In this document: piece by piece, positions 1 to 64,000 of the stretch
Layout of the letters: each line of letters begins with the position of its first letter
Position numbering within the stretch: the first letter of the stretch is position 1
Assembly (NCBI RefSeq): GCF_019891175.1
Contig: NZ_CP072600.1
Coordinates: 3,720,001 to 3,784,000 of the forward strand
Direction: 5' to 3'
DNA length: 64,000 nt
DNA from: Leptothermofonsia sichuanensis E412
Lineage (GTDB): Bacteria > Cyanobacteriota > Cyanobacteriia > Leptolyngbyales > Leptolyngbyaceae
Made by a program: the position numbers and the translations under genes
Notes under the pieces: generated by a model
Databases searched by the model: none
Seen by the model: the letters and a program-made list of their open reading frames with translations, nothing else
Told to the model about the DNA's origin: nothing

Positions 1-2060
1 GACATGCGAGCAAACACAAGCCCAGAGCGATATTTCACAATTTGTCGGAGTTGCGCATCCGACAGGTGCCCCATTCCTTCACCAGTAACCACCCGTACCG
101 AGTTGCTCACCAATCCAATTTGGCGCGCGATCGCCTCTGCGGTCAGTCCATAATCTCCGGTCACCATTGTCACCTTGATCCCGGCTGAGTGGCACTGAGC
201 CAGAGCTTCTTTTACTTCTGGACGGGGTGGGTCAAACATGGCTACCAGACCAATGAAAGTCAACCCCTGTTCTAAGTCCTGCGATCGCAAATCCAACATT
301 TCGTTTCCACCACGGCGAGCCGCTACACCCAGAACTCGAAAACCCTGCTGCGCCAGACCATCATTGGCAGCAACCACTTCATCCCATGCCTCCTGGGTCA
401 GTTCAGTCAGGGTTCCATTGCGCAAAATGGATGTGCAATGTCGTAAAACTTCTAATGGTGCCCCTTTAGTAAATGCCAGATTTGGCAAATCATCGTTCCA
501 TAGCGTAGAAGCAGAGGCTTCCCGTTGGAGCGGCAATGCCGACCGCCAATCCAGCACCACCGTCATCATCCGGCGACGAGAATCAAAAGGAACTTCACGC
601 AATCGAGGACGTTGCTTTTGCAGGATTTCCAGATTCAGTCCTGCTTTCGCCGCTGCTACCAGGAGAGCCGCTTCCGTTGGATCACCGATTTCCTGCCAGC
701 GGCTGGGTGTTGTCAGATGAATCAGCCGTGCATTGGAACACAGGGCCGCCCCAGTCAGCAGTAAATGGACTTTCCACGCGGCAGTAAAATCTGGGGGAAT
801 CTGAACTTCACCCGTTGCCGGGTCATATCCCGTCCCGCTGACTTCAATCAGGGTTGCCGGAATGGATGAAAGCACAGCGTGATTTCCAGTCTGGGGTGCT
901 CGCGGCCCGGGTTGTTCCTTAACAGGAGGATGGTGATTTCCCGAAGGCTGCCATGGTAACCAGAGATAATGCACCGTCATTTCATTTTTGGTCAGCGTTC
1001 CCGTTTTGTCCGTGCAAATGACAGTTGTGGCACTTAAAGTTTCCACGGCTGACAGACGACGCACCAGGGCATTATGACGCACCATTCGTCGCACCCCGAT
1101 CGCCAGTGACAGCGTGACCGTTGGTAATAAGCCCTCTGGCACCAGCGCCACAATAATTCCGATACCAAAAATAAAGCTCTCCTTGACCTCCATTCCCACC
1201 AGCAGGGAAGTCAGCAAAAACACAAGGATGCCCATACTGAGAGCGATCGCCGTGATAACCCGTACAATTTGAGCTACCTGCACTTCCAGGGTGCTGGGTT
1301 CTCGCTTGACGCCCGCCGTCAGATGAGCCACATGCCCAAACTCAGTTTGGGCACCTGTTGCATACACCACCGCCACGCCCCTACCGGATGAAACCGTGGA
1401 ACCTGCCAGTACCAGATTGGGAATCTCAGCCAGGTTGACCTGCTCCTGTAATGGCTGTTCACCCGCCGGAATGGGTTTGCCACCCCGGATTGAAGCTGCC
1501 TCACGCACCCGCACTGGATAGGCGTTTCGGGCAACCGGAAGGGATTCACCCGTCAGAACAGAGACATCCAGATAAAGGCTCTCAGCCGCCACCAGTCGGG
1601 CATCCGCAGAAATGCGATCGCCTTCTTCCAATTGCATCACATCCCCCCGCACCAGTTCCCGCGCCGGAATTTGTTTCAGTTCCCCGTTTCGATACACCTT
1701 CACCTGTACGGGTAATACATTCTTTAATGCCGCTAACGCCTGCTCTGCCTGAAACTCCTGCCAAAAACTGAATACCGCATTAATCCAGATTACAGCCCAG
1801 ATGGCCCAGCCCAACTCAGGCGTTCCTGAAATAAATGCCAGAATCCCTGCCACCCATAGCAGCAGTGCCATAAAGTGACTCAATTGGTCCGTAAACCTTA
1901 ACCACAGGGGACGATGGGCTGGCTCTGGTAACTCATTCGCCCCAAATTTAGCGAGTCGCTGCAACGCTTCATCATCGGACAGCCCATCTTGATTGATCCC
2001 GAAGAATCGATAAACCTCCTCAGTCGATAGGGTCCAGATCGGTTGATGCGGTAAATCCAT
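1..2060 (-). CDS. Cation-transporting P-type ATPase, N-terminal ~686 residues (runs off the window)
   Basis: ATP-driven cation pump of the P2 (Ca2+/Na+/K+-like) type in the membrane. Reading leftwards from the ATG at 2060, the frame is open to base 1. It shows an N-terminal cation-ATPase domain, the actuator TGES motif near residue 170, a transmembrane PEGL motif near 305, and the phosphorylation motif CTDKTGTLT near 348. A KGAPLE nucleotide-binding motif and a VTGD motif follow. Family members have about 900 residues, so the last ~200 (GDGxND hinge and C-terminal helices) lie outside. A G-rich stretch precedes the start. The PEGL motif argues against a heavy-metal P1B pump. The transported ion cannot be told from this part. 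Confidence 0.93.
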   Translation of the reverse strand, partial: MDLPHQPIWTLSTEEVYRFFGINQDGLSDDEALQRLAKFGANELPEPAHRPLWLRFTDQLSHFMALLLWVAGILAFISGTPELGWAIWAVIWINAVFSFWQEFQAEQALAALKNVLPVQVKVYRNGELKQIPARELVRGDVMQLEEGDRISADARLVAAESLYLDVSVLTGESLPVARNAYPVRVREAASIRGGKPIPAGEQPLQEQVNLAEIPNLVLAGSTVSSGRGVAVVYATGAQTEFGHVAHLTAGVKREPSTLEVQVAQIVRVITAIALSMGILVFLLTSLLVGMEVKESFIFGIGIIVALVPEGLLPTVTLSLAIGVRRMVRHNALVRRLSAVETLSATTVICTDKTGTLTKNEMTVHYLWLPWQPSGNHHPPVKEQPGPRAPQTGNHAVLSSIPATLIEVSGTGYDPATGEVQIPPDFTAAWKVHLLLTGAALCSNARLIHLTTPSRWQEIGDPTEAALLVAAAKAGLNLEILQKQRPRLREVPFDSRRRMMTVVLDWRSALPLQREASASTLWNDDLPNLAFTKGAPLEVLRHCTSILRNGTLTELTQEAWDEVVAANDGLAQQGFRVLGVAARRGGNEMLDLRSQDLEQGLTFIGLVAMFDPPRPEVKEALAQCHSAGIKVTMVTGDYGLTAEAIARQIGLVSNSVRVVTGEGMGHLSDAQLRQIVKYRSGLVFARM

Positions 2061-2497
2061 GCATTCCCCCCCTTAAATTACAGATCATCTAACGACAGAT
2101 CGTTCAGTCACTGTTGGATGGCAATCAACCAGGCAAGAATAAACCATACAGAACCAACCCTAAATACTTGTCTAAAAGCCTATCCGAAAAGCCGTAAATG
2201 GCTGAACCAGGTACAGGTCCCAGGAAGTTTTCAGATAGGCTTTAAGTAATGCTGAAACTTCCATCAATATAGGCCGATCCAGTATTTTTACGGTGGTTTT
2301 CAGGGAGGAGTTCAGGGGACTTTAAACTTATCAAAGAGAAATCAAAGGTCACATTGATCACCAGAGCGCTCCCTGAAAACCCGGTCAAATTCAGTCAAAC
2401 TCAATAGTTTTACGGTATAGATGCCTCATGTCTGATAAACACAAAGCATGTGACCCAGGTAGCCATCTGATACCTGAAGTAGCAACCTGATTGGAAG
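2061..2497. other. Intergenic region with a MITE-like hairpin
   Basis: No gene is seen in this stretch. It separates the ATPase and the broken receiver gene, which point away from each other. It contains the 74-bp inverted-repeat element at 2172-2245 and otherwise AT-rich sequence that could hold both promoters. Confidence 0.6.
2172..2245. repeat. 74-bp inverted-repeat element, family A, copy 1
   Basis: The ends AAAGCCTATCCGAAAA and TTTTCAGATAGGCTTT are near-perfect inverted repeats. Related copies lie at 47293-47366 (ends conserved, inner part different) and 60417-60463 (one end only). TA borders the ends, as expected for a MITE of a TA-targeting transposon such as IS630, but no such transposase is in the window. 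Confidence 0.7.
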
Positions 2498-2890
2498 ATG
2501 AAATCACAAACTGTCCTGACCGTAGATGACAATCCAACCACTCTGGATGTCCTTTCGGAAACCTTAACGAACAACAGTTTTCAGGTTGCGGTTGCGATCG
2601 ATGGTGAGAGCACCCTGGAGCAAATTCAATTTCATCAACCAGATCTGATCCTGCTGGATATCATGATGCCAGGCATCGATGGTTTTGAAACATGCCGGCA
2701 CTTAAAGCAGAACGCTTTGATCCGCCATGGACAGCAAAGTCAAAGGATTTTCGTTGGGAGCAGTAGACTATATCACTAAACCCTTCCAGCAGGAGGAAGT
2801 CCTGGCACATGTTAGAAATTCGGGTGGAGGAACGCACATCAGAGTTGAAGCTTGCCAAGAAGTCCGCCGATCAGGCCAACAAGGCAATAC
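2498..2890 (+). pseudogene. Broken response-regulator/histidine-kinase hybrid gene
   Basis: The first frame gives a receiver domain start with the acidic pair (VDDNP) and the phosphoacceptor aspartate (LLDIMMPGIDG), then shifts near 2715. A second frame from about 2727 carries the rest of the receiver, including the conserved lysine (YITKPF). A third frame from about 2810 reads VEERTSELKLAKK, the coiled-coil linker that normally leads into a HisKA domain. Homology stops at about 2888, where a transposase remnant begins. The region between the first two frames is also too short, so a small deletion is likely. The intact relative at 13520-15166 has the same receiver-first architecture. No working protein is expected. 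Confidence 0.85.
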
Positions 2891-3345
2891 GCCCTCGAAT
2901 TTGTTTCATGGTTGATTCAATCGTGCCTGAGCTAATGGAAATACCTTCTGCTTGAAAGTAGCTGTCATTGACAATACGGTGACGATGCTTGTTGAGAGAA
3001 GCAATGAAATTGTCTACTCCTTCATGCTGCCAACCCTTAAACTGTTCGATGACTCCATCCACGTCACCTTTCCAGAGTAATGCTTCCACATCTACTAACC
3101 GTTGCTGTGAGACTCCTACTTTATTGAGATTTTCAACCAGATGAAACCAGGCCAAAATCTTTGGCGTTGGTCAGAAGTGCCAATCTTCGCAACCAAATTC
3201 CAGATTCCATCATGCCCATCTCCTAAAGAGATCACAGGCGTCGCTAATGGTTGTTCATTCACCCAGGCCACTAGTACAGCGCAGCGCCTTGCTGGCATCT
3301 GCTGGATTAGATAATGGGGTGATTCTCTGGCGGCTTGATCGGGTC
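2888..3345 (-). pseudogene. ISKra4-like transposase remnant, frameshifted and truncated
   Basis: On the minus strand two overlapping frames together match a DDE transposase of the ISKra4 type as I know it. The upstream frame carries ISLGDGHDGIWN (a catalytic Asp region); the downstream frame carries AWFHLVENLNKVG and HRHRIVN...GTIEST. A frameshift lies near 3140-3160. The C-terminal part expected after the KQI motif is missing because the reading frame runs into the broken kinase gene at about 2888. The N-terminal third is missing too. No terminal inverted repeats can be assigned. Family assignment is from memory of motifs and needs a search. Confidence 0.75.
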
Positions 3346-3360
3346 CTGGATATGAACCAG

Positions 3361-3456
3361 ATATAGCGTTTTTCAATTGAGTAAAGTACAGGAGTGTGAA
3401 GTACAGTGGGGTGCGGAGCACCCCACTGTACTTCACACCCTTGAAAAGGGCTATAT
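3361..3456. repeat. Palindromic repeat with a perfect 21-bp stem, copy 1
   Basis: Bases 3394-3414 and 3418-3438 are perfect reverse complements around the 3-nt loop GGA. Outer ends (ATATAGC...TTTTCAA and TTGAAAAGGGCTATA) also pair imperfectly, giving a ~95-bp MITE-like unit. A second, shorter member is at 5228-5275. It abuts the transposase remnant and may be what remains of the same invasion. Confidence 0.75.
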
Positions 3457-3531
3457 TGCACTCCAGCCATACCTGGATCCGCGATTACTGGCAGATTCAG
3501 TCAGGTATGAGCGATCGCCGTTAACCTGGCC

Positions 3532-4896
3532 TCACCAGGGACTGCTGATCAGTGTGAATGCGGCCCAGTAATAGGGAGCAGAAAAGTTACTCACGGTTTC
3601 ATTGCCCAGTTCGGTTGGTAACGACACCGGACCTCGTGAGAGCACCAGTTGCTTACCCTCGATCCGGATTTCTCCCCGTAACATGCGCAGTTGAGCCTGT
3701 CTGAGGGCTTCTGCTTTGGTTGGGGTTGTTCCCAGTTGCCGGTAGAATTCACTCATAAGTGCCAGAGTGCCTTCATCGCTGACATTCCAGAGGCTTGCCA
3801 GCACAGATTTAACGTTTGACTTCAGGGCAACTCCAGCAAAGCCCAGTTCCGCCTGATCGTCACCAATCGCAGTCCGACAGGCACTCAGTACCAGCAATTC
3901 CAGGGGAGAACCCCAGTCAATTTGGCGAATGTTGTCCAATCCAAGTCTGGTATCCCACAACTGGATATAGGAATTACTGGGTTTACCGGGTCTAAACACA
4001 GCATGGGTCGCCAGGTGCACAACGGTGGGAGTGTGGGTTTGCACCATTTGCTGGAGATTCGCAAAGGTAAAACTCTGGTTCAGGAAGGATTGCCCTTTCC
4101 ACTGATACCGGGCAGGTCGGGCAGATTGTAACTCCCACAGGATGTTTGAAAGTTCAGTTGGAACCGCAGGCAGGGGATTATGGTCCCGAAATTCGGATGC
4201 CCCCATTGCCAGAATTTGACCTGGTTGCAGACGGACATAATCGGTCTGGATCAAATTGAAGGCGGGAATGCGAGTCATGCTGTATTTTTCTAGCAAGAAT
4301 TGCTGACCGTCATGGAGAGCTGCCAGGGGCAAACTCCGCACCCCATTGCCCAGGCAGAACAACAGGGTATCAATGCCCTCTGCCTGGAGATAGTCTGCTT
4401 CAAATGGCTGAATAATCCACTCATACAGTTGTTGAGCGGCTGCCATTTTTGCCTTACCAGCAGAACTGTGCATTTCCAGGTGAAGGGCATCTACAACAGG
4501 ACGCAACTTCGATGTTGGGACTTCGTACAGATCGCGCACAATCGGCTTGCCCGCAGGAGTAAGCAACACCAGATGCAAGTGATCTCCACGGGGAATAACC
4601 CAGAGAACCGCAGGTCTGGTTCCAGTTTTTTGGCCAATCCGTTGCAGAGTTTGGGTAATTTCATCTGGGGTCTGAGTCACCTCTGCCAGGCTCTCTCCAA
4701 AATACGCTTCAAACTCTTGCGCCAGACCGCGTTCCATTGCCAGAACTTTTTCACTTAAGGTCTGGGACCTGACGGGAAGGGCACTGAATCCTGCGATCGC
4801 CAGGGCAAGCCCAAAACAGGAAATTCTGGTAAGCCATCTCCTGGAAACCCTGGTTGTCTGATAATTACCTTGCATTTTTTGCATTACCTGTTGCAT
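3532..4896 (-). CDS. Secreted CHAT-domain protein (caspase-like cysteine peptidase fold)
   Basis: 454 residues. The N-terminus has a basic stretch and a hydrophobic segment (about 20-45) ending in PVRSQT, which looks like a signal peptide. The C-terminal half is a CHAT domain: His298 in HLATHA and Cys340 in LSACRT form the expected dyad, followed by GVALKSNVKSVLASLW and ending in YYWAAFTL, typical of cyanobacterial CHAT proteins. There are no TPRs, unlike the larger CHAT protein at 25906-28707. Three Met codons lie in the first eight residues, so the exact start is uncertain. CHAT proteins are proteases in some systems, but the target here is unknown. Confidence 0.88.
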   Translation of the reverse strand: MQQVMQKMQGNYQTTRVSRRWLTRISCFGLALAIAGFSALPVRSQTLSEKVLAMERGLAQEFEAYFGESLAEVTQTPDEITQTLQRIGQKTGTRPAVLWVIPRGDHLHLVLLTPAGKPIVRDLYEVPTSKLRPVVDALHLEMHSSAGKAKMAAAQQLYEWIIQPFEADYLQAEGIDTLLFCLGNGVRSLPLAALHDGQQFLLEKYSMTRIPAFNLIQTDYVRLQPGQILAMGASEFRDHNPLPAVPTELSNILWELQSARPARYQWKGQSFLNQSFTFANLQQMVQTHTPTVVHLATHAVFRPGKPSNSYIQLWDTRLGLDNIRQIDWGSPLELLVLSACRTAIGDDQAELGFAGVALKSNVKSVLASLWNVSDEGTLALMSEFYRQLGTTPTKAEALRQAQLRMLRGEIRIEGKQLVLSRGPVSLPTELGNETVSNFSAPYYWAAFTLISSPW

Positions 4897-5227
4897 TGGT
4901 TCTGGTTTCAGAAGGTAGAAGGCAGAGGGCAGAGGGCAAAAATCTGATTAATTCTGCCTGCGAGCTTCAATGAACGAAGGGGTTATCCAGGACAGGGTGT
5001 ACTCATCCTGGAAAATGAACACAATCTAATACCATTTTGGATTTTAGATTTGGGATTTTAGATTGTAGAAGTCCCACGGCGCAAAGCGTTCAATCGGGTA
5101 TCTACCTCATTCTCTGCTTCAAGCGGTATAAAAATGAACAAAGTCTAAAAATGGATGAAATCCCTGATCAATCAAGGTGGTAGATGGTAGATAAGCAGTT
5201 TTCGGTTTTCGGAATCGCAATTTATCG

Positions 5228-5275
5228 CGCTTCTCAACTGAGTGAGGTACCTCACACCCTTAAAAAGGGCTATAA
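5228..5275. repeat. Palindromic repeat, copy 2 (short form)
   Basis: Shares with 3361-3456 the left part (TTCTCAACTGAGT) and the right part (CTCACACCCTT...AAGGGCTATA). The long stem is reduced to the palindrome GTGAGGTACCTCAC. Confidence 0.55.
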
Positions 5276-5535
5276 CAACCCACAATCCATATTTCACCCT
5301 TCCAACTGGCGCAAAAGGATGAATATGAGTTCCGACAGATTTAGTATATAAGTATACTGAATTTTTTGGAAGTAATGAGAAAAATTACTGAAATCTCTAT
5401 GAGAAAGTTAGAAAGAGAGCGTTAGAAAGCTCAAAACCTTATCCTGTAGTCTTTTTCCCTCCGTTATCCAGTTTCTGCCCTCTGCTGGGGTTGCTAATGC
5501 AGGTTGGCGAAAATAACCCGCCAGGTTTAGGTTGA

Positions 5536-5592
5536 ACCACGAAGACACAAAGCGCACTAAGAAACGTTGTGTCCCTTCGTGCCTTTGTGGTG
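5536..5592. repeat. Dispersed CACAAAG/CTTTGTGG inverted repeat
   Basis: AACCACGAAGACACAAAG pairs with GTGCCTTTGTGGT. Members of this family are also at 18103-18165, 33494-33558, 44864-44929, 56573-56641 and 58207-58270, with half copies at 13468-13490, 44551-44590, 51722-51757 and 60482-60530. Confidence 0.75.
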
Positions 5593-5751
5593 AGAAACTT
5601 CTGCCGCAATGCACTAATTCTGGGTAATGAATAGACTTAATCGGCAATAAATTGTCCATGCTCTGAGTTGATGAAAAGACTGCCAGAATTGATGATTTTA
5701 CGTCAAGAATTTATAGCTTTCCTTGTTTCCGACTAAGTCTAATTAAAAATT

Positions 5752-5800
5752 GGACGAATTGAAACCTTTCAATTCATCCTGCTATTCAGCAACACCGCCC
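5752..5800 (-). repeat. Hairpin repeat with covarying stem, copy 3
   Basis: GAATTGAAA pairs with TTTCAATTC, then follows GCTATTCAGCAACACCGCC. The same hairpin plus tail occurs at 24937-24987 and 56529-56579 with different stem bases. The tail forms the last codons and the TAG stop of the methyltransferase gene at 5782-6309. Confidence 0.7.
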
Positions 5801-6309
5801 TTCTCCGGTACCACCCAGCAGTAAAACGTCGGTTCCTCCTCGGTTTGCAAGTGAATCGTGCGATCGGGTTTCCAGTCGCCCAGGTCAAAATCCCGCGACA
5901 CAATGCGGGTGCCGGGGGATAATTGCTGTCGCAGGGATGGCAACAACCGCAGGTTGAGGTGGGGCAACAGATAGAGAAAAACTACCGTGGCATTCCTAAA
6001 ATCTGCTGCAAACAAGTCTTGCTGACGAAACTCAATCAGATGATCGACGCCAGCATGGCGAGCATTGGCGCTTGCTGTCTCCAGTCGTTCCGCATCCATC
6101 TCAATCCCCACTCCACGGGTACCAAACTGCTGAGCCGCAGCAATCAAAATCCGCCCATCTCCACAGCCCAGGTCATAGAAGATGTCTGTCCGGGTCATCT
6201 GTGCCAGGGTCAGTACGGCGGCGATCGCCACTGGTTCAGTGGGAATAAAGCCAATGTCGGGTTTGCGCAGAAAAAGTAGCATGAACGGAGGAGTTGAGAG
6301 TTTGAACAT
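5782..6309 (-). CDS. Class I SAM-dependent methyltransferase
   Basis: 175 residues with a Rossmann-type SAM site: motif I is FYDLGCGDGRI (about residues 43-53), the acidic residue after beta-2 is in GIEMDAERL, and FRQQDLF is motif II/III. VVFLYLLPHLNLRLLPSL and GTRIVSRDFDLGDW follow, a pattern known from small uncharacterised bacterial methyltransferases. A hydrophobic N-terminus (FMLLFLRKP) precedes FIPTEP, so the true start could be slightly later. The substrate is unknown. The gene stands alone. Its final residues GGVAE and stop codon are supplied by a dispersed hairpin repeat. Confidence 0.85.
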   Translation of the reverse strand: MFKLSTPPFMLLFLRKPDIGFIPTEPVAIAAVLTLAQMTRTDIFYDLGCGDGRILIAAAQQFGTRGVGIEMDAERLETASANARHAGVDHLIEFRQQDLFAADFRNATVVFLYLLPHLNLRLLPSLRQQLSPGTRIVSRDFDLGDWKPDRTIHLQTEEEPTFYCWVVPEKGGVAE

Positions 6310-6563
6310 TGGAACTGGGAGCTATAGGAGTCGCCATCCAGGGCAGGACAAATTAGAACGCTTAAAAATAGATTCCTGTTTCTAGATTCCTGTTTCTGCA
6401 CGATCTATCTTTGGTCAGATAGTATTCCTATCTTAGGGCAGGAGCTACCCGATAGACTCAACTGATACGTTTAGAGCAGGTTAAACGAAATGCAAGGACG
6501 GGCTGATAGCAGTTCCTTGCTCAACTGAAAACAACTTTTGATGACTACAAAGGATACAAACCT

Positions 6564-6836
6564 ATGAATATTCTTGCCTGGATCATTTTGGGACTTCTTG
6601 CCGGTGCGATCGCTAAAGCCATCTATCCCGGTCGTCAGAGTGGTAGCATTTTGGGCACACTATTGCTGGGTATCGTGGGAGCATTTATTGGCGGAACCCT
6701 CTACACATTGCTGACAACCGGCTCGTTTGTATTGACTTCAGCAGGGTTAAGCCTGGGTGGGGTGGTTGTTGCCGTCGTTGGTTCAATTATTGGTTTATTC
6801 CTGTACTACTCTTTCATGAGCCGTCGCGTTTACTAA
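6564..6836 (+). CDS. GlsB/YeaQ/YmgE-family small membrane protein
   Basis: 90 residues, almost entirely hydrophobic, with three predicted membrane helices. It has the family pattern MNILAWIILGLLAGAIAK, then PGRQSGSILGTLLLGIVGAFIGG and a glycine-rich last helix ending in YYSFMSRRVY. The family is often labelled transglycosylase-associated or general-stress protein; its biochemical role is unknown. AAGGA about ten bases upstream supports the start. A strong hairpin terminator follows at 6884-6922. Confidence 0.92.
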   Translation: MNILAWIILGLLAGAIAKAIYPGRQSGSILGTLLLGIVGAFIGGTLYTLLTTGSFVLTSAGLSLGGVVVAVVGSIIGLFLYYSFMSRRVY

Positions 6837-6883
6837 TTGCTACCGCGTCTGCTAATGGCATCTACTAAAGGTTGAGTCATATT

Positions 6884-6922
6884 AACAGCCATCATGCCTG
6901 GTTCGTGATGGCTGTTTTATTT
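6884..6922. terminator. Rho-independent terminator between convergent genes
   Basis: AACAGCCATCA (6884-6894) and TGATGGCTGTT (6906-6916) form an 11-bp stem followed by TTATTT on the plus strand. It ends the GlsB gene transcript and overlaps the last bases of the S41 peptidase gene on the other strand. Confidence 0.85.
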
Positions 6923-8191
6923 CAACTGTTCCAGGAGGGTTGCGATCGCCTGTTCTTTTTGTGGATCTATCCCCTGGGCATACTCAACTGAAAATGGCAC
7001 GACGATATCTGGAACCACGCCTTTTCCCTCCAGGCGATGATCGCCATTGACATAAACATCAGCAACAGCCACATACAGCAGGCTATTGTCCTTCATCAGA
7101 AAGGGGCGTCCGGCAACCACGTAACCAGCCGTCCGGCTGCCCACAACCGGTCCAATCTGGTACTGCTGAAAACCAAACGCCAGAATTTCTTTAGCACTGC
7201 GACTTCCTTCGTTCACCAGCATGACCACAGGCCTGTTCCATTGTCCATAGGATGTATAGCGCTTGCCGTTCCGGGAAATGCTGGTGACGCTCAGATCTCG
7301 CTGGTTTGAGTAGATGTTGAGAGCTGTCAAAGGCGCACCACCCCAGCCATCCCGCAGGTCTAATATGAGTCCATCGGCATTACTGAGGCGACCGTCGATC
7401 AGATCTGCTTCCAGTTGTTGCTGGTACTGGTCGCCTGCATAGGACCAGATATGGACGTAGCCTAACCGTTTGCCATTGCGTTGAATAACCTGGGTGCTGG
7501 CTTTCTGGGCATCCAGAAACATAGTGGTTGCATCCAGCTTTTTCGGAGTTACGGACACATCCCGCTGGCTATCAGGAGATGGGGTGCGTTGAATTCGTAA
7601 TTTCACCGGTTGACCCACTTTTTCCGCAAAGGACTGCATGGGGTGAAACGGTTGCTCATCCACACTCAAGATCTGATCACCGACCTGCAAGTCGGACTGG
7701 GCGGCTGGACTGCCATCAAAAATGGCACTCACGAAGGTTCTGCCCTGGGTTTCTTTGGTGACGATACCAATGCCACTGTATGCAATGGTTCCTTCTGGCA
7801 AAAAGGTTTTAACGGCTTTTTGTAGCGCCTGCGATCGCGGCACAAAGATCCCTAATATCTGATAGTAAGCGGGGTCCTCTGACGTGTAGTAGTGGGTGTG
7901 AGACGTGTTCAGTTCACCCAGCATTTGATTCACAACTTCAGCAAACGCCTGACTGGACTTTGTCTGTGTTGCCAGGGGTTCATACTTTGTCCGCATTGCC
8001 TTCCAGTTAACCCCATTCAAATTGGGGTCATAGAAATTCTGATTCACCGTGTCCCAAATTTCGGTAAAGAGTTCGGTTTGAGTATTGGTAGCCGGAAACA
8101 GCGGCGAAGTAAAGCTGAACAGAACCAGGAGCAAAACGCTCAACAGGGTGGCGATCGCCCAATAGCGGCGGGAGACTATCAACCGTTTCAT
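6917..8191 (-). CDS. S41-family peptidase with PDZ domain
   Basis: 424 residues. An N-terminal hydrophobic segment (about 10-32) suggests export or anchoring. Helical N-domain, then a PDZ region (GIGIVTKETQGRTFVSAIFDGSPA to SVDEQPF), then the protease core with LILDLRDGWGG and the nucleophile Ser332 in NEGSRSAKE. The Lys usual in a GKG motif after the serine is absent: VGSRTAGYVVAGR is found instead. A TSHTHYY motif near residue 95 could give a tricorn-like histidine, which is an inference. The end (GKGVVPDIVVPF) matches related proteins. It probably cleaves periplasmic proteins or peptides. It stands alone, facing the GlsB gene. Confidence 0.9.
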   Translation of the reverse strand: MKRLIVSRRYWAIATLLSVLLLVLFSFTSPLFPATNTQTELFTEIWDTVNQNFYDPNLNGVNWKAMRTKYEPLATQTKSSQAFAEVVNQMLGELNTSHTHYYTSEDPAYYQILGIFVPRSQALQKAVKTFLPEGTIAYSGIGIVTKETQGRTFVSAIFDGSPAAQSDLQVGDQILSVDEQPFHPMQSFAEKVGQPVKLRIQRTPSPDSQRDVSVTPKKLDATTMFLDAQKASTQVIQRNGKRLGYVHIWSYAGDQYQQQLEADLIDGRLSNADGLILDLRDGWGGAPLTALNIYSNQRDLSVTSISRNGKRYTSYGQWNRPVVMLVNEGSRSAKEILAFGFQQYQIGPVVGSRTAGYVVAGRPFLMKDNSLLYVAVADVYVNGDHRLEGKGVVPDIVVPFSVEYAQGIDPQKEQAIATLLEQLK

Positions 8192-8773
8192 GTCGATGTA
8201 TTGACCTTTTTAGGTTGGGCTTTCTATAGCAAGGGATAGAGGACAGGGGATGGGGAACAGGGAAGGATGGATGACAAGATCAGGGGTTGAGTATTCTCAT
8301 TTGCCCTGACCTGGATGGCCGCCGCTATACCCTAGCGAGTTCTGCTCTGGTTTGCCCACCATAGTTGAGATCTAATGAGATCTAAAATCAAAAGCGCTCT
8401 CGTTAAATCCAGGTAATCAACCGTGTCTAAAACGACTGATTTTTATCAAAATTTAAGTATTTTCCAGGCGATTTCCGCACAGCGGTAGATATAAACTCAA
8501 ACTATTGTGCATTAATCTTCTATACGGAAATCAATGCGTAGCAATGGTAACCTTGCTCATTCATTTCAATTTCGAGGTGACTGTCCACTTTGTGAATTTG
8601 ACTTTACACCATTCAACGACAAGACAATTGGACGACCAACAATTGGATTTCAGATAGTCCAGTGGATTTCAGATAGTCCAGCGAAACCCCTGGTTAGAAG
8701 AACCGGGTTCTGGAAAGCTTGACATCGGGTCGTCCTGGTTTAAGCCCAGAGACAATCATTTACTTGAGGAAAA
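8192..8773. other. Divergent intergenic region, 582 bp
   Basis: No convincing gene. It begins with a low-complexity GAGGACAGGGGATGGGG stretch (8236-8270) and contains a perfect tandem pair of 19 bp (8644-8662 and 8663-8681). It must hold the promoters of the S41 peptidase and the channel-like gene. The open frame at 8534-8722 spans the tandem repeat and resembles no protein I know. Confidence 0.6.
8644..8681. repeat. Perfect 19-bp tandem duplication
   Basis: TGGATTTCAGATAGTCCAG occurs twice with no gap, about 90 bases upstream of the channel gene. It could be a duplicated binding site or a recent slippage event. Confidence 0.7.
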
Positions 8774-10546
8774 ATGAGTATTACCTGGCTCAACACAGTG
8801 CTATCTACTGATTTCACAGCACCATCTTTCCTGTTTTTGCAGATGCCATCACTCCTGGCACAGGGAGACACTGTGCCACCCACAACCAGTCCGGCTGGCA
8901 CGGATGTCTTCCAGACCATTACCACTGATCTGGGGAAATCCGTACCCAATCTGCTCCGAGCTGTGATCATTTTGGTGGTTGGTTGGTTACTGTCTTTACT
9001 GATTGCCGCTTTAGTTCGTAGCCTCCTGAAACGAACCCAGATTGATAACCGTTTAGCGAACTGGATTTCGGGCCGTCCCACAGCGGCAGAGACTTTCCCA
9101 ATTGAAAAGTGGATTGCCAGGGCAGTCTTCTGGCTACTTTTTGTTTTTACGATTGTTGCCTTTCTGCAAGCTTTAGAACTGACGGCAGTTTCTGCCCCGT
9201 TGAACACCTTTCTGAATCAAATCATCGGGTATTTGCCTGCCCTGGTCGGAGCGCTGTTGCTGCTGGTCATTGCCTGGTTACTAGCGGCCATAGTGAAACT
9301 GATTGTGACGCGATCGCTCCAGGCATTTGGCATTGATCAGCGGTTGGGGCAACACCTGGAACCGCCCCCATCCTCCACTGACGATACAGCAACCATCCCT
9401 TCCCCATCGGTAACCGCAGAGCCAGCGACGCCCCCTGGTGATCGTTTTTTGCTCAGTGAGACGATTGGCAATACCCTGTACTGGTTTATTTTTCTGCTAT
9501 TCCTGCCCTCTATCCTGAACACACTCGGCTTACAGGGGACCTTGCAACCGATTCAGGTGGTTCTGAATGACATTCTGGCGGTCATTCCTAATGTGTTAGC
9601 GGCAATTCTGATCGGTGCCGCAGGTTGGCTGATTGCCCAGGTTGTGCGCCGAATTGTGACCAATTTCCTGGCTGCCGCCGGAGCTGATCACCTGGGTACC
9701 CGGTTTGGGCTTGCCCGCACTCCCAGTACCCGCTCGCTTTCCTGGGTCATTGGGACACTGGTATTCATCTTGATTTTGATCCCAACGGCGATCTCTGCCC
9801 TGAATGCCCTGCGGATTGAAGCAATTTCGGGTCCGGCAATCAACATGCTGAACCAGATTTTGAACGCATTGCCCCAAATTTTCACAGCTATTCTGATCTT
9901 GATTGTTGCCTATGCGATCGGGCAATTTCTGGCTGAAATCGTGACGAACATTCTGACCGGTCTGGGATTTAATAACATCTTTTACTGGTTGGGGCTGAAG
10001 TCCGAACCCTATACCGTGACACCCCCTGAAGTACCTCCTGCCCAACCAGAAGGAGTAACACCGACGCCACCTTCTCCCACCACGGTTCCCACCAAAACGG
10101 CTTCGGAAGTAGTCGGCATCGTGGTCTGGATCGGGGTGATGCTGTTTGCGGTGATTGCCGCCATCAATATCCTCAATATTGAGGCACTAACCACCGTCTT
10201 CACAGGCATTACAGTAATTTTTGGTCGCATTATTGCAGGCTTAATTGTGTTTGCCATTGGTCTTTATCTGGCTAATCTGGCATTTAATCTGATTGCCAGT
10301 TCCGGCGGGCGGCAAACGAGAATTTTGGGACAGACGGCTCGCATTGCCATTATTACGCTGGTTTCTGCGATGGCACTTCAGCAAATTGGGGTAGCCAGCG
10401 ATATCATTAACCTCGCATTTGGCTTACTTCTGGGTGCGATCGCCGTTGCGATCGCCCTGGCGTTTGGTCTGGGCGGGCGCGACATCGCCGCTGAACAACT
10501 GCGAGAATGGCTGGCAGCCTTCCGTCGGGGCGACCTGGGACGCTAA
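8774..10546 (+). CDS. TM-helix-repeat (MscS-related) membrane channel-like protein
   Basis: 590 residues. Four or five repeats, each with one or two long hydrophobic helices, share the pattern IPNVLAAILIGAAGWLIA followed by a basic stretch. This fits the conserved TM-helix repeats of mechanosensitive-channel-related proteins. The C-terminus FGLGGRDIAAEQL matches the motif that ends these repeats. Two Pro/Thr/Glu-rich linkers (about residues 193-222 and 416-445) sit between repeats. The MscS beta-domain is not obvious, so ion gating is an inference. GAGGA lies just upstream of the ATG. Confidence 0.85.
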   Translation: MSITWLNTVLSTDFTAPSFLFLQMPSLLAQGDTVPPTTSPAGTDVFQTITTDLGKSVPNLLRAVIILVVGWLLSLLIAALVRSLLKRTQIDNRLANWISGRPTAAETFPIEKWIARAVFWLLFVFTIVAFLQALELTAVSAPLNTFLNQIIGYLPALVGALLLLVIAWLLAAIVKLIVTRSLQAFGIDQRLGQHLEPPPSSTDDTATIPSPSVTAEPATPPGDRFLLSETIGNTLYWFIFLLFLPSILNTLGLQGTLQPIQVVLNDILAVIPNVLAAILIGAAGWLIAQVVRRIVTNFLAAAGADHLGTRFGLARTPSTRSLSWVIGTLVFILILIPTAISALNALRIEAISGPAINMLNQILNALPQIFTAILILIVAYAIGQFLAEIVTNILTGLGFNNIFYWLGLKSEPYTVTPPEVPPAQPEGVTPTPPSPTTVPTKTASEVVGIVVWIGVMLFAVIAAINILNIEALTTVFTGITVIFGRIIAGLIVFAIGLYLANLAFNLIASSGGRQTRILGQTARIAIITLVSAMALQQIGVASDIINLAFGLLLGAIAVAIALAFGLGGRDIAAEQLREWLAAFRRGDLGR

Positions 10547-10675
10547 AGAAAGGCAAAAGAGAGGAGGGAGAGAGGAGGAATTGCCATCCCCTCGAACCCT
10601 CCAATCTCGGAGGTCCAAGCCTGACAACGATCGCTAGGAATCTGGGCTAAAGGTTTAATGATTAACCAGTACCAA

Positions 10676-11743
10676 CTAATGCACCATTCCCCGTAATGCT
10701 TCAGCATCAATGGGTTTCGTGAAATAAATGCGTACAAGATGACCCACGATCGCCAACTGGAGTGGTACCTTGCGCAGGGTTTTCAGCCACCTGGGCTGGG
10801 AGGCGCGATCGATCTCGGCTATTTTCAAATTGAGATCGGAGCAGCGATGGAGTCGGGGAAAAAATTCTGGATGGTCTGTATTCAAAATCGAAGGAAACGC
10901 ACGGGCAGCCGTTTCATTGGTTTTACGGATCACTTCTGCATCAAACTCCGTTGGATCAAGCCCCAATGTGTGATAAAAACCTGTCCGTTCATGCACAGTC
11001 AGAGTGTGGGTTGCAAATACAGTCAGCAGGAAAAACCGACTCCACAGGCGAGACTTCCAGGTTTTCCAGAGTTTCGGTTGAGAGCGTAACAGGGCCTTAA
11101 AAATATCCCCGTGGCGATTTTCATCCTGGCACCAGCTTTCAAAATAACGAAACAGGGGATAGAACTGATTTTCAGGATGCTGCTCCAGATGCCGGTAAAT
11201 GATGATATAGCGCCAGTAGCCAATCTTTTCTGACAGGTAAACCGTGTAAAGCACCCACTCGATGGGGAAAAAGGTATAGACCCGATTTTTAGTCAGATAG
11301 CCCAGATCCATCGTGCAACCAAAATCGCCCATCGCTTTATTGAGAAATCCAGCGTGGCGAGCCTCATCTCGTGCCATCAGGCTAAATATCTCAGACAGGA
11401 GAGGGCTGCGATCCTTCAACTTGCGAGAAAGTTCTTTAAACAGTAGAAAACCGGAAAACTCAGACACACACGATCGCTCCAGGTAATCGATAAATGCCTG
11501 CCGTGCTTCTCCTGTAATGTGCTCCCAGGACTGATTAAAGGACTCATCCCGAATAAAATGATGGCGGTTATAGTCTGCTCGCATTTCTGCCAGCATGGTC
11601 TGCAATTCGGTTTCTTGCCCTGACAAATCCATGGATGCAGCCACTTCAAAGTTGGTGGTGTAAAACCGGGGTGTCAGAATATTTTCTTTCAGAACCTTTC
11701 TGGAAACGGTCTCCGGAGTTGACTGAGGCAGAGAAGTGACCAT
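10676..11743 (-). CDS. acsF: Mg-protoporphyrin IX monomethyl ester (oxidative) cyclase
   Basis: 355 residues, the usual length. This is the diiron enzyme that closes ring E of chlorophyll using O2. Diiron ligands are visible in the ferritin-like core: SEFSGFLLFKEL, MARDEARHAGF and, later, WCQDENRHGD. The N-terminus (KENILTPRFYTTNF) and the FFPIEWVLYTVYLSEKIGYWRYI segment are characteristic. Cyanobacteria often have two copies, one for low oxygen beside haem oxygenase and hemN. Here neither neighbour is present, so this is more likely the aerobic form, which is an inference. It is monocistronic, with the upstream region shared with nothing. Confidence 0.96.
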   Translation of the reverse strand: MVTSLPQSTPETVSRKVLKENILTPRFYTTNFEVAASMDLSGQETELQTMLAEMRADYNRHHFIRDESFNQSWEHITGEARQAFIDYLERSCVSEFSGFLLFKELSRKLKDRSPLLSEIFSLMARDEARHAGFLNKAMGDFGCTMDLGYLTKNRVYTFFPIEWVLYTVYLSEKIGYWRYIIIYRHLEQHPENQFYPLFRYFESWCQDENRHGDIFKALLRSQPKLWKTWKSRLWSRFFLLTVFATHTLTVHERTGFYHTLGLDPTEFDAEVIRKTNETAARAFPSILNTDHPEFFPRLHRCSDLNLKIAEIDRASQPRWLKTLRKVPLQLAIVGHLVRIYFTKPIDAEALRGMVH

Positions 11744-11877
11744 AATGCTTGATAGCCTAAAAACTTGATAACTACAAAGTTATAATAAACTCTGCGATTT
11801 GACCAGCACAGGTTCTCGAAAATAATCCGCTGGTTTTGGTTTGAAAACTTCTGCTCTGGGTCCTTTATGTTACGAAA

Positions 11878-12444
11878 TTAAGTGTTTCCTGGACCAAGAA
11901 CCTGTTTCAACCACCACTCCATCAAAACAGCGCGGCATTGTAAACAGGTAATATCCTGCAATAATTGATGCACCCCATCTGAACTAATGGCATAGGTGCC
12001 AGCCACAAAATCAGGCAACAATGGGATATCTGCCTGAAGCTGAGCCACAAACCCATACAGTTTTTGATTGGAGAAGGAACTATTGACCAGCCAGCCTTCA
12101 GTGTTCAAAGGAACTAACGCGGCGATCGCAGATGCATCAAGGCCAAGTTCACGCTCTAAACTTGCGATCGCGGCCTTTGCAGGGCTTTGCTCCTCTGAGA
12201 TTCGTCCACCAGGTAAATCCAATGTGACCTGTCCTACCCCAGGACGATAGCTGGGCGGTGGTAGCAGAATGCGATCGGTCTGAATGGGCAAAATAAGCAC
12301 CGAATCCGCTTTTTCAATCCGCCAATATTCTAATTCCTGCCCCTGCGGTGTTTGCAGATGTTCACCAATCAGGGTCATCCAGCGAGAGCGCACTTCAAGG
12401 AAGCGATCGCGTAGCTGCCAATTCTTTGCTGAGGGAGGTTGCAT
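11878..12444 (-). CDS. Nudix-fold protein with degenerate Nudix box
   Basis: About 188 residues from the Met at 12444. A longer start at 12525 adds 27 residues that do not look conserved. The core begins with EVRSRWMTLIGEHL, followed by EYWRIEKADSVLILPIQ and LDLPGGR. The Nudix helix reads GRISEEQSPAKAAIASLEREL: the REUxEE signature is replaced (A-S-L-E-R-E), keeping only the last Glu. That would be expected to weaken or abolish classical metal-dependent pyrophosphatase activity. I recall similar deviating boxes in cyanobacterial relatives, so it may be a family trait. It is transcribed divergently from the SMP-30 gene. Confidence 0.75.
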   Translation of the reverse strand: MQPPSAKNWQLRDRFLEVRSRWMTLIGEHLQTPQGQELEYWRIEKADSVLILPIQTDRILLPPPSYRPGVGQVTLDLPGGRISEEQSPAKAAIASLERELGLDASAIAALVPLNTEGWLVNSSFSNQKLYGFVAQLQADIPLLPDFVAGTYAISSDGVHQLLQDITCLQCRAVLMEWWLKQVLGPGNT

Positions 12445-12550
12445 GAGAGCACGGTACAACACGAATTGCAGATCATTTCCCACAGGCTGTCCCCAATCCA
12501 CTTTGTGGTTGGCATCCCCTACCATAAGAATATCAATACCAATTCATCCC

Positions 12551-13492
12551 ATGCCTTCAACCTTCTCAACACAGGAGAAAATTCAGCTTTTGCCAGAGCC
12601 TATTCTGCCTACAAGAGCACGGCTGGGTGAAGGACCCTGCTGGCACCGGGCAACCCAATTACTGTACTGGGTTGACATCTACAATCATCGAGTGCACCAA
12701 TTTGACCCTGCTACAGGTCAGACCTGTTTCTTCGATGTGGGAGATGTGGTGGGGTGTATTGCCCCTGCTGGTGCACATCGACTCATCATGGCACAGCGAC
12801 ACAGTCTATCTTTTCTGGACACCAGGGATGGAAGCATTACGCCAATTTTGACCGTAGAAGCAGAAGCCAACCAGCCGCAGAATCGGTTTAATGATGGCAA
12901 GTGCGACTCGTCAGGACGTTTCTGGTTTGGTTCTATGCATCCCGACAGACCGATCGCCAGTCTCTACCGTTATGACCCGGATGGCTCTTTACACCAGATG
13001 GAAACCGGACTAACCATTTCGAATGGACTGGGTTGGAGTCCCGATAATCAAACCTTCTATCTGACGGATACCCCTAAACGAACCATTTATGCCTATGACT
13101 TTGAGTCTGAAACTGGTTCCATCCAAAATCGACGAGTGCTGATTGACCTAAACGAAGCCTCTCTTTTTCCAGATGGTCTGACGATTGATCAGTCCGGCTG
13201 TATCTGGTCTGCCATCTGGGACGGCTGGTGCCTGGTGCAATTTGACCCGACTGGAAAGGAGATCAGGCGCATTCCAATGCCGGTTCAATGCCCGACCTCC
13301 TGCACCTTTGGAGGAGTTGACTTAACCACGCTTTACATTACCTCAGCCTCAGTTGGGCAGAGTCAGGCAGAAATTGAGCGAAGCTTCCACTCCGGGGATC
13401 TGTTTTGTTTACCCACAGACACCGTTGGTTTGCCAGCCTACTCCTTTGGGTACGAAACTACAGACTCTGTGCCCTCTGTGTCTCTGTGCTAA
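12551..13492 (+). CDS. SMP-30/gluconolactonase-type lactonase
   Basis: About 313 residues from the ATG at 12551. The frame is open further upstream, but that part overlaps the divergent Nudix gene and looks unlike protein. It is a six-bladed propeller enzyme with conserved metal-site motifs: GEGPCW (Glu), NDGKCDSSGRFWFGSM (Asn/Asp) and FPDGLTIDQSGCIWSAIWDG (Asp). It probably hydrolyses a sugar lactone or similar ester in the cytoplasm. The C-terminal end is odd: after FGYETT the last residues DSVPSVSLC are encoded by a dispersed CTCTGTG repeat (13468-13490), so the original end has been replaced. Confidence 0.88.
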   Translation: MPSTFSTQEKIQLLPEPILPTRARLGEGPCWHRATQLLYWVDIYNHRVHQFDPATGQTCFFDVGDVVGCIAPAGAHRLIMAQRHSLSFLDTRDGSITPILTVEAEANQPQNRFNDGKCDSSGRFWFGSMHPDRPIASLYRYDPDGSLHQMETGLTISNGLGWSPDNQTFYLTDTPKRTIYAYDFESETGSIQNRRVLIDLNEASLFPDGLTIDQSGCIWSAIWDGWCLVQFDPTGKEIRRIPMPVQCPTSCTFGGVDLTTLYITSASVGQSQAEIERSFHSGDLFCLPTDTVGLPAYSFGYETTDSVPSVSLC

Positions 13493-13519
13493 AACTCCAG
13501 ATTTTTCGGTTAATTAAAT

Positions 13520-15166
13520 TCACGATCCTGCTGGCAGCCACACATAAAAGGTACTTCCTTCCCCAGGGACACTTTCCACCCAGATCTTGCCGTCGTGTTG
13601 CTCGACAATATTGCGACAGATAGCAAGCCCCAGCCCGGTGCCCCCCTTTTGGCGAGAGTCAGAGGCATCTACCTGCTGAAACCGCTCAAAAATAGTTTGT
13701 AGTTTATCTGCAGGGATGCCGCGCCCCTGGTCTTTGACGGTAATGAGGAGGGAGGGGGAGGGAGGAGGAGCGTCTTCATGGCTTTGGGCGTCTACAGTTC
13801 TACGATCTCGATTGCCCACTTTCGCTTCCCCCGTCTTCAGTTCGGCACTTAACCAGACTGTTCCCCCTGGTTCCGAGAATTTGATAGCGTTGCTGAGCAG
13901 GTTGGTGAGGGTTTGCAGCAGGCGATCGCCATCTGCCCACAGGTCTACAGGCAGCGGATGGGTGACCAGTGTGACGGATGCCTGGTCTGCCATGCCCTGC
14001 ATGACTTCTGTTGCCTGGATCATCAGAACCGCCGCATTACATTTTGCTTTTTGCATCGTAATTTTACCTGACTTCATCCGCTCCAGGTCCAGGATGTCGT
14101 TGATCAGGCGGAGCAGGCGTTCAGCATTGGTGGTGGCAATGCTCAAAACACGACGCCCCTGGTCAGTCAGGTCACCCAACTGACCGGCACTGAGGATATC
14201 CAGTGCTCCCATCATGGATGTCAGGGGAGTTTTCAGTTCGTGGCTGACCAGGGAGATGAACTCATTTTCCAGACGCTTGCGCTCAGTAATGTCAGTAATG
14301 ATATTGAGGGTGCATTCAACGCCATCCAGTTCGATCAGCTCAATACAGATCAGCACTGCCCGGGTTTCACCAGATTTGGTGCGAAATTCGCACTCCTGGT
14401 TGACCAGGGTGCCAGTTTCTCGTAACCCTGCCACTGCCTGGTTGTAGATTTCTGGCTCAATGCCCAGTTTCAGCTCAGCAGCGGTGTGCCCAATGATTTC
14501 CTGACAGGAATAGCCACTTAACCGCAAAAAACTGGGGTTGACATCGACAAATCGTCCGTCGGCAACAGTCGTAATCGCAATTGGGGCGGGACTGGAGCGG
14601 AACGCTTTGGTAAATTTCTCCTGGGCTTGCCGTCGTTCACGAATTTCCTGCTGGAGCTGAAGATTCTGTTCCTGGAGGCGTTTTTGCAGGTTGCGAATGG
14701 TGAGATGGGTTTCAATTCGAGCTAACACCTCTTCCAGATGAAAGGGTTTGGTGATATAGTCCACACCGCCCACAGAAAAGGCTTTGACCTTATCCAGTAT
14801 GTCTTCCAGCGCACTGATGAAAATCACAGGGATGTCATGGGTGCGATCGCTGGCTTTTAGCTGCTGGCAAACTTCATAGCCATTCATTTCAGGCATGTTA
14901 ATATCCAGCAGAATCAGGTCAGGCGGGACAACCTGTGCCCCGCGCAAGCCCGTGCTGCCTTTAGTGACACTGCGAACTTTGTATCCCTGCTCGGTCAGCA
15001 TGGCAGACAATAGATTCAGATTATCTGGAGTATCATCAATGACCAGAATATCGGCTTTCGGGAAGTGGGTTGGCATAGGTTCAGGATTCGCATCGCCCGC
15101 TTTCGTTACTATTTTTTGAAGAAATCGTGCCAATTTTGGAAAAGCGCCTATATATTTAAAGGTCAT
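13520..15166 (-). CDS. Hybrid histidine kinase: receiver - PAS - HisKA - HATPase
   Basis: About 548 residues from the ATG at 15166, which has GGTGGA four bases upstream. An alternative ATG at 15196 would overlap the divergent gene. Receiver: IDDTPDN, phospho-Asp88 in LLDINMP, Lys in YITKPF. A coiled coil follows, then a PAS domain (AFRSSPAPIAITTV to DITERK), HisKA with His309 in VSHELKTPLTSM, and HATPase with N box LLSNAIKFS, DQGRGIP and GGTGLGL. It lacks membrane segments, so it is cytoplasmic. About 30 residues rich in Pro/Ser/Asp interrupt the HATPase between WLSAEL and LLITVKDQG. The 3' end lies 27 bp from the convergent lactonase gene. Confidence 0.93.
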   Translation of the reverse strand: MTFKYIGAFPKLARFLQKIVTKAGDANPEPMPTHFPKADILVIDDTPDNLNLLSAMLTEQGYKVRSVTKGSTGLRGAQVVPPDLILLDINMPEMNGYEVCQQLKASDRTHDIPVIFISALEDILDKVKAFSVGGVDYITKPFHLEEVLARIETHLTIRNLQKRLQEQNLQLQQEIRERRQAQEKFTKAFRSSPAPIAITTVADGRFVDVNPSFLRLSGYSCQEIIGHTAAELKLGIEPEIYNQAVAGLRETGTLVNQECEFRTKSGETRAVLICIELIELDGVECTLNIITDITERKRLENEFISLVSHELKTPLTSMMGALDILSAGQLGDLTDQGRRVLSIATTNAERLLRLINDILDLERMKSGKITMQKAKCNAAVLMIQATEVMQGMADQASVTLVTHPLPVDLWADGDRLLQTLTNLLSNAIKFSEPGGTVWLSAELKTGEAKVGNRDRRTVDAQSHEDAPPPSPSLLITVKDQGRGIPADKLQTIFERFQQVDASDSRQKGGTGLGLAICRNIVEQHDGKIWVESVPGEGSTFYVWLPAGS

Positions 15167-15188
15167 TCGTTCCACCTGGTGTAAGGTT

Positions 15189-15869
15189 GTGTCCATCCCC
15201 CCATTTCCGGCAATTCCTACCTTTCCTGAATGCAATCATCCGATTGTCAAATCGTTGACCCACTACAGCGATCAGGAGCTTTTGACCCTATTTCAGCGTC
15301 ACCCGGACTCCGGGCAATATTTTGCTACCCTCTTCTGCCGTTACAGCCCCATGATTTATACGCTGATCCGCCATTCGGCGCGATCGCCCGTCCAGGCAGA
15401 CTATCTGTTTGCGACGACCTGGCGGCATATTTTCCATGAACTGGGTGGACTGGATCTGCGGAGTGGTGAAAGCGCAGGCATGACCTTGCAAAGCTGGTTA
15501 CTCAATGTCACCGCCATCTGTATTAACCGTTCCGATTTACCGCCAGTGGAAGCCATTCACTATGACCTGAAAGCGGCTTCTCCTCCCCTCTGGTGTTATA
15601 TTGAGCGGGCACTGGACCAGCTTTCCCCAACCCTGCGGTTAATTGTATTGATGGCGCAAACGTTCAACTGGAGCGAGACGCGCATTTCAGCTTACCTGCG
15701 GGCAGAAGGGGAAGTGATGTCTCCGGCGGAAGTGCGGGCAAAATTGCAGGAGGGGTATCGCCAACTGGAAGCCATTTTGCCAGAGGATGTGCAAACCATT
15801 TACCTGGTCAGTGGTTTTGGTAGCGGTGGCAGGCAGCTTGATGTTGATGCCGCGGAGAATCGGGCCTAG
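15189..15869 (+). CDS. Sigma-70-like (ECF-type) factor, divergent
   Basis: 226 residues from a GTG preceded by TAAGG. Residues 20-90 resemble sigma region 2 (SDQELLTLFQRHPDSGQYFATLFCRYSPMIY; TTWRHIFHEL). Residues 130-200 resemble region 4 (ALDQLSPTLRLIVLMAQTFNWSETRISAYL). Both are weakly conserved, as in ECF-like factors of cyanobacteria. It may direct RNA polymerase to a small regulon. No anti-sigma factor with a membrane segment follows. The next genes are a secreted TPR protein and a DNA methyltransferase. Alternatively it could be a non-sigma helix-turn-helix protein. The start codon lies 22 bp from the histidine-kinase start on the other strand. Confidence 0.7.
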   Translation: MSIPPFPAIPTFPECNHPIVKSLTHYSDQELLTLFQRHPDSGQYFATLFCRYSPMIYTLIRHSARSPVQADYLFATTWRHIFHELGGLDLRSGESAGMTLQSWLLNVTAICINRSDLPPVEAIHYDLKAASPPLWCYIERALDQLSPTLRLIVLMAQTFNWSETRISAYLRAEGEVMSPAEVRAKLQEGYRQLEAILPEDVQTIYLVSGFGSGGRQLDVDAAENRA

Positions 15870-16046
15870 GCGTGTAACAGGTTGGGAGAAAGGGGACAGG
15901 GTTCGGGGTATCGGGGGTAGAATGTCAGAACTGGTGGTGCTGAATCGCAGGACGAATTGCCCAAAATCAGCAATGCTGCAAAGTTTGATGAGATGGAGCA
16001 GGAATGGCAGGGATTCTGGCAGTTGTGATGGGATAGGGAGGGAGTG

Positions 16047-17144
16047 ATGGAGAAACCGCAGGGGACAGGGCAGGGTTGGGGAAAGGCACTGATCCGCCAT
16101 CGGTTGCAGGCGATCGCGCTGGGGCTGGCAGTCTTACCTCCCTTTGTGGTAGGGACGGCACCGGGCTGGCTCAACTCAGTCAGGGCGGCGGATCTAAATG
16201 AGCAACTGACCGTCCGCCTGAACAATGGCACCTATGGGCGCTCTCGAAATATTGCAGACAGTCTGCTGCGGGTGGGGAAGGCCCAGGAACGGAATGGTTT
16301 ATTGCAGAATGCGGTTGATTCCTGGCAGCAAGCCCTGAAAATCTATCAGGATATTGGCGATCGCGAAGCAGAAACCCAGACCTATGGGTATCTGACCTTT
16401 GCCTATGCCAGGCTGGGACAGTATCTTGCCTTTGAAGATGCGCTCCGGCGGTGGCTGGCAAATGCCCGCGATCGGCAGGATTTTCAAACCCAGATCTATG
16501 CCCTCAACAGTCTGGGCAGAGCGTTGCATCCACGGGGGGGCACTGCCGGGGCAGAAGAGTTGTTTGCAGATGCCGTGGCAATTTCTAACAGTATCCGAAG
16601 TCTGGATGGGCAGGCAGTTTCCTACGAAAGTATTGGTTTGCTGGCATTCAGTACCGGCAACTATGAACGGGCTGTGGAGGCATTTCAAACCGCTTTGCTG
16701 GCAAGTCGGAAAGCGGGAGATACCATTGCCCAGGCAACAACGCTGAACCGTCTGGGCGATGTTTACCGGACCGCCGGGTACTATGGGGAGTCAATGCGCT
16801 ACTATGCCCTGGCGTTTCGACTGGCAGACATGAACCGCGATCGCCCAAATCAATATCGAGCAATTGATGGCATGGTTACGGCATATAACGCGGCGGGTTC
16901 TTATCAGCAGTCCGTTAGAATGCTGAACCAGCGTCTGGGGATTGCCCGCACCCAGGCAGATTTGCGTCAGGAGTTGGCTTCCCTGCGGGCACTTGCCGAA
17001 GTTTACCAGCAGGCAGGGGATGATCCCCAGGCAGTGGCTGCCTATGAGCGCGCAATTGCGATCGCCCGTATGCTGCAAGATTTTGAACAGGAGGCGATAT
17101 TGACCCAGGGATTGATTCGCCTGACGGAGCATGGTAATCGTTGA
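16047..17144 (+). CDS. Exported TPR protein
   Basis: 365 residues. The ATG at 16047 follows AGGGAGG; a GTG directly before it is in frame. A basic start and a hydrophobic segment (about 22-45, ending SVRAADL) suggest a signal peptide. The rest is about six TPR units with the spacing of the kinesin-light-chain type (for example SRNIADSLLRVGKAQERNGLLQNAVDSWQQAL). It is probably a scaffold outside the cytoplasmic membrane. Its last 14 bases overlap the start of the DNA methyltransferase gene, so the two are likely translated together even though their products act in different compartments. Confidence 0.85.
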   Translation: MEKPQGTGQGWGKALIRHRLQAIALGLAVLPPFVVGTAPGWLNSVRAADLNEQLTVRLNNGTYGRSRNIADSLLRVGKAQERNGLLQNAVDSWQQALKIYQDIGDREAETQTYGYLTFAYARLGQYLAFEDALRRWLANARDRQDFQTQIYALNSLGRALHPRGGTAGAEELFADAVAISNSIRSLDGQAVSYESIGLLAFSTGNYERAVEAFQTALLASRKAGDTIAQATTLNRLGDVYRTAGYYGESMRYYALAFRLADMNRDRPNQYRAIDGMVTAYNAAGSYQQSVRMLNQRLGIARTQADLRQELASLRALAEVYQQAGDDPQAVAAYERAIAIARMLQDFEQEAILTQGLIRLTEHGNR

Positions 17145-17988
17145 CTACCAGAGCGAAACTGGCATTTTAGTGTGTGGAGATGCGCTCAAGTGGCTGCCCA
17201 CCCTTGCCGCAGAATCGGTTGACCTGGTGTTTGCTGACCCACCCTACAACCTGAAAAAAGCCGAATGGGATACCTTCGAGTCCCAGGAAGCCTATATTCA
17301 CTGGTCGTTGCAGTGGATTCAGGAAGCCGCCAGAGTTTTGAAGCCATCGGGTTCCCTCTATATCATGGGGTTTTCGGAAATTCTGGCGGATCTCAAACAT
17401 CCCTCCAGCCGCTATTTCAAACAATGCCGCTGGCTGGTCTGGCACTACAAAAATAAAGCCAACCTGGGCCATGACTGGGGGCGATCGCACGAAAGCATCT
17501 TGCACTTGCGCAAAACAACCCATGCCAGAATCAACATCGACCGGGTTCGCATTCCCTACGGCAACCATACCCTCAAATATCCCTCCCATCCCCAGGCAGC
17601 TACCAGCCAGTACGGTAATGGGACCGGACGCAAAAGCTGGACTCCTCATCCTGATGGAGCCAAGCCTAAGGACGTGATTGAAATCCCCACGACCTGCAAT
17701 GGCATGCACGAAAAGACCCGGCATCCGACGCAAAAGCCAGAGGAACTGATCCGCAAGCTGGTATTTGCCGCTTCTGACCCGAACGATATTGTCCTCGATC
17801 CCTTCTCCGGCTCTGGAACAACCCTGGTTGTAGCGGAACAGTCGGGGCGCAGGTGGTTGGGATGTGAAATCAATCCAGAGTATAACCAGTGGGCGATCGC
17901 CCGTCTACAGGCGACCCGGCATCTCAGGGATGAAGAATGGGTTGCTCTTGATCGCAAAAACGAGGAGCGCCGTAAACGCATCCGATAG
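17131..17988 (+). CDS. Site-specific DNA methyltransferase (amino-methyltransferase, solitary)
   Basis: 285 residues. Catalytic motif IV DPPY at 36-39 comes before SAM motif I DPFSGSGTT at 223-231, the order of beta-class N6-adenine or N4-cytosine methyltransferases. A target-recognition region lies between. HPTQKPEELI is the usual motif X-adjacent stretch. No restriction endonuclease gene is next to it, so it is an orphan enzyme, as common in cyanobacteria. DPPY favours adenine methylation, but some cyanobacterial GGCC N4-cytosine enzymes also have it, so the base and target remain open. It overlaps the upstream TPR gene by 14 bp. The basic C-terminus (RKNEERRKRIR) may bind DNA. Confidence 0.92.
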   Translation: MVIVDYQSETGILVCGDALKWLPTLAAESVDLVFADPPYNLKKAEWDTFESQEAYIHWSLQWIQEAARVLKPSGSLYIMGFSEILADLKHPSSRYFKQCRWLVWHYKNKANLGHDWGRSHESILHLRKTTHARINIDRVRIPYGNHTLKYPSHPQAATSQYGNGTGRKSWTPHPDGAKPKDVIEIPTTCNGMHEKTRHPTQKPEELIRKLVFAASDPNDIVLDPFSGSGTTLVVAEQSGRRWLGCEINPEYNQWAIARLQATRHLRDEEWVALDRKNEERRKRIR

Positions 17989-18102
17989 TACATCCTGTGC
18001 CAGCGTATTGTGGTAAATGTCTCTCACCGTATATATTTCTCACCCCAGAGGCATAAGAAGTTTTTTAGGAATGTGAAATTAATTTAGATGTCGTATTGAA
18101 AT

Positions 18103-18165
18103 AGAACCATAAAGACGCCAGGAGTACCAGGAACTTGCTTTGTGTCCTTTGTGCCTTTGTGGTTC
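18103..18165. repeat. Dispersed CACAAAG/CTTTGTGG inverted repeat
   Basis: AGAACCATAAAGACGCC pairs with the CTTTGTGCCTTTGTGGTTC end. It is the same family as 5536-5592 and lies in the gap after the DNA methyltransferase gene. No gene overlaps it. Confidence 0.65.
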
Positions 18166-18323
18166 AAATCAAAACAGATTGGGTTATTTTCAATCACCTG
18201 CACTCGTAGCCTGGATAACAAGTTCAGTAAAAATACAGGGGTATGCTACAGGAGTAGTGTAAGCCTATTCCATCCGGTTGGATGGGTCACACCATCCCAT
18301 TCGAGCTTCACTTCCTACCTACT

Positions 18324-18515
18324 ATGCAGAGGATTAATACCAGCGAGAGAGTGGGGTTTTACCCTGGACAGGTTGTGATTGTTCCCCACAAGGGTCATCG
18401 TAAACGAGTTCAGATTCGGAGTATCAAAACAGACGCGATCGCGGTCTGGCTCATTTACTTCGTTGATCGAGTCCCCTACCGTTGCCCGGTTAACCTTGCC
18501 AGACCTGTTTTCTGA
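18324..18515 (+). CDS. Small hypothetical protein, possible beta-barrel fold
   Basis: 63 residues if started at the ATG at 18324; an in-frame ATG at 18282 would add 14. The pattern YPGQVVIVPHKGHRKRVQIRS then IAVWLIYF and VPYRCPVNLARP suggests a small SH3-like or KOW-like beta-barrel. It resembles the C-terminal extension of the acyltransferase at 35382-36806 in general style only. No ribosome binding site is obvious. It is not a recognised family. I think it more likely real than not, mainly because the residue pattern alternates like beta strands and shows no repeat sequence. Confidence 0.4.
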   Translation: MQRINTSERVGFYPGQVVIVPHKGHRKRVQIRSIKTDAIAVWLIYFVDRVPYRCPVNLARPVF

Positions 18516-18753
18516 GCACGACTGAACCCTGAGGCAGAAATAGCCTGCCGTGCAGGACACTTGCAGCACTGACGCATTCAGAACTTTTCAAGTTGTAGGG
18601 CCTGCCCTTCCCGCCAGATGGTTTTCCATCTTGAATTCCGTGGAGCGCTATAGCTATAGCCATGTGGGTTAGGACAAATTAGCAAACGCAAATTCTGGGC
18701 ATCCGGCCTTCTTCACCCGGTTCCCGGTTCCCTATCTCCTGTCCCCTACTATG

Positions 18754-19914
<1,161 letters not shown>

Positions 19915-20130
19915 TTACTAGAGTACAGGATTTAGCCTGAAAATTTAAGGTCGGTGATGGAAAGAATCGAAGCCACGAAAGGGTCTATAGTTCAACTCCC
20001 CCATCTCCCTGACCCCATTCCCCTGCCAACCCTAAAAATTGCGATCGCTATTTGTTGATAATAACTTTCCTGCCTTCCAGGTTCCATCAGATTTCTAAAT
20101 GATTGCTGACTTCAGGGCAACAAAGCACTG

Positions 20131-20427
20131 TTAACGATTGTCTGGACACGGGAAATACTCCTCATCCGGGCCGTAGCAAAGTTTAACCTGGTCGGGTGGG
20201 TTTGCCTGGGTGATTGCTGGTTTTTGGGGGCGGTTGCACAGCCTGCTTAAATCCCGCACCCTACCATCAGAACCACGAAAATAACAGGCATGATCTGGGT
20301 CCTGCCCTCCAGATGCCGATGTCGCTGGTTTGGCTGGTTCAGTGGTTGATCGGGGTTGCCCCTCTGCCATTTGAGCCAGGGCAATGGAAGCAACCAGCGC
20401 TGTCGTCAGGGTTATGGGTTTAAACAT
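20131..20427 (-). CDS. Small secreted protein with four cysteines
   Basis: 98 residues. A signal peptide is visible (MFKPITLTTALVASIALAQ, cut likely after EGQ or AEG). The mature part has a Thr/Pro/Ser-rich stretch, then two similar Cys-containing segments: CYFRGSDGRVRDLSRLC and LCYGPDEEYFPCPDN. Two disulfides are likely in the periplasm. No family is recognised. It lies 180 bp downstream of the NicO-type transporter gene on the same strand and could belong to that group, but the gap is large enough for its own promoter. Confidence 0.65.
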   Translation of the reverse strand: MFKPITLTTALVASIALAQMAEGQPRSTTEPAKPATSASGGQDPDHACYFRGSDGRVRDLSRLCNRPQKPAITQANPPDQVKLCYGPDEEYFPCPDNR

Positions 20428-20606
20428 AGGAAGTCTCCATCCAGTTGCAATGGCGCACGGGTCAGGGGAAAGAACCTGGAAGCATTGGCTGACTTTGAAC
20501 GGGATACACCAATCCCCAGATCTCCGCTCTGGAAAGATGATTCAGTCAATTTGACTGGAGTCAACGAGACATCGGGGATCTGGCTTCCAGGTTGCACAGG
20601 GCATTT

Positions 20607-21947
20607 TTAGCCCGAAACTAAATTGATCACCGCCTGAGCTGAAATTCCAATGCCGATCAGAGTAATGGCAGCCGCACTCATGGCTGGCAGCATTCCTGTG
20701 AACCGAAGTCTGCCCGGCATTCGCTCAAACCACTGTTTGGCATAGAGCAATGCCAGTCCCAACCCCGCAAGGACAGTCGCCAACCCCAGGCTAAATGCCA
20801 GGACAAGCAGTAAGCCAGTGCCAACCTGGTTTAAGGCGATTGCTCCCAGCAGTAAGACCAGGGCAGCAGGGCAGGGCAGCAGTCCACCAGAAATGCCGAT
20901 GGCAAAGAGCGTTTGCCAGGTGATGGGGGTGTCAGGGAGGTGGGAGTGAGCGTGAGAATGGGGGTGAGAATGGGAATGGGGATGGGAATGGAAGTGGGAG
21001 TGGGAATGGGAATGAGGGTGAGACTGGGGATGGGAATGGGGATGGGAATGGGAATGGGAATGGGAATGAGGGTGAGACTGGAAATGGGAGTAAAGGCGTG
21101 TGTGGAGGAGGTTGGCACCAATCGCGATGACCATGATTCCAGAAACCAGGCTGATCCAGGGGTAGAGTTGTTCCGGCAGAATGTACTGGGCAGCCAAAAG
21201 GGTAATCAAACCGAGGACAAAGATGCCCAGAGTGTGGGTGATGGTGGTGATCAACGCGAGCAACAGGGCGTGTTTGGGGGTTGCCCGCTGACCGATCAGA
21301 TAGGCCCCTACCATCGTCTTTCCATGTCCGGGAGAGAGGGAGTGGAGTGCACCCCACAAAAAGGCGGCGGCGATCGCCACCAGTCCCGTCGCGGAACCGA
21401 AAAACCCAGGAGCCAGCGCCAGCACTTGCTGGTTGGGTGTGAACATGAACGTCTGAAAGTTTCCTGCCTGAGAGATTGTGGCAAGACAATGGGCAGTCCT
21501 GACACCGGGAAGAAACAACCCATAGTGGATAATAATGCCCTTGACCGGGTGCAACCAGGCGTAGTGGAGTTGCAGGGTACTGTGGGTGTTGGGAGCGACC
21601 AGATTAACCGCTGGCAACGTTGTAGCCTCAGCGGGTTGCAGAGAAAGCACACCACTACGGTTGTTGCGATCGACCAGACGGATCTGCTGTCCCAGAAAGG
21701 TCTGCAAGCTATCCCGATGGGCTTCAATCTCCTGACGGGATAGTTGACCGTTTTGATCGCCATCAGCAAAGGCAACTAATCCAGTGGGAAAGGTAAGAGT
21801 AATCTGCACATCCGACTGATTTACGACAATTTCAGCGGCTGCCATATCTGCCCAGTGGGCTTCTCCTGGTGCCGTGGAGATAAACCAGATCAGCAGGGCA
21901 CTCAAACTTGCCAGTAAACCTGAACCACCATATCGAAACCCCTTCAT
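20607..21947 (-). CDS. NicO-type nickel/cobalt transporter with His-rich loop and EF-hand-like N-domain
   Basis: 446 residues. A signal-like N-terminus is followed by an extracytoplasmic domain (about 35-165) with an EF-hand-like motif DGDQNGQLSRQE. The membrane part starts near 170. LWGALHSLSPGHGKTMVGAYLIG is the NicO signature, and GGLLPCPAALVLLLGAI is the second. Between them, residues about 284-337 are almost only His, Ser and Pro, a likely metal-binding loop. The fold fits efflux (RcnA-like) or uptake of Ni2+/Co2+; direction cannot be decided. It lies 12 bp after the TPR gene in a likely operon with DUF4331. Confidence 0.9.
   Translation of the reverse strand: MKGFRYGGSGLLASLSALLIWFISTAPGEAHWADMAAAEIVVNQSDVQITLTFPTGLVAFADGDQNGQLSRQEIEAHRDSLQTFLGQQIRLVDRNNRSGVLSLQPAEATTLPAVNLVAPNTHSTLQLHYAWLHPVKGIIIHYGLFLPGVRTAHCLATISQAGNFQTFMFTPNQQVLALAPGFFGSATGLVAIAAAFLWGALHSLSPGHGKTMVGAYLIGQRATPKHALLLALITTITHTLGIFVLGLITLLAAQYILPEQLYPWISLVSGIMVIAIGANLLHTRLYSHFQSHPHSHSHSHSHPHSHPQSHPHSHSHSHFHSHPHSHSHPHSHAHSHLPDTPITWQTLFAIGISGGLLPCPAALVLLLGAIALNQVGTGLLLVLAFSLGLATVLAGLGLALLYAKQWFERMPGRLRFTGMLPAMSAAAITLIGIGISAQAVINLVSG
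20935..21095. repeat. GGAATG-type tandem repeat coding the His-rich loop
   Basis: Degenerate hexamers (GGGAATGGGAATGGGGATG and variants) encode repeated HSHP/HSHS on the minus strand. Length is a multiple of three and the frame is kept, so selection on the protein is likely, although slippage can vary the number of units. Confidence 0.85.
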
Positions 21948-21959
21948 AGCTGCACCTCC

Positions 21960-23378
21960 TTAAGTTCCCAATCCAGCACCTAACCGTGCTGCCTGCTGTG
22001 CCCGCTCATCATAGGTTGAGTCAATTTCCTGTAGCCGCTGGCGGTAGCGACTGGCGGCGGCTGAATCACCCATTGCTCTGGCAATCGCAGCAGCCCGGAC
22101 AAACACAGTTGGATTGCGGGTTCCCTGGGCGATCGCAGATTGGATTACCGCCCGTGCCTCGGTTAGCCGCTGCGCCCGTTCCAGTGCCCAGGCATAAATT
22201 TCAAGCGTATCTGCATCTCGCCGGACTTGAGTTTCGGTCTGCATCAATGCGACTGCTTCAGGAATATCACCCGGATTGCCTCGCTCCAATAACACGGATG
22301 CCAGGTCGCGGCGGTGCCCAAAGGTGTTCCCGCTGGTTCCGGTAGAACCCTGGCGCAAACGCATTTCTGCCTGTCTCCAAAGGGTTTCTGCTCCGGCACG
22401 ATTGCCCCACAACAACTGTATGCGTGCCCTTCCCCGCAAAATCAGAGGTTCAAAGACTGTCGGGGCACCAATCTCAGGAGCCGCCTGCTGGTAGTAACCC
22501 CAGGCGCGCGGATAATCTCCCTGCCGAATTGCCAACTGTGCCTGGTTCAGCAATGCCTGGGGATAGTCAGGCAAAATAGCCAGTGCCTCCTGGTAAAGTT
22601 CGCGGGACTGCTGTAACTGCCCCCGCTGATAATAGAGCCGTCCCAATAGCGTTCGCACCCTGGCAGAGGTGCTGATTTCCCCTGCTTCTTCTACTTCCAG
22701 GGCATATTTAAAGTGCTTGAAAGCCATGTCCTCCTTTCCCTGGGCGACATTTACCACTGCTTGCAGGCTAAAGGCATTCATGCTCAGGGTTTGTTCGACC
22801 AGGGCAGTGGCTGCCCGATCAGCAGCGGGCAGATTTCCCATCGCCAGATAAACCGTTGTTTGGATTGCCAGGGCATCACGGCTGCCGGAGATTTTGGCTG
22901 CCCACTGTAAAGCTCCAGCAAAATCGTGTCTGGCTTCAGCAACCCTTGCCAGGACAGCGATCGCATCGTGGTTCTGGGGTAATTTTTGCAACGACTGTTG
23001 GGCAGCCTGTTCGGCTAACAAATACCAGCTATCTTCTCCCGTTGCTCTTGCCATTCTCAGATAGGAAACCGCCAGAGCCGCCTGGTTTAGCCCTCGATCA
23101 GGATGCTGTCTGACGCTCTGCTGATAGAAAGCTATCTCCCGCTGAATGGCAACGGCAAGGTTAGGGTTGGCCGGTAGGGAGTCGAAATAGGGGTATTGAT
23201 AATCCTGTTGCAAAGAGCTGAATTGTCTGTGGAGGAAAAGCTTGAGACGCGATCGCCAGTCTGACTGGGTCACCCACAGCAGTCCGGCAATGAGTGGCAC
23301 ACCAAGCAAAACCGAAATGCCAAATCGTTTCCAGCCACGCAATTTGAAACAAGATGGATGCCAACCTGGGTGTTCCAT
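21960..23378 (-). CDS. Membrane-anchored TPR protein
   Basis: About 472 residues from the ATG at 23378 (GGAAAACAGTC lies upstream); the longer frame starts with TTG. One membrane helix (FGISVLLGVPLIAGLLWV) near residue 20 anchors it, with the rest outside the cytoplasm. About eight TPR-like units follow, for instance RVRTLLGRLYYQRGQLQQSRELYQEAL. It lies between the DUF4331 and NicO genes (gaps of 85 and 12 bp), all on the minus strand. This suggests a scaffold or partner for the DUF4331 protein or the transporter, which is an inference from position only. Confidence 0.82.
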   Translation of the reverse strand: MEHPGWHPSCFKLRGWKRFGISVLLGVPLIAGLLWVTQSDWRSRLKLFLHRQFSSLQQDYQYPYFDSLPANPNLAVAIQREIAFYQQSVRQHPDRGLNQAALAVSYLRMARATGEDSWYLLAEQAAQQSLQKLPQNHDAIAVLARVAEARHDFAGALQWAAKISGSRDALAIQTTVYLAMGNLPAADRAATALVEQTLSMNAFSLQAVVNVAQGKEDMAFKHFKYALEVEEAGEISTSARVRTLLGRLYYQRGQLQQSRELYQEALAILPDYPQALLNQAQLAIRQGDYPRAWGYYQQAAPEIGAPTVFEPLILRGRARIQLLWGNRAGAETLWRQAEMRLRQGSTGTSGNTFGHRRDLASVLLERGNPGDIPEAVALMQTETQVRRDADTLEIYAWALERAQRLTEARAVIQSAIAQGTRNPTVFVRAAAIARAMGDSAAASRYRQRLQEIDSTYDERAQQAARLGAGLGT

Positions 23379-23463
23379 GACTGTTTTCCAAAGGTTGTAA
23401 AGCAAATTCTGTTTTGAGTCAGACCCAGATAGCTGCCTGACCCTCCTGGTAAAGTTCTATTCA

Positions 23464-24894
23464 CTAATTCGGTGGCGCCAGATAGGGGAAGGTGGGTGCC
23501 AGGGGCTGATGCCCCGTTGCTGGATTACCGGGGGTTTGCTCGTAGCTGACGTTATCAGTGACAATACGATTACCCGTCAACGCGCCCAATGCCACATCAA
23601 CCACATCATCCTTGAGTTTGCGCCCCCGCACCGGGGAACCAAACCGATTGAAGTCTTCTGCAAACCCGCTTGGTCCTGTAGTGTCAATTCGCATCACATC
23701 GGGTAGAAAGGCACCGAGAATTGCACTGATATCAGCATCGCTGTTGCCAAAAGCCCGTAGAGTTTGGGTGGCTTCGGCTGCGATCGCCTGTAACTGGCTG
23801 CTATTTTGCGTCGTGGGCTGAATGCGGTTATAGGCAGCAAGATTGCGTTGCGTGAATAACAGCGCCTCGTTAATGCCTGGACGGGCTAACTGCTCAGTCT
23901 GGAAAACCTGCCTGGTGCGTGGATCAGGAACCAGCAGCGACAGCCAGGTGTCAAAGGTAGTGGCCTGTGTTCTTCCCTGCAACAGGGAACGGGGTACCCT
24001 GACCACAATTGTGTTCACGTTATAACCTTTGGCAAAGTCGAGTGCCTGGTCAGCCGGACGAAAACCAACGGCTGGCCCAAACCCTAAAGCACCTGCCCGT
24101 ACCCGAAAAAATTGCTCGACATCGAAAAAGAAAGGATCTTCCCGCAAGCCTGCAAAAACAGTGACCTGCTGCCCATTGACTGAGAACTGGTTGAGCCTGG
24201 GGTTTTCTGCCGATGCCAGGGGGGTGGTTGTCAGGGGAGACCCATCTCTATTGCGCGAAATGGTTTGAGTTTGTCGATCCCGTTCCAAAATTACTAGCTG
24301 AAATTGCTGGGCCTGGGGATTCCCGGTTGGGCGGCTAAAAGTAAACCGCAGCGTGATATCAGGTTGGGTTTTAGGGGCTGCATCTTTGTTTGCCGCCCGC
24401 GAAATCCGAAATTCGTAGCGAGCATTATTACTGAAGAAGTATTGTTGCCGTGCCAGTGAACGAGGATTGGTGTTCATCACCAGGATCAAATCACCTTCCC
24501 GGGCGGTGGGATTTTGATCCACTTCACGAAACACATACAGGTCTGTTAAGCTCAGTGACCGACTTCTCACATCAATGTCGCCATCATCGTGGTCCGATGC
24601 ATGGACTCCAGAAGGACTGAAGGCAGACAGGATCCCGATCGCACCCCCGGCAATGCCAACCGTGAGGGCAGCCATTGCAGTCGCCCGTCGCCAACCCACC
24701 GGGTGCATGGCGACTACACTTTGAACACGATGAGCATTTACTTTCCAGCATTGAACCAATGGCTGCAAGAGGGGCCTTGGTTGAATGGCACTGACATAAA
24801 GCCTAAGGGATCTCCAACTTCTTCGAGAAATTGGAGATCTGGGTGATTGCATCTGGCTTAATTCAGCGTCATTCGGCTTTGGTTGATTCACCAT
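23464..24894 (-). CDS. DUF4331 protein with a MITE-derived N-terminus
   Basis: 476 residues. From about residue 65 a hydrophobic segment (AMAALTVGIAGGAIGILSAF) leads into SDHDDGDIDVRSRSLSLTDLYVF, the start typical of DUF4331, and the domain runs to near the end (RKLKDDVVDVALGALTG; PYLAPPN). DUF4331 proteins are exported and of unknown function. Codons 7-37 are made entirely of the 92-bp mobile element at 24783-24874, with flanking 10-bp duplications. The original start may be the in-frame ATG before HPVGWRRATAM, about 60 residues in, which would give a normal signal peptide. It is first gene of the DUF4331-TPR-NicO group. Confidence 0.85.
   Translation of the reverse strand: MVNQPKPNDAELSQMQSPRSPISRRSWRSLRLYVSAIQPRPLLQPLVQCWKVNAHRVQSVVAMHPVGWRRATAMAALTVGIAGGAIGILSAFSPSGVHASDHDDGDIDVRSRSLSLTDLYVFREVDQNPTAREGDLILVMNTNPRSLARQQYFFSNNARYEFRISRAANKDAAPKTQPDITLRFTFSRPTGNPQAQQFQLVILERDRQTQTISRNRDGSPLTTTPLASAENPRLNQFSVNGQQVTVFAGLREDPFFFDVEQFFRVRAGALGFGPAVGFRPADQALDFAKGYNVNTIVVRVPRSLLQGRTQATTFDTWLSLLVPDPRTRQVFQTEQLARPGINEALLFTQRNLAAYNRIQPTTQNSSQLQAIAAEATQTLRAFGNSDADISAILGAFLPDVMRIDTTGPSGFAEDFNRFGSPVRGRKLKDDVVDVALGALTGNRIVTDNVSYEQTPGNPATGHQPLAPTFPYLAPPN
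24783..24874. mobile_element. 92-bp MITE-like element, family B, copy 1 (inside a CDS)
   Basis: Ends GAATGGCACTGA and TTCAGCGTCATTC are inverted repeats, with an inner hairpin ATCTCCAACTTCTT/AAATTGGAGAT. The flanks GGCCTTGGTT (24773-24782) and GGCTTTGGTT (24875-24884) match 9 of 10 bases, as expected for a target duplication. Confidence 0.85.
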
Positions 24895-24936
24895 GATTTT
24901 CTCCTACAAAGAGAACAGGGGACTGCTACAGGAACA

Positions 24937-24987
24937 GGTGGCGCTGCTGAATAGCCGTATGAATTAGAACGAAGTTTCAATTCATAC
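24937..24987 (+). repeat. Hairpin repeat with covarying stem, copy 1
   Basis: GTATGAATT (24957-24965) pairs with AATTCATAC (24979-24987) around AGAACGAAGTTTC, preceded by GGTGGCGCTGCTGAATAG. See copies at 56529-56579 and 5752-5800. Confidence 0.75.
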
Positions 24988-25028
24988 CTGGTGCATATTC
25001 AAGAAACCTTTTTGGGAAGATCCGCTCA

Positions 25029-25127
25029 GCCCTCATCCCCCCACCCCTTCTCCCAAACTTGGGAGAAGGGGAGTGAGACAGGGTTGAAGTCCCTCTCCCA
25101 GTTTTGGGAGAGGGATTCAGGGTGAGG
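25029..25127. repeat. Double-hairpin dispersed repeat (CTCTCCCA/TGGGAGAG)
   Basis: Two adjacent stems: CCCTTCTCCCA...TGGGAGAAGGG and CCCTCTCCCA...TGGGAGAGGG. This repeat type is common in cyanobacterial genomes as I know them. Confidence 0.7.
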
Positions 25128-25477
25128 ACGCATTGGATGCTCGCACAGCAGGTTAATTGAGACGGCACCAGATTCAGCAACATCAGAACAGGTTGAATGG
25201 TTCCTTTGCAGGAGAGTACGCAGGCTTGCTGAAAATGGATGCCTCGAATGCAAAAAATTCCCAACTCTTCCAGTTTTTGGAGGATGGAGAAATACGCTAC
25301 TTCTACCTACAAAGAAGGGGGATCAATCATCCAAGGACAGCAGTGCTAGAATAGTCCCGATTGTTCAGGAGCAAAGTTGGGAGATTCGGCGTCTTTAGAT
25401 GTGTTGTTACTAAATCTGTCGTCACTGAATCTGTCGTTACCGAATGTGTAATCAGTGGGCGCGAGGAGTTTTAGATC

Positions 25478-25882
25478 ATGTTCAACCCTTCCCTGTCATC
25501 CGTGAAAAAGCAAAGATCCGTGAAAAAGCAAAATTTGATGGTTCTGGGTTTGCTGGCATCTGCTGGTCTGACAACTGGCACGATGGCACCAGCATCCGCT
25601 CAGTTCGCTCCTTCTCAACCATTCGATAACCCACAAAATGCAGAGCGGACCGATATCTTCTCCAACCGGGGTGGCAATCAGAGCAGCGGCATGATGGATA
25701 TCATCCACCGGGCCATTCAGGGTCAGGGACGCAGTCTGGAAGAGTTTAACGAAGATAAGCGGGAAAATATAGACTCGGCGGCCCAGGAATTCCTCAGGTT
25801 ACGGCAACAGCGGCTGAGTAACCCCTCCGTACCAGCGCCAGTGACGGCTCCTGTCCCTGCTACGACGACACCTGGCAACTGA
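25478..25882 (+). CDS. Small secreted hypothetical protein
   Basis: 134 residues. A short basic N-terminus contains a duplicated SVKKQ motif, then a signal-peptide-like segment (LMVLGLLASAGLTTGTMAPASAQ). The mature part is hydrophilic (DIIHRAIQGQGRSLEEFNEDKRENIDSAAQEFLRLRQQRL looks helical) and ends in a Pro/Ala/Thr tail. No family is recognised, but the composition is typical of exported cyanobacterial proteins. It converges with the CHAT gene, with only 23 bp between stops. Confidence 0.65.
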   Translation: MFNPSLSSVKKQRSVKKQNLMVLGLLASAGLTTGTMAPASAQFAPSQPFDNPQNAERTDIFSNRGGNQSSGMMDIIHRAIQGQGRSLEEFNEDKRENIDSAAQEFLRLRQQRLSNPSVPAPVTAPVPATTTPGN

Positions 25883-25905
25883 TCCACCCTGCTATCACAG
25901 AACGG

Positions 25906-28707
25906 CTATGGGGCTTCCCCAATCAGGGTAAAAGCTGCCCAGTAGGATGGTTGCGGGTATTGTTGCTTTGTCTCCAGCATTGCCTGACGAAGCGCCTGGG
26001 CTTTATTACGATGCTGCTGGAGATGGACATAGAATCGCTTCATCAGGGAAGCGGTTGGGGCATCAGGAATCGCCCACAGGGACACTACAACACTGGGCAC
26101 CCCTGCCGAGATGAAAGCCCGAGAAAGCCCGATCACGCCATCGCCAGTAATTCTTCCCCGTCCCGTATCACAGGCACTCAAAACCGCCAGTTCTGCTCGC
26201 AGGTTTAAATCCAGAATTTCATCTGCCGTCAGTAAGCCATTACCGGGCTGGTTACTGCCCGTGGGGGCAAGGGCGATCGCTCCCGGTACACCGAGTCCCT
26301 TAAGGTCATCCAGTAATCCGTGGGTTGCCAGATGGATCAGGTTTGCCTGCGGCATCTGCTGAACGACCGCTATTTTGCTTGCCCGCTGCCCCAATAAGGG
26401 CTGAGTGTTGAATAGTGCGGCCACCTCCTGGGCTTCTTTTTCCGCTCCTGGCAGGGAGGATAGTGGCTCTCCTGCTTTCCCTGGACTGGTTGGCACTCTG
26501 GGCATCGTGGGATTGCCAATGATCAGCAGGGGGGGAGGGATTGGCAAATCGGGCAATTGGGGAGGAGCGGCTGTACCGGGTACCTGATTTCCCATGCCCT
26601 GTTCAGGCGGTTGTTGTTTAAGCCGTTGTTGCCGGGTTAATGCCAGCACTTGAATGGATGGTGCCGTCAGAGGGGTATGCTTTTCAATCAGGTAGTTACC
26701 ACGGGCATCCTGGAGAGCCGGAAAGGGCACCAGGAACAACGAATCCTGGGGAATGAAAACGACATGGGCGCTGGGATCGGACGGGAGTAGAGAGGCGATT
26801 GGCTGAATCAACAGTTGATACAGGTGTTTCAGGTTGCGGGTCTGTTGTTCTTGCAGAAGTTTGAGCCGTTCGGGGGTCAGGGTAACGGCGATATCAGAAC
26901 GGCTTTTTGCCCCAATCGCCTCACGGCTGCTGATGACCAGGTCGCTCAAGGTCAGGTTTTGCTGCCACAGCGATTTCAGATCAACCCGGCGAAAGGCAAT
27001 TTCACCCGTGGGCTGAATTACCCAGACAAAGAGTTCTGCCACCAGGGGAACCCATTTGCCTCTGACTTTGATGTCCTCGGTAATGATTGAGTACTGCACC
27101 AGGGTGGCATTTTGCGCCCTGGCAATTTGCTGCATCTGGGCAATCGTGGGGCTGGCAACCGATTTGGGCGGGGCTGGTCGATGGTCCTCCAGTGCCGCAG
27201 AAGTGGCTAACCGCCTGGATAACAATTCAACAAACGCCCGCGCTCGACCCCGTTCGGCAATTTCTAGCGCCTCATTGGTCCTGGCTTGAGCGACCATGGC
27301 TTCTTGTAGTAGCCGGTAGGTACGGCGTTGCTGCTCGAAAATGGATATCTTCAAGGCATCCCGATCACCCACTTTGTCGCGCAGGGATTCCAGCACCTGC
27401 ATCCCCTGCTGAAGGGCTTTTTCGGCTTCAGAGAACCGTTTCATCTGGAGCAGGGTTGCCCCAATGTTGTTCAGCATGATGCCTACACCGCGCTGATAGT
27501 TGACTTCCTGCGCGATCGCCAGGCTTTGCTGGTAGTATTTCAAGGCGGTCGGGTAAGCTCCCTGCGCATAGTAAGCATTGCCCAGATTCCCTAATGCCTG
27601 CCCTTCATTGGGGCGATCGCGAAACTCACGGGTAATTTCAACATCCTGTTGCAAATACTCAATGGCTTTTTCGTATTCTCCTAAGGAGACATACGCCAGT
27701 CCAATATTACCCAGCGCCAGTCCTTCCCCCAGGCGATTTTTGATCTGCCGCTCAATCGCCAAACTCTGCTGATAAAAGTCAATCGCACGGGGGAAGTCAT
27801 TCAGGTAGTAGTGGACGTTCCCTAACCCTCTGAGGGCATCACTTTCTCCCCTGAGGTTTTTCAAGGAGCGGGCGATCGCCAGGCTTTGCTGATAGTTTTG
27901 AATCGCATTGGGATAGTCAGCCAGAAAGTAGTAAGCACTCCCCATCCCTTGCAGGCTTCTGCGTTCACCAGCGCGGTCCTCGATTTGCTGGGAGAGCGCC
28001 CGCATCCGGATAAAGTACTGAATTGCTCTGGCGTAGTCTTCCAGAGACAAATAAGCCTCTCCCAAATTGACCAGGGCAGATTGTTGCAGACGCGGGTGCT
28101 TGAGTTCCTGGGCAATCAGCAAAGCTTGCTGATAATAGTCAATTGCCCGCCTGTACTGTCCCAGCGCATCGAACGAAAGGGCCAGATTACCGAGGGCGAG
28201 GGCTTCATCCTGACGGTCTTTGAGCGCACGGGCAAGGAGCAGGTATTGCTGATGGTACTCAATCGCTCTGGTATGGTCTCCCAGCAGTCGGTAAGCCCGC
28301 CCCACCTTAGACAGCAGATCTTTTTCGGACTCCCGGTTTTGCAGAGTGCGAACAATCTCCAGCGCCTGCCGCAAAAAATCAGCCGCCTTTTGATAGTCCT
28401 TCAGTTCCATATAGGCGGTGCCCAGGTTTTCCAGCACAACGCCTTCTCCCTGAGGATGTTGAATTTTTCGATATATCTGGAGTGCCTGCTGCCAGGACTG
28501 CAAACAGCCCTCTACCTGGCCTGCCTGCCATTGCTGCACGCCTTGCAGCACCAGTTGATTTGCTATCGATCGCTGTTCATCTGTGGTTTGTTCACCTGTG
28601 GTTTGCGCCGCCACGGGTGGCAGGGTCTTCAACCATGACAGATTGAACGGAACCACCAGAAAACCGATCAGGAAAGCCAGCATCAGGCATGAATATCTAC
28701 CGTTCAT
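25906..28707 (-). CDS. TPR-CHAT protein (caspase-like peptidase with TPR array)
   Basis: 933 residues. A hydrophobic signal or anchor (about 5-25) is followed by about ten TPR units of the kinesin-light-chain type (residues 55-465), a helical linker, and a C-terminal CHAT domain (about 640-930). The dyad is His796 in HLATHG and Cys846 in LSACDTGRG, followed by GLSRAFISAGVPSVVVSLW and the end YWAAFTLIGEAP. The domain order matches TPR-CHAT proteins such as those acting as proteases in other bacteria; its partner here is unknown. Its ATG overlaps the stop of the upstream TPR gene (ATGAACGGTAG), so translation is probably coupled. Confidence 0.93.
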   Translation of the reverse strand: MNGRYSCLMLAFLIGFLVVPFNLSWLKTLPPVAAQTTGEQTTDEQRSIANQLVLQGVQQWQAGQVEGCLQSWQQALQIYRKIQHPQGEGVVLENLGTAYMELKDYQKAADFLRQALEIVRTLQNRESEKDLLSKVGRAYRLLGDHTRAIEYHQQYLLLARALKDRQDEALALGNLALSFDALGQYRRAIDYYQQALLIAQELKHPRLQQSALVNLGEAYLSLEDYARAIQYFIRMRALSQQIEDRAGERRSLQGMGSAYYFLADYPNAIQNYQQSLAIARSLKNLRGESDALRGLGNVHYYLNDFPRAIDFYQQSLAIERQIKNRLGEGLALGNIGLAYVSLGEYEKAIEYLQQDVEITREFRDRPNEGQALGNLGNAYYAQGAYPTALKYYQQSLAIAQEVNYQRGVGIMLNNIGATLLQMKRFSEAEKALQQGMQVLESLRDKVGDRDALKISIFEQQRRTYRLLQEAMVAQARTNEALEIAERGRARAFVELLSRRLATSAALEDHRPAPPKSVASPTIAQMQQIARAQNATLVQYSIITEDIKVRGKWVPLVAELFVWVIQPTGEIAFRRVDLKSLWQQNLTLSDLVISSREAIGAKSRSDIAVTLTPERLKLLQEQQTRNLKHLYQLLIQPIASLLPSDPSAHVVFIPQDSLFLVPFPALQDARGNYLIEKHTPLTAPSIQVLALTRQQRLKQQPPEQGMGNQVPGTAAPPQLPDLPIPPPLLIIGNPTMPRVPTSPGKAGEPLSSLPGAEKEAQEVAALFNTQPLLGQRASKIAVVQQMPQANLIHLATHGLLDDLKGLGVPGAIALAPTGSNQPGNGLLTADEILDLNLRAELAVLSACDTGRGRITGDGVIGLSRAFISAGVPSVVVSLWAIPDAPTASLMKRFYVHLQQHRNKAQALRQAMLETKQQYPQPSYWAAFTLIGEAP

Positions 28708-29470
28708 TTTGAATTTGCTTCAGTGCTCCCACGGCGCGATCGTAGCTGGTTTTGTCTCCCTGTTTCCGGTAAAGATCAGATGCCCGCTGAATGTCTTTAA
28801 CCGCACCGGGGCGATCGCCCAGTTTATAACGCACCACCCCCCGATTAAAGTAAGCATCGGCATCTGCTGGATTAAGCTGAATCGCCCGGTTAAAATCTTC
28901 CATTCCTCCCTGGTTGTCCCCCAGACGATGGCGGGCATTGCCCCGCTTAAAATAGGCTGCGGCGTAGTCAGGTCGAATCCGAATGGCCTGGTTAAAATCC
29001 TTAATCGCGGTCTGGTTATCTCCAAATTGTTCAGAAATAATCAGCCCCCGCACGTAGTAGGCTTCAGCGTAATCAGGTTTGAGGCGAATGGCTTCGGTTA
29101 AATCGAATAGGGCAACTTTACTCTCTCCCAGACGATGGCGAGCAACACCGCGATTATAGTAAGCAGTCGCATACCTGGCATTCAGTCGAATCGCCTGATT
29201 CCAGGCTTCAATGGCACGGGAGTAATCCTTACGTTGATATTTTTCAAGTCCCTGGTTGAAAAAACTCTCAGCGGTTGCCTGGGCAAAGGGAAGCACTGTT
29301 ACTGCAATGGCAGGATGAGCCGCTATCGAATCAGGCGAGAGCAACTGAGTCTGAACAGCAGACACCTGTCTGGCTAAGACAGCTATCATGCCAAATGCTG
29401 GAAGGAGCACCAATAGGGGAGCCATCGGTTGATGTCGTTGGAGGGGCGTAATTTCAGACATGGGATGCAT
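28697..29470 (-). CDS. Exported TPR protein coupled to the CHAT gene
   Basis: 257 residues from the ATG at 29470, chosen because AGAGGA lies seven bases upstream; the longer frame to 29563 would run into the divergent GH116 gene. A hydrophobic segment (APLLVLLPAFGMIAVLARQVSAVQ) suggests export. Five consecutive 34-residue TPRs follow (for example AYYNRGVARHRLGESKVALFDLTEAIRLKP). Its stop codon TAG lies within the first codons of the CHAT gene. The pair probably works together, with TPR arrays in both proteins as interaction surfaces. Confidence 0.86.
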   Translation of the reverse strand: MHPMSEITPLQRHQPMAPLLVLLPAFGMIAVLARQVSAVQTQLLSPDSIAAHPAIAVTVLPFAQATAESFFNQGLEKYQRKDYSRAIEAWNQAIRLNARYATAYYNRGVARHRLGESKVALFDLTEAIRLKPDYAEAYYVRGLIISEQFGDNQTAIKDFNQAIRIRPDYAAAYFKRGNARHRLGDNQGGMEDFNRAIQLNPADADAYFNRGVVRYKLGDRPGAVKDIQRASDLYRKQGDKTSYDRAVGALKQIQNER

Positions 29471-29544
29471 TTGTATTCCTCTCTGGCGTGCATTTGAGCA
29501 GGCTGCATTTACCTGACTGCCCCCCCAGCCTCTAAAATCAGGGA

Positions 29545-32280
29545 ATGCAAAGTCAGCAACCATTCCCTCAAATTCCTGCCTGCACCTGGAACCGAACCAT
29601 TGGTTTGGGGTGGGAGAATCCCTATACTGTCCGTTATACCAGTAATTTAGATGATGGTCCCTTCCACGGGATGCCCCTGGGTGGTTTTGGTGCAGGTTGC
29701 ATTGGGCGATCGCACCGAGGTGACTTCAACCTCTGGCATATTGATGGTGGCGAGCATGTCTTCCAATCGATCCCTGCCTGTCAGTTCAGCGTGTTTGAGC
29801 AAATGGGGGAACAAACCCAGGTATATGCCCTCTGTACAGAACCGCCGGATGATGGAAGTTTGGGATGTTGGAAGTGGCACCCGGTTGCAGGCACCTATCA
29901 TGCCCTCTACCCGCGTAGCTGGTTTGTCTACGAAAATGTCTTCCAGGCATCTCTGACCTGTGAACAGTTTTCGCCGATCATTGCGCATAACTATCAGGAA
30001 ACCAGCTATCCAGTCGCAATTTTTGAATGGACGGCCCACAACCCCACCCGTCAGCCTGTTACCCTCAGCATCATGCTGACCTGGCAGAACATGGTCGGCT
30101 GGTTTACCAATGCACTCAAATCCTCAGAAGTCAAAATTCGTGATGATGGCAGCCCTGTTTACGAGTATCAACCCCGCCTGGGGGAGAGCGCTGGCAACTT
30201 CAATCGGCTCACAGGAGACGAGCAGCGGATTGGGATCGTGATGGGGAAAGATAAAGCCACAAGGATAAAAGACGAACCTGCCTCTATTCATTTTTCATTT
30301 CCTCCTTCATCCTACTCTGCGGAAGCGGCAGAGCCGTATTTCCTCCATCCTTCCGAAGGAGATGGTCAATGGGCGATCGCCACCGTTCTCAATCCCAACC
30401 TGTGGGAAGTTTTCTATCACACCCGCTGGAACCCAGCGGGGGATGGGGCTGATTTATGGCAAACCTTTGCCGCCGACGGCTCCCTGCTCGATGTGGAGGA
30501 TGAAACGCCAGCCGGCGAGGACGAGCAGATTGGAGGGGCGATCGCAGTTCGCTTTACCCTGCAACCGGGGCAGACTCGTAAAATTCCTTTTGTCCTGAGT
30601 TGGGATTTTCCAGTGACTGAATTTGCCCAGGGAGTGGAGTACTTCCGCCGCTACACTGATTTTTTTGGGCGCACCGGGCAGAATGCCTGGAGTATTGCCC
30701 GCACTGCCCTGAAGCATTACCCCACCTGGCGCGAAAAGATTCAAACCTGGCAGCAGCCAATTTTAGATCGGGCAGATCTGCCCGACTGGTTCAAGATGGC
30801 TCTGTTCAATGAACTCTACAACCTGACGGATGGAGGTACCCTCTGGAGTGCAGCAGATGAACGGGATCCGGTGGGTCAGTTTGCGGTGCTGGAGTGTATC
30901 GACTACCGCTGGTATGAGAGCCTGGATGTCAGATTGTATGGTTCCTTTGCTCTACTTCAACTATTTCCCAGATTAGAAAAAGCGGTGATGCGGGCGTTTG
31001 CACGGGCAATTCCTGCCAGCGACCATCGCACTCGCATCATTGGCTACTACTACACAATCGGGGCAGATAGTCCAGTGGCAGTCCGCAAGGTGGCCGGGGC
31101 AACGCCCCACGATCTGGGTGCGCCCAACGAGCACGTCTGGGAACAAACCAACTACACCAGCTACCAGGACTGCAATCTGTGGAAAGACCTGCCCTGCGAT
31201 TTCGTTCTGCAAGTCTATCGGGACTTTCTCCTCACAGGCGCAACCGATGTTGAGTTCCTGGCTGAGTGCTGGGATGCCATTGTCCACACCCTCACCTATC
31301 TCAAGACCTTTGACCAGGACGGTGATGGCATCCCGGAAAATTCCGGTGCTCCTGACCAGACCTTTGATGACTGGAAATTGCAGGGAGTCAGTGCCTACTG
31401 CGGTGGACTATGGTTAGCGGCATTGGAGGCTGCCATTGCGATCGGGCGGATCCTGGAAAGTGCTGATCTCTCAGATTTAAATTCTGAGTCAGATTTAAGT
31501 TCTGGGTCAGACAACTCAAGGCAAAATCCAAACCTCGAAACGCAAAACGCCCTTGCCCAATTCCAGTCTTGGTTAGACCAGGCCCGTCCCATCTATCAGG
31601 AGAAACTCTGGAACGGTCAGTACTATCGTCTGGACAGCAACAGCGGCTCCGATGTGGTCATGGCAGACCAGCTCTGCGGACAGTTCTACGCTCGCCTGCT
31701 CAATCTGCCCGATATTGTGCCACCTGACTGCGCTCAGACTGCCCTTAAAACGATTTACAATGCCTGCTTTGTTAACTTCAACCAGTACCTGGCATCCGGT
31801 GCCCTCAAAACCCAGCACTTCACTTCAGTGCAGGCTGCCAGAGCAGCGGAGGAGGCAGGGGACAGGAAACAGAAAATAGGGGACAGGGAACAGGGGACAG
31901 GGGAAGCAGAGAGCTATTCTTCACTTTTTGCTCCCGCTCCCCCAGTTCCGCTCCCCCAGCTCCGCTCCCCCATCCCTCTCGGTGCTGCCAACGGTGTTCG
32001 CCCGGACGGCTCGCCCGAAAACCCAAATGCAACCCATCCCCTGGAGGTATGGACCGGGATTAACTTTGGGTTAGCAGCATTCCTGATGCAAATGGGAATG
32101 CAGGCAGAAGCGTTGCAGGTGACAGAGGCAGTGGTACGTCAGATCTATACCTGCGGGCTTCAGTTTCGTACTCCAGAAGCCATTACCCCCAGTGGCACCT
32201 TTCGTGCCAGTCATTACCTGCGGGCAACAGCAATCTGGGCAATTCTGGTAAGAAACAATAATTTCTTAGAGGGGGTTTGA
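29545..32280 (+). CDS. GH116-family beta-glucosidase / glucosylceramidase-like enzyme
   Basis: 911 residues. The N-domain starts with MPLGGFGAGCIGRSHRGDFNLW, a hallmark of GH116 (GBA2-like) enzymes. The catalytic (alpha/alpha)6 domain holds the expected nucleophile Glu450 in VLECIDYRWYESLDVRLYGS and acid/base Asp608 in DQTFDDWKLQG. GANGVRPDG-like and HPLEVWTGINFGLAAFLM complete it. It cleaves beta-glucosides, possibly glucolipids. Two low-complexity insertions disturb the conserved pattern: residues ~640-663 (Ser/Asp/Asn) and ~763-815, coded by 31830-31990, which contains GGGGACAGGGAACAGG repeats. The frame is kept. It is divergent from the TPR-CHAT pair. Confidence 0.92.
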   Translation: MQSQQPFPQIPACTWNRTIGLGWENPYTVRYTSNLDDGPFHGMPLGGFGAGCIGRSHRGDFNLWHIDGGEHVFQSIPACQFSVFEQMGEQTQVYALCTEPPDDGSLGCWKWHPVAGTYHALYPRSWFVYENVFQASLTCEQFSPIIAHNYQETSYPVAIFEWTAHNPTRQPVTLSIMLTWQNMVGWFTNALKSSEVKIRDDGSPVYEYQPRLGESAGNFNRLTGDEQRIGIVMGKDKATRIKDEPASIHFSFPPSSYSAEAAEPYFLHPSEGDGQWAIATVLNPNLWEVFYHTRWNPAGDGADLWQTFAADGSLLDVEDETPAGEDEQIGGAIAVRFTLQPGQTRKIPFVLSWDFPVTEFAQGVEYFRRYTDFFGRTGQNAWSIARTALKHYPTWREKIQTWQQPILDRADLPDWFKMALFNELYNLTDGGTLWSAADERDPVGQFAVLECIDYRWYESLDVRLYGSFALLQLFPRLEKAVMRAFARAIPASDHRTRIIGYYYTIGADSPVAVRKVAGATPHDLGAPNEHVWEQTNYTSYQDCNLWKDLPCDFVLQVYRDFLLTGATDVEFLAECWDAIVHTLTYLKTFDQDGDGIPENSGAPDQTFDDWKLQGVSAYCGGLWLAALEAAIAIGRILESADLSDLNSESDLSSGSDNSRQNPNLETQNALAQFQSWLDQARPIYQEKLWNGQYYRLDSNSGSDVVMADQLCGQFYARLLNLPDIVPPDCAQTALKTIYNACFVNFNQYLASGALKTQHFTSVQAARAAEEAGDRKQKIGDREQGTGEAESYSSLFAPAPPVPLPQLRSPIPLGAANGVRPDGSPENPNATHPLEVWTGINFGLAAFLMQMGMQAEALQVTEAVVRQIYTCGLQFRTPEAITPSGTFRASHYLRATAIWAILVRNNNFLEGV

Positions 32281-32358
32281 GAAGTCGGTCAGATTGTAAA
32301 AAAGCTCCCTCAGTGTAAGTGGCAAGTAGTACAAACTACAGCCTTGAGAGAACATCAT

Positions 32359-32600
32359 GAGTAAAGTCTGATCTGGCGGTTGAAGTGGATATTCCAGCAG
32401 TTCCCTGGATTGATTATCGATTTATGCGGATCTGGAGGTGCCAGAACGCTGGCGCTAATGATGAGCGATCGCTCAACATTCACCAGTTGCAGGACAACCA
32501 ATATTTAACCTGCGACCACAGCATTGCCCTCCTTCCCCTGCAAGTCAACGACATTACCCGATTTCTCGAATTGCGATTTCCGCTAATTCCCGTCCCCTAA
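32359..32600 (+). pseudogene. Uma2-family (DUF820) C-terminal remnant
   Basis: Read with one base restored near 32385, the sequence gives DLAVEVDI, SSSLD, a stop, then LSIYADLEVPERWR and, in another frame, LNIHQLQDNQYLTCDHS and VNDITRFLE. These are the last ~80 residues of a Uma2-type nuclease-like protein. The N-terminal part is missing. It ends tail to tail with the intact Uma2 gene at 32583-33392. Confidence 0.7.
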
Positions 32601-33392
32601 TTCCTTCCATTGTTCTGGAGAAAGGGACCGCAATTTAGCCAGCAACTGCTGCCGTTGTTCTCGTTCTTTTTGGAGGGCCTGTTCTGCTTGCTCTGCCCGT
32701 TGTTCTGCCTGTTCTGCTCGTTGTTCTGCCTGCTCTGCTCGTTGTTCTGCCTGCTCTGCCCGTTGTTGGGCTTCTTCTTCCGGAAGGGGCAAGCGTTGAC
32801 CACTGGAGGTGAATAGACGCAGGATGCGATCGGCAATTCCCAAATAGCAGCCTAATTCACGGCTCCAGAGCCAGCCCTGGGGATTAGGTTGAATCGGCTG
32901 ATAGTCTCCTTGCACCAGATAAAAACCCTGAAACTCCAGGGTAATGGGGTCAAACCAGAAATATTCAGGCACACGCCATACCGATTGATACAGTTCTTTT
33001 TTCTCACCCCGATCGATTGTGGCTGTCGAATCAGAGAGCAATTCCACAATCACATTGGGATATTTGCCGCCCTCATGCCATACCGTCCAACTACGACGAG
33101 GATGACTATCCGTTCCCAACACCACAAAGACATCCGGTCCTCGGAAAAACTCTGATTTCTTCTGATCAGGGCTGTAGTAAACCGTCAGATTACCAGCCAC
33201 ATAAGCATCTGTGCGTCCGGCAGGACCGCCTTCTCGAAACCACCAACGAATCAGGCGAATTAACAGGTCAATCTGGTCACGGTGTAAATCACTTTCCAAA
33301 GGAGGTTCATCACTCCATAAGTCATCTGGTGGAAAGGGAATAGAATCGTCTGGCAGGAGTTCAGCGATCGGGTTTGCTGTTGAATTGATCAC
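32583..33392 (-). CDS. Uma2-family (DUF820) nuclease-fold protein with coiled-coil tail
   Basis: 269 residues. The core has a PD-(D/E)xK-like pattern: GPDVFVVLG, then VIVELLSDST, with GEKKELYQSVWRVPEYFWFDP behind it. The family is very numerous in cyanobacteria and of unknown role; a nuclease activity is inferred from the fold. Residues about 205-245 are seven-residue repeats of RAEQAEQ, a charged coiled coil typical of the family, followed by LLAKLRSLSPEQWKEL. The repeat unit is also a DNA tandem repeat, so length may vary between strains. Confidence 0.9.
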   Translation of the reverse strand: MINSTANPIAELLPDDSIPFPPDDLWSDEPPLESDLHRDQIDLLIRLIRWWFREGGPAGRTDAYVAGNLTVYYSPDQKKSEFFRGPDVFVVLGTDSHPRRSWTVWHEGGKYPNVIVELLSDSTATIDRGEKKELYQSVWRVPEYFWFDPITLEFQGFYLVQGDYQPIQPNPQGWLWSRELGCYLGIADRILRLFTSSGQRLPLPEEEAQQRAEQAEQRAEQAEQRAEQAEQRAEQAEQALQKEREQRQQLLAKLRSLSPEQWKELGDGN

Positions 33393-33493
33393 GATCTTGC
33401 ATCTCCTAAGTCCGATTGCCTAAAGTGTAGCACTGGCTCATTCTCCTGGTGGCTCATTCTCCTGGTGGCTAAGGAATGGGAATTTTATGGACT

Positions 33494-33558
33494 GAAACTT
33501 CACCACAGAGGCACAGAGAACATAGAGGAATTACTCTGTGTCTCTGTGGTAGAAAGTT
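33494..33558. repeat. Dispersed CACAGAG/CTCTGTG inverted repeat
   Basis: CACCACAGAGGCACAGAG pairs with CTCTGTGTCTCTGTGGT; the outer GAAACTT/AAAGTT also pair partly. It lies between the Uma2 and TPR genes. Confidence 0.75.
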
Positions 33559-33586
33559 AAGGCTTTCGGTTTATTGACTCGATCCT

Positions 33587-34984
33587 TTAATAAAAGCTGT
33601 TAGACGAAGATGGAACATCCGTTGAGTCATTTTGCTGAAGTCCCTCACGTTCGTCGCGTTCACCCGCGATCGCATGTTGCTCCTGTTCTTGCCTGTAGCG
33701 CCCAATCGCCAGTTCACGGCGACTCAGTGCATCGGGGAAATCGGGTTTGATCTGAAGCGTTTTGTCGTAGCAACCAGCCGCTGCTTTGTAATTACCCAGA
33801 TGGCTGAAAGCAGCTCCGCGGCTATACCAGGCAGGGTAAAAATTGGGGTTGATTTCGAGCGCCCGATCATAACTGGCAATCGCGTCCTCGTTTTTGCCCA
33901 TGTGCCCCAGAGATAGCCCCCGGCGGTACCAGGCTTCGTAAAAGTCTGGCTGACACCGAACGGCCTGATCAAAACTGTTGATCGCTTCCGGGTATCGCCC
34001 CAGTTTACGGAGGGCAGTCCCATGACTGTACCAGGCTTTAGCAAAAGCGGGGTCGAGTTCAATCGCCTTTTCGTAGCAGGTGAGGGCTTCTTCATATCGC
34101 CCTAACTTATGCAAAGCACAGCCCCAGTTATACCAGGCTTCCCGCAGGTCTGGCTTTAGCTTCAGGGCGTTACGATAACTGGCGATCGCCTCTTCGTAAT
34201 GCCCCAGGGCATCCAGCGCATTCCCCCGGTTGTACCAGGCTTCGTAAAGTTGGGGATTGAGTTCCAGGGCTTTGTTGTAACTGGCTGTCGCTTCCTCATG
34301 GCGTCTCAGTTTATGCAGCATGTTACCCCGGTTGTACCAGGCTCCATACCAGTCTGGTTTGATGTTTAATACCCGGTCATAACTGACCAGGGCATCGTAG
34401 TAACGGTTGAGTTTGTTCAGGGTATTGGCGCGATTGTACCAGGCATTGGAGTAGTGGGGTCGGAACTGAATGGCCATGTCGTAGCTGGCGATCGCCTCTT
34501 CGTAACGTCCCAGTCTATACAAAATGATGCCCCGGTTGTACCAGGATTTGGCATACTCCGGGTAAAGTTCAATGGTTCTGTCGTAGCTGGCAAGGGCGTC
34601 TTCATAACAACCTGTTTTCTCCAGCGCGTTCCCCCGGTTGTACCAGACCTGATGGAAGTCGGGCTTGAGCCTGGTGGCTTTGTCATAACTGGCGATCGCA
34701 GCATCGTAGCTTCCCAGGTTAAACAACGCCATGCCATAACTGTTGAGCGCTTCAACATAGTCAGGTTTCAAGTCCAATGACTGGTTAAAGCTGGCAGCCG
34801 CCTCTTCGTAACGTCCCAGTTCATAGAGCGCCATTCCCCGCTGATACCAGGCAAGATAGTCATCGGGGCGAAGAGACAGCACCCGATCGAACGTAAAAAT
34901 AGCGTCTTCATAGGATCTGGCCTGACTAAGCTGCAAACCCTGCTGGTAAAGAAAATCGGCTTCTGAATTTGAAAGCTGAGGCAT
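33587..34984 (-). CDS. TPR protein with 12 regular repeats
   Basis: 465 residues. Twelve TPR units of exactly 34 residues run from about 5 to 425, nearly all with the pattern AWYNRG...LGRYEEAIASYDRALELKP. The C-terminal 40 residues are charged and Ser-rich. No signal peptide or membrane helix is seen, so it is likely cytoplasmic. Such regular arrays act as protein-binding solenoids; no partner gene is adjacent. Because the repeat units are also similar at DNA level, unit number may vary by recombination. Confidence 0.9.
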   Translation of the reverse strand: MPQLSNSEADFLYQQGLQLSQARSYEDAIFTFDRVLSLRPDDYLAWYQRGMALYELGRYEEAAASFNQSLDLKPDYVEALNSYGMALFNLGSYDAAIASYDKATRLKPDFHQVWYNRGNALEKTGCYEDALASYDRTIELYPEYAKSWYNRGIILYRLGRYEEAIASYDMAIQFRPHYSNAWYNRANTLNKLNRYYDALVSYDRVLNIKPDWYGAWYNRGNMLHKLRRHEEATASYNKALELNPQLYEAWYNRGNALDALGHYEEAIASYRNALKLKPDLREAWYNWGCALHKLGRYEEALTCYEKAIELDPAFAKAWYSHGTALRKLGRYPEAINSFDQAVRCQPDFYEAWYRRGLSLGHMGKNEDAIASYDRALEINPNFYPAWYSRGAAFSHLGNYKAAAGCYDKTLQIKPDFPDALSRRELAIGRYRQEQEQHAIAGERDEREGLQQNDSTDVPSSSNSFY

Positions 34985-35381
34985 ATTCAGGATCCACGGT
35001 TATTGCTTCATTCTACTCACAGATATATTTTTGTCTGTGAGGGGTATAACCATTAAAAGCCAGCAAATTGAGGGGTTTTGGTTCTTTTTAGAGGAGATGA
35101 AAAAACTTGGCTAAGGGATCAGGCGCGATCGCCCCATCCGCTGAAAACCTTAATCAGAGCTACCCTTTAGTTGAATGGCACTGACATAAGGGGTAAGAGA
35201 TCTCCAACTTCTTGAAGAAGTTGGAGATCTGGGCGATCGTGTTTGGCTTAATTTAGGGCCATTCCCCTTTAGTTTGATTCATCCGGCTTTTCAGGAATAC
35301 CGTAGTATCTGAAGATCAAGACAATACGCTATAAGAACTATAAAGAAGTATGTACTTGCCAGAAGGTGATTTGGCCTGTAA
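34985..35381. other. Divergent intergenic region with a MITE
   Basis: No gene. It separates the 12-TPR gene from the acyltransferase gene and holds a family B element at 35173-35264. The remaining AT-rich 110 bases before 35382 probably carry the operon promoter. Confidence 0.6.
35173..35264. mobile_element. 92-bp MITE-like element, family B, copy 2, with perfect target duplication
   Basis: It is bounded by the direct repeat CCCTTTAGTT on both sides (35163-35172 and 35265-35274), 10 of 10 identical. Ends GAATGGCACTGA and AGGGCCATTC are inverted. Bases 35198-35230 form a 16-bp perfect stem around one base. It has no coding capacity. Confidence 0.9.
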
Positions 35382-36806
35382 ATGATTAACAAAAGAGTAG
35401 CGCGGTCACAGCGTTTAGCCTGGTTAGAAGGTATCCGCATTCTGGGAGTCATTTTACTTTTGATTTACCACGCCCAGTTGCTCTTTACAGGATATGCCTA
35501 TACTCCCCAGCCAATTGGTCTTACCGAAAATTTAGAGCAGTTACTTGCCCCGGTCGAAAACCTTTCTGACCGGGGTTTGCTATTCCGCTTCTTCAGTATT
35601 CCAGCCTGGTTTGGGTTTCAATTTGTCGATGTGTTTGTTCTCATCAGTGGCTTCTGCCTGGTGCTCTCCCAAAAAGGTAAGCCACTGGATATTGCCGGGT
35701 TTCTCAAACGTCGGGTCCTGAGGCTGTTGTTTCCTTTCTGGACCATTGTCTGGTTATCGCTGCCTGTCCTCTGGGCTGTTGGGTTAGCTGCCAACCTGAC
35801 AATTCCCAATCCTTGGCAGATGTTTGCTGCTGCCACCTTTCCCCTCCTGACCGACTTCAGTGGTGAACTATTGCGAGCCAATAGCCACACCTGGGGGTTC
35901 ATGCCATTGATTTTGAGCTTTGGTTTGCTTTCTCCATTGCTACGGATTTTGCTATTGCGGTGGGGAACTGCCCACTTGCTGTTCATCACTACAGTACTCA
36001 CGGTTGGTTACCGGGCACTGGCGGTTTACCAGTTTGATGGCCACCCCACTTATGTCTTGTTTGATACCTCGGTGGGGTGGTACCCATTTCTGTTGTTTCC
36101 GGCAAAGCTCAGCACGTTTGTGCTGGGAATGGTGGTTGCCCACTACTATTGCAAGGGCAGAGGTCCGGTGTTCTGGCAACCAGAAAAAGCCCTCCTGGTA
36201 GGGGGCGCTGTCTACTTGATTGGGTTTGTCTGCCAGTTCTATCGCTGGGGTTGGGTCTTTGCGGATCTCCTGCTGCCTGTGGGTCTGAGTCTCTGTTGTA
36301 TGGTAGGTTTCCGTGCGATCGCCCAGGGGCAGGTGGCAATGGCATTCAATATCTTAGGTCCCTACAGCTACAGCTACTTTCTCCTTTCCAGTCTGGTGGC
36401 AGACTATACGATTAAACTGGTGATTCGGGATAGTCCTTCTCTGTATACCCACTGGTTGCCGGTGATGGTCCTGGGAACCTGGGCAATCGCAATTCTGGCT
36501 GACTATACGTTGCCCTCTCTGCGGGGGCTGGTAATCGGACTGTTGCAGGATATGGACTATGTGCTGAACCGGCAACCGGTTGTGCGCCACCGGAACTGGA
36601 CTCCCCAGGCGGGCGATCGGGTCTGCTATCAGGGCAAAGCAGGCTGGCAGGTGATCAAAGTGGAAAAACTGCTGGATGAGCAGGAATTTTTTCTGTGCCA
36701 GGTCAGTGATGGCCAGCGATCGCTTTGGGTTCATGAAGATAACCTGGAACTTGCCGGAAAAAGTCGCTCTTCGCCAGAAGTAAACAACGACTCTACGGTT
36801 TCTTAA
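35382..36806 (+). CDS. Acyltransferase-3 family membrane protein
   Basis: 474 residues. About ten membrane helices. The N-terminus RLAWLEGIRILGVILLLIYHAQLL contains the family's R...H element, and FQFVDVFVLISGFCLVLS is the next conserved block. It probably transfers an acetyl or other acyl group onto a sugar polymer. The last ~75 residues (from NWTPQAGDRVCYQGKAGWQV) form a separate small beta-rich domain not usual in the family. It is the first of three codirectional genes, followed after 74 bp by a glycosyltransferase. Confidence 0.88.
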   Translation: MINKRVARSQRLAWLEGIRILGVILLLIYHAQLLFTGYAYTPQPIGLTENLEQLLAPVENLSDRGLLFRFFSIPAWFGFQFVDVFVLISGFCLVLSQKGKPLDIAGFLKRRVLRLLFPFWTIVWLSLPVLWAVGLAANLTIPNPWQMFAAATFPLLTDFSGELLRANSHTWGFMPLILSFGLLSPLLRILLLRWGTAHLLFITTVLTVGYRALAVYQFDGHPTYVLFDTSVGWYPFLLFPAKLSTFVLGMVVAHYYCKGRGPVFWQPEKALLVGGAVYLIGFVCQFYRWGWVFADLLLPVGLSLCCMVGFRAIAQGQVAMAFNILGPYSYSYFLLSSLVADYTIKLVIRDSPSLYTHWLPVMVLGTWAIAILADYTLPSLRGLVIGLLQDMDYVLNRQPVVRHRNWTPQAGDRVCYQGKAGWQVIKVEKLLDEQEFFLCQVSDGQRSLWVHEDNLELAGKSRSSPEVNNDSTVS

Positions 36807-36880
36807 ATGGGTGTAGTATCTCTTATCCTGAAAAGAAATCTTAGTTTAGAAAGAAAATACCTGACCCTGAGGAGTGAACG

Positions 36881-38368
36881 ATGTTTGACGTGAGGAAATG
36901 GCCGAAGGATATGCAAAAGCTGGTGTATACACACATTTTGCTGATCGGCGTTCCTACTATTTTTTATTACTGCCTGCGACTGGGGGGGCTGAGTCTGGTT
37001 GATGTTCATGTGGCGATTGCCACTTTTTTTCTGTTCAGTTCTTTAGTGATTTTTATTGAAGGAACCAGCGCGCTGTTTCGGCGTTTTGCTGTAGAAGGCA
37101 AATACCTCCCCCAGAACAGGCTGGACAGGCTGTTACAGATCATTAAATCCAGGCTCGGTATCCGTGGCTACTGCCTCCCGGCTTCCCAAAGCCCGGTTCC
37201 TCGTTGTTCCTTTCTGGTTGCGGCCTACCTGCCCAACGAACAGGACATTATCCTGGAAACCATTCAATACATTCTCAACCATGTCCAGCGCCCGGCAGGT
37301 GGCATGGAACTGATTCTGGCATACAACACCCCAGTCGATTTGCCGATTGAAGATGACCTGCGTTTGCTGGCGAAAACCCACCCCGAACTCCGCCTGCTCC
37401 GGGTGTCCGGCAGCCGTTCAAAAGCAGAAAACTTAAATGCGGCCCTGGATGTGGTCACGGGAGAAATTACCTGCATTCTTGATGCCGACCACCATCCAGC
37501 CGCTGACTGTTTTTACCGGGCATGGCGCTGGTTAGAGTATGACTACGACATTGTGCAGGGACGCAACATTATTCGCAACCACGGGCATAATTTGCTCACT
37601 CAGTGTATTGCGGTTGAATTTGAAAGTGTGTACGGAGTCAGCCATGCCGCCAAATCTTTCTTGACGGACTCCACCATTTTTGGGGGTTCCAATGGCTACT
37701 GGCGCACCTCTGTTCTGAAACAAATTCGGTTCAATCCAACCATGCTGACTGAAGACATTGACGCTTCGATGCGAACCTTGCTGAGCGGCTACCGGATCGT
37801 CCACGATCGCAGCATTGTTACCACGGAACTGGCTCCAGCTAACTTTCATTCCTTCTGGTTTCAACGTAAACGGTGGGCCCAGGGATGGCTGGAAGTGAGC
37901 TTCAAATATCAGCGGCGGGTCTGGCGATCAAGAAAGCTTACCTTTTTGCAGAAACTTTACTGGACTTATCTGCTCTATTACTGTGTGTTCTATTCACTCA
38001 TTGCCCTGCAAATTTTGCCGCTTATCCTCAGCCTGTTTTTGTTCTATGGCTACCTGCCCCCCTCAGATAACCCTTATCTGTTGTTCAGCACGGTTGTTAC
38101 CTTCTCCAGTGGTATTTTTCAGACACTGGTAACAATGCGGGTAGCCGCAGTTCGCTATCCAACCTTTTATTTCATTCAGCATTCAGCCTTGATTTTCATT
38201 TACACCATTTTCAAAAACATGATTTCAGTGGTTGGTTTGTATGATCACCTGCATGGGTTGAATCAATGGGTGGTCACTCCACGAGGCAACCAGCGGCAGC
38301 GTGAAATTACCTTACAGGAAGCAACCATGCTGGCATCCAGTCCAGCCGCCATCCGAACAACCAAATAG
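36881..38368 (+). CDS. Family 2 glycosyltransferase, cellulose-synthase-like
   Basis: 495 residues. GAGGAG precedes the start. Two membrane helices at the N-terminus and three or four at the C-terminus flank the cytoplasmic GT-A domain. Catalytic elements: SRSKAENLNAALD, LDADHHP (DxD), TEDIDASMR (base) and QRKRWAQGW (QxxRW), the set of processive beta-glycan synthases. It likely polymerises and exports a beta-linked polysaccharide. No PilZ domain is visible. The downstream glycoside hydrolase starts two bases after its stop, and the acyltransferase lies upstream, so the three are probably one operon. Confidence 0.92.
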   Translation: MFDVRKWPKDMQKLVYTHILLIGVPTIFYYCLRLGGLSLVDVHVAIATFFLFSSLVIFIEGTSALFRRFAVEGKYLPQNRLDRLLQIIKSRLGIRGYCLPASQSPVPRCSFLVAAYLPNEQDIILETIQYILNHVQRPAGGMELILAYNTPVDLPIEDDLRLLAKTHPELRLLRVSGSRSKAENLNAALDVVTGEITCILDADHHPAADCFYRAWRWLEYDYDIVQGRNIIRNHGHNLLTQCIAVEFESVYGVSHAAKSFLTDSTIFGGSNGYWRTSVLKQIRFNPTMLTEDIDASMRTLLSGYRIVHDRSIVTTELAPANFHSFWFQRKRWAQGWLEVSFKYQRRVWRSRKLTFLQKLYWTYLLYYCVFYSLIALQILPLILSLFLFYGYLPPSDNPYLLFSTVVTFSSGIFQTLVTMRVAAVRYPTFYFIQHSALIFIYTIFKNMISVVGLYDHLHGLNQWVVTPRGNQRQREITLQEATMLASSPAAIRTTK

Positions 38369-38370
38369 CG

Positions 38371-39348
38371 GTGAGTGCTCTGGTGATACTGGGAACCACA
38401 TTCAGCCAGCTTCAATGCCGCTACATGGGGTTGGATTATCGGGAAACCTTTCGCTATGTCTGCTCCCTGGGGTTTCCTCTGGTACGGCTATGTAGCTACT
38501 GGAACGAAATTGAACCCGGTGAGAACCAGTTTGATTTTTCGACCCTGGACTGGCTTCTGGATGAAAGTCACCGGCAGGGTGTGGAAGTTGTGCTGACAGC
38601 GGGGATGAAAGCCCCCCGCTGGCCCGAATTCCATTTTCCAGAATGGTTGAGCCGTTGCAATGACACCTCTGGTAGTATGCGACCCATTGACCGTCATCCA
38701 GGGATCCGCGATCGCACCCTCCATTTTCTGGAACAGGTGATCAACCATGCCCGCCATGCCCCGGCAGTCCAGTACTGGCAGGTTGAAAATGAACCCTTCG
38801 CCCGCCTGGAGATCACAGGTGGGCGGTTTCTCAGCGAAGGGTTTGTCCGCCAAGAGGTGGAGCAGGTGCGATCGCTCACCTTACCCCACCAGAAAATATT
38901 ACTCACCAACGCCATTACCCTGCCGGCTGCCCAGTTCCCCGCGGACGATCGGGCGTTTCGTGCCAGTCTTGCCCTGGCAGATGCCGTTGGGGTGAATGTC
39001 TACACCAAAGTCCCCATCGGAAATTCCCCATTCTATGTCGAGGCAATGCCCCCCTTCTGGAATAAATTGCGCCACTGGCAGCAAATTCTCAGAATTCGTA
39101 GCAAAGAAGCCTGGATCGCTGAAGCCCAGGCAGAACCCTGGGAGCCAAACGAACTGGTTGCCATGAAAAACATGGACTACCCCAGTTCCAACCCTGCCAG
39201 AGTCCAATCCCTGGTGACCCAACTGGTCGCAATTGGCTATAGTCCTATCCTGCTATGGGGCTGCGAATACTGGTACTGGCATCAGAAAAACGGACGCCAC
39301 GATTGGAACTCGATGGTTAACAGGCTCATGGCGCAGTTCTCATTCTGA
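38371..39348 (+). CDS. Clan A-like glycoside hydrolase
   Basis: 325 residues from a GTG two bases after the glycosyltransferase stop. TIM-barrel pattern: PLVRLCSYWNEIEPGENQFDF, then VENEP with the probable acid/base Glu141, and EAWIAEAQAEPW with the probable nucleophile Glu251. ILLWGCEYWYWHQ closes the barrel. There is no signal peptide. The family resembles GH5/GH39/GH42-type enzymes, but I cannot name it. Hydrolases beside glycan synthases often trim or release the polymer. The lack of a signal peptide is unusual for that role, unless a longer start exists. Confidence 0.82.
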   Translation: MSALVILGTTFSQLQCRYMGLDYRETFRYVCSLGFPLVRLCSYWNEIEPGENQFDFSTLDWLLDESHRQGVEVVLTAGMKAPRWPEFHFPEWLSRCNDTSGSMRPIDRHPGIRDRTLHFLEQVINHARHAPAVQYWQVENEPFARLEITGGRFLSEGFVRQEVEQVRSLTLPHQKILLTNAITLPAAQFPADDRAFRASLALADAVGVNVYTKVPIGNSPFYVEAMPPFWNKLRHWQQILRIRSKEAWIAEAQAEPWEPNELVAMKNMDYPSSNPARVQSLVTQLVAIGYSPILLWGCEYWYWHQKNGRHDWNSMVNRLMAQFSF

Positions 39349-39555
39349 TCTCCCCTCTCTTCTCACCCCTCTCTTCTCACTCCTCACTTCTCACTTCTCA
39401 CTTCTCACCCCTCTCCCCTCTCTTCTCACCAGTACTATTACATTCTTTAAAGTTTTACCGCCTTTCATCAGTTTGGGTTCAGGCAGTGCGGTAAACTAAG
39501 CCTTGACTCTAAAGCTTTGGCGGTAGGCTATTACTGCTAAGGCTACTGGTGATAG

Positions 39556-39843
<288 letters not shown>

Positions 39844-39890
39844 AAAGCGCAATTATACGCATTCAATTTTTCCATGTGGGTTCAAAGATT

Positions 39891-39916
39891 AAGGGAGAGC
39901 AGGTCTCTCCCTTTTT
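39891..39916 (+). terminator. Rho-independent terminator of psaC
   Basis: AAGGGAGAG (39891-39899) pairs with CTCTCCCTT (39905-39913), followed by a run of T. Confidence 0.9.
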
Positions 39917-39954
39917 ATTTGGTTTGAAGCAGAGTCGGGGCTGCTGATTCTGGA

Positions 39955-39986
39955 TATAAAAAAAGAAAGGACCGCAATGCGGTCCT
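39955..39986 (-). terminator. Rho-independent terminator of the Hpt gene
   Basis: On the minus strand AGGACCGCA pairs with TGCGGTCCT, followed by TTTCTTTTTTT. It lies just downstream of the Hpt gene. Confidence 0.88.
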
Positions 39987-40023
39987 GACCTGCAAGGAGA
40001 AGAAGCTCTACCGACCTGCCACG

Positions 40024-41004
40024 CTACTGAATTGCCTTCATGATGAACTCAGCCAGTTCGATCAGTTGCTGTTTATTAAAAGCATCCAGCAATGCCCTGG
40101 CCGCCGCTCGCGGTTCTGCGGGAATGGTGAGTTTTGCCCCGGAGGCCGGATCTGCACCTGCATTCGCCTGAGATACCGCCGTTGATGGGGCAGCAACAGG
40201 TTTAATTGGGGCAGGTTGTCCAGGAGCATGAATCCCGGCAAGCTGTTGTAGCGCTTGACTGGGGACAATTTCGCTGGCTCTGCCAGCAATGAGTAAATCC
40301 CCTGCCTGCTTAAGTTCCTTGATAATGACAGGAGCCAGGGTTGGATAGGGGGTTTTGGGGTTGGCGATCGCCTTTTGAGCGGTTTGGAGCAGATTGTGCC
40401 ACTCTGCACTGTTGTGTAACTGGGTAATGCGTCTACAGAAGGTGGTCAGTTGCTGCCGACCGGCAGGGGTATCTCCCTGCTTAAACAGTTCCAGCATCTT
40501 TTTCAACACCCCATTGAGCAGGGGAGCCAGGTCTGCACTGGTTCGGGTTGCAGATTGCGGTTTAGACACCGCACCAGATTTCCCCTTCATCCGTTGAGTG
40601 AGATAATTTTGCAGTTCAGCAAATAACGGTTCTGCTGCCTGGACAACCTGATTGGCATCGTCTGGGCGCAATCCGTAGGGAGATTGAAGCTCTTCTACAA
40701 GATCTTTAAGCGTATCAAACCCCTTGAGAAAAAGGTTTTCTAGATTCTGGTCAATGTCAACTGGATGTTCTTTCAACTGCTTGAAGCAGTCCTCCAGATG
40801 GTGGCTCACTTTCTGAATGCTATCGAAGCCCAGCATCGCTGCTCCCCCCTTAACCGAGTGGGCAGCCCGGAACATCTCGTTCAGACGTTCTGAATCTGCC
40901 ATAGTCGCTTTCAGATTCAGTAACCCCTGTTCAATCGTATCCAGGTGTTCCCTGGCTTCTTCAATGAAGTAACCTAATATTTGTTGCTGTTTCGTTGCTT
41001 GCAC
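40024..41004 (-). CDS. Hpt-domain phosphotransfer protein
   Basis: 326 residues. The first 110 form a CheA-type Hpt helical bundle with the phospho-accepting His49 in AAHSVKGGAAMLGF. The rest is a helical stretch (95-135), a linker and another helical region, with Pro/Ala-rich linkers and no kinase domain. It must therefore be phosphorylated by a separate histidine kinase and pass the phosphate to a receiver protein, or act as a sink. It ends in a strong terminator. Which kinase pairs with it cannot be told; the hybrid kinase at 13520-15166 has only a receiver at its N-terminus and is a theoretical partner. Confidence 0.88.
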   Translation of the reverse strand: MQATKQQQILGYFIEEAREHLDTIEQGLLNLKATMADSERLNEMFRAAHSVKGGAAMLGFDSIQKVSHHLEDCFKQLKEHPVDIDQNLENLFLKGFDTLKDLVEELQSPYGLRPDDANQVVQAAEPLFAELQNYLTQRMKGKSGAVSKPQSATRTSADLAPLLNGVLKKMLELFKQGDTPAGRQQLTTFCRRITQLHNSAEWHNLLQTAQKAIANPKTPYPTLAPVIIKELKQAGDLLIAGRASEIVPSQALQQLAGIHAPGQPAPIKPVAAPSTAVSQANAGADPASGAKLTIPAEPRAAARALLDAFNKQQLIELAEFIMKAIQ

Positions 41005-41059
41005 GACCCTATCCCCGCCAGAGTAATAATTGGTGACGAGCGTATGGAGGTAGTAGAGG

Positions 41060-41491
41060 ATGATACCCCCTGACTCAAGTATTCCCAGAAGGGAGGAGGT
41101 TGTATCTTCTTTTACCTATTCCGGGGGATGTCACTGTGGGTCAGTACGGTTTGAAGTCAGGGTCAACCCGGACGATCAAGTTGTACTTGACTGTAACTGC
41201 TCCATTTGTCAGAAAAAGGGGTTTTTGCATCTGATTGTGCCACCGGATCGCTTCCGCCTATTGAGCGGTGAGGAGGCGTTAGTCAGCTATCACTTTAATA
41301 CGGGAACCGCCAAACATCTGTTCTGCCGCACCTGTGGGATTCATGCCTTTTATCGACCGCGATCGCACCCTGAAGCTTACGATGTCAATGTCCGTTGCCT
41401 GGATGGGCAAGTGCTTTCTCAATTCCGAATTGAGCCATTTGATGGTGCCAATTGGGAGCAAAGCATAGATTCCCTCAAATCGGTACAGTAG
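41060..41491 (+). CDS. GFA-family zinc protein
   Basis: 143 residues. Zinc ligands are in YSGGCHCGSVRF, CNCSICQKKG and HLFCRTCGIHAFY, the pattern of the glutathione-dependent formaldehyde-activating (GFA/CENP-V) family. Many members are not formaldehyde enzymes, so the label describes the fold only. The first ~20 residues (MIPPDSSIPRREEVVSS) are not conserved; the real start may be later. It stands between the Hpt gene, which is divergent, and the GTPase gene. Confidence 0.9.
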   Translation: MIPPDSSIPRREEVVSSFTYSGGCHCGSVRFEVRVNPDDQVVLDCNCSICQKKGFLHLIVPPDRFRLLSGEEALVSYHFNTGTAKHLFCRTCGIHAFYRPRSHPEAYDVNVRCLDGQVLSQFRIEPFDGANWEQSIDSLKSVQ

Positions 41492-41604
41492 TCCCTCATA
41501 GCTGGCTCCTACAATGAATGAATGGAACCAGGAGAGATGGGGAATCCCCAGGCAACTGGTATTTCTCCACTCAATGGGGACTGGAAAACATTTGGGCACA
41601 GGCA

Positions 41605-43542
41605 ATGGTGCGACTTAAGCTCTGGCAATGGGTGTTACTGGCACTTCCGATCGCGGCAAATGTTGGCTTTCTGCTGGTGGCAGCAGGGTTTCAAATCCAC
41701 CAGTGGGGAATTAACTGGGTTTGGGGAATTTTTGTGGTGCTGTTTGCGGGCTGGCGCTGGTTGCTGGTCACCTGGACCAGTCCGGCCCTGGCACAGGTGC
41801 AGGCTGTGGTGGACGAGGTTACAGAAGAATTGGAGGCAACTACTGCCAACCCCTCATCGGTACCGGCTGGCAAAGCTTCCCAGGAAGCGGAAGCCGCTCT
41901 TCAAAAAATTCTGGAGGAAGCCCGTAACGATCCACCCCTGTGGGAAAACGGAAACCAGTTCTGGCAGCGGTGTCAACAACTGGTGGAAGCGATCGCTCGC
42001 GCTTACTACCCTCAGGCAGAACATCCCCTGCTGAATATCTATATACCGCAGGCATACCGGCTGATTCGAGGAACCGTGGATGACCTGGATCAATGGATGC
42101 AGAAGCTGTCGCCGGCACTCAATCAGGTTACCGTGGGACAGGCTTACCAGGCTTATTTGCTTTACAAGAAGCTGGAACCCTCTGCCCGCAAGATCTGGCA
42201 GGTCTGGAACTGGTCACAGTGGCTGCTCAACCCTGCTGCGGCAATTGCCCGGACTGCCAGCCAAAACTATGGGGAACGGGCCAATCAGCAATTGCTGGCA
42301 AATCTGAGTCAACTACTGCGTGAAGCTGCCCTGCAAAACCTGGGCAGACAGGCGATCGCCCTCTATGGGGGCACCCCATTTCCCGATCTGAATTTACCAT
42401 CGGCTCCAACCCCTTCCCTGCGTAAGGCAGAAACTCAAACATTGCGCGACATTCTGCTTCGGGCAGAGCCGCCGGAAACCCATGAGCAAATGCCGGTCAA
42501 TATTTTGCTGGTTGGACGAACCGGAGCCGGTAAAAGCAGTCTGATTAACACCCTATTTTTTGACCATCGGGCAGCCGTTGATGTATTACCCAGTACAGAC
42601 CAGATTCAGGACTATCACTGGCGGGCAGAAACTGGCGAAACCCTGACTCTATGGGACAGTCCGGGCTATGAACAGGTGGATCGCCCAGCTTTACGGGAAC
42701 AGGTGCTGGACTATGTGACAAAAGCGGATTTATTGTTGCTGGTCACCCCTGCCCTGGATCCTGCCCTCCAGATGGATGGCGACTTTCTCAAAGATGCTCG
42801 CAACTTGGTGGCTGATTTGCCCATTGTGACTGTGGTGACTCAGGTGGATCGCCTGCGTCCCCTGCGGGAGTGGGAGCCTCCCTACAACTGGGAATGGGGC
42901 GATCGCCCAAAAGAGATTGCCATCCGGGAAGCCACCCGGTATCGCGCCCAGTTACTGGGTGATTACTGCGATGCCGTTGTGCCTATTGTGACACGCGATC
43001 TGGACAGCAGTCGTGCTGCCTGGAATGTGGATGCCCTATCCCTATGGCTATTGCAGGCGATCGCCCCGGCCAAACAACTTCGCCTGGCCCGGTTCCTTCG
43101 CAACCTGGAAGCCCGCACCCTGGGTGCTGTCAAAATCATTGATCACTACACCTTCCAGATGACCACCACCCAGGGATTGACCAGCCTGCTGAAGAGTCCC
43201 GTGCTGACCTTCATTTCCACCCTGACCACCGGGTCCCCCACCCTGGCATACCTGCTGGCGGAGAAGATCCCGGTCGAGCAACTCCCGTTAGTGATTGGCA
43301 AACTCCAGATGGCTTACGATCTCTTCTCTCTGCTAAACGAAGGAGATCCCAATGCCCGCAACTTTGATCTGCTTTCCCTCTGGACACTTTTGCTGGAGAA
43401 CAATCCACCTCCAGATCGCAATGCCTGGGCATTTGGTCATGCGGTTACTGAATACCTGACCCAGCAACTGACAACCGACCAACTGTGGGAACGGTTTAAG
43501 TTCTACCTCGGTCAGGCGGGGGCAGGGCACAGGGTAGAGTGA
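41605..43542 (+). CDS. Membrane-associated GTPase
   Basis: 645 residues from the ATG at 41605; the frame is open to 41518, but the homology-like part starts with the hydrophobic helices MVRLKLWQWVLLALPIAANV. Two N-terminal helices are followed by a long helical region and a TRAFAC G-domain near residue 300: G1 GRTGAGKSS, G3 LWDSPGYEQ and G4 TQVDRL. The C-terminal 200 residues include hydrophobic stretches (LTSLLKSPVLTFISTL). It resembles Era/EngA-like and dynamin-like membrane GTPases. Its role is unknown. Its stop overlaps the next start (GTGA), so it is coupled with the serine hydrolase. Confidence 0.85.
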   Translation: MVRLKLWQWVLLALPIAANVGFLLVAAGFQIHQWGINWVWGIFVVLFAGWRWLLVTWTSPALAQVQAVVDEVTEELEATTANPSSVPAGKASQEAEAALQKILEEARNDPPLWENGNQFWQRCQQLVEAIARAYYPQAEHPLLNIYIPQAYRLIRGTVDDLDQWMQKLSPALNQVTVGQAYQAYLLYKKLEPSARKIWQVWNWSQWLLNPAAAIARTASQNYGERANQQLLANLSQLLREAALQNLGRQAIALYGGTPFPDLNLPSAPTPSLRKAETQTLRDILLRAEPPETHEQMPVNILLVGRTGAGKSSLINTLFFDHRAAVDVLPSTDQIQDYHWRAETGETLTLWDSPGYEQVDRPALREQVLDYVTKADLLLLVTPALDPALQMDGDFLKDARNLVADLPIVTVVTQVDRLRPLREWEPPYNWEWGDRPKEIAIREATRYRAQLLGDYCDAVVPIVTRDLDSSRAAWNVDALSLWLLQAIAPAKQLRLARFLRNLEARTLGAVKIIDHYTFQMTTTQGLTSLLKSPVLTFISTLTTGSPTLAYLLAEKIPVEQLPLVIGKLQMAYDLFSLLNEGDPNARNFDLLSLWTLLLENNPPPDRNAWAFGHAVTEYLTQQLTTDQLWERFKFYLGQAGAGHRVE

Positions 43543-44513
43543 AGGGTAACGTGGTCAAACAAATCAACAGAATCATGTTTTTTCACAAGGATGAACAATT
43601 GGAAGCACTGGGCGATCGCATCCTGGAGCGAACCTGGGCAGCGTTTCCTGGATTTGCTCGCAACCAGATTTCATTGACCTGGCTGGTTTACGATCCCCCT
43701 GCCCCTGTCAATACAGGCGGAGCCTTAAGCCCCACAGAGTTCTGGCAGTACTCGCCACGAGGCTATAGCTATCGTGGAGTTGAGCGGATTTATCCTGCCA
43801 GCGTGGTCAAACTGTTTTACCTGGTTGCCATCCATGAATGGTTGGAACGGCAGATGGTTCAGTCTTCGGCTGAACTGGAGCGGGCAATCCGAGACATGAT
43901 TGTAGACTCCAGCAATGACGCCACGGGACTGGTGGTGGATGTGTTGACAGGGACTACCAGCGGTCCTGAATTACCACCTGGTCCCTTTGAAACATGGCAA
44001 CAACAACGCAATCTGGTGAATCGCTACTTTCAGTCCCTCAATTGGGAGGAACTGGAAACCATTAATGTCAACCAGAAAACCTGGTGCGATGGTCCTTATG
44101 GACGGGAGCGAATTTTTTACGGCGAACTGATGGAAAACCGCAACATGCTGACCACGATCGCCACGGCTCGTCTCCTGCACAGTATTGTTGGCGGAGTTGC
44201 AGTTTCTCCGGCGCGATCCCAGGCCATGATGAAGCTATTGCGGCGATCGCTCAACCCTCACGATCTGGCCGCCGATCCCGACAATCAGGTCACAGGCTTT
44301 CTGGGTGCAGGGCTGCCTGTGGATGCGCATCTCTGGTCAAAAGCCGGGTTGATGAGCCGGGTTCGCCATGATGCGGCTTACATTGAACTGACCAATGCCC
44401 GTCCCTATCTTCTGGTCGTATTCACGGAAGGGAAGGAGCATAGCCAGAATGAAGCCATCCTGCCATTGATTTCCCAGTGTGTTGCCGAAGCTGTAATCGC
44501 CCTGGGTAAGTAA
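43539..44513 (+). CDS. Class A beta-lactamase-fold serine hydrolase
   Basis: 324 residues. The start GTG overlaps the upstream stop by four bases; an in-frame ATG at 43575 is an alternative. Active-site motifs: Ser88-x-x-Lys91 (ASVVK), SSN at 124-126 in place of SDN, and SKAG in place of KTG. No signal peptide is seen, so it would act in the cytoplasm, unlike true beta-lactamases, and is more likely a peptidase or esterase. Coupling to a membrane GTPase is uncommon. It ends 521 bp before the next gene. Confidence 0.85.
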   Translation: MKGNVVKQINRIMFFHKDEQLEALGDRILERTWAAFPGFARNQISLTWLVYDPPAPVNTGGALSPTEFWQYSPRGYSYRGVERIYPASVVKLFYLVAIHEWLERQMVQSSAELERAIRDMIVDSSNDATGLVVDVLTGTTSGPELPPGPFETWQQQRNLVNRYFQSLNWEELETINVNQKTWCDGPYGRERIFYGELMENRNMLTTIATARLLHSIVGGVAVSPARSQAMMKLLRRSLNPHDLAADPDNQVTGFLGAGLPVDAHLWSKAGLMSRVRHDAAYIELTNARPYLLVVFTEGKEHSQNEAILPLISQCVAEAVIALGK

Positions 44514-45034
44514 TCCCTTAAGGAAAGTGGATTCAATCAAGGGAAAATCTGAAACTTCACCACAGAATCCCAGAGAGCATAGAGCCATTTTTCTCACGAT
44601 CCCCGACTACAAACTATGAACACCTATTAGCTGAATGATTTTAATCTTGTAAAATTTTCACAGTTCGGTACAAATCTGAATAGATTCAACCGAACCAGTG
44701 TTGGCAATGGCAGGTTTCTGTGCAATGTCTTCTTGCCATTGAATATCCAGAATCTGGACTTTGCTCCACTAGACAACGTTAGCGAGATTCAGACAGCCCA
44801 ACGTTACTCAGACTGGATCAATCTTGATTCAGGCTAGGGTTCGGGGATGTAATAGCCTGTAAAACTTACCACAAAGGCACAAAGGACACAAAGCAAGCTC
44901 CTGGTGCTCCTGGTGTTTTTGTGGTTCTGCTTCAGGACAGCATCTGAATTGATTCACATTCCTAAACAATATGGGCTGTGACGCTTAGTTAGTTTTGAAG
45001 TTGAACTCTTGTATTTGTGTGTGGAGAAGTGAAC
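44514..45034. other. Intergenic region with two dispersed repeats
   Basis: No gene. It contains a half CACAGAG repeat (44551-44590), a full CACAAAG/TTTGTGG repeat (44864-44929) and AT-rich sequence. The promoter of the barrel gene is expected near 44940-45010. Confidence 0.6.
44864..44929. repeat. Dispersed CACAAAG/TTTGTGG inverted repeat
   Basis: ACCACAAAGGCACAAAGG pairs with CCTGGTGTTTTTGTGGT, with a looped middle that repeats CTCCTGGTG. Confidence 0.65.
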
Positions 45035-46333
45035 GTGCAACCATCCCTTGTGCTCCTCAAACGCCTGCTTTTATCATTCAGTCTGGCTGCCGCTGCGATC
45101 GCAGGCGGGCAGTTTTCAGTGAATGCTCAGGGTGCTGAAACTGCCCACTCAGATGGCTCTCACGATGAGCCAGGCTTGACGGCTCAAGCCGATGCTCAAG
45201 AAGCAGCCTCTCTCCTCAGTGAAGTGCCTAAAGGTCAAGTTAATTTAGAACAACTTGCCGCTGTATCTGACCGTTTGCAAGAACCTCCGGTAGCCAGTGC
45301 TCCCGTCAAGTCCAGACAGGCAACCATCCCCCCCGTACCGGGAAAGGCTTTAACGTCGGCCTCTGGATTTCTTGCCCAGGCTGCGGAACCCCTTCCCAAC
45401 GGTACTGAAGCACCCGTTGACCCTGCTCCGGTAGATTCTGCTCCCTTAGAGGTTTCCGCTGCCGTAGAGACTCGCTACCGATTCAGTTACGTTGGCTTGG
45501 GTGTAAACCTGGGCACAGGGAGTGGCGATACCGCTTTGGGAGAAGTCAGCTTCGCCGCCTTCAGCAAATTTGCTTTTAGCCCCCATTTCTCCTTTCGCCC
45601 GGCAGTTCTGGTTTCCAATGATGTCTCCTTTCTGCTCCCCGTCACCTATGACTTTCCTAACCGGGGTCCTGGCAGCATCTCTCCCTATGCAGGGGTGGGA
45701 GCCATGTTTTCAACGGGCAGAAGTGGCAATGCCGACCTGCTGTTGACGGCTGGTTTAGACTATCCCCTCAACCCTGAACTGGCAGTTACGGCTTCCGTTA
45801 ATCTGGCTCCCCTGAATAAGTTTGATATTGGTTTCATCATTGGGCTGGCTTACACATTTGGGACCGAAACAATTACCACTCCAGCCATTTCCCTGCGTGA
45901 CATCGTTCCCTCTCGCCCGCCCCGGCAAAATCCAAGTTATTTTGGAGGGGCGGGCAACTTTGGAGCCGGGGGTGGCACCGCCCTGGGTCGCATCAGCGGA
46001 GCCATTTACAGCAAAATTGCTCTGGGTTCTTACTTCTCATTCAGACCAGGGCTTCTCATCTCACGCAATTTGACCTTCCTGCTACCTGTGACCTACGACT
46101 TTGATGTCATTGCCCTGTCAGATTACATTCGGCTGGCTCCCTATGCCGGGATTGGCGCTGCCTTTTCCACAGGCAATAATAACAATGCCGATTTACTGTT
46201 AACCGGCGGATTTGATATCCCAATCACTGACCAGATTGCGGCTACTGTCGGCGTCAATATTGGTCCCATTGACAGGTTTAACATCGGCTTCCTGCTTGGG
46301 GTGGCTTACACCTTTGGACCCTTTGCTCGATAA
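45035..46333 (+). CDS. Duplicated outer-membrane beta-barrel-like protein
   Basis: About 432 residues from the GTG at 45035, eight bases after GGAG; the frame opens at 45017. A signal peptide (LVLLKRLLLSFSLAAAAIAGGQFSVNAQ) is followed by a disordered Ala/Pro/Glu-rich region (about 35-150). Then come two homologous barrel-like units (about 155-280 and 305-432). Shared blocks include SFRPAVLVSNDVSFLLPVTYDF / SFRPGLLISRNLTFLLPVTYDF and GFIIGLAYTFG / GFLLGVAYTFG. The end YTFGPFAR suits an outer-membrane strand. It resembles OmpW/OmpA-like eight-strand barrels. Whether the two units form one 16-strand barrel or two barrels is open. Confidence 0.75.
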   Translation: MQPSLVLLKRLLLSFSLAAAAIAGGQFSVNAQGAETAHSDGSHDEPGLTAQADAQEAASLLSEVPKGQVNLEQLAAVSDRLQEPPVASAPVKSRQATIPPVPGKALTSASGFLAQAAEPLPNGTEAPVDPAPVDSAPLEVSAAVETRYRFSYVGLGVNLGTGSGDTALGEVSFAAFSKFAFSPHFSFRPAVLVSNDVSFLLPVTYDFPNRGPGSISPYAGVGAMFSTGRSGNADLLLTAGLDYPLNPELAVTASVNLAPLNKFDIGFIIGLAYTFGTETITTPAISLRDIVPSRPPRQNPSYFGGAGNFGAGGGTALGRISGAIYSKIALGSYFSFRPGLLISRNLTFLLPVTYDFDVIALSDYIRLAPYAGIGAAFSTGNNNNADLLLTGGFDIPITDQIAATVGVNIGPIDRFNIGFLLGVAYTFGPFAR

Positions 46334-46406
46334 GTTGGGAATGCGGGTTATTTGCAGCCACATTCAGTAACGCTCACCCTATTAAAGTCAAAAGATTAAA
46401 GTCAAA

Positions 46407-46431
46407 AGCGGTGCGACATTGTCGCACCGCT
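46407..46431. terminator. Perfect 12-bp hairpin between convergent genes
   Basis: AGCGGTGCGACA and TGTCGCACCGCT pair around one base. On the minus strand TTTTGACTTT follows, on the plus strand no T run, so it fits best as a terminator for the DUF4278 gene or a bidirectional stop. Confidence 0.6.
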
Positions 46432-46625
46432 CCTACTCAATCAGAGCTTGAAATCCCTGAACGCAATCCTTCTTTGTTTGCCTCTTTTTGTTGACAGCAA
46501 CTTGTTGACAGCAATACTTCAGACAGCAATACTTCAGAATTGGGGTTTACCCACAAGATCGCCACGGATTAACGCTCGCCTTCCCCAATCACCGATAACC
46601 AATCACCCCTTCCCCATAACAGTAC

Positions 46626-46847
46626 TTAGCTTTCCAGGGAATAGGATGCTCCGCGATACATTAAATGGGCAATCGGATGAAAGATGGACCGTCGTTCCCT
46701 TCTCTGAGGTTCCGTCGCATAAGGCGTACCCCGATATTGCAACCGATAGGCAGCCCTTTCCCTGCTGACACGGCTTTGGGGTTCAGTGGGGGCTGTTTTT
46801 TGGTCTGGGGTGTAGTCGTAGGTTACTCCACGGTAGATCAGCTTCAT
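46626..46847 (-). CDS. DUF4278 small protein
   Basis: 73 residues. The start MKLIYRGVTYDYTPD is the DUF4278 signature, a short motif found mainly in cyanobacteria. The motif occurs three times in weaker form: LIYRGVTYDY, LQYRGTPYAT and LMYRGASYSL. The middle is rich in Arg and Glu. Function is unknown; some relatives respond to stress. AGAGGCG lies about eight bases upstream of the ATG. It is convergent with the barrel gene. Confidence 0.85.
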   Translation of the reverse strand: MKLIYRGVTYDYTPDQKTAPTEPQSRVSRERAAYRLQYRGTPYATEPQRRERRSIFHPIAHLMYRGASYSLES

Positions 46848-46894
46848 AGTTATTTCGCCTCTTTAGAAATTTGCGAGTTCATTTCAGGTTTCTG

Positions 46895-46998
46895 CCAGAA
46901 CATCGGTTCAGAATTCCAGAAATCGGATTACTGGTGAGAAATTCAACGAAACTGGGGCATCCAGTAGAAGAAATCTGATTTCTGTACCGGCGTTCCAG
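46895..46998. mobile_element. 104-bp MITE-like element, family C, copy 1
   Basis: Imperfect inverted ends CCAGAACATCGGTTCAGAA and GTACCGGCGTTCCAG. The inside carries two short near-repeats, CAGAAATCGGATT and AGAAATCTGATTTCTG. Confidence 0.75.
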
Positions 46999-47292
46999 AA
47001 ACTTTTTGGACTGGAGACTTCGAGGCGCGTTCCTTCGGGATTACTCCCTACTTCCGTCTTTTCTGCGTTACTCCGCAAAAAGATGAACGATCAACTTTAT
47101 TTCTGTATTTTATTTTACAAAATCCAGGAAAAACTGTTGATCTTTAAAAATTTACAATTTACGTGGATAGGGGAGGGGGGAGAGGAAAGAGGGGAGAGGA
47201 GAGAGGAGAGAGGAGAGAGAGTTGACAAACCACTAGCCTGCATCATTCATTAGAAGGATAGCCCTGGTGTCCAGGCAGAGCCTGGACACTGC

Positions 47293-47366
47293 TCTAAAAG
47301 CCGATCCGAAAACTTCCTCAGTCTGGATTTGAGCCTTGTCCATTGGGGCTTTTCGGATAGGCTTTA
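47293..47366. repeat. 74-bp inverted-repeat element, family A, copy 2
   Basis: Inverted relative to the copy at 2172-2245, with ends TAAAAGCCGATCCGAAAA and TTTTCGGATAGGCTTTA. The inner part (GCTTTTCGG back to AGTCTGG) matches the half copy at 60417-60463. Confidence 0.75.
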
Positions 47367-47536
47367 ATGCGGCTCTGCCGCTGATACGGGAGGCGGAGCC
47401 TCCAGAACCCATTCCCATGCAGAGCATGGGAACGAGAACAGGCTCCAAACAACACCCTGTCGAACTTAAGCAATCGATCAAAGCTTTTCCAGGTAAAGAA
47501 TCGAAGCATTTTCAGAAAAGTCATGAATGATGCAGG

Positions 47537-47641
47537 CCAGTGCATCGGTTCAGAATTCCAGGAAATCGGATTTCTGGTGAGAAATTCAACGAAACCTGGG
47601 TATCCGGTAGAAGAAATCCGATTGCTTTACCGGTGTCCTGG
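47537..47641. mobile_element. 105-bp MITE-like element, family C, copy 2
   Basis: About 85% identical by eye to 46895-46998, with ends CCAGTGCATCGGTTCAGAA and TACCGGTGTCCTGG. Confidence 0.75.
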
Positions 47642-47698
47642 ATGGATGGAGTCTGGTTGGATGGGAAACTCAGAAAAGTTCCCTGTCAGGCGATCGCA

Positions 47699-47729
47699 CA
47701 AAAAAAAGGTCCTGGCAATCGCCAGGACC
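47699..47729 (-). terminator. Rho-independent terminator of the RPI-repeat gene
   Basis: GGTCCTGGC and GCCAGGACC form a 9-bp stem with a 4-base loop; on the minus strand a run of eight T follows. It lies about 100 bp after the stop of the RPI-repeat gene, with a short family C element in between. Confidence 0.9.
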
Positions 47730-47774
47730 CTGTGTAAACCATACGTGATGATAGTCGTAAATTTGGGCAGACCA

Positions 47775-47828
47775 CTAGAGCATCGATTCAGGATTTCCAG
47801 AAATCGGATTTCTGTACCGGCGTTCTAG
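47775..47828. mobile_element. 54-bp internally deleted family C element
   Basis: It keeps both ends (CTAGAGCATCGATTCAGG and GTACCGGCGTTCTAG) and one AGAAATCGGATTTCTG unit; about 50 bp between the two internal units is missing. Its right end supplies the TAG stop codon of the RPI-repeat gene. Confidence 0.75.
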
Positions 47829-48424
47829 TCAAGAAAACCCATTAAGGTTGCTGGGTCGTCAATTTCATTGGACGCAATGGGACGATTACCCGGTAAGAGA
47901 GAAGCTTCTAACAGGTGGGGGTCGCTTGCCATAATGGGGCGATCGCCCGGTAGTAAAGCGCCCTGGACGGACTTAAATTCACTGGCAAAGACAGGGCGAT
48001 TTCCAGGGAGCATTTCAGTCACCTGGAGGTGACTGGCTGTAATCGGACGACCATTGAGGTAAGAAGCATAAATTTCTAAGTGGCTGGCTGCGATCGGACG
48101 AACGCCCGCAACCGTAATGGTATCTGCAACTTCAATGTCGCTCGGCATAACCGGGCGGTTCCAAACAGTAAGGGACGATGGGCGAACCTGAATCGAACCA
48201 TCCTGTGAATCAGACTCTGCCTGAACTGGACGAGCGGTGATCTTAACAACATTATCATTAGCCATAGTTTCTCCCTCACTTGCCTCTGAGCTATCCGCGT
48301 TAACTGAGGTTTCAGCACTCGTTGCTATCGCCTCAGGGCTGGCATTCGCCGTCTCAGAAGAAGACTTAGAGCTGCTCTTAGCTCTGCTGCGACCGTTTGC
48401 TCTGGCGGTGCTGTTGGCAGTCAT
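47825..48424 (-). CDS. RPI-repeat protein of unknown function
   Basis: 199 residues. The first ~60 are Ser/Ala/Glu-rich and probably disordered; AAGG eight bases upstream supports the start, but an internal Met at about 54 (MANDNVVKITARP) is possible. From about residue 90 to 190 six units start with RP(I/V)xxS: NRPVMPS, VRPIAAS, GRPITAS, NRPVFAS, DRPIMAS, NRPIASN. The spacing is 19, 17, 17, 19 and 19 residues, and several units end in LLPG. The regular spacing suggests short beta-turn units. No signal peptide. I do not recognise the family. The stop codon is made by a mobile-element end. It has its own terminator. Confidence 0.8.
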   Translation of the reverse strand: MTANSTARANGRSRAKSSSKSSSETANASPEAIATSAETSVNADSSEASEGETMANDNVVKITARPVQAESDSQDGSIQVRPSSLTVWNRPVMPSDIEVADTITVAGVRPIAASHLEIYASYLNGRPITASHLQVTEMLPGNRPVFASEFKSVQGALLPGDRPIMASDPHLLEASLLPGNRPIASNEIDDPATLMGFLD

Positions 48425-48820
48425 AGTAATTACCTTCTGAATTTCAAATCTGGCTCTGCTATAGCAGAAGTCTCAAAATCTGGTTACTTCTGCCTATGTT
48501 TTACAACCAAATCTTAAGCAAATATTATAAACCGAAACGCCTGCTGTTCACCGGGCAAATTGCAGACAAAAGCCTGTCGCTCCGATTGGAATATTTAATT
48601 GAATCGATAAGGAGAAAGGAGAGAGGAGGACAGAAGAAGTGAAGAGGTCGGGGTGGAGAGGTTGAAGTTGAGCATTGAAATGCAAATTGAAAGCTGGGAG
48701 ATCGAACCAGTAAACCTGATCCTCCCTACCCCTTTCAACAACCTCACCTATTTCCCTACCCCTTACTCCACCTTTTTTCTCCTCTCCCCTCACTCCTCCC
48801 CCTTCACTCCTCTCTTCAAA
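48425..48820. other. Gap between RPI-repeat gene and prk
   Basis: No gene. Two opposed low-complexity tracts lie here: GAGAGGAGGACAGAAGAAG (about 48610-48640) and a CTCCCC/CTCTTC tract (48725-48825) just after the prk stop. Confidence 0.6.
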
Positions 48821-49825
48821 CTAGACCTTTGCAGCCATCTGAGGTTGTCTGGCAGTCAGACGCTCATAGGTTGCCCGCATCTTCAACCCTGTGAGAACCT
48901 GGAACAGCCCGGTCCCATTGTTGGAACCGGGATACTCCCGGTGTTGCAGCAGCAATTCAGTTAACTCACCTACATACTTGGCGGAGGTTTTACTGAGGTG
49001 TTGCTCGATGTAAATCACCTCTTCTAGCTTGTCAAACTGCCCATCTACCTCCAGCACAGAGACGCTGTGCTTGTAATAGGTATCTGGACCATAGTGCATT
49101 TTGATGCCGGGATAGGAGCAGGTCAGCTTCCGCCCACAGGGGATCCAGTCAATCGTGGAGCCTTCATCAAACAGATAGGCTGGTTCAAACCCTTCTACGC
49201 CGTCCCGTTGAATCATCTGAACCCGCAGCACTTTGCGCTCCTTGTCATCTTTGATGAGCTGGGTGGGCAGCACCTGAAGCACAACGTCAGCGAACTCTTT
49301 CTGAGGATCGATGTATGCCTTGAAATCAGGCTTACGGGCATTGATGGCTGTCAGCACGTCTTCATAGGTGTGCCCGCGCTCGGCCATATCTCGTTGAATC
49401 TTCCAGGCAATTTTGACCTCATCACTGATGTCAAGATAAACGCTGAAGTCAAGCAGGCTACGAACGCGCTCATCATACAGGGGATGCAGCCCTTCAATCA
49501 CCACGATATGATTTGGCTCAACCAACTCCGGCGGGTCGATCATGCCAGTTTCGTGATTATAGATAGGCTTGTTAATGGTTTCGCCGCTTTTCAGTGCCCT
49601 GATCTGCTCATACATCAGGTCAAAGTTATTTGCCTTCGGGTTAAGGGCGGTTACCCCCTGCTCTTTGCGCTGTTTGCGATCTAGACTGTGATAGTCATCC
49701 AGGCAAATGACCGTGACAAAGTCTTCCCCAAACAAATCGGAAATTCGGCGCAAAAAAGTAGACTTGCCGCACCCGGAGTCTCCGGCGACGCCAATCAGAA
49801 CCACGCGGTCTGGCTTACTGGTCAT
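48821..49825 (-). CDS. prk: Phosphoribulokinase
   Basis: 334 residues, the normal cyanobacterial length. It makes ribulose 1,5-bisphosphate in the Calvin cycle. P-loop GDSGCGKST lies at 16-23; the redox pair Cys19 and Cys41 (VICLDDYHS) allows thioredoxin/CP12 control. A second Cys pair is in IPCGRKLTC (about residues 230-240). Walker B-like VVIEGLHPLYD is present. AGGA lies seven bases before the ATG. It is divergent from petH, 575 bp apart. It has no rubisco genes nearby. Confidence 0.99.
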   Translation of the reverse strand: MTSKPDRVVLIGVAGDSGCGKSTFLRRISDLFGEDFVTVICLDDYHSLDRKQRKEQGVTALNPKANNFDLMYEQIRALKSGETINKPIYNHETGMIDPPELVEPNHIVVIEGLHPLYDERVRSLLDFSVYLDISDEVKIAWKIQRDMAERGHTYEDVLTAINARKPDFKAYIDPQKEFADVVLQVLPTQLIKDDKERKVLRVQMIQRDGVEGFEPAYLFDEGSTIDWIPCGRKLTCSYPGIKMHYGPDTYYKHSVSVLEVDGQFDKLEEVIYIEQHLSKTSAKYVGELTELLLQHREYPGSNNGTGLFQVLTGLKMRATYERLTARQPQMAAKV

Positions 49826-51636
<1,811 letters not shown>

Positions 51637-51721
51637 TGGCTTCAATGAACGGAGGGGTTATTGCTGAAATTTTCACCCTAAAGACCCCTGGCACAGTCTA
51701 CTCAGAAGGCATGGAGCAAAG

Positions 51722-51757
51722 GAATAGCTCTGTGTTCTCTGTGCCTCAGTGGTACTG
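51722..51757. repeat. Half copy of CTCTGTG repeat
   Basis: AGCTCTGTGTTCTCTGTGCCTCAGTGG, same family as 33494-33558 but missing the other arm. It sits between petH and its probable terminator. Confidence 0.6.
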
Positions 51758-51814
51758 GTGAGTGATCGCCAATTCGCGGCTACTTTGTTTGGAATCTTTA
51801 ATGCTGAATTTGTT

Positions 51815-51845
51815 GGGTAGGTTGGCTTAGCCTACCCGATTTTTT
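51815..51845 (+). terminator. Probable petH terminator
   Basis: GGGTAGG (51815-51821) pairs with CCTACCC (51831-51837), then ATTTTTT. It is about 180 bp after the petH stop. Confidence 0.7.
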
Positions 51846-51876
51846 CTCGCCAACTTCACCCATCTTTAAGCTCCCC

Positions 51877-51908
51877 AGACCTCCGAGGCTGAAAAACCTC
51901 GGAGGTCT
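51877..51908. repeat. Perfect 12-bp hairpin, CCTCGGAGG type
   Basis: AGACCTCCGAGG and CCTCGGAGGTCT pair around 8 bases. A partial relative (CTCGGAGGTCCAAGCC) lies near 10604-10620. Confidence 0.65.
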
Positions 51909-52016
51909 AAGCCTTCTGCCCTCTTTCTTCTTCTGTCCTTCGCCTTTTGCCTTTTCCTTAACCAGCAAACTCTGGCAACCGCTTATCATAATATCCTTGC
52001 CGTTTGCTCCCAGGTT

Positions 52017-54302
52017 ATGAGCTATTGTCTCAACCCAAACTGTCAGAAGCCTCAGAATCCGGATACGATCGAACTCTGCCGGAACTGTGGAGCAAAACTG
52101 TTGCTGAAAGACCGTTATCGCCCAATCAAGCAGATCGCCCAGGGAGGGTTTGGCAGAACGTTTCTGGCGATTGATGAAGACAAACCCTCCAAACCCCGTT
52201 GTGTTATCAAGCAATTTTTACCTAACTCCCAGAGTGCCCGCCATGTCAAGAAAGCGGCTGAACTGTTTGAGCAGGAGGCGCTCCGATTGGAAGAGTTAGG
52301 CAGCCACCCGCAAATTCCGACGTTGCTGGCCCATTTCAGTCAAGATCGGCGGCAGTACCTGGTGCAGGAATATGTGAGGGGTAAAACCCTTTCAGAACTG
52401 CTGCAAGCCCAGGGACCTTTTAGCGAAGCGCAGGTATGGGAAGTGTTGACCAGTCTGCTGCCAGTGCTGGAGTTTATTCATTCCCACGGAGTAATTCACC
52501 GGGATGTGAAACCCAGCAATATTATTCTGACTTCAGGCAACAAAGGGGGCAGTCGTGGACGGGCGAACCCGATTGACTGGGCGGGACTGCTCCAGGCGCT
52601 CTCTGTCGAAACGGCTCAGGGGTTTCGAGATTCCATCACCGGGCAACAGCGGTTTAGCGAATTTCTCAGCCGTGGTCTGGCAACGCCGCCCAGGGACATG
52701 GCGATCGCCGACTATGGTCGCTGGCAGCAGATGTCGGCACTGTTTACCAGCTATCCTAACCTGACCTATTCCCAGCGGCAGTTTCTGGTTGCCGATGCCA
52801 GCCGTCTGCTTTATGAAATGCGTCGCAAGTATGAGCAGAAGCCAGGGCGGTTGTCTGGTGGGCAAATGGTGCTGGTTGACTTTGGTGCAGCAAAGACAGC
52901 CGTGGGGACTGCCCTGATTAGAACGGGCACGGCGATCGGTAGTCCCGAATATCTGGCCCCAGAACAAGCCAGGGGCAGAGCCGTTTTCGCCAGTGACCTG
53001 TTCAGTCTGGGAGTCACCTGCATTCATTTATTAACGGGGCGATCGCCCTTCGATTTATTCGATACCAGCCACAATGTCTGGATCTGGCACCAGTACGTGA
53101 ATCCCCCGGTCAGCCAAAAACTGACACGGGTGCTGAACCGGATGCTGGAGTCAGGGCTTAACCGGCGCTATCAGTCAGCCCTGGAGGTTTTGCAAGACTT
53201 GGAAATTCAATTGCCTCTGCCATCATCGGCTAAACCTCCAGGACTGAAAACCGCTTCCCCCGGTCGGCAGAAGCGTCCCAGTCCGCCTGTGCCAACGTTG
53301 ATCTCTTCCAGTCCAGGGCAGCCGTTCAATCCTGTTACCCCAAAATCCATCCAGAAAGAATTTATTCAGAAAGAACTGGCTCCCAGGATATCCTCCAGTG
53401 CAAATCGTCGAGCCAGAATAACTAAAGCTCAACCGGAAACCTGGCGGTGTATTCATCGGTTTGCCAGTGGAAGCAGGGTGTATGCGATCGCCGTTTGCCC
53501 TTCCCGCTCCATCCTGGCGAGCACCAGTGGTACCATGATCAAGCTCTGGGATCTGCAAACCGCTCAGCCCCTGCGCCCCCTGACCGGGCACCTGGATCTG
53601 ATCTATGCGCTGGTTGCCAGCCCCGATGGTTCCCTGCTAATCAGCGGCAGTGCGGATAAAAGCATTCGCCTCTGGGATTTATCCAGCGGGCAGCGATTGG
53701 GGACCCTGAATCTGCATACAGATACAGTCCTGAGCCTTGCTATCAGCCCCGATGGGCAGATGCTTGCCAGTGGTAGCCTGCATGACCCGATTCAGTTGTG
53801 GGATCTGGGCAACCAGCAGCAGCAGGGAACCTTCACCGGACATCCCGGTCGGATCGATGCGCTGGCGTTTAACCCAGATGGCACCCTGCTTGCCAGTGCT
53901 GGTGGAGAGTCCGTCATTACCCTGTGGCGGGTGGGGAGTGGACAGGTGGAGCGATCGCTGAGAGGCCATACTCAGGCGATCGTGGCCCTGGCATTTAGCC
54001 CCGATGGGAAAACCCTTGCCAGTGGAAGTTGGGATGGTAGTGTCCGGTTATGGAGCACTCAAACCTGGCGAGAAAAGCGGGTGATTCGAGCGGAGGCAGC
54101 ACGGGTCTGTGCGCTGGCATTTAGCCCCGATGGGAAACTGCTGGCCAGTGGGGGCGATCGCCTCCAGTTGTGGAACCCCCGCACTGGTAAAGAACTGGTT
54201 ACCCTGGGTGGAGCAGAGGGCATCTCTGCCATTGCCTTTCCCATGAATGCAACATTCCTTGCCAGTGGCAGTTGGGATGGAATGATCAAAACCTGGGGGT
54301 AG
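52017..54302 (+). CDS. Serine/threonine protein kinase with zinc ribbon, large insertion and WD40 propeller
   Basis: 761 residues. Residues 1-28: a C4 zinc ribbon (CLNPNC...CRNC). Kinase domain about 33-400: GQGGFGRTF-like P-loop (AQGGFGRT), Lys in CVIKQF, HRDVKPSN at 161, DFG at 288, APEQ after it. Between HRD and DFG there are about 125 residues instead of the usual 20; the insert (GLLQALSVETAQGFRD...MRRKYEQKPGRLSGG) is mostly helical. After a Pro/Ser-rich linker (400-470) come seven WD40 repeats with LWDL or similar ends. It is cytoplasmic. No nearby gene suggests its target. Confidence 0.92.
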   Translation: MSYCLNPNCQKPQNPDTIELCRNCGAKLLLKDRYRPIKQIAQGGFGRTFLAIDEDKPSKPRCVIKQFLPNSQSARHVKKAAELFEQEALRLEELGSHPQIPTLLAHFSQDRRQYLVQEYVRGKTLSELLQAQGPFSEAQVWEVLTSLLPVLEFIHSHGVIHRDVKPSNIILTSGNKGGSRGRANPIDWAGLLQALSVETAQGFRDSITGQQRFSEFLSRGLATPPRDMAIADYGRWQQMSALFTSYPNLTYSQRQFLVADASRLLYEMRRKYEQKPGRLSGGQMVLVDFGAAKTAVGTALIRTGTAIGSPEYLAPEQARGRAVFASDLFSLGVTCIHLLTGRSPFDLFDTSHNVWIWHQYVNPPVSQKLTRVLNRMLESGLNRRYQSALEVLQDLEIQLPLPSSAKPPGLKTASPGRQKRPSPPVPTLISSSPGQPFNPVTPKSIQKEFIQKELAPRISSSANRRARITKAQPETWRCIHRFASGSRVYAIAVCPSRSILASTSGTMIKLWDLQTAQPLRPLTGHLDLIYALVASPDGSLLISGSADKSIRLWDLSSGQRLGTLNLHTDTVLSLAISPDGQMLASGSLHDPIQLWDLGNQQQQGTFTGHPGRIDALAFNPDGTLLASAGGESVITLWRVGSGQVERSLRGHTQAIVALAFSPDGKTLASGSWDGSVRLWSTQTWREKRVIRAEAARVCALAFSPDGKLLASGGDRLQLWNPRTGKELVTLGGAEGISAIAFPMNATFLASGSWDGMIKTWG

Positions 54303-54304
54303 AA

Positions 54305-55453
54305 CTACGAAATCCCTGATTGCGTCACCCTGGGATTGGCTTTTTCCAGGCTGGAAACTTCCTCAGTATTCGTTGATTGGTCCACAGTAGCCGATTCCAG
54401 TGACCCCAGTGACAGCCCCAGTCCCTGGGCGCGAATAGTATCAAAGGTGCCTTTGATGAAGCTGGCAACGGGAACCGTCACAATCAAGCCAACGACCCCG
54501 CCCAGTTTGACGCCAATAAACAGGGAGATCAGCATCCAGGTAGGGTTTAGGCCAATCAAATCTCCCACAATTCGAGGAGCGATCGCATTTTCACTGATTT
54601 GAGTAATCACAATAGCCACTACCAGCACCTTCACCCCCAACCAGAAATTTTGCAGGGCAACCAGCAAACTGACGATAATGATGGTCGTCAATCCACCAAA
54701 GGGAATAATGCTGCCAATGCCAATCATGAAGCCAAACAGCAGTGCCAGCGGTGTTCCCAGAATGAACAGGGCGGTTGACTGAATAATTGCCAGGATTGAA
54801 GCCATTGTTACCTGACCCACAATGTAGCGCTCAAAATTTTGGGGCAGGTACAGCCGCACCCGGCTGCTCCAGTCTGTGGGAAGCCAGCCCAGTATGCCTT
54901 GCCAGAGACTTTCTCCGCGCAATACCAGAAAGACCGCAAACACGATCGTTAGAAAAACATTGACGATGCTGCCGATCGCGCTGAAAGCCAGGCTGATGAT
55001 CTCCCGTGTTAGCGATCGCAACACGCTGGTCAGGCGTTCAATCAGTTGGTTAATGGTGGCACGCAGGTCAATCGGTAACTGTTGGGCGACTGCCCAGTCT
55101 TCCAGGCTTGTCAACTGTTGCTGTCCAGAGCGCAACCAGTCCGGCAGCCGAATAATCAACTCATTTGCCTGCTGCAAGATCAGAGGTACCAGCACCAGGA
55201 CCAGCACTGCCAGGATTAACAACGCCACCAGGAGCACAATTCCAACGGAAAAACTTCGTCTCAGCCCAAGCTGCTGAAGAAACCGAATCGGGTAGTCCAG
55301 CAGAAACGCAATCAGGGTTGCCACAATCAAAATACTGACCAGGGGCTGAAGCTGCTCAACCAGGACCAGCAACAACCAGAGGTTCAGAAAGATAATTGGA
55401 AAGGTAAGCCCAATGGTGAATTGGCGAGGAAGTTTGCTAAGAGATTCAAACAT
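54305..55453 (-). CDS. AI-2E family permease
   Basis: 382 residues from the ATG at 55453; a TTG start at 55480 is also open. About eight membrane helices. The signature FGFMIGIGSIIPFGGLTTIII and the pattern GVVGLIVTVPVASFIKG place it in the AI-2 exporter-like (UPF0118) family. Members export signalling molecules or Na+ or simply have unknown cargo. The C-terminal tail is soluble. It converges with the kinase gene, whose stop is three bases away. Confidence 0.9.
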   Translation of the reverse strand: MFESLSKLPRQFTIGLTFPIIFLNLWLLLVLVEQLQPLVSILIVATLIAFLLDYPIRFLQQLGLRRSFSVGIVLLVALLILAVLVLVLVPLILQQANELIIRLPDWLRSGQQQLTSLEDWAVAQQLPIDLRATINQLIERLTSVLRSLTREIISLAFSAIGSIVNVFLTIVFAVFLVLRGESLWQGILGWLPTDWSSRVRLYLPQNFERYIVGQVTMASILAIIQSTALFILGTPLALLFGFMIGIGSIIPFGGLTTIIIVSLLVALQNFWLGVKVLVVAIVITQISENAIAPRIVGDLIGLNPTWMLISLFIGVKLGGVVGLIVTVPVASFIKGTFDTIRAQGLGLSLGSLESATVDQSTNTEEVSSLEKANPRVTQSGIS

Positions 55454-55779
55454 AAAGTCGCCAAGGGGGGAAGGTGGCAACGAAGCATCATGTTAAACAC
55501 TCTCATTCTAAACGCAGACGGTGAAGCGCTGTTTTCTTTTTAAGCGGTGAGGAGTGAGGGGAGGGGAGGGTGAGTGTCTCTCCCGTGTACTGTAGCCAGC
55601 ACTCTTTACCCTGTCCCCTTATCCCCATGTCCCCTCTGCCCTATACGGAAATCCGTACTGATAAGATGCAGGCAGGTGATCGCTTCAGGGAAGTAGGCAT
55701 TGCTAATCTATAAGCAAGGATCGCCACAGGCGTGTAAATCCTCAGTATTCCAACTTAATTTATTCACCAGTTCAACCAC

Positions 55780-56484
55780 ATGAAGGGATTCTTTTCGCCT
55801 GCTCCAATCCTGATGCGGAAGCAGGAAATGCTTGATGTCCAGGATTTAGAAGGAGCCTGGAAAATTTGCTGGCAACTCGGCGATCGCCGCTTATTTTCAG
55901 CGGTGTACACCCGCATTGACCAGGTGTTTGTAATTTGGGGCCTGATGGCAGTCTTGATGTTTTCCGTGGCACAGATGATGCCATTGAGTTGGGGAATACA
56001 GGCGATCGCCTGGTCGGCCCTGACAGCGATTGGCATTATCTCTATGGTAGGGTTGACCACTTTTTGGGCACGGGTTGAACGGCTGATGTGGTTGGTGTAT
56101 TGTTGGGCAGCTCTGATGCTGGGCGGCATCGTCCTGACTGACCTGAGTATTTTTCTAGGTTGGGGAACAATTCTCATTAGTCTATGCCCACTCTGGTTGG
56201 GGTTAAGCGCGATCGGTTACTTTTGCACAGGTCTTGGATTGCAATCCCGCACATTCATGCTGCTGGGTCTGGTGCATCTCGCCAGTGCCTGGTACGTGCA
56301 ATATTTGGGGACATGGCAATTTCTGGTAACCGGTATTGTGATTGGCGGCAGTCTCCTGTTTCTGGCCCAGGTGCAATGGGACATGCGACCACCGATTGAC
56401 TATGCCCTTCTAACCGTTGAGCAGCAAGAATTCAACCGGCGGCAGCACCAATTACGCCTGAGGAATGAGGACTTTATCACCTGA
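55780..56484 (+). CDS. Six-helix membrane protein of unknown function
   Basis: 234 residues. A soluble start (MRKQEMLDVQDLEGAWKICWQLGDRRLFSAVYTRI) is followed by about six hydrophobic helices (53-205) and a soluble tail rich in Gln/Arg (QQEFNRRQHQLRLRNED). Some resemblance to uncharacterised cyanobacterial integral membrane proteins is likely from composition, but no family motif is seen. The start at 55780 is the first of two Met; MRKQ at 55813 is an alternative. Confidence 0.75.
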   Translation: MKGFFSPAPILMRKQEMLDVQDLEGAWKICWQLGDRRLFSAVYTRIDQVFVIWGLMAVLMFSVAQMMPLSWGIQAIAWSALTAIGIISMVGLTTFWARVERLMWLVYCWAALMLGGIVLTDLSIFLGWGTILISLCPLWLGLSAIGYFCTGLGLQSRTFMLLGLVHLASAWYVQYLGTWQFLVTGIVIGGSLLFLAQVQWDMRPPIDYALLTVEQQEFNRRQHQLRLRNEDFIT

Positions 56485-56528
56485 ATTTTCACCCCGGCGT
56501 TGCTGATTTTGGGTATGAATTCAGCGTT

Positions 56529-56579
56529 GTATCAATTAAAACTTCGTTCCAATTGATACTGCTATTCATCACCACCTCC
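56529..56579 (-). repeat. Hairpin repeat with covarying stem, copy 2
   Basis: GTATCAATT pairs with AATTGATAC. Compared with copy 1, a G:C pair has become C:G, so pairing is kept. The tail TGCTATTCATCACCACC matches the other copies. Confidence 0.75.
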
Positions 56580-56641
56580 ACCCCAGAGGGCACAGAGAAC
56601 ACCGAGTCATTCCTTGGTGTCCTTTGTGCCTTCGTGGTTAT
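56573..56641. repeat. Dispersed CACAGAG/CTTTGTG inverted repeat
   Basis: CCCCAGAGGGCACAGAGAA pairs loosely with the GTCCTTTGTGCCTTCGTGG end; same family as 5536-5592. Confidence 0.65.
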
Positions 56642-56969
56642 TTTGGGGGCTGAACAGTTACTGTGTAACAGATAATGAACTTCTTTCTTAAGAAGCGTTG
56701 CCTTCTACCCGTAGACAGTGAAGCTTTCTCAGTTTAGCGAATATCATTAGATTCATAAGATAAGCGCACTGGATGGAAGTTATGCCGCTGTGATCCATTA
56801 CCTTCTCTTAAAGGAGAGCGACGGTAGAGAGAAGGGCAGTGCATATAGAGCAACAGCTGGTTGTGGAGTTTTTGTCGCTTCCTCCACTTTGTCCCTACCA
56901 AAGAAAGGTTAAATCCTTTATCAGAGCGGTCTGAGGCAGGGAACGCCTATGCTTTACCTATAGAGAGCC

Positions 56970-57002
56970 GGGGCTTGGACTGAATCCTTCAGTTTAAGCC
57001 CC
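56970..57002. promoter_or_regulatory. Strong hairpin upstream of the NTF2-like gene
   Basis: GGGGCTTGGACTGAA and TTCAGTTTAAGCCCC pair over 15 positions with two mismatches around 3 bases. It lies 45 bp upstream of the start. No T run follows, so it is not a clear terminator; it may be a leader element. Confidence 0.5.
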
Positions 57003-57046
57003 ATATTTCCCGCTAAACTTCCTGACTGCATCATCTTCCTAACTGA

Positions 57047-57457
57047 ATGATTGCTTCCAGTATGGCAGGTGTCCAGATGAACCCAGAGCAAATAAGGGCC
57101 ACTATCCAGAGAGCAGGTGAAACCTGGATGAATGGGGATGCCGACGAGTTTGCCAGACTGTTTCTGCCCGATGGCGAGTTGATTGTCCCTGGTTATCGCT
57201 GGCAGGGGCAGCAAGCCATCCACGATGTTGTGGCTGAGTTCAGTGCGACTCATACGGATGTCAACGTTAATATCCGTCGGATTCTGGTTGAGGGCGATAG
57301 TGCCGTCGTGGAGTGGGTTTGGGAAGACACAGAAACTCAGACCGGAAAGCGAACCCAGGCGGAAGATGCGATCGCCGTCGATTTTGAGCAGGGACAGATA
57401 CGGCGCTGGCGGGAGTACATTGATACCGAATCTCCCAGGGCCACCGTTCATCAATAA
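57047..57457 (+). CDS. NTF2-like (SnoaL/SgcJ type) protein
   Basis: 136 residues; in-frame ATGs at 57062 and 57077 are alternatives, and MNPEQIRATIQRA at 57077 looks most like a family start. The pattern AGETWMNGDADEFARLFLPDGELIVPG and the later VEWVWEDTETQTGKRT, EDAIAVDFEQGQIRRWREYID fit the NTF2-like cone fold with a hydrophobic pocket. Members are isomerases, hydrolases or binding proteins; none can be chosen. Its 3' end overlaps the thioredoxin-fold gene by 7 bp in the convergent direction. Confidence 0.85.
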   Translation: MIASSMAGVQMNPEQIRATIQRAGETWMNGDADEFARLFLPDGELIVPGYRWQGQQAIHDVVAEFSATHTDVNVNIRRILVEGDSAVVEWVWEDTETQTGKRTQAEDAIAVDFEQGQIRRWREYIDTESPRATVHQ

Positions 57458-58026
57458 CCTGGCTCATTGCCCGGTTTCCATTTGATATTGCAGCCAATGC
57501 TGGGCTTCTGGTCAGGTGAAATGGGCTGTCCTGTCAGGGTTGCCTCGATGGCCTGGCGCAAGTCCCTGCCCGTCACCGGCAACCCGTTACCGGGGCGGCT
57601 GTCGTCCAGTTGCCCCCGGTAGACCAGTTTACGCTCGCCATCGAACAGGAAAAAGTCAGGTGTGCAGGCCGCCGTGTAAGCTTTTGCCACCTCCTGGGTT
57701 TCGTCATAGCAGAACGGAAAGGTAAATCCGAGGGCGATCGCCATTTCCTTCAACTGTTCAGGGGCATCCGCAGGATAACTGGCCACATCGTTCGCACTGA
57801 TGGCGACAATGCCTAATTCACTGCCCTGATAGTCTTTGCCAAGCGTTGCCAATTGCTCTTTAACATGCTTGACATAGGGACAGTGCTGACAAATAAACAT
57901 GACCAGCAGTGCTTTTTTACCCGCCATGCTTGCCAGAGAAATCGTTTCACCAGAGACTACATCTGGTAATGAAAAGTCCGGTGCTACAGTGCCCAGCGCC
58001 AGCATGGTTGAAGGAGTCAGTGCCAT
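57451..58026 (-). CDS. Thioredoxin-fold (AhpC/TSA-like) protein
   Basis: 191 residues from MALTPSTMLALG (ATG at 58026). The longer start at 58068 would use codons from the MITE at 58053-58145 and is unlikely. FSLPDVVSGETISLA leads into the redox motif MFICQHCPYVKH (CxxC), and VAISANDV, FFLFDGERKLVYRGQLDD continue the peroxiredoxin-like fold. CxxC suggests a thiol-disulfide reductase rather than a 2-Cys peroxiredoxin. Cytoplasmic. Confidence 0.9.
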   Translation of the reverse strand: MALTPSTMLALGTVAPDFSLPDVVSGETISLASMAGKKALLVMFICQHCPYVKHVKEQLATLGKDYQGSELGIVAISANDVASYPADAPEQLKEMAIALGFTFPFCYDETQEVAKAYTAACTPDFFLFDGERKLVYRGQLDDSRPGNGLPVTGRDLRQAIEATLTGQPISPDQKPSIGCNIKWKPGNEPGY

Positions 58027-58052
58027 AAGAATGCAACGTATGAGGTATAAGG

Positions 58053-58145
58053 GAATGGCCCTGAACATAAGGGTTAAGAGATCTCCAAATTCTTGGAGAA
58101 GTTGCAGATCTGGGCGATCGCATTTAGCTTAATTCAGTGCCATTC
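58053..58145. mobile_element. 93-bp MITE-like element, family B, copy 3
   Basis: Ends GAATGGCCCTGAA and TTCAGTGCCATTC are inverted; the inner stem is AGATCTCCAAATTCTT/AGAAGTTGCAGATCT with a few mismatches. The target duplication is no longer clear. It lies just upstream of the thioredoxin-fold gene and may affect its promoter. Confidence 0.85.
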
Positions 58146-58206
58146 GGGTTATAGGGTATAGGGTACAGGGTATGGGGGCGTGTTGGCTCAAATAGTAAGC
58201 CAGCAC

Positions 58207-58270
58207 TCTACCATAAAGACATAGAGAACAGTGAGAAATGGCTCTGTGTTCTCCGTGCCTCTGTGGTGAA
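58207..58270. repeat. Dispersed CATAGAG/CTCTGTG inverted repeat
   Basis: ACCATAAAGACATAGAGAAC pairs with GTTCTCCGTGCCTCTGTGGT; same family as 33494-33558. Confidence 0.65.
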
Positions 58271-58303
58271 GTTTCGGGTAATAAAATCCTCATTCCTTAG
58301 CAA

Positions 58304-58407
58304 TTAGAGCATCGGTCCAGAATTCTAAGAAATCGAATTTCTGGTGAAAAATTCAATGAAACCTGGGTATCAGTAAAAGAAATCCGATTTCTGTACCGGC
58401 GTTCTAG
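58304..58407. mobile_element. 104-bp MITE-like element, family C, copy 4
   Basis: Ends TTAGAGCATCGGTCCAGAA and GTACCGGCGTTCTAG. The inside matches the copies of the repeat island 10 kb away. Together with the elements above it fills most of the gap 58027-58440, where no gene is seen. Confidence 0.75.
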
Positions 58408-58440
58408 AGAAGGTCAGACGCAGCTTATCTTTGATATTCT

Positions 58441-60321
58441 CTATATTCCCTCTCCTTTTCCGTCCCTATCCTGCTTCAGTGCAGCTATCACCTTTGCCAT
58501 TACCCCTGCCCAGTCCCCTGGACTATCCTGCCGAAACAGGCGCATGGTGGGATACCAGGGGCTATCTTCCCGGTGCCGCATCCATCGCCAGTCACAGGCA
58601 AAGGGCAGCAACAGCCACGCTGGCTTACCCAATGCCCCAGCCAGGTGAGCCACCGCCGTATCCACTGAAATCACCAGATCCATCCCGGCGATCGCCGCCG
58701 CTGTATCAGCAAAATCCTTGAGCTGGGGGCTGAGATCCTGAACCACACCTTCGAACCCTGATTGGGTCACGTCCGAGGCATGGGAACCCACCTGAAGACT
58801 GTAAAGCGCCACCTGAGGAATGGATTGCAGCGCCATGAATAGCGGCAGGGACGCAGACTTATTACGGTAGGATCTGAATTGATGGGGGTTGCTGGAGGGG
58901 GCACCTGCCCAGGTGATGCCAATTTTGCAGGCAGGGGGGAGAGGAGAGAGGAGAGAGGGGAGAGAAGTGAGAGGAGAGAGGTAAGGAGTTTCGTGGAGCA
59001 GGGTTTCCAGGGTTGATTGCAGGATCAGGGGGAGGCTCATCAGCGGCAGGTGAAAGTCGGCGGGGGGAAAGGGACCTGTTTTGGGGATGAGTTGGGTAAT
59101 ACCAGGAATTGGGGCAAACAGGCGATGGAGTTCCGGGGCACAGGCAACGATGATGGAAGCTCCACGCTGAGCCAGGATGGGAACATAGCGGATGAACTGA
59201 ATAGCATCACCAAAGCCCTGTTCCGCGTAGAGCAGGAGGGTTTTTCCTTGCAGATCTGCTCCTTCCCAGCGATCGCCCGGTAACTCAGGTACCTGAAATT
59301 CTGGTACCCGGAATCGCCACTCATACTCCGCAAAACCCTCTGGGAAATTGCCCTCAACCAGCAGAGCAAAGCTGAGATTCAGGTGAGCGTCAATGTAGTC
59401 GGGATCCAGGGCAATTGCCCTGCGATACTGGGCGATCGCTCCCTCCAGGTCATTCTGCTCATAGAGGGCGATACCCAGATTGGTCAGCAGTGACGGAGCA
59501 TCAGGGTTGAGCGCAACAGCCCGCTGGAAGTGGTCTACTGCCCGCTCTAGCTGCCGCCGTTCTTGCAGCATTAACCCCAGATTGTTGTGCACTTCTGCCC
59601 GCTCCAGTCCCAACTGCAAAGCGCTTGCATAGTAAGTAATGGCTCCCTCGATCTGCCCCAGAGCGCTCATGGCATTCCCCAGGTTGAAATAGACCTCTGG
59701 GTTATCCCCCTTCACCATCAAGGATTGCTGATACTGGGCGATCGCCGCCTCCACTCTGCCCTGTTCCTGCAACACATTGCCCAGGTTGTTGTGCAGTTCG
59801 GGATTTTCCGGTTCCAGGGCAAGTGCCTGCCGAAACTGCTCCTCAGCCGCTGCCAGTTGCCCCTGCTGGCGCAGAGCCTGCCCCAGATTGTTGTGTGCTC
59901 TGGCATGGCTGGGATTCAGCGCAATTGCCTGCCGATAGTGGGCGATCGCTGCTTCCCAATCCTGCTGTTTCCGCAGCAGATTGGCAAAATTGTAGTGGGC
60001 AGAGGCGTGGTTGGGGTTAAGTGCCAGCGCCCGCTGAAAATGGTGTGCGGACTCTTCCCACTGTCCTCGGTCTTGCAAGGCAACTGCCAGATTACCCTGT
60101 GCCTCCCAGTGGTCAGGTTCTACGCTCAGCAACTGCTGATAGCGAGCGATCGCTGTGTCCAGACGACCTGTCTGGTAGGCGATCGCTCCCAGCAAATGCA
60201 GCGCTGGCACATACCCCGGTTGCTGCTCCACAATCTGCTGACACGTCCACTCTGCCTCAAACAGGTTCCCGACCTGATAAGCCTGGAAAGCGTTCGCAAA
60301 TGCCTCGGAGATCGATACCAT
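58441..60321 (-). CDS. TPR protein with C-terminal GT-B glycosyltransferase domain
   Basis: 626 residues. Residues 1-325: about nine TPRs (ARAHNNLGQALRQQGQLAAAEEQFRQAL and similar). Residues 340-620: a GT-B domain related to family 9 (heptosyltransferase-like): LLLYAEQGFGDAIQFIRYVP, IGITWAG, and ISVDTAVAHLAGALGKPAWLLLPF. It probably glycosylates protein or surface polymer. Between ETPYLSPLTS and CKIGITWAG, a Leu/Ser/Pro-only stretch of about 18 residues is coded by a GAGAGGA purine tract (58935-58990), an in-frame insertion. Another such tract lies directly upstream of the start (60330-60370). Confidence 0.88.
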   Translation of the reverse strand: MVSISEAFANAFQAYQVGNLFEAEWTCQQIVEQQPGYVPALHLLGAIAYQTGRLDTAIARYQQLLSVEPDHWEAQGNLAVALQDRGQWEESAHHFQRALALNPNHASAHYNFANLLRKQQDWEAAIAHYRQAIALNPSHARAHNNLGQALRQQGQLAAAEEQFRQALALEPENPELHNNLGNVLQEQGRVEAAIAQYQQSLMVKGDNPEVYFNLGNAMSALGQIEGAITYYASALQLGLERAEVHNNLGLMLQERRQLERAVDHFQRAVALNPDAPSLLTNLGIALYEQNDLEGAIAQYRRAIALDPDYIDAHLNLSFALLVEGNFPEGFAEYEWRFRVPEFQVPELPGDRWEGADLQGKTLLLYAEQGFGDAIQFIRYVPILAQRGASIIVACAPELHRLFAPIPGITQLIPKTGPFPPADFHLPLMSLPLILQSTLETLLHETPYLSPLTSLPSLLSPLPPACKIGITWAGAPSSNPHQFRSYRNKSASLPLFMALQSIPQVALYSLQVGSHASDVTQSGFEGVVQDLSPQLKDFADTAAAIAGMDLVISVDTAVAHLAGALGKPAWLLLPFACDWRWMRHREDSPWYPTMRLFRQDSPGDWAGVMAKVIAALKQDRDGKGEGI

Positions 60322-60815
60322 AGGGAAGCTGGGAGAGAAGAGAGGAGAGAGGAGAGAGAAGAGAGGAGTATAAAAAGTGAAAAATGAAAAATAAAAAGTT
60401 GAGCGCTTTCAGACTTAAAGCCTATCCGAAAAGCCCCAACGGCCAAAGCTCAAACTCAGACTGTTGACGGGGTAATAGAGGATCTTTGTGTCCTTTGTGC
60501 CTTCGTGGTTACCATTGTGCCTTCGTGGCTACCAGAAGTCTGGCGGCTGTTGCACACTCCAGGAACGTTAACAGCAATTTAATACCAAAGTACTATTATT
60601 TAGATTTAGTTGCCGTTGAGATTGTAATCTAAACATTTGAAGCCCTTATTTTAGCCAGACCATCTGTATTCCCATTGCCCTAAATATTCCCCACTTCCCC
60701 TCTCCCTGAACCTCAAAACTTTCATCGCTCAACTCAAAGCATCTAATTCCCTCCTCGTTCCTCCCTCCTCCTTCCTTCCTCCTCGTTCCTCCCTCCTCCC
60801 TGCGTTTAACCCCCA
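60322..60815. other. Gap with half MITE, CTTTGTG repeats and pyrimidine tract
   Basis: No gene. From left: a GAGAGGA tract (60330-60370), family A half copy (60417-60463), two CTTTGTGCCTTCGTGG half repeats (60482-60530), AT-rich sequence, and a TCCCTCCTCG-type tract (60750-60800) just before recN. Confidence 0.65.
60417..60463. repeat. Family A element, half copy
   Basis: TAAAGCCTATCCGAAAAG, then CCCAACGGCCAAAGCTCAAA...CAGACTG, matches one end and the inside of 47293-47366 in reverse orientation; the other end is lost. Confidence 0.7.
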
Positions 60816-62729
60816 ATGCTGTTGTCTCTACGGATTGAAAACTTCGCCCTGGTTGACCACCTGGAACTGCAACTGGGTGCCGGGTTGACCGTGCTGACTG
60901 GAGAGACGGGAGCAGGCAAGTCCATCATTCTGGATGCGATTGATGCGGTGTTGGGGGGGAAAGTGACCAGTCGGGCAGTGCGAACAGGGGCAGAGCGGGC
61001 ATTGCTGGAAGCGACCTTTCAGATGGATGGGGAACTGGCCGCCTGGCTGGTAGCCCATGAGATTGAGGTAGCAGAGCCGTCGGCACTCATCTGTAGTCGG
61101 GAAATTACCCTCAACCAGGGCAGCCAGCGCAGCCGATCGCGGGTGAATGGGGTGGTGGTGAACAGGCAGCAAATGGAAGACTTGCGCGATCGCCTGGTGG
61201 AAATCACCGCCCAGGGGCAGACCGTCCAGATTGGGCAACCCTCCCTTCAGCGGGAATGGCTGGACAGCTACGGCGGCGATCCCTTGCTCCAGCAACGGGA
61301 ACGGGTGGCGACTGCCTGGACGGCTTATCAACAGGCAAGTCAGGCCCTCGATCGCCGTCGCCAATCTGAACAGGAGCGGCTCCAGCAGCTTGATCTGTTT
61401 GAGTACCAGTTGCGGGAACTGCATACCGCTAATCTGGAGGATCCCGACGAACTGGATCAACTGGAACAGGAACGAAACCGCCTCACTCACAGCGTTGAAC
61501 TCCAGCAGAAAAGCTACCAGGTCTACCAGGCGCTCTATGAAAATGACGGTGATGTCGAAGCCTGCGCCGATCTGTTGGGGCGTTCTGAGGAAACCTTACG
61601 GTCAATGGTAGAGTATGATTCCCAGCTTCAGCCGATTCTGGAACTGGTCAATAATGCTCTGGCACTGGTCGAGCAGGCAGGGCGGGAAATTAATTTTTAT
61701 GGTGAAAGTATCGAAGCTGACCCCCAACGGCTCCAGGCAGTGCAGGAACGCATTGTTGAACTGAAACAGATTTGCCGCAAGTATGGCCCTACCCTGGCAG
61801 ATGCGATCGCCCGACAGCAACGGTTACAGGTTGACCTGGACACTCTGACAGATGGTGGACAATCCCTGGAAGAACTGGAACAGTCCTGTGAACAGCGATA
61901 CGCAGAACTGACCGCCGCCTGTGCCCAGCTCACCCACCTGCGTCAGTCCACCGCTAAAGATCTGGAAGAGCGGCTGGTGAAGGAACTCAAGCCCCTGGCA
62001 ATGGAAAAAGTTAAATTTCAGGTACAGATTACTCCCTGCCCACCCTCTGCTCTGGGTGCCGACCAGATCACCTTTTTGTTCAGCCCCAACCCCGGCGAAC
62101 CCCTGCAACCCCTGACAGAAATTGCCTCTGGGGGGGAAATGAGCCGCTTTCTACTGGCACTCCAGGCCAGCTTCACCCAGATTGATCCCGTTGGCACTCT
62201 TGTCTTTGATGAAATTGATGTAGGTGTCTCCGGGCGAGTTGCCCAGGCGATCGCCGAAAAACTCCACCAACTCAGCCACCGCCATCAGGTTCTCTGTGTC
62301 ACCCACCAGCCCATCGTTGCAGCAATGGCAGACCACCACTTGCGGGTCAACAAAGAAATCATTGGTGATAGCCCCCCTTCTACCAACGGCAGGCGTCCCC
62401 AGGGTACAGGAAAGCGGAAAAGCCAGAACATCGAGAAATCTGACCCTGCAACTCCCCTTTCCCCTCTTCCCTCCGATGTCCGCACTGTTGTTCGGATTAC
62501 TCCCCTCAGCAACCAGCAACGCCGAGAAGAACTGGCACAACTGGCAGGGGGAGACTCTGTTCAGGAAGCGATCGCCTTTGCCGATTCCCTGTTAACGCAA
62601 GCTGCTAATCTCCGCCAAACCCATCCCATAGATTTAGCCCAGCCCTCAGAACCCCCCTCCGAATCAATCACAAAAGCTAAACCCCGATCTCGGACTTCCC
62701 ATCTCAACAAACACCGCGATAAAGTGTGA
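60816..62729 (+). CDS. recN: DNA repair protein RecN
   Basis: 637 residues; RecN is usually 550-570. SMC-like ATPase acting in double-strand break repair. Walker A GETGAGKS lies at 31-38, long coiled coils follow (150-370), SGGEMSRFLLALQ is the signature and VFDEIDVGVSG the Walker B. The excess is in the C-terminus: after NKEIIGDS an insertion of about 35 residues (PPSTNGRRPQGTGKRKSQ...), coded partly by a GGGTACAGGAAAGCGG low-complexity stretch, comes before VRTVVRITPLS, plus a 40-residue polar tail. The frame is intact. GTG/ATG context: the ATG follows a pyrimidine tract with no clear Shine-Dalgarno. Confidence 0.95.
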   Translation: MLLSLRIENFALVDHLELQLGAGLTVLTGETGAGKSIILDAIDAVLGGKVTSRAVRTGAERALLEATFQMDGELAAWLVAHEIEVAEPSALICSREITLNQGSQRSRSRVNGVVVNRQQMEDLRDRLVEITAQGQTVQIGQPSLQREWLDSYGGDPLLQQRERVATAWTAYQQASQALDRRRQSEQERLQQLDLFEYQLRELHTANLEDPDELDQLEQERNRLTHSVELQQKSYQVYQALYENDGDVEACADLLGRSEETLRSMVEYDSQLQPILELVNNALALVEQAGREINFYGESIEADPQRLQAVQERIVELKQICRKYGPTLADAIARQQRLQVDLDTLTDGGQSLEELEQSCEQRYAELTAACAQLTHLRQSTAKDLEERLVKELKPLAMEKVKFQVQITPCPPSALGADQITFLFSPNPGEPLQPLTEIASGGEMSRFLLALQASFTQIDPVGTLVFDEIDVGVSGRVAQAIAEKLHQLSHRHQVLCVTHQPIVAAMADHHLRVNKEIIGDSPPSTNGRRPQGTGKRKSQNIEKSDPATPLSPLPSDVRTVVRITPLSNQQRREELAQLAGGDSVQEAIAFADSLLTQAANLRQTHPIDLAQPSEPPSESITKAKPRSRTSHLNKHRDKV

Positions 62730-63069
62730 GGACACCCCAATGAACTCCTGGCAAGATGAAGGGCAAATGCCTAAAATTTTTAACTAAACGCTTAGAATTT
62801 CTCAGGAGTGGGCACTCTGACATTGAACCAACCAATGACAACAGAGAGCAATCGTAAACCTTAGTACACTCAATTTCGCGCTGTAATGCCAGAATCGTTC
62901 TAGATTCGGAAAATAGCCATTCGGAAAATAGTCATCCCAGGGGTGCGATCGCCTTTTTATGTCCTGAGAATACCTGCTAAACCTCCCGGTTGCGGCACGA
63001 ATGGACAGAGCTTTCAGGGCATGGATTGCCAAGAGGTATTCATTATCCTAACAATTATCTAACGAGAAT
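62730..63069. other. Gap between recN and the GAF gene
   Basis: No gene seen. A 15-bp tandem pair (ATTCGGAAAATAG plus two bases) lies at about 62914-62943. No repeat of the other families is present; the promoter of the GAF gene is expected here. Confidence 0.55.
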
Positions 63070-64000
63070 ATGACAACCACATCGCCGCATCTGCCCGAGA
63101 AAAACCGTGGCCACATCACTGTTGAGGCTGTTCCTCAAGTGGATAGGGTGGCCCAAACTAAGATTAAGGTGATTCCGACTCAGAGCGAGGCGGTTGCCAG
63201 CGACATGGTGACTGACCTGGGCACCCGGAAGGAAGAAGAATCCTCCTTCCCATCGGAAATCCAGCTTGCTCCCTCAGACAATGGTCAGGACCCTGGCAAA
63301 GGGGGTGCCCTGGCGACCCAGCGGGGAACCTTCCGCTCCTTCCTGGCTCCCCTGACCCAGGAACGGTTCAAAGAAGTTGTGACGGACGTAGAGCGGAAGC
63401 TGGAGATTGTGAATCAAACCCTGTCAATGCTGGATATGCAGGGGTTTGATTCGGTCCTGGAGGAAATGCTCAGTTCAATTACCGCCAAGACCGGAGAGTT
63501 GCTCAACGCCGACCGGACGACCATATTCTTGCTGGATAAGGAAAAAGACGAACTTTACACCACCGTTGCCAAGGAAGGGGGGGGGACTGTTGAAATTCGG
63601 GTTCCCACCGACAAAGGAATCGCGGGTGAAGTTGCCACTTTCAAAAAAGTAGTCAACATCCCCTTCGACTTTTTTGATGATCCCCGTTCCGTGCAGGCAA
63701 AGATCCAATACAAAAATACAGGCTACCGCACTTACACCATGCTGGCGCTCCCCCTGCTTAACGATCGGGATGAGCTGGTGGCGGTGATTCAGCTCATTAA
63801 CAAGCTGAAGAAAAACGCTGACGCCTCAGCCGATCTGGCCGACCGGATCGATCTGGAAGGCTTCACTACCCAGGATGAGCAAGTATTTCGAGAATTTGCT
63901 CCCTCTATCCGGTTGATTCTGGAATCCTCCCAATCCTTCTACGCCGCGACTCAAAAGCAGCGAGCTGCCAATGCCCTGATCCAGGCAACCCAGTCCCTCA
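63070..64000 (+). CDS. GAF-domain signalling protein, probably a CyaB-like adenylate cyclase (N-terminal 310 residues)
   Basis: Open from the ATG at 63070 to the window end. Residues 1-95 are polar and probably disordered. A helical linker (RFKEVVTDVERKLEIVNQTLSML) leads to a GAF domain (about 120-290): LLNADRTTIFLLDKEKDELYT, KGIAGEVATFKKVVNIP and MLALPLLNDRDELVAVIQLINK. NK followed by a spacer and FTTQDE matches the NKxnFx3DE motif of cyclic-nucleotide-binding GAF domains. QKQRAANALIQATQSL suggests a second GAF follows. Anabaena CyaB-type cyclases have this layout. Because the catalytic part is not in the window, other GAF signalling proteins remain possible. Confidence 0.75.
   Translation, partial: MTTTSPHLPEKNRGHITVEAVPQVDRVAQTKIKVIPTQSEAVASDMVTDLGTRKEEESSFPSEIQLAPSDNGQDPGKGGALATQRGTFRSFLAPLTQERFKEVVTDVERKLEIVNQTLSMLDMQGFDSVLEEMLSSITAKTGELLNADRTTIFLLDKEKDELYTTVAKEGGGTVEIRVPTDKGIAGEVATFKKVVNIPFDFFDDPRSVQAKIQYKNTGYRTYTMLALPLLNDRDELVAVIQLINKLKKNADASADLADRIDLEGFTTQDEQVFREFAPSIRLILESSQSFYAATQKQRAANALIQATQSL

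Follow-up and report, generated by a model that had tools for sequence, protein, structure and literature searches.

The 92-bp repeat of Leptothermofonsia sichuanensis E412 is very probably a MITE moved by an IS4-family transposase

Background

A 92-bp sequence with inverted ends and an inner hairpin occurs three times in a 64,000-nucleotide stretch of the chromosome of the cyanobacterium Leptothermofonsia sichuanensis E412 (NZ_CP072600.1, positions 3,720,001 to 3,784,000 of the forward strand). This whole stretch is termed the window below, and its positions are counted from its first letter. The locus raises the questions of how so short a unit came to be repeated, which enzyme could have moved it, and whether its near-constant length carries any meaning. 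An earlier note on this DNA had proposed a mobile element family with 10-bp target duplications, served in trans by an IS4-like transposase. The evidence assembled here leads us to consider it very probable that the 92-bp unit is a MITE, namely a transposase-less derivative of an insertion sequence (IS), produced by internal deletion and moved by the IS4-family transposase of a relative of about 1.48-1.49 kb. This names a likely type of transposase for a repeat that is very common in the host genome, and ties the repeat to elements across the cyanobacteria and in some verrucomicrobial MAGs.

Results and discussion

The copies in the window

The three copies described by the earlier note were recovered at the same positions, with lengths of 92, 92 and 93 bp. 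Their parts, and the target duplication of the second copy, are:

24783-24874, + strand: copy 1 of the 92-bp MITE, with ends at 24783-24794 and 24863-24874 and the inner palindrome at 24808-24840
35173-35264, + strand: copy 2 (92 bp), with ends at 35173-35184 and 35253-35264 and the inner palindrome at 35198-35230
35163-35172, + strand: left target duplication of copy 2, CCCTTTAGTT, perfect over 10 bp
35265-35274, + strand: right target duplication of copy 2, perfect over 10 bp
58053-58145, + strand: copy 3 (93 bp), with ends at 58053-58064 and 58134-58145 and the palindrome at 58079-58111

Copy 2 is intergenic, with divergent ORFs on either side (33587-34984, - strand; 35382-36806, + strand). 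Copy 1 overlaps the 5' part of the ORF at 23464-24894 (- strand), and copy 3 covers the first 16 bp of the ORF at 57451-58068 (- strand). The perfect 10-bp direct repeat claimed for copy 2 and the 9/10 match claimed for copy 1 (24773-24782 against 24875-24884) are both borne out; the flanks of copy 3 agree at only 6 of 10 bases. A search of the window for the inner palindrome, allowing up to 3 mismatches, gave 4 matches that correspond to the 3 loci, one being found on both strands, as against none in 100 shuffles, and the 12-base end was matched 20 times when up to 2 mismatches were tolerated, against a shuffle mean of 7.6. The inner hairpin that had been claimed is likewise real at the level of folding, with the palindrome present at all three loci and every copy folding better than all 200 of its own shuffles (z of -4.4, -6.0 and -4.2). 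The shared inverted ends are also present, with the correction that they are not perfect in every copy, up to four mismatches per end being tolerated in the locus survey below.

The window also contains other repeats. One of the CCCTTCTCCCAAACTTGGGAGAAGGGG type, at 25029-25132, is dispersed, has inverted arms at 25046-25069 and 25091-25114, and finds many matches in the same-genus genome G001. Another stretch of about 100 bp, at 32265-32366, has at least three similar copies in G001, of which two sit right at a contig start, and is possibly a further short mobile repeat.

A large family in the host chromosome

The host chromosome comprises 6,426,061 bp in one contig. The whole-genome search with the 92-bp unit that had been recommended as a check returned at least 40 matches (the best 40 of 163 candidates, all with E of at most 2.9e-23), and the inner palindrome, at up to 3 mismatches, was found 114 times on the forward and 113 times on the reverse strand, a control pattern giving 0. 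Hence the family is large, with about 114 palindrome loci in 6.4 Mb and roughly a hundred copies.

We surveyed 91 host loci, chosen by BLAST, palindrome or ends, and counted a copy as two-ended if each end had at most 4 mismatches. Both ends are present in 73 of the 91 and one or both are missing in the other 18, including a locus chosen via an end in which the palindrome is absent (L287). Of the 73 two-ended copies, 46 are exactly 92 bp long, and in the host consensus the first 12 terminal pairs are all complementary. The unit thus shows the features by which a MITE is recognised in the first instance: it is short (92 bp), has no transposase gene and is bounded by terminal inverted repeats. 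None of 30 insertion sites falls inside a long open frame, whereas 362 of 600 control positions taken from these loci do; in this test the flanks were joined minus one 10-bp duplication, so that 11-bp sites would join out of frame and could be missed, and copy 1, with its ORF overlap, lies outside the 30 sites.

Target duplications and related empty sites

Among the first 31 host copies, read in the 10-bp register, 20 have flanks that agree at 8 or more of 10 bases, 9 of these perfectly, as against 7 of 930 mispaired flanks at the same threshold; 3 further copies of this set have a perfect duplication at 11 bp. Over the same 31 copies the flanks match at 72% in the 10-bp register, at 40% at 11 bp, and at 20-32% at the other lengths tried. 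The larger host set shows a 10-11-bp target duplication in 44 of the 73 two-ended copies (47 if a 9/11 match is accepted) and no clear duplication in 29. The duplicated target sites lean to CTATAGTY.

Empty sites were sought by comparing the joined flanks of the 73 sites with 921,344 bases. With self-matches excluded, a match across the joint was found for 5 sites, of which 3 were taken as empty sites (L278, L002 and L024); L020, which has no duplication, and L018, with a short left side, were set aside, and five queries that gave only self-matches across the joint (L014, L016, L240, L256 and L271) were not counted as empty. The joined flanks of L278 align ungapped over 75, 64 and 69 bp in L010, L015 and L271, respectively. 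The counterparts of the other two lie in the window:

33474-33571, - strand: related empty site for L002 (C1:3242.9 kb), with 79 of 99 positions identical across the joined flanks and a 3-bp gap inside the duplicated bases
5532-5613, + strand: related empty site for L024, from which the uncollapsed flanks differ by an 11-bp gap, with 9 of the 11 duplication bases matching

The 11-bp excess of L024, as expected of an uncollapsed 11-bp duplication, is also seen against L010 and L011. In these cases the MITE had inserted in other dispersed repeats. The two window stretches are themselves dispersed palindromic repeats, of the types ACCACAGAG..CTCTGTGGT and ACCACAAAGACACAAAG..CTTTGTGGT, and relatives of them elsewhere in the genome contain a MITE copy.

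The transposition claimed for the family is therefore upheld by the duplications, at 44 of 73 copies and at 20 of 31 against the 7 of 930 of the control, together with the related empty sites at paralogous repeats. The search for empty sites that the earlier note had advised succeeded within the host genome and yielded no clean orthologous site in the nearest relative, G001, where the region of copy 2 has no element and the intergenic DNA is too diverged to call a clean empty site. The contrary outcome it had envisaged, with orthologous sites all filled and none empty anywhere, is countered by the empty sites at host paralogous repeats. Target-site duplications and an insertion history, as expected of a MITE, can accordingly be added to its short length and inverted ends.

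A full-length IS4-type partner

A scan of host transposase loci for the MITE ends located the end CAATGGCACTGAAATAAGGGGATAG at C1:2521865 (- strand), next to an ORF that looks like the N-terminal part of a transposase. This fragment matches the NCBIfam IS4 model with an E of 5.6e-5 and 22.4 bits, under the whole-protein cut-off, and is the single match in the host chromosome. Its left end shares 10 of 12 sub-terminal bases with the left end of the MITE and 6 with the right end. A second copy of the end, with 3 mismatches and no such ORF, lies at C1:1004131, and among the host transposase loci lone ends occur next to the fragment (L038/L054) and in L041. The complete chromosome gave no intact IS of this kind, only the one N-terminal fragment, whose missing part is absent from the 30 of 41 host DDE_Tnp_1 loci examined. 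These same 30 of 41 loci lack a matching end pair, and the host DDE_Tnp_1 transposases were rejected as the autonomous partner on this count. We infer that the family was mobilised in trans by an IS4-type transposase that has since disappeared from the host or become defective there.

Relatives of the host fragment are found in 28 of the 388 genomes of the class, the host included. Thirty such loci, which include many fragments and short contigs, were searched for inverted 14-mers with an outer direct repeat, without supplying any end sequence. At least 10 of the 30 have GAATGGCACTGA-type ends flanked by 10-bp repeats, 8 perfect and 2 with one mismatch (L131 and L141), a count that is a lower bound because the fixed search offset misfit five short contig pieces. 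One other hit of the search, L132, was spurious. Nine of the ten ISs measure 1478-1491 bp and one 1613 bp; L129 and L147 are copies of one IS, leaving 9 distinct ones. All ten sit in families of the same class other than the host's, and in the host's own family no IS with verified ends was found. Two of their transposases score 197.7 and 224.2 bits against the NCBIfam IS4 model NF033592, for which the cut-off is 115. The left end of the IS is nearer to the left end of the MITE in 10 of 10 cases, and the right end to the right end in 8 of 10, two of the ten being one IS; this matching handedness is as expected of an internal deletion.

The MITE ends are therefore shared with autonomous elements of other genomes, and on the left side with the host fragment. 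This substantiates the IS4-like source that had been proposed, in that ISs of the same class combine such ends, 10-bp duplications and an IS4-family transposase; the earlier note's reservation that no related IS might have these ends has lost its ground. The comparison with ISs of the same strain, which it had also suggested, went half way, with a matching left end on the host fragment and no intact IS. In the mechanism that we propose, an IS element would have been deleted internally, keeping both transposase-binding ends and gaining the middle palindrome. The IS4-family DDE transposase of the full-length relative (about 1.48-1.49 kb) would recognise both ends and join them in one complex, and the unit would then move into intergenic DNA, where a staggered cut of 10 bp, sometimes 11 bp, would give rise to the target duplication.

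The inner palindrome

Divergence within the family, estimated on copies of exactly 92 bp (46 of 73), is very uneven. In 35 host copies chosen by BLAST it amounts to 2.2% in the stem, 8.2% in the ends and 42% in the loop; 6 copies chosen by their ends give 5.0%, 8.3% and 44%, and all 46, which were partly chosen by the palindrome, 2.5%, 9.0% and 43.5%. This invites the reading that the inner palindrome is itself the dispersed mobile or REP-like repeat, spreading mainly as palindromes with the IS ends as passengers, and the low divergence of the stem (2.2% in the BLAST-chosen set) counts in its favour. It can also call upon the 18 of 91 host loci that lack one or both ends, and upon similar palindromes at loci of G029, G021, G017, G010 and G003, around which no IS ends are visible by eye within 70 bp on either side. 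We nonetheless regard it as very improbable, given that the target duplications lie outside the GAATGGCACTGA ends and not at the palindrome, and that duplications also occur at elements with the same ends and lengths and other middles. The duplicating unit is thus bounded by IS-type ends, unlike a REP-like repeat, in which the palindrome itself, free of transposase-type ends, would be the unit. The bare palindromes of other cyanobacteria look like a separate module, and we read the palindrome of the MITE as a dispersed module that was captured by it and whose arms have been held perfect either by selection or by copying from one to the other.

Selection on the hairpin leads to another explanation, under which transposition only seeded the copies and these were then kept as regulatory or RNA-stabilising elements of neighbour genes. 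All three window copies adjoin ORF starts, and within the family the stem shows strong conservation. Comparison of the host, G006 and G252 families shows 4 and 2 two-sided changes in the 15-bp stem and 0 one-sided ones, every base pair being preserved. Against this, the 690 stem cells of the host copies hold 0 compensatory double changes and 35 one-sided ones, and in the same-genus genome G001 the 23 candidates scored, out of 51, include no match to the unit. Perfect palindromes would also be maintained if one arm were copied onto the other during replication. The absence of any Rfam entry at these positions at gathering scores points the same way, and we hold retention for a regulatory role to be unlikely. 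A known structural RNA at the MITE sites was discarded on that Rfam result. Elsewhere in the window Rfam recognises a CyVA-1 RNA at 56766-56842 (+ strand) and a glutamine riboswitch at 47024-47091 (- strand).

Relatives in other genomes

Exact ends separated by 76-104 bp were sought in a collection of 84,980 species, each represented by a single genome, and 34 stretches were recovered, in cyanobacteria and in four MAGs labelled Verrucomicrobia. The cyanobacterial carriers include Leptolyngbya PCC 7375, Coleofasciculus LEGE 07092, Oculatella LEGE 06141, Nodosilinea LEGE 07298, Shackletoniella and Kaiparowitsia, and G010, of the host's family, has an element in common with Leptolyngbyaceae RU_5_1. 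Within the class (388 genomes), exact-ended elements of 65-125 bp occur in 16 genomes and those of 121-181 bp in 4; 13 of 38 chosen genomes have elements of 45-105 bp, none shorter than 82 bp among the matches listed. Viral contigs gave 0 matches to exact ends 69-129 bp apart, a result that speaks against a viral source.

The middles of these same-ended elements differ, and their lengths are mostly 82, 92, 102 and 123 bp. G006 has 20 copies, 17 of 92 bp, built on the same plan around another palindrome, and a third palindrome lies in the G252 copies, which measure 90, 90 and 88 bp. The same-genus G001 has no exact-ended element of 65-125 bp; it carries three elements of 158 bp with the same ends (L201, L204 and L207), which are longer than the 92-bp unit and different from it. 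In G162, which shares elements with Oculatella, five elements of 123-124 bp (L200, L202, L203, L205 and L206) have these ends around a long TTCGACTACGCTCAGCCCTC inverted repeat. Elements of 82 bp with the same ends (L155, L160, L177 and L178) come from MAGs labelled Prosthecobacter, Akkermansia (two) and Verrucomicrobiaceae, L155 and L178 having perfect 11-bp repeats; possible explanations are transfer between phyla or mis-binned contigs.

Aligned without gaps, the 92-bp core of the host family differs from that of G026 at a fraction of 0.51 and from those of MAG.87 at 0.49-0.50, below the 1st percentile of shuffled cores (0.60); against L198 and L164 the values are 0.62-0.63, indistinguishable from chance. 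In this table 8 of the 11 named representatives are present in the de-duplicated list. As the ungapped alignments fall below the shuffled 1st percentile, the host family looks like an old relative of the elements of other genomes, with its middle exchanged.

Element length and the spacing of the ends

Two overlapping alternates (L187, 108 bp; L152, 163 bp) were removed from 84 rows before clustering, and the 82 non-redundant elements that remain have the following lengths (number of elements in brackets where above one): 82 (5), 90, 91 (3), 92 (46), 93 (5), 97, 99, 102 (8), 106, 118, 122, 123 (4), 124 and 158 (4) bp. The 46 elements of 92 bp fall into two clusters, 27 in that of the host, G006 and G252 families and 19 in one other. 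From our reading of the sequences, the length of 102 bp arose at least three times by a net gain of 10 bp in three lineages: by a 10-bp tandem duplication (repeat 8/10) in the host copy at C1:1458761, by a left-side insertion (10/10) in L188, and by a right-side insertion common to L152, L167, L171, L186, L195 and L196. The family seems to keep its length even when the middle is exchanged.

Helical phasing of the ends may explain the preferred lengths. Laboratory work on IS50 by Goryshin in 1994 reportedly established a spacing rule for bringing transposon ends together on short DNA, and the ends of so short a unit as the MITE would likewise have to sit on a workable helix face. More specifically, we tentatively suggest, while thinking it somewhat less than an even bet, that an IS4-type transposase synapses the ends only on the right face, that mobile lengths would hence lie near 82, 92, 102 and 123 bp, and that the middle would be a cassette exchangeable only if the total length stays in phase. 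The competing view, to which we give an even chance, is that common descent alone accounts for the constant length and the helix imposes no constraint. With 17 finely split clusters the phase test gives p of about 5e-4 with period scanning, the best period being 10.2 bp. When homologous middles are merged, 9 clusters remain within the range searched (modal lengths 82, 82, 92, 92, 97, 99, 106, 122 and 123 bp), for which p is 0.21-0.60 at fixed periods and 0.48 with scanning; with the two 158-bp families included (11 clusters) the values are 0.20-0.63 and 0.57. The set restricted to multi-copy or duplicated elements, picked after seeing the data, gives 0.056 with scanning. The loss of a significant phase on merging, which counts in favour of common descent, is the reason why the helical rule is put forward here as a hypothesis.

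Several lengths also depart from the rule: 90 bp in the G252 family, 158 bp in two families, 106 bp in L155 with a perfect 11-bp repeat, single elements of 97, 99 and 118 bp, and host copies of 84, 95 and 105 bp, one each, that carry duplications. The 90-bp family and the three duplicated host copies fit common descent. Two observations sit less easily with descent only. The first is the gain of exactly 10 bp in three lineages; the second is that the 92-bp cores remain ungapped at about 50% divergence. Host copies show about 0.05 indels per substitution, and a core difference of 0.5 corresponds by arithmetic to about 0.8 substitutions per site, so that 2-3 indels would be expected per pair, and yet the cores stay in register; the representatives compared had been preselected at 92 bp. 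Among the literature matches listed, judged by title and abstract opening, none dealt with a phasing of lengths in bacterial MITEs, and none of those listed for the end sequence itself was, by title, a transposon study. Should the length rule hold, these elements would be a natural record of the spacing rule by which two transposon ends are joined on short DNA.

Comparison with known systems

Among the closest known systems is the subgroup IS4 of the IS4 family, for which the account consulted (PMC2266710, De Palmenaer et al. 2008) gives 1) a length of 1400-1650 bp with direct repeats of 10-13 bp, 2) an end consensus of -AATR--------WTW----, whose bases are called 'mostly conserved', and 3) the hallmarks Y(2)R(3)E(6)K and D(60-110)D(100-150)E. 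The ISs found here fit in size and repeat length. The end consensus fits the left ends of 8 of the 10 (L125 and L142 being without T15) and the right ends of 5 (L131, L136 and L141 depart at position 14, L125 and L142 at 15), as well as both ends of the 92-bp MITE consensus. The aspartate spacing is within the published range in 12 of 14 transposases, those in which both motifs were matched, the aspartates being picked by motif and not by alignment to known IS4. In contrast, the Y, R, E and K residues, present in each of the 14 long transposases, are spaced as Y(2)R(4)E(6)K, with one more residue between R and E, and the assignment of the partner ISs to this exact subgroup is accordingly provisional. 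The 92-bp unit itself differs from subgroup IS4 elements in having no gene.

Cyanobacterial MITEs such as Nezha are short and non-coding, with inverted ends and many copies, as is the 92-bp unit, the likeness being one of description. Published accounts of cyanobacterial MITEs, as far as consulted, cover Nezha and those of Anabaena and Microcystis (PMC10969869, PMC3733652). With the small dispersed or REP-like repeats of cyanobacteria (PMC3733652, where Elhai et al. 2008 is cited) the unit shares its inner part, since palindromes like the inner one stand alone in other cyanobacteria; it differs from them in its transposase-type ends and the target duplication outside these. A further parallel is provided by the internal eliminated sequences of Paramecium and Blepharisma, whose short lengths peak about every 10 bp, a periodicity explained there, in the portions of the reports consulted (PMC3464196, PMC9942856), by helical phasing of a transpososome-like complex. 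Those systems are eukaryotic, depend on a domesticated piggyBac excisase and comprise tens of thousands of elements, whereas the elements considered here form few families, with weak statistics.
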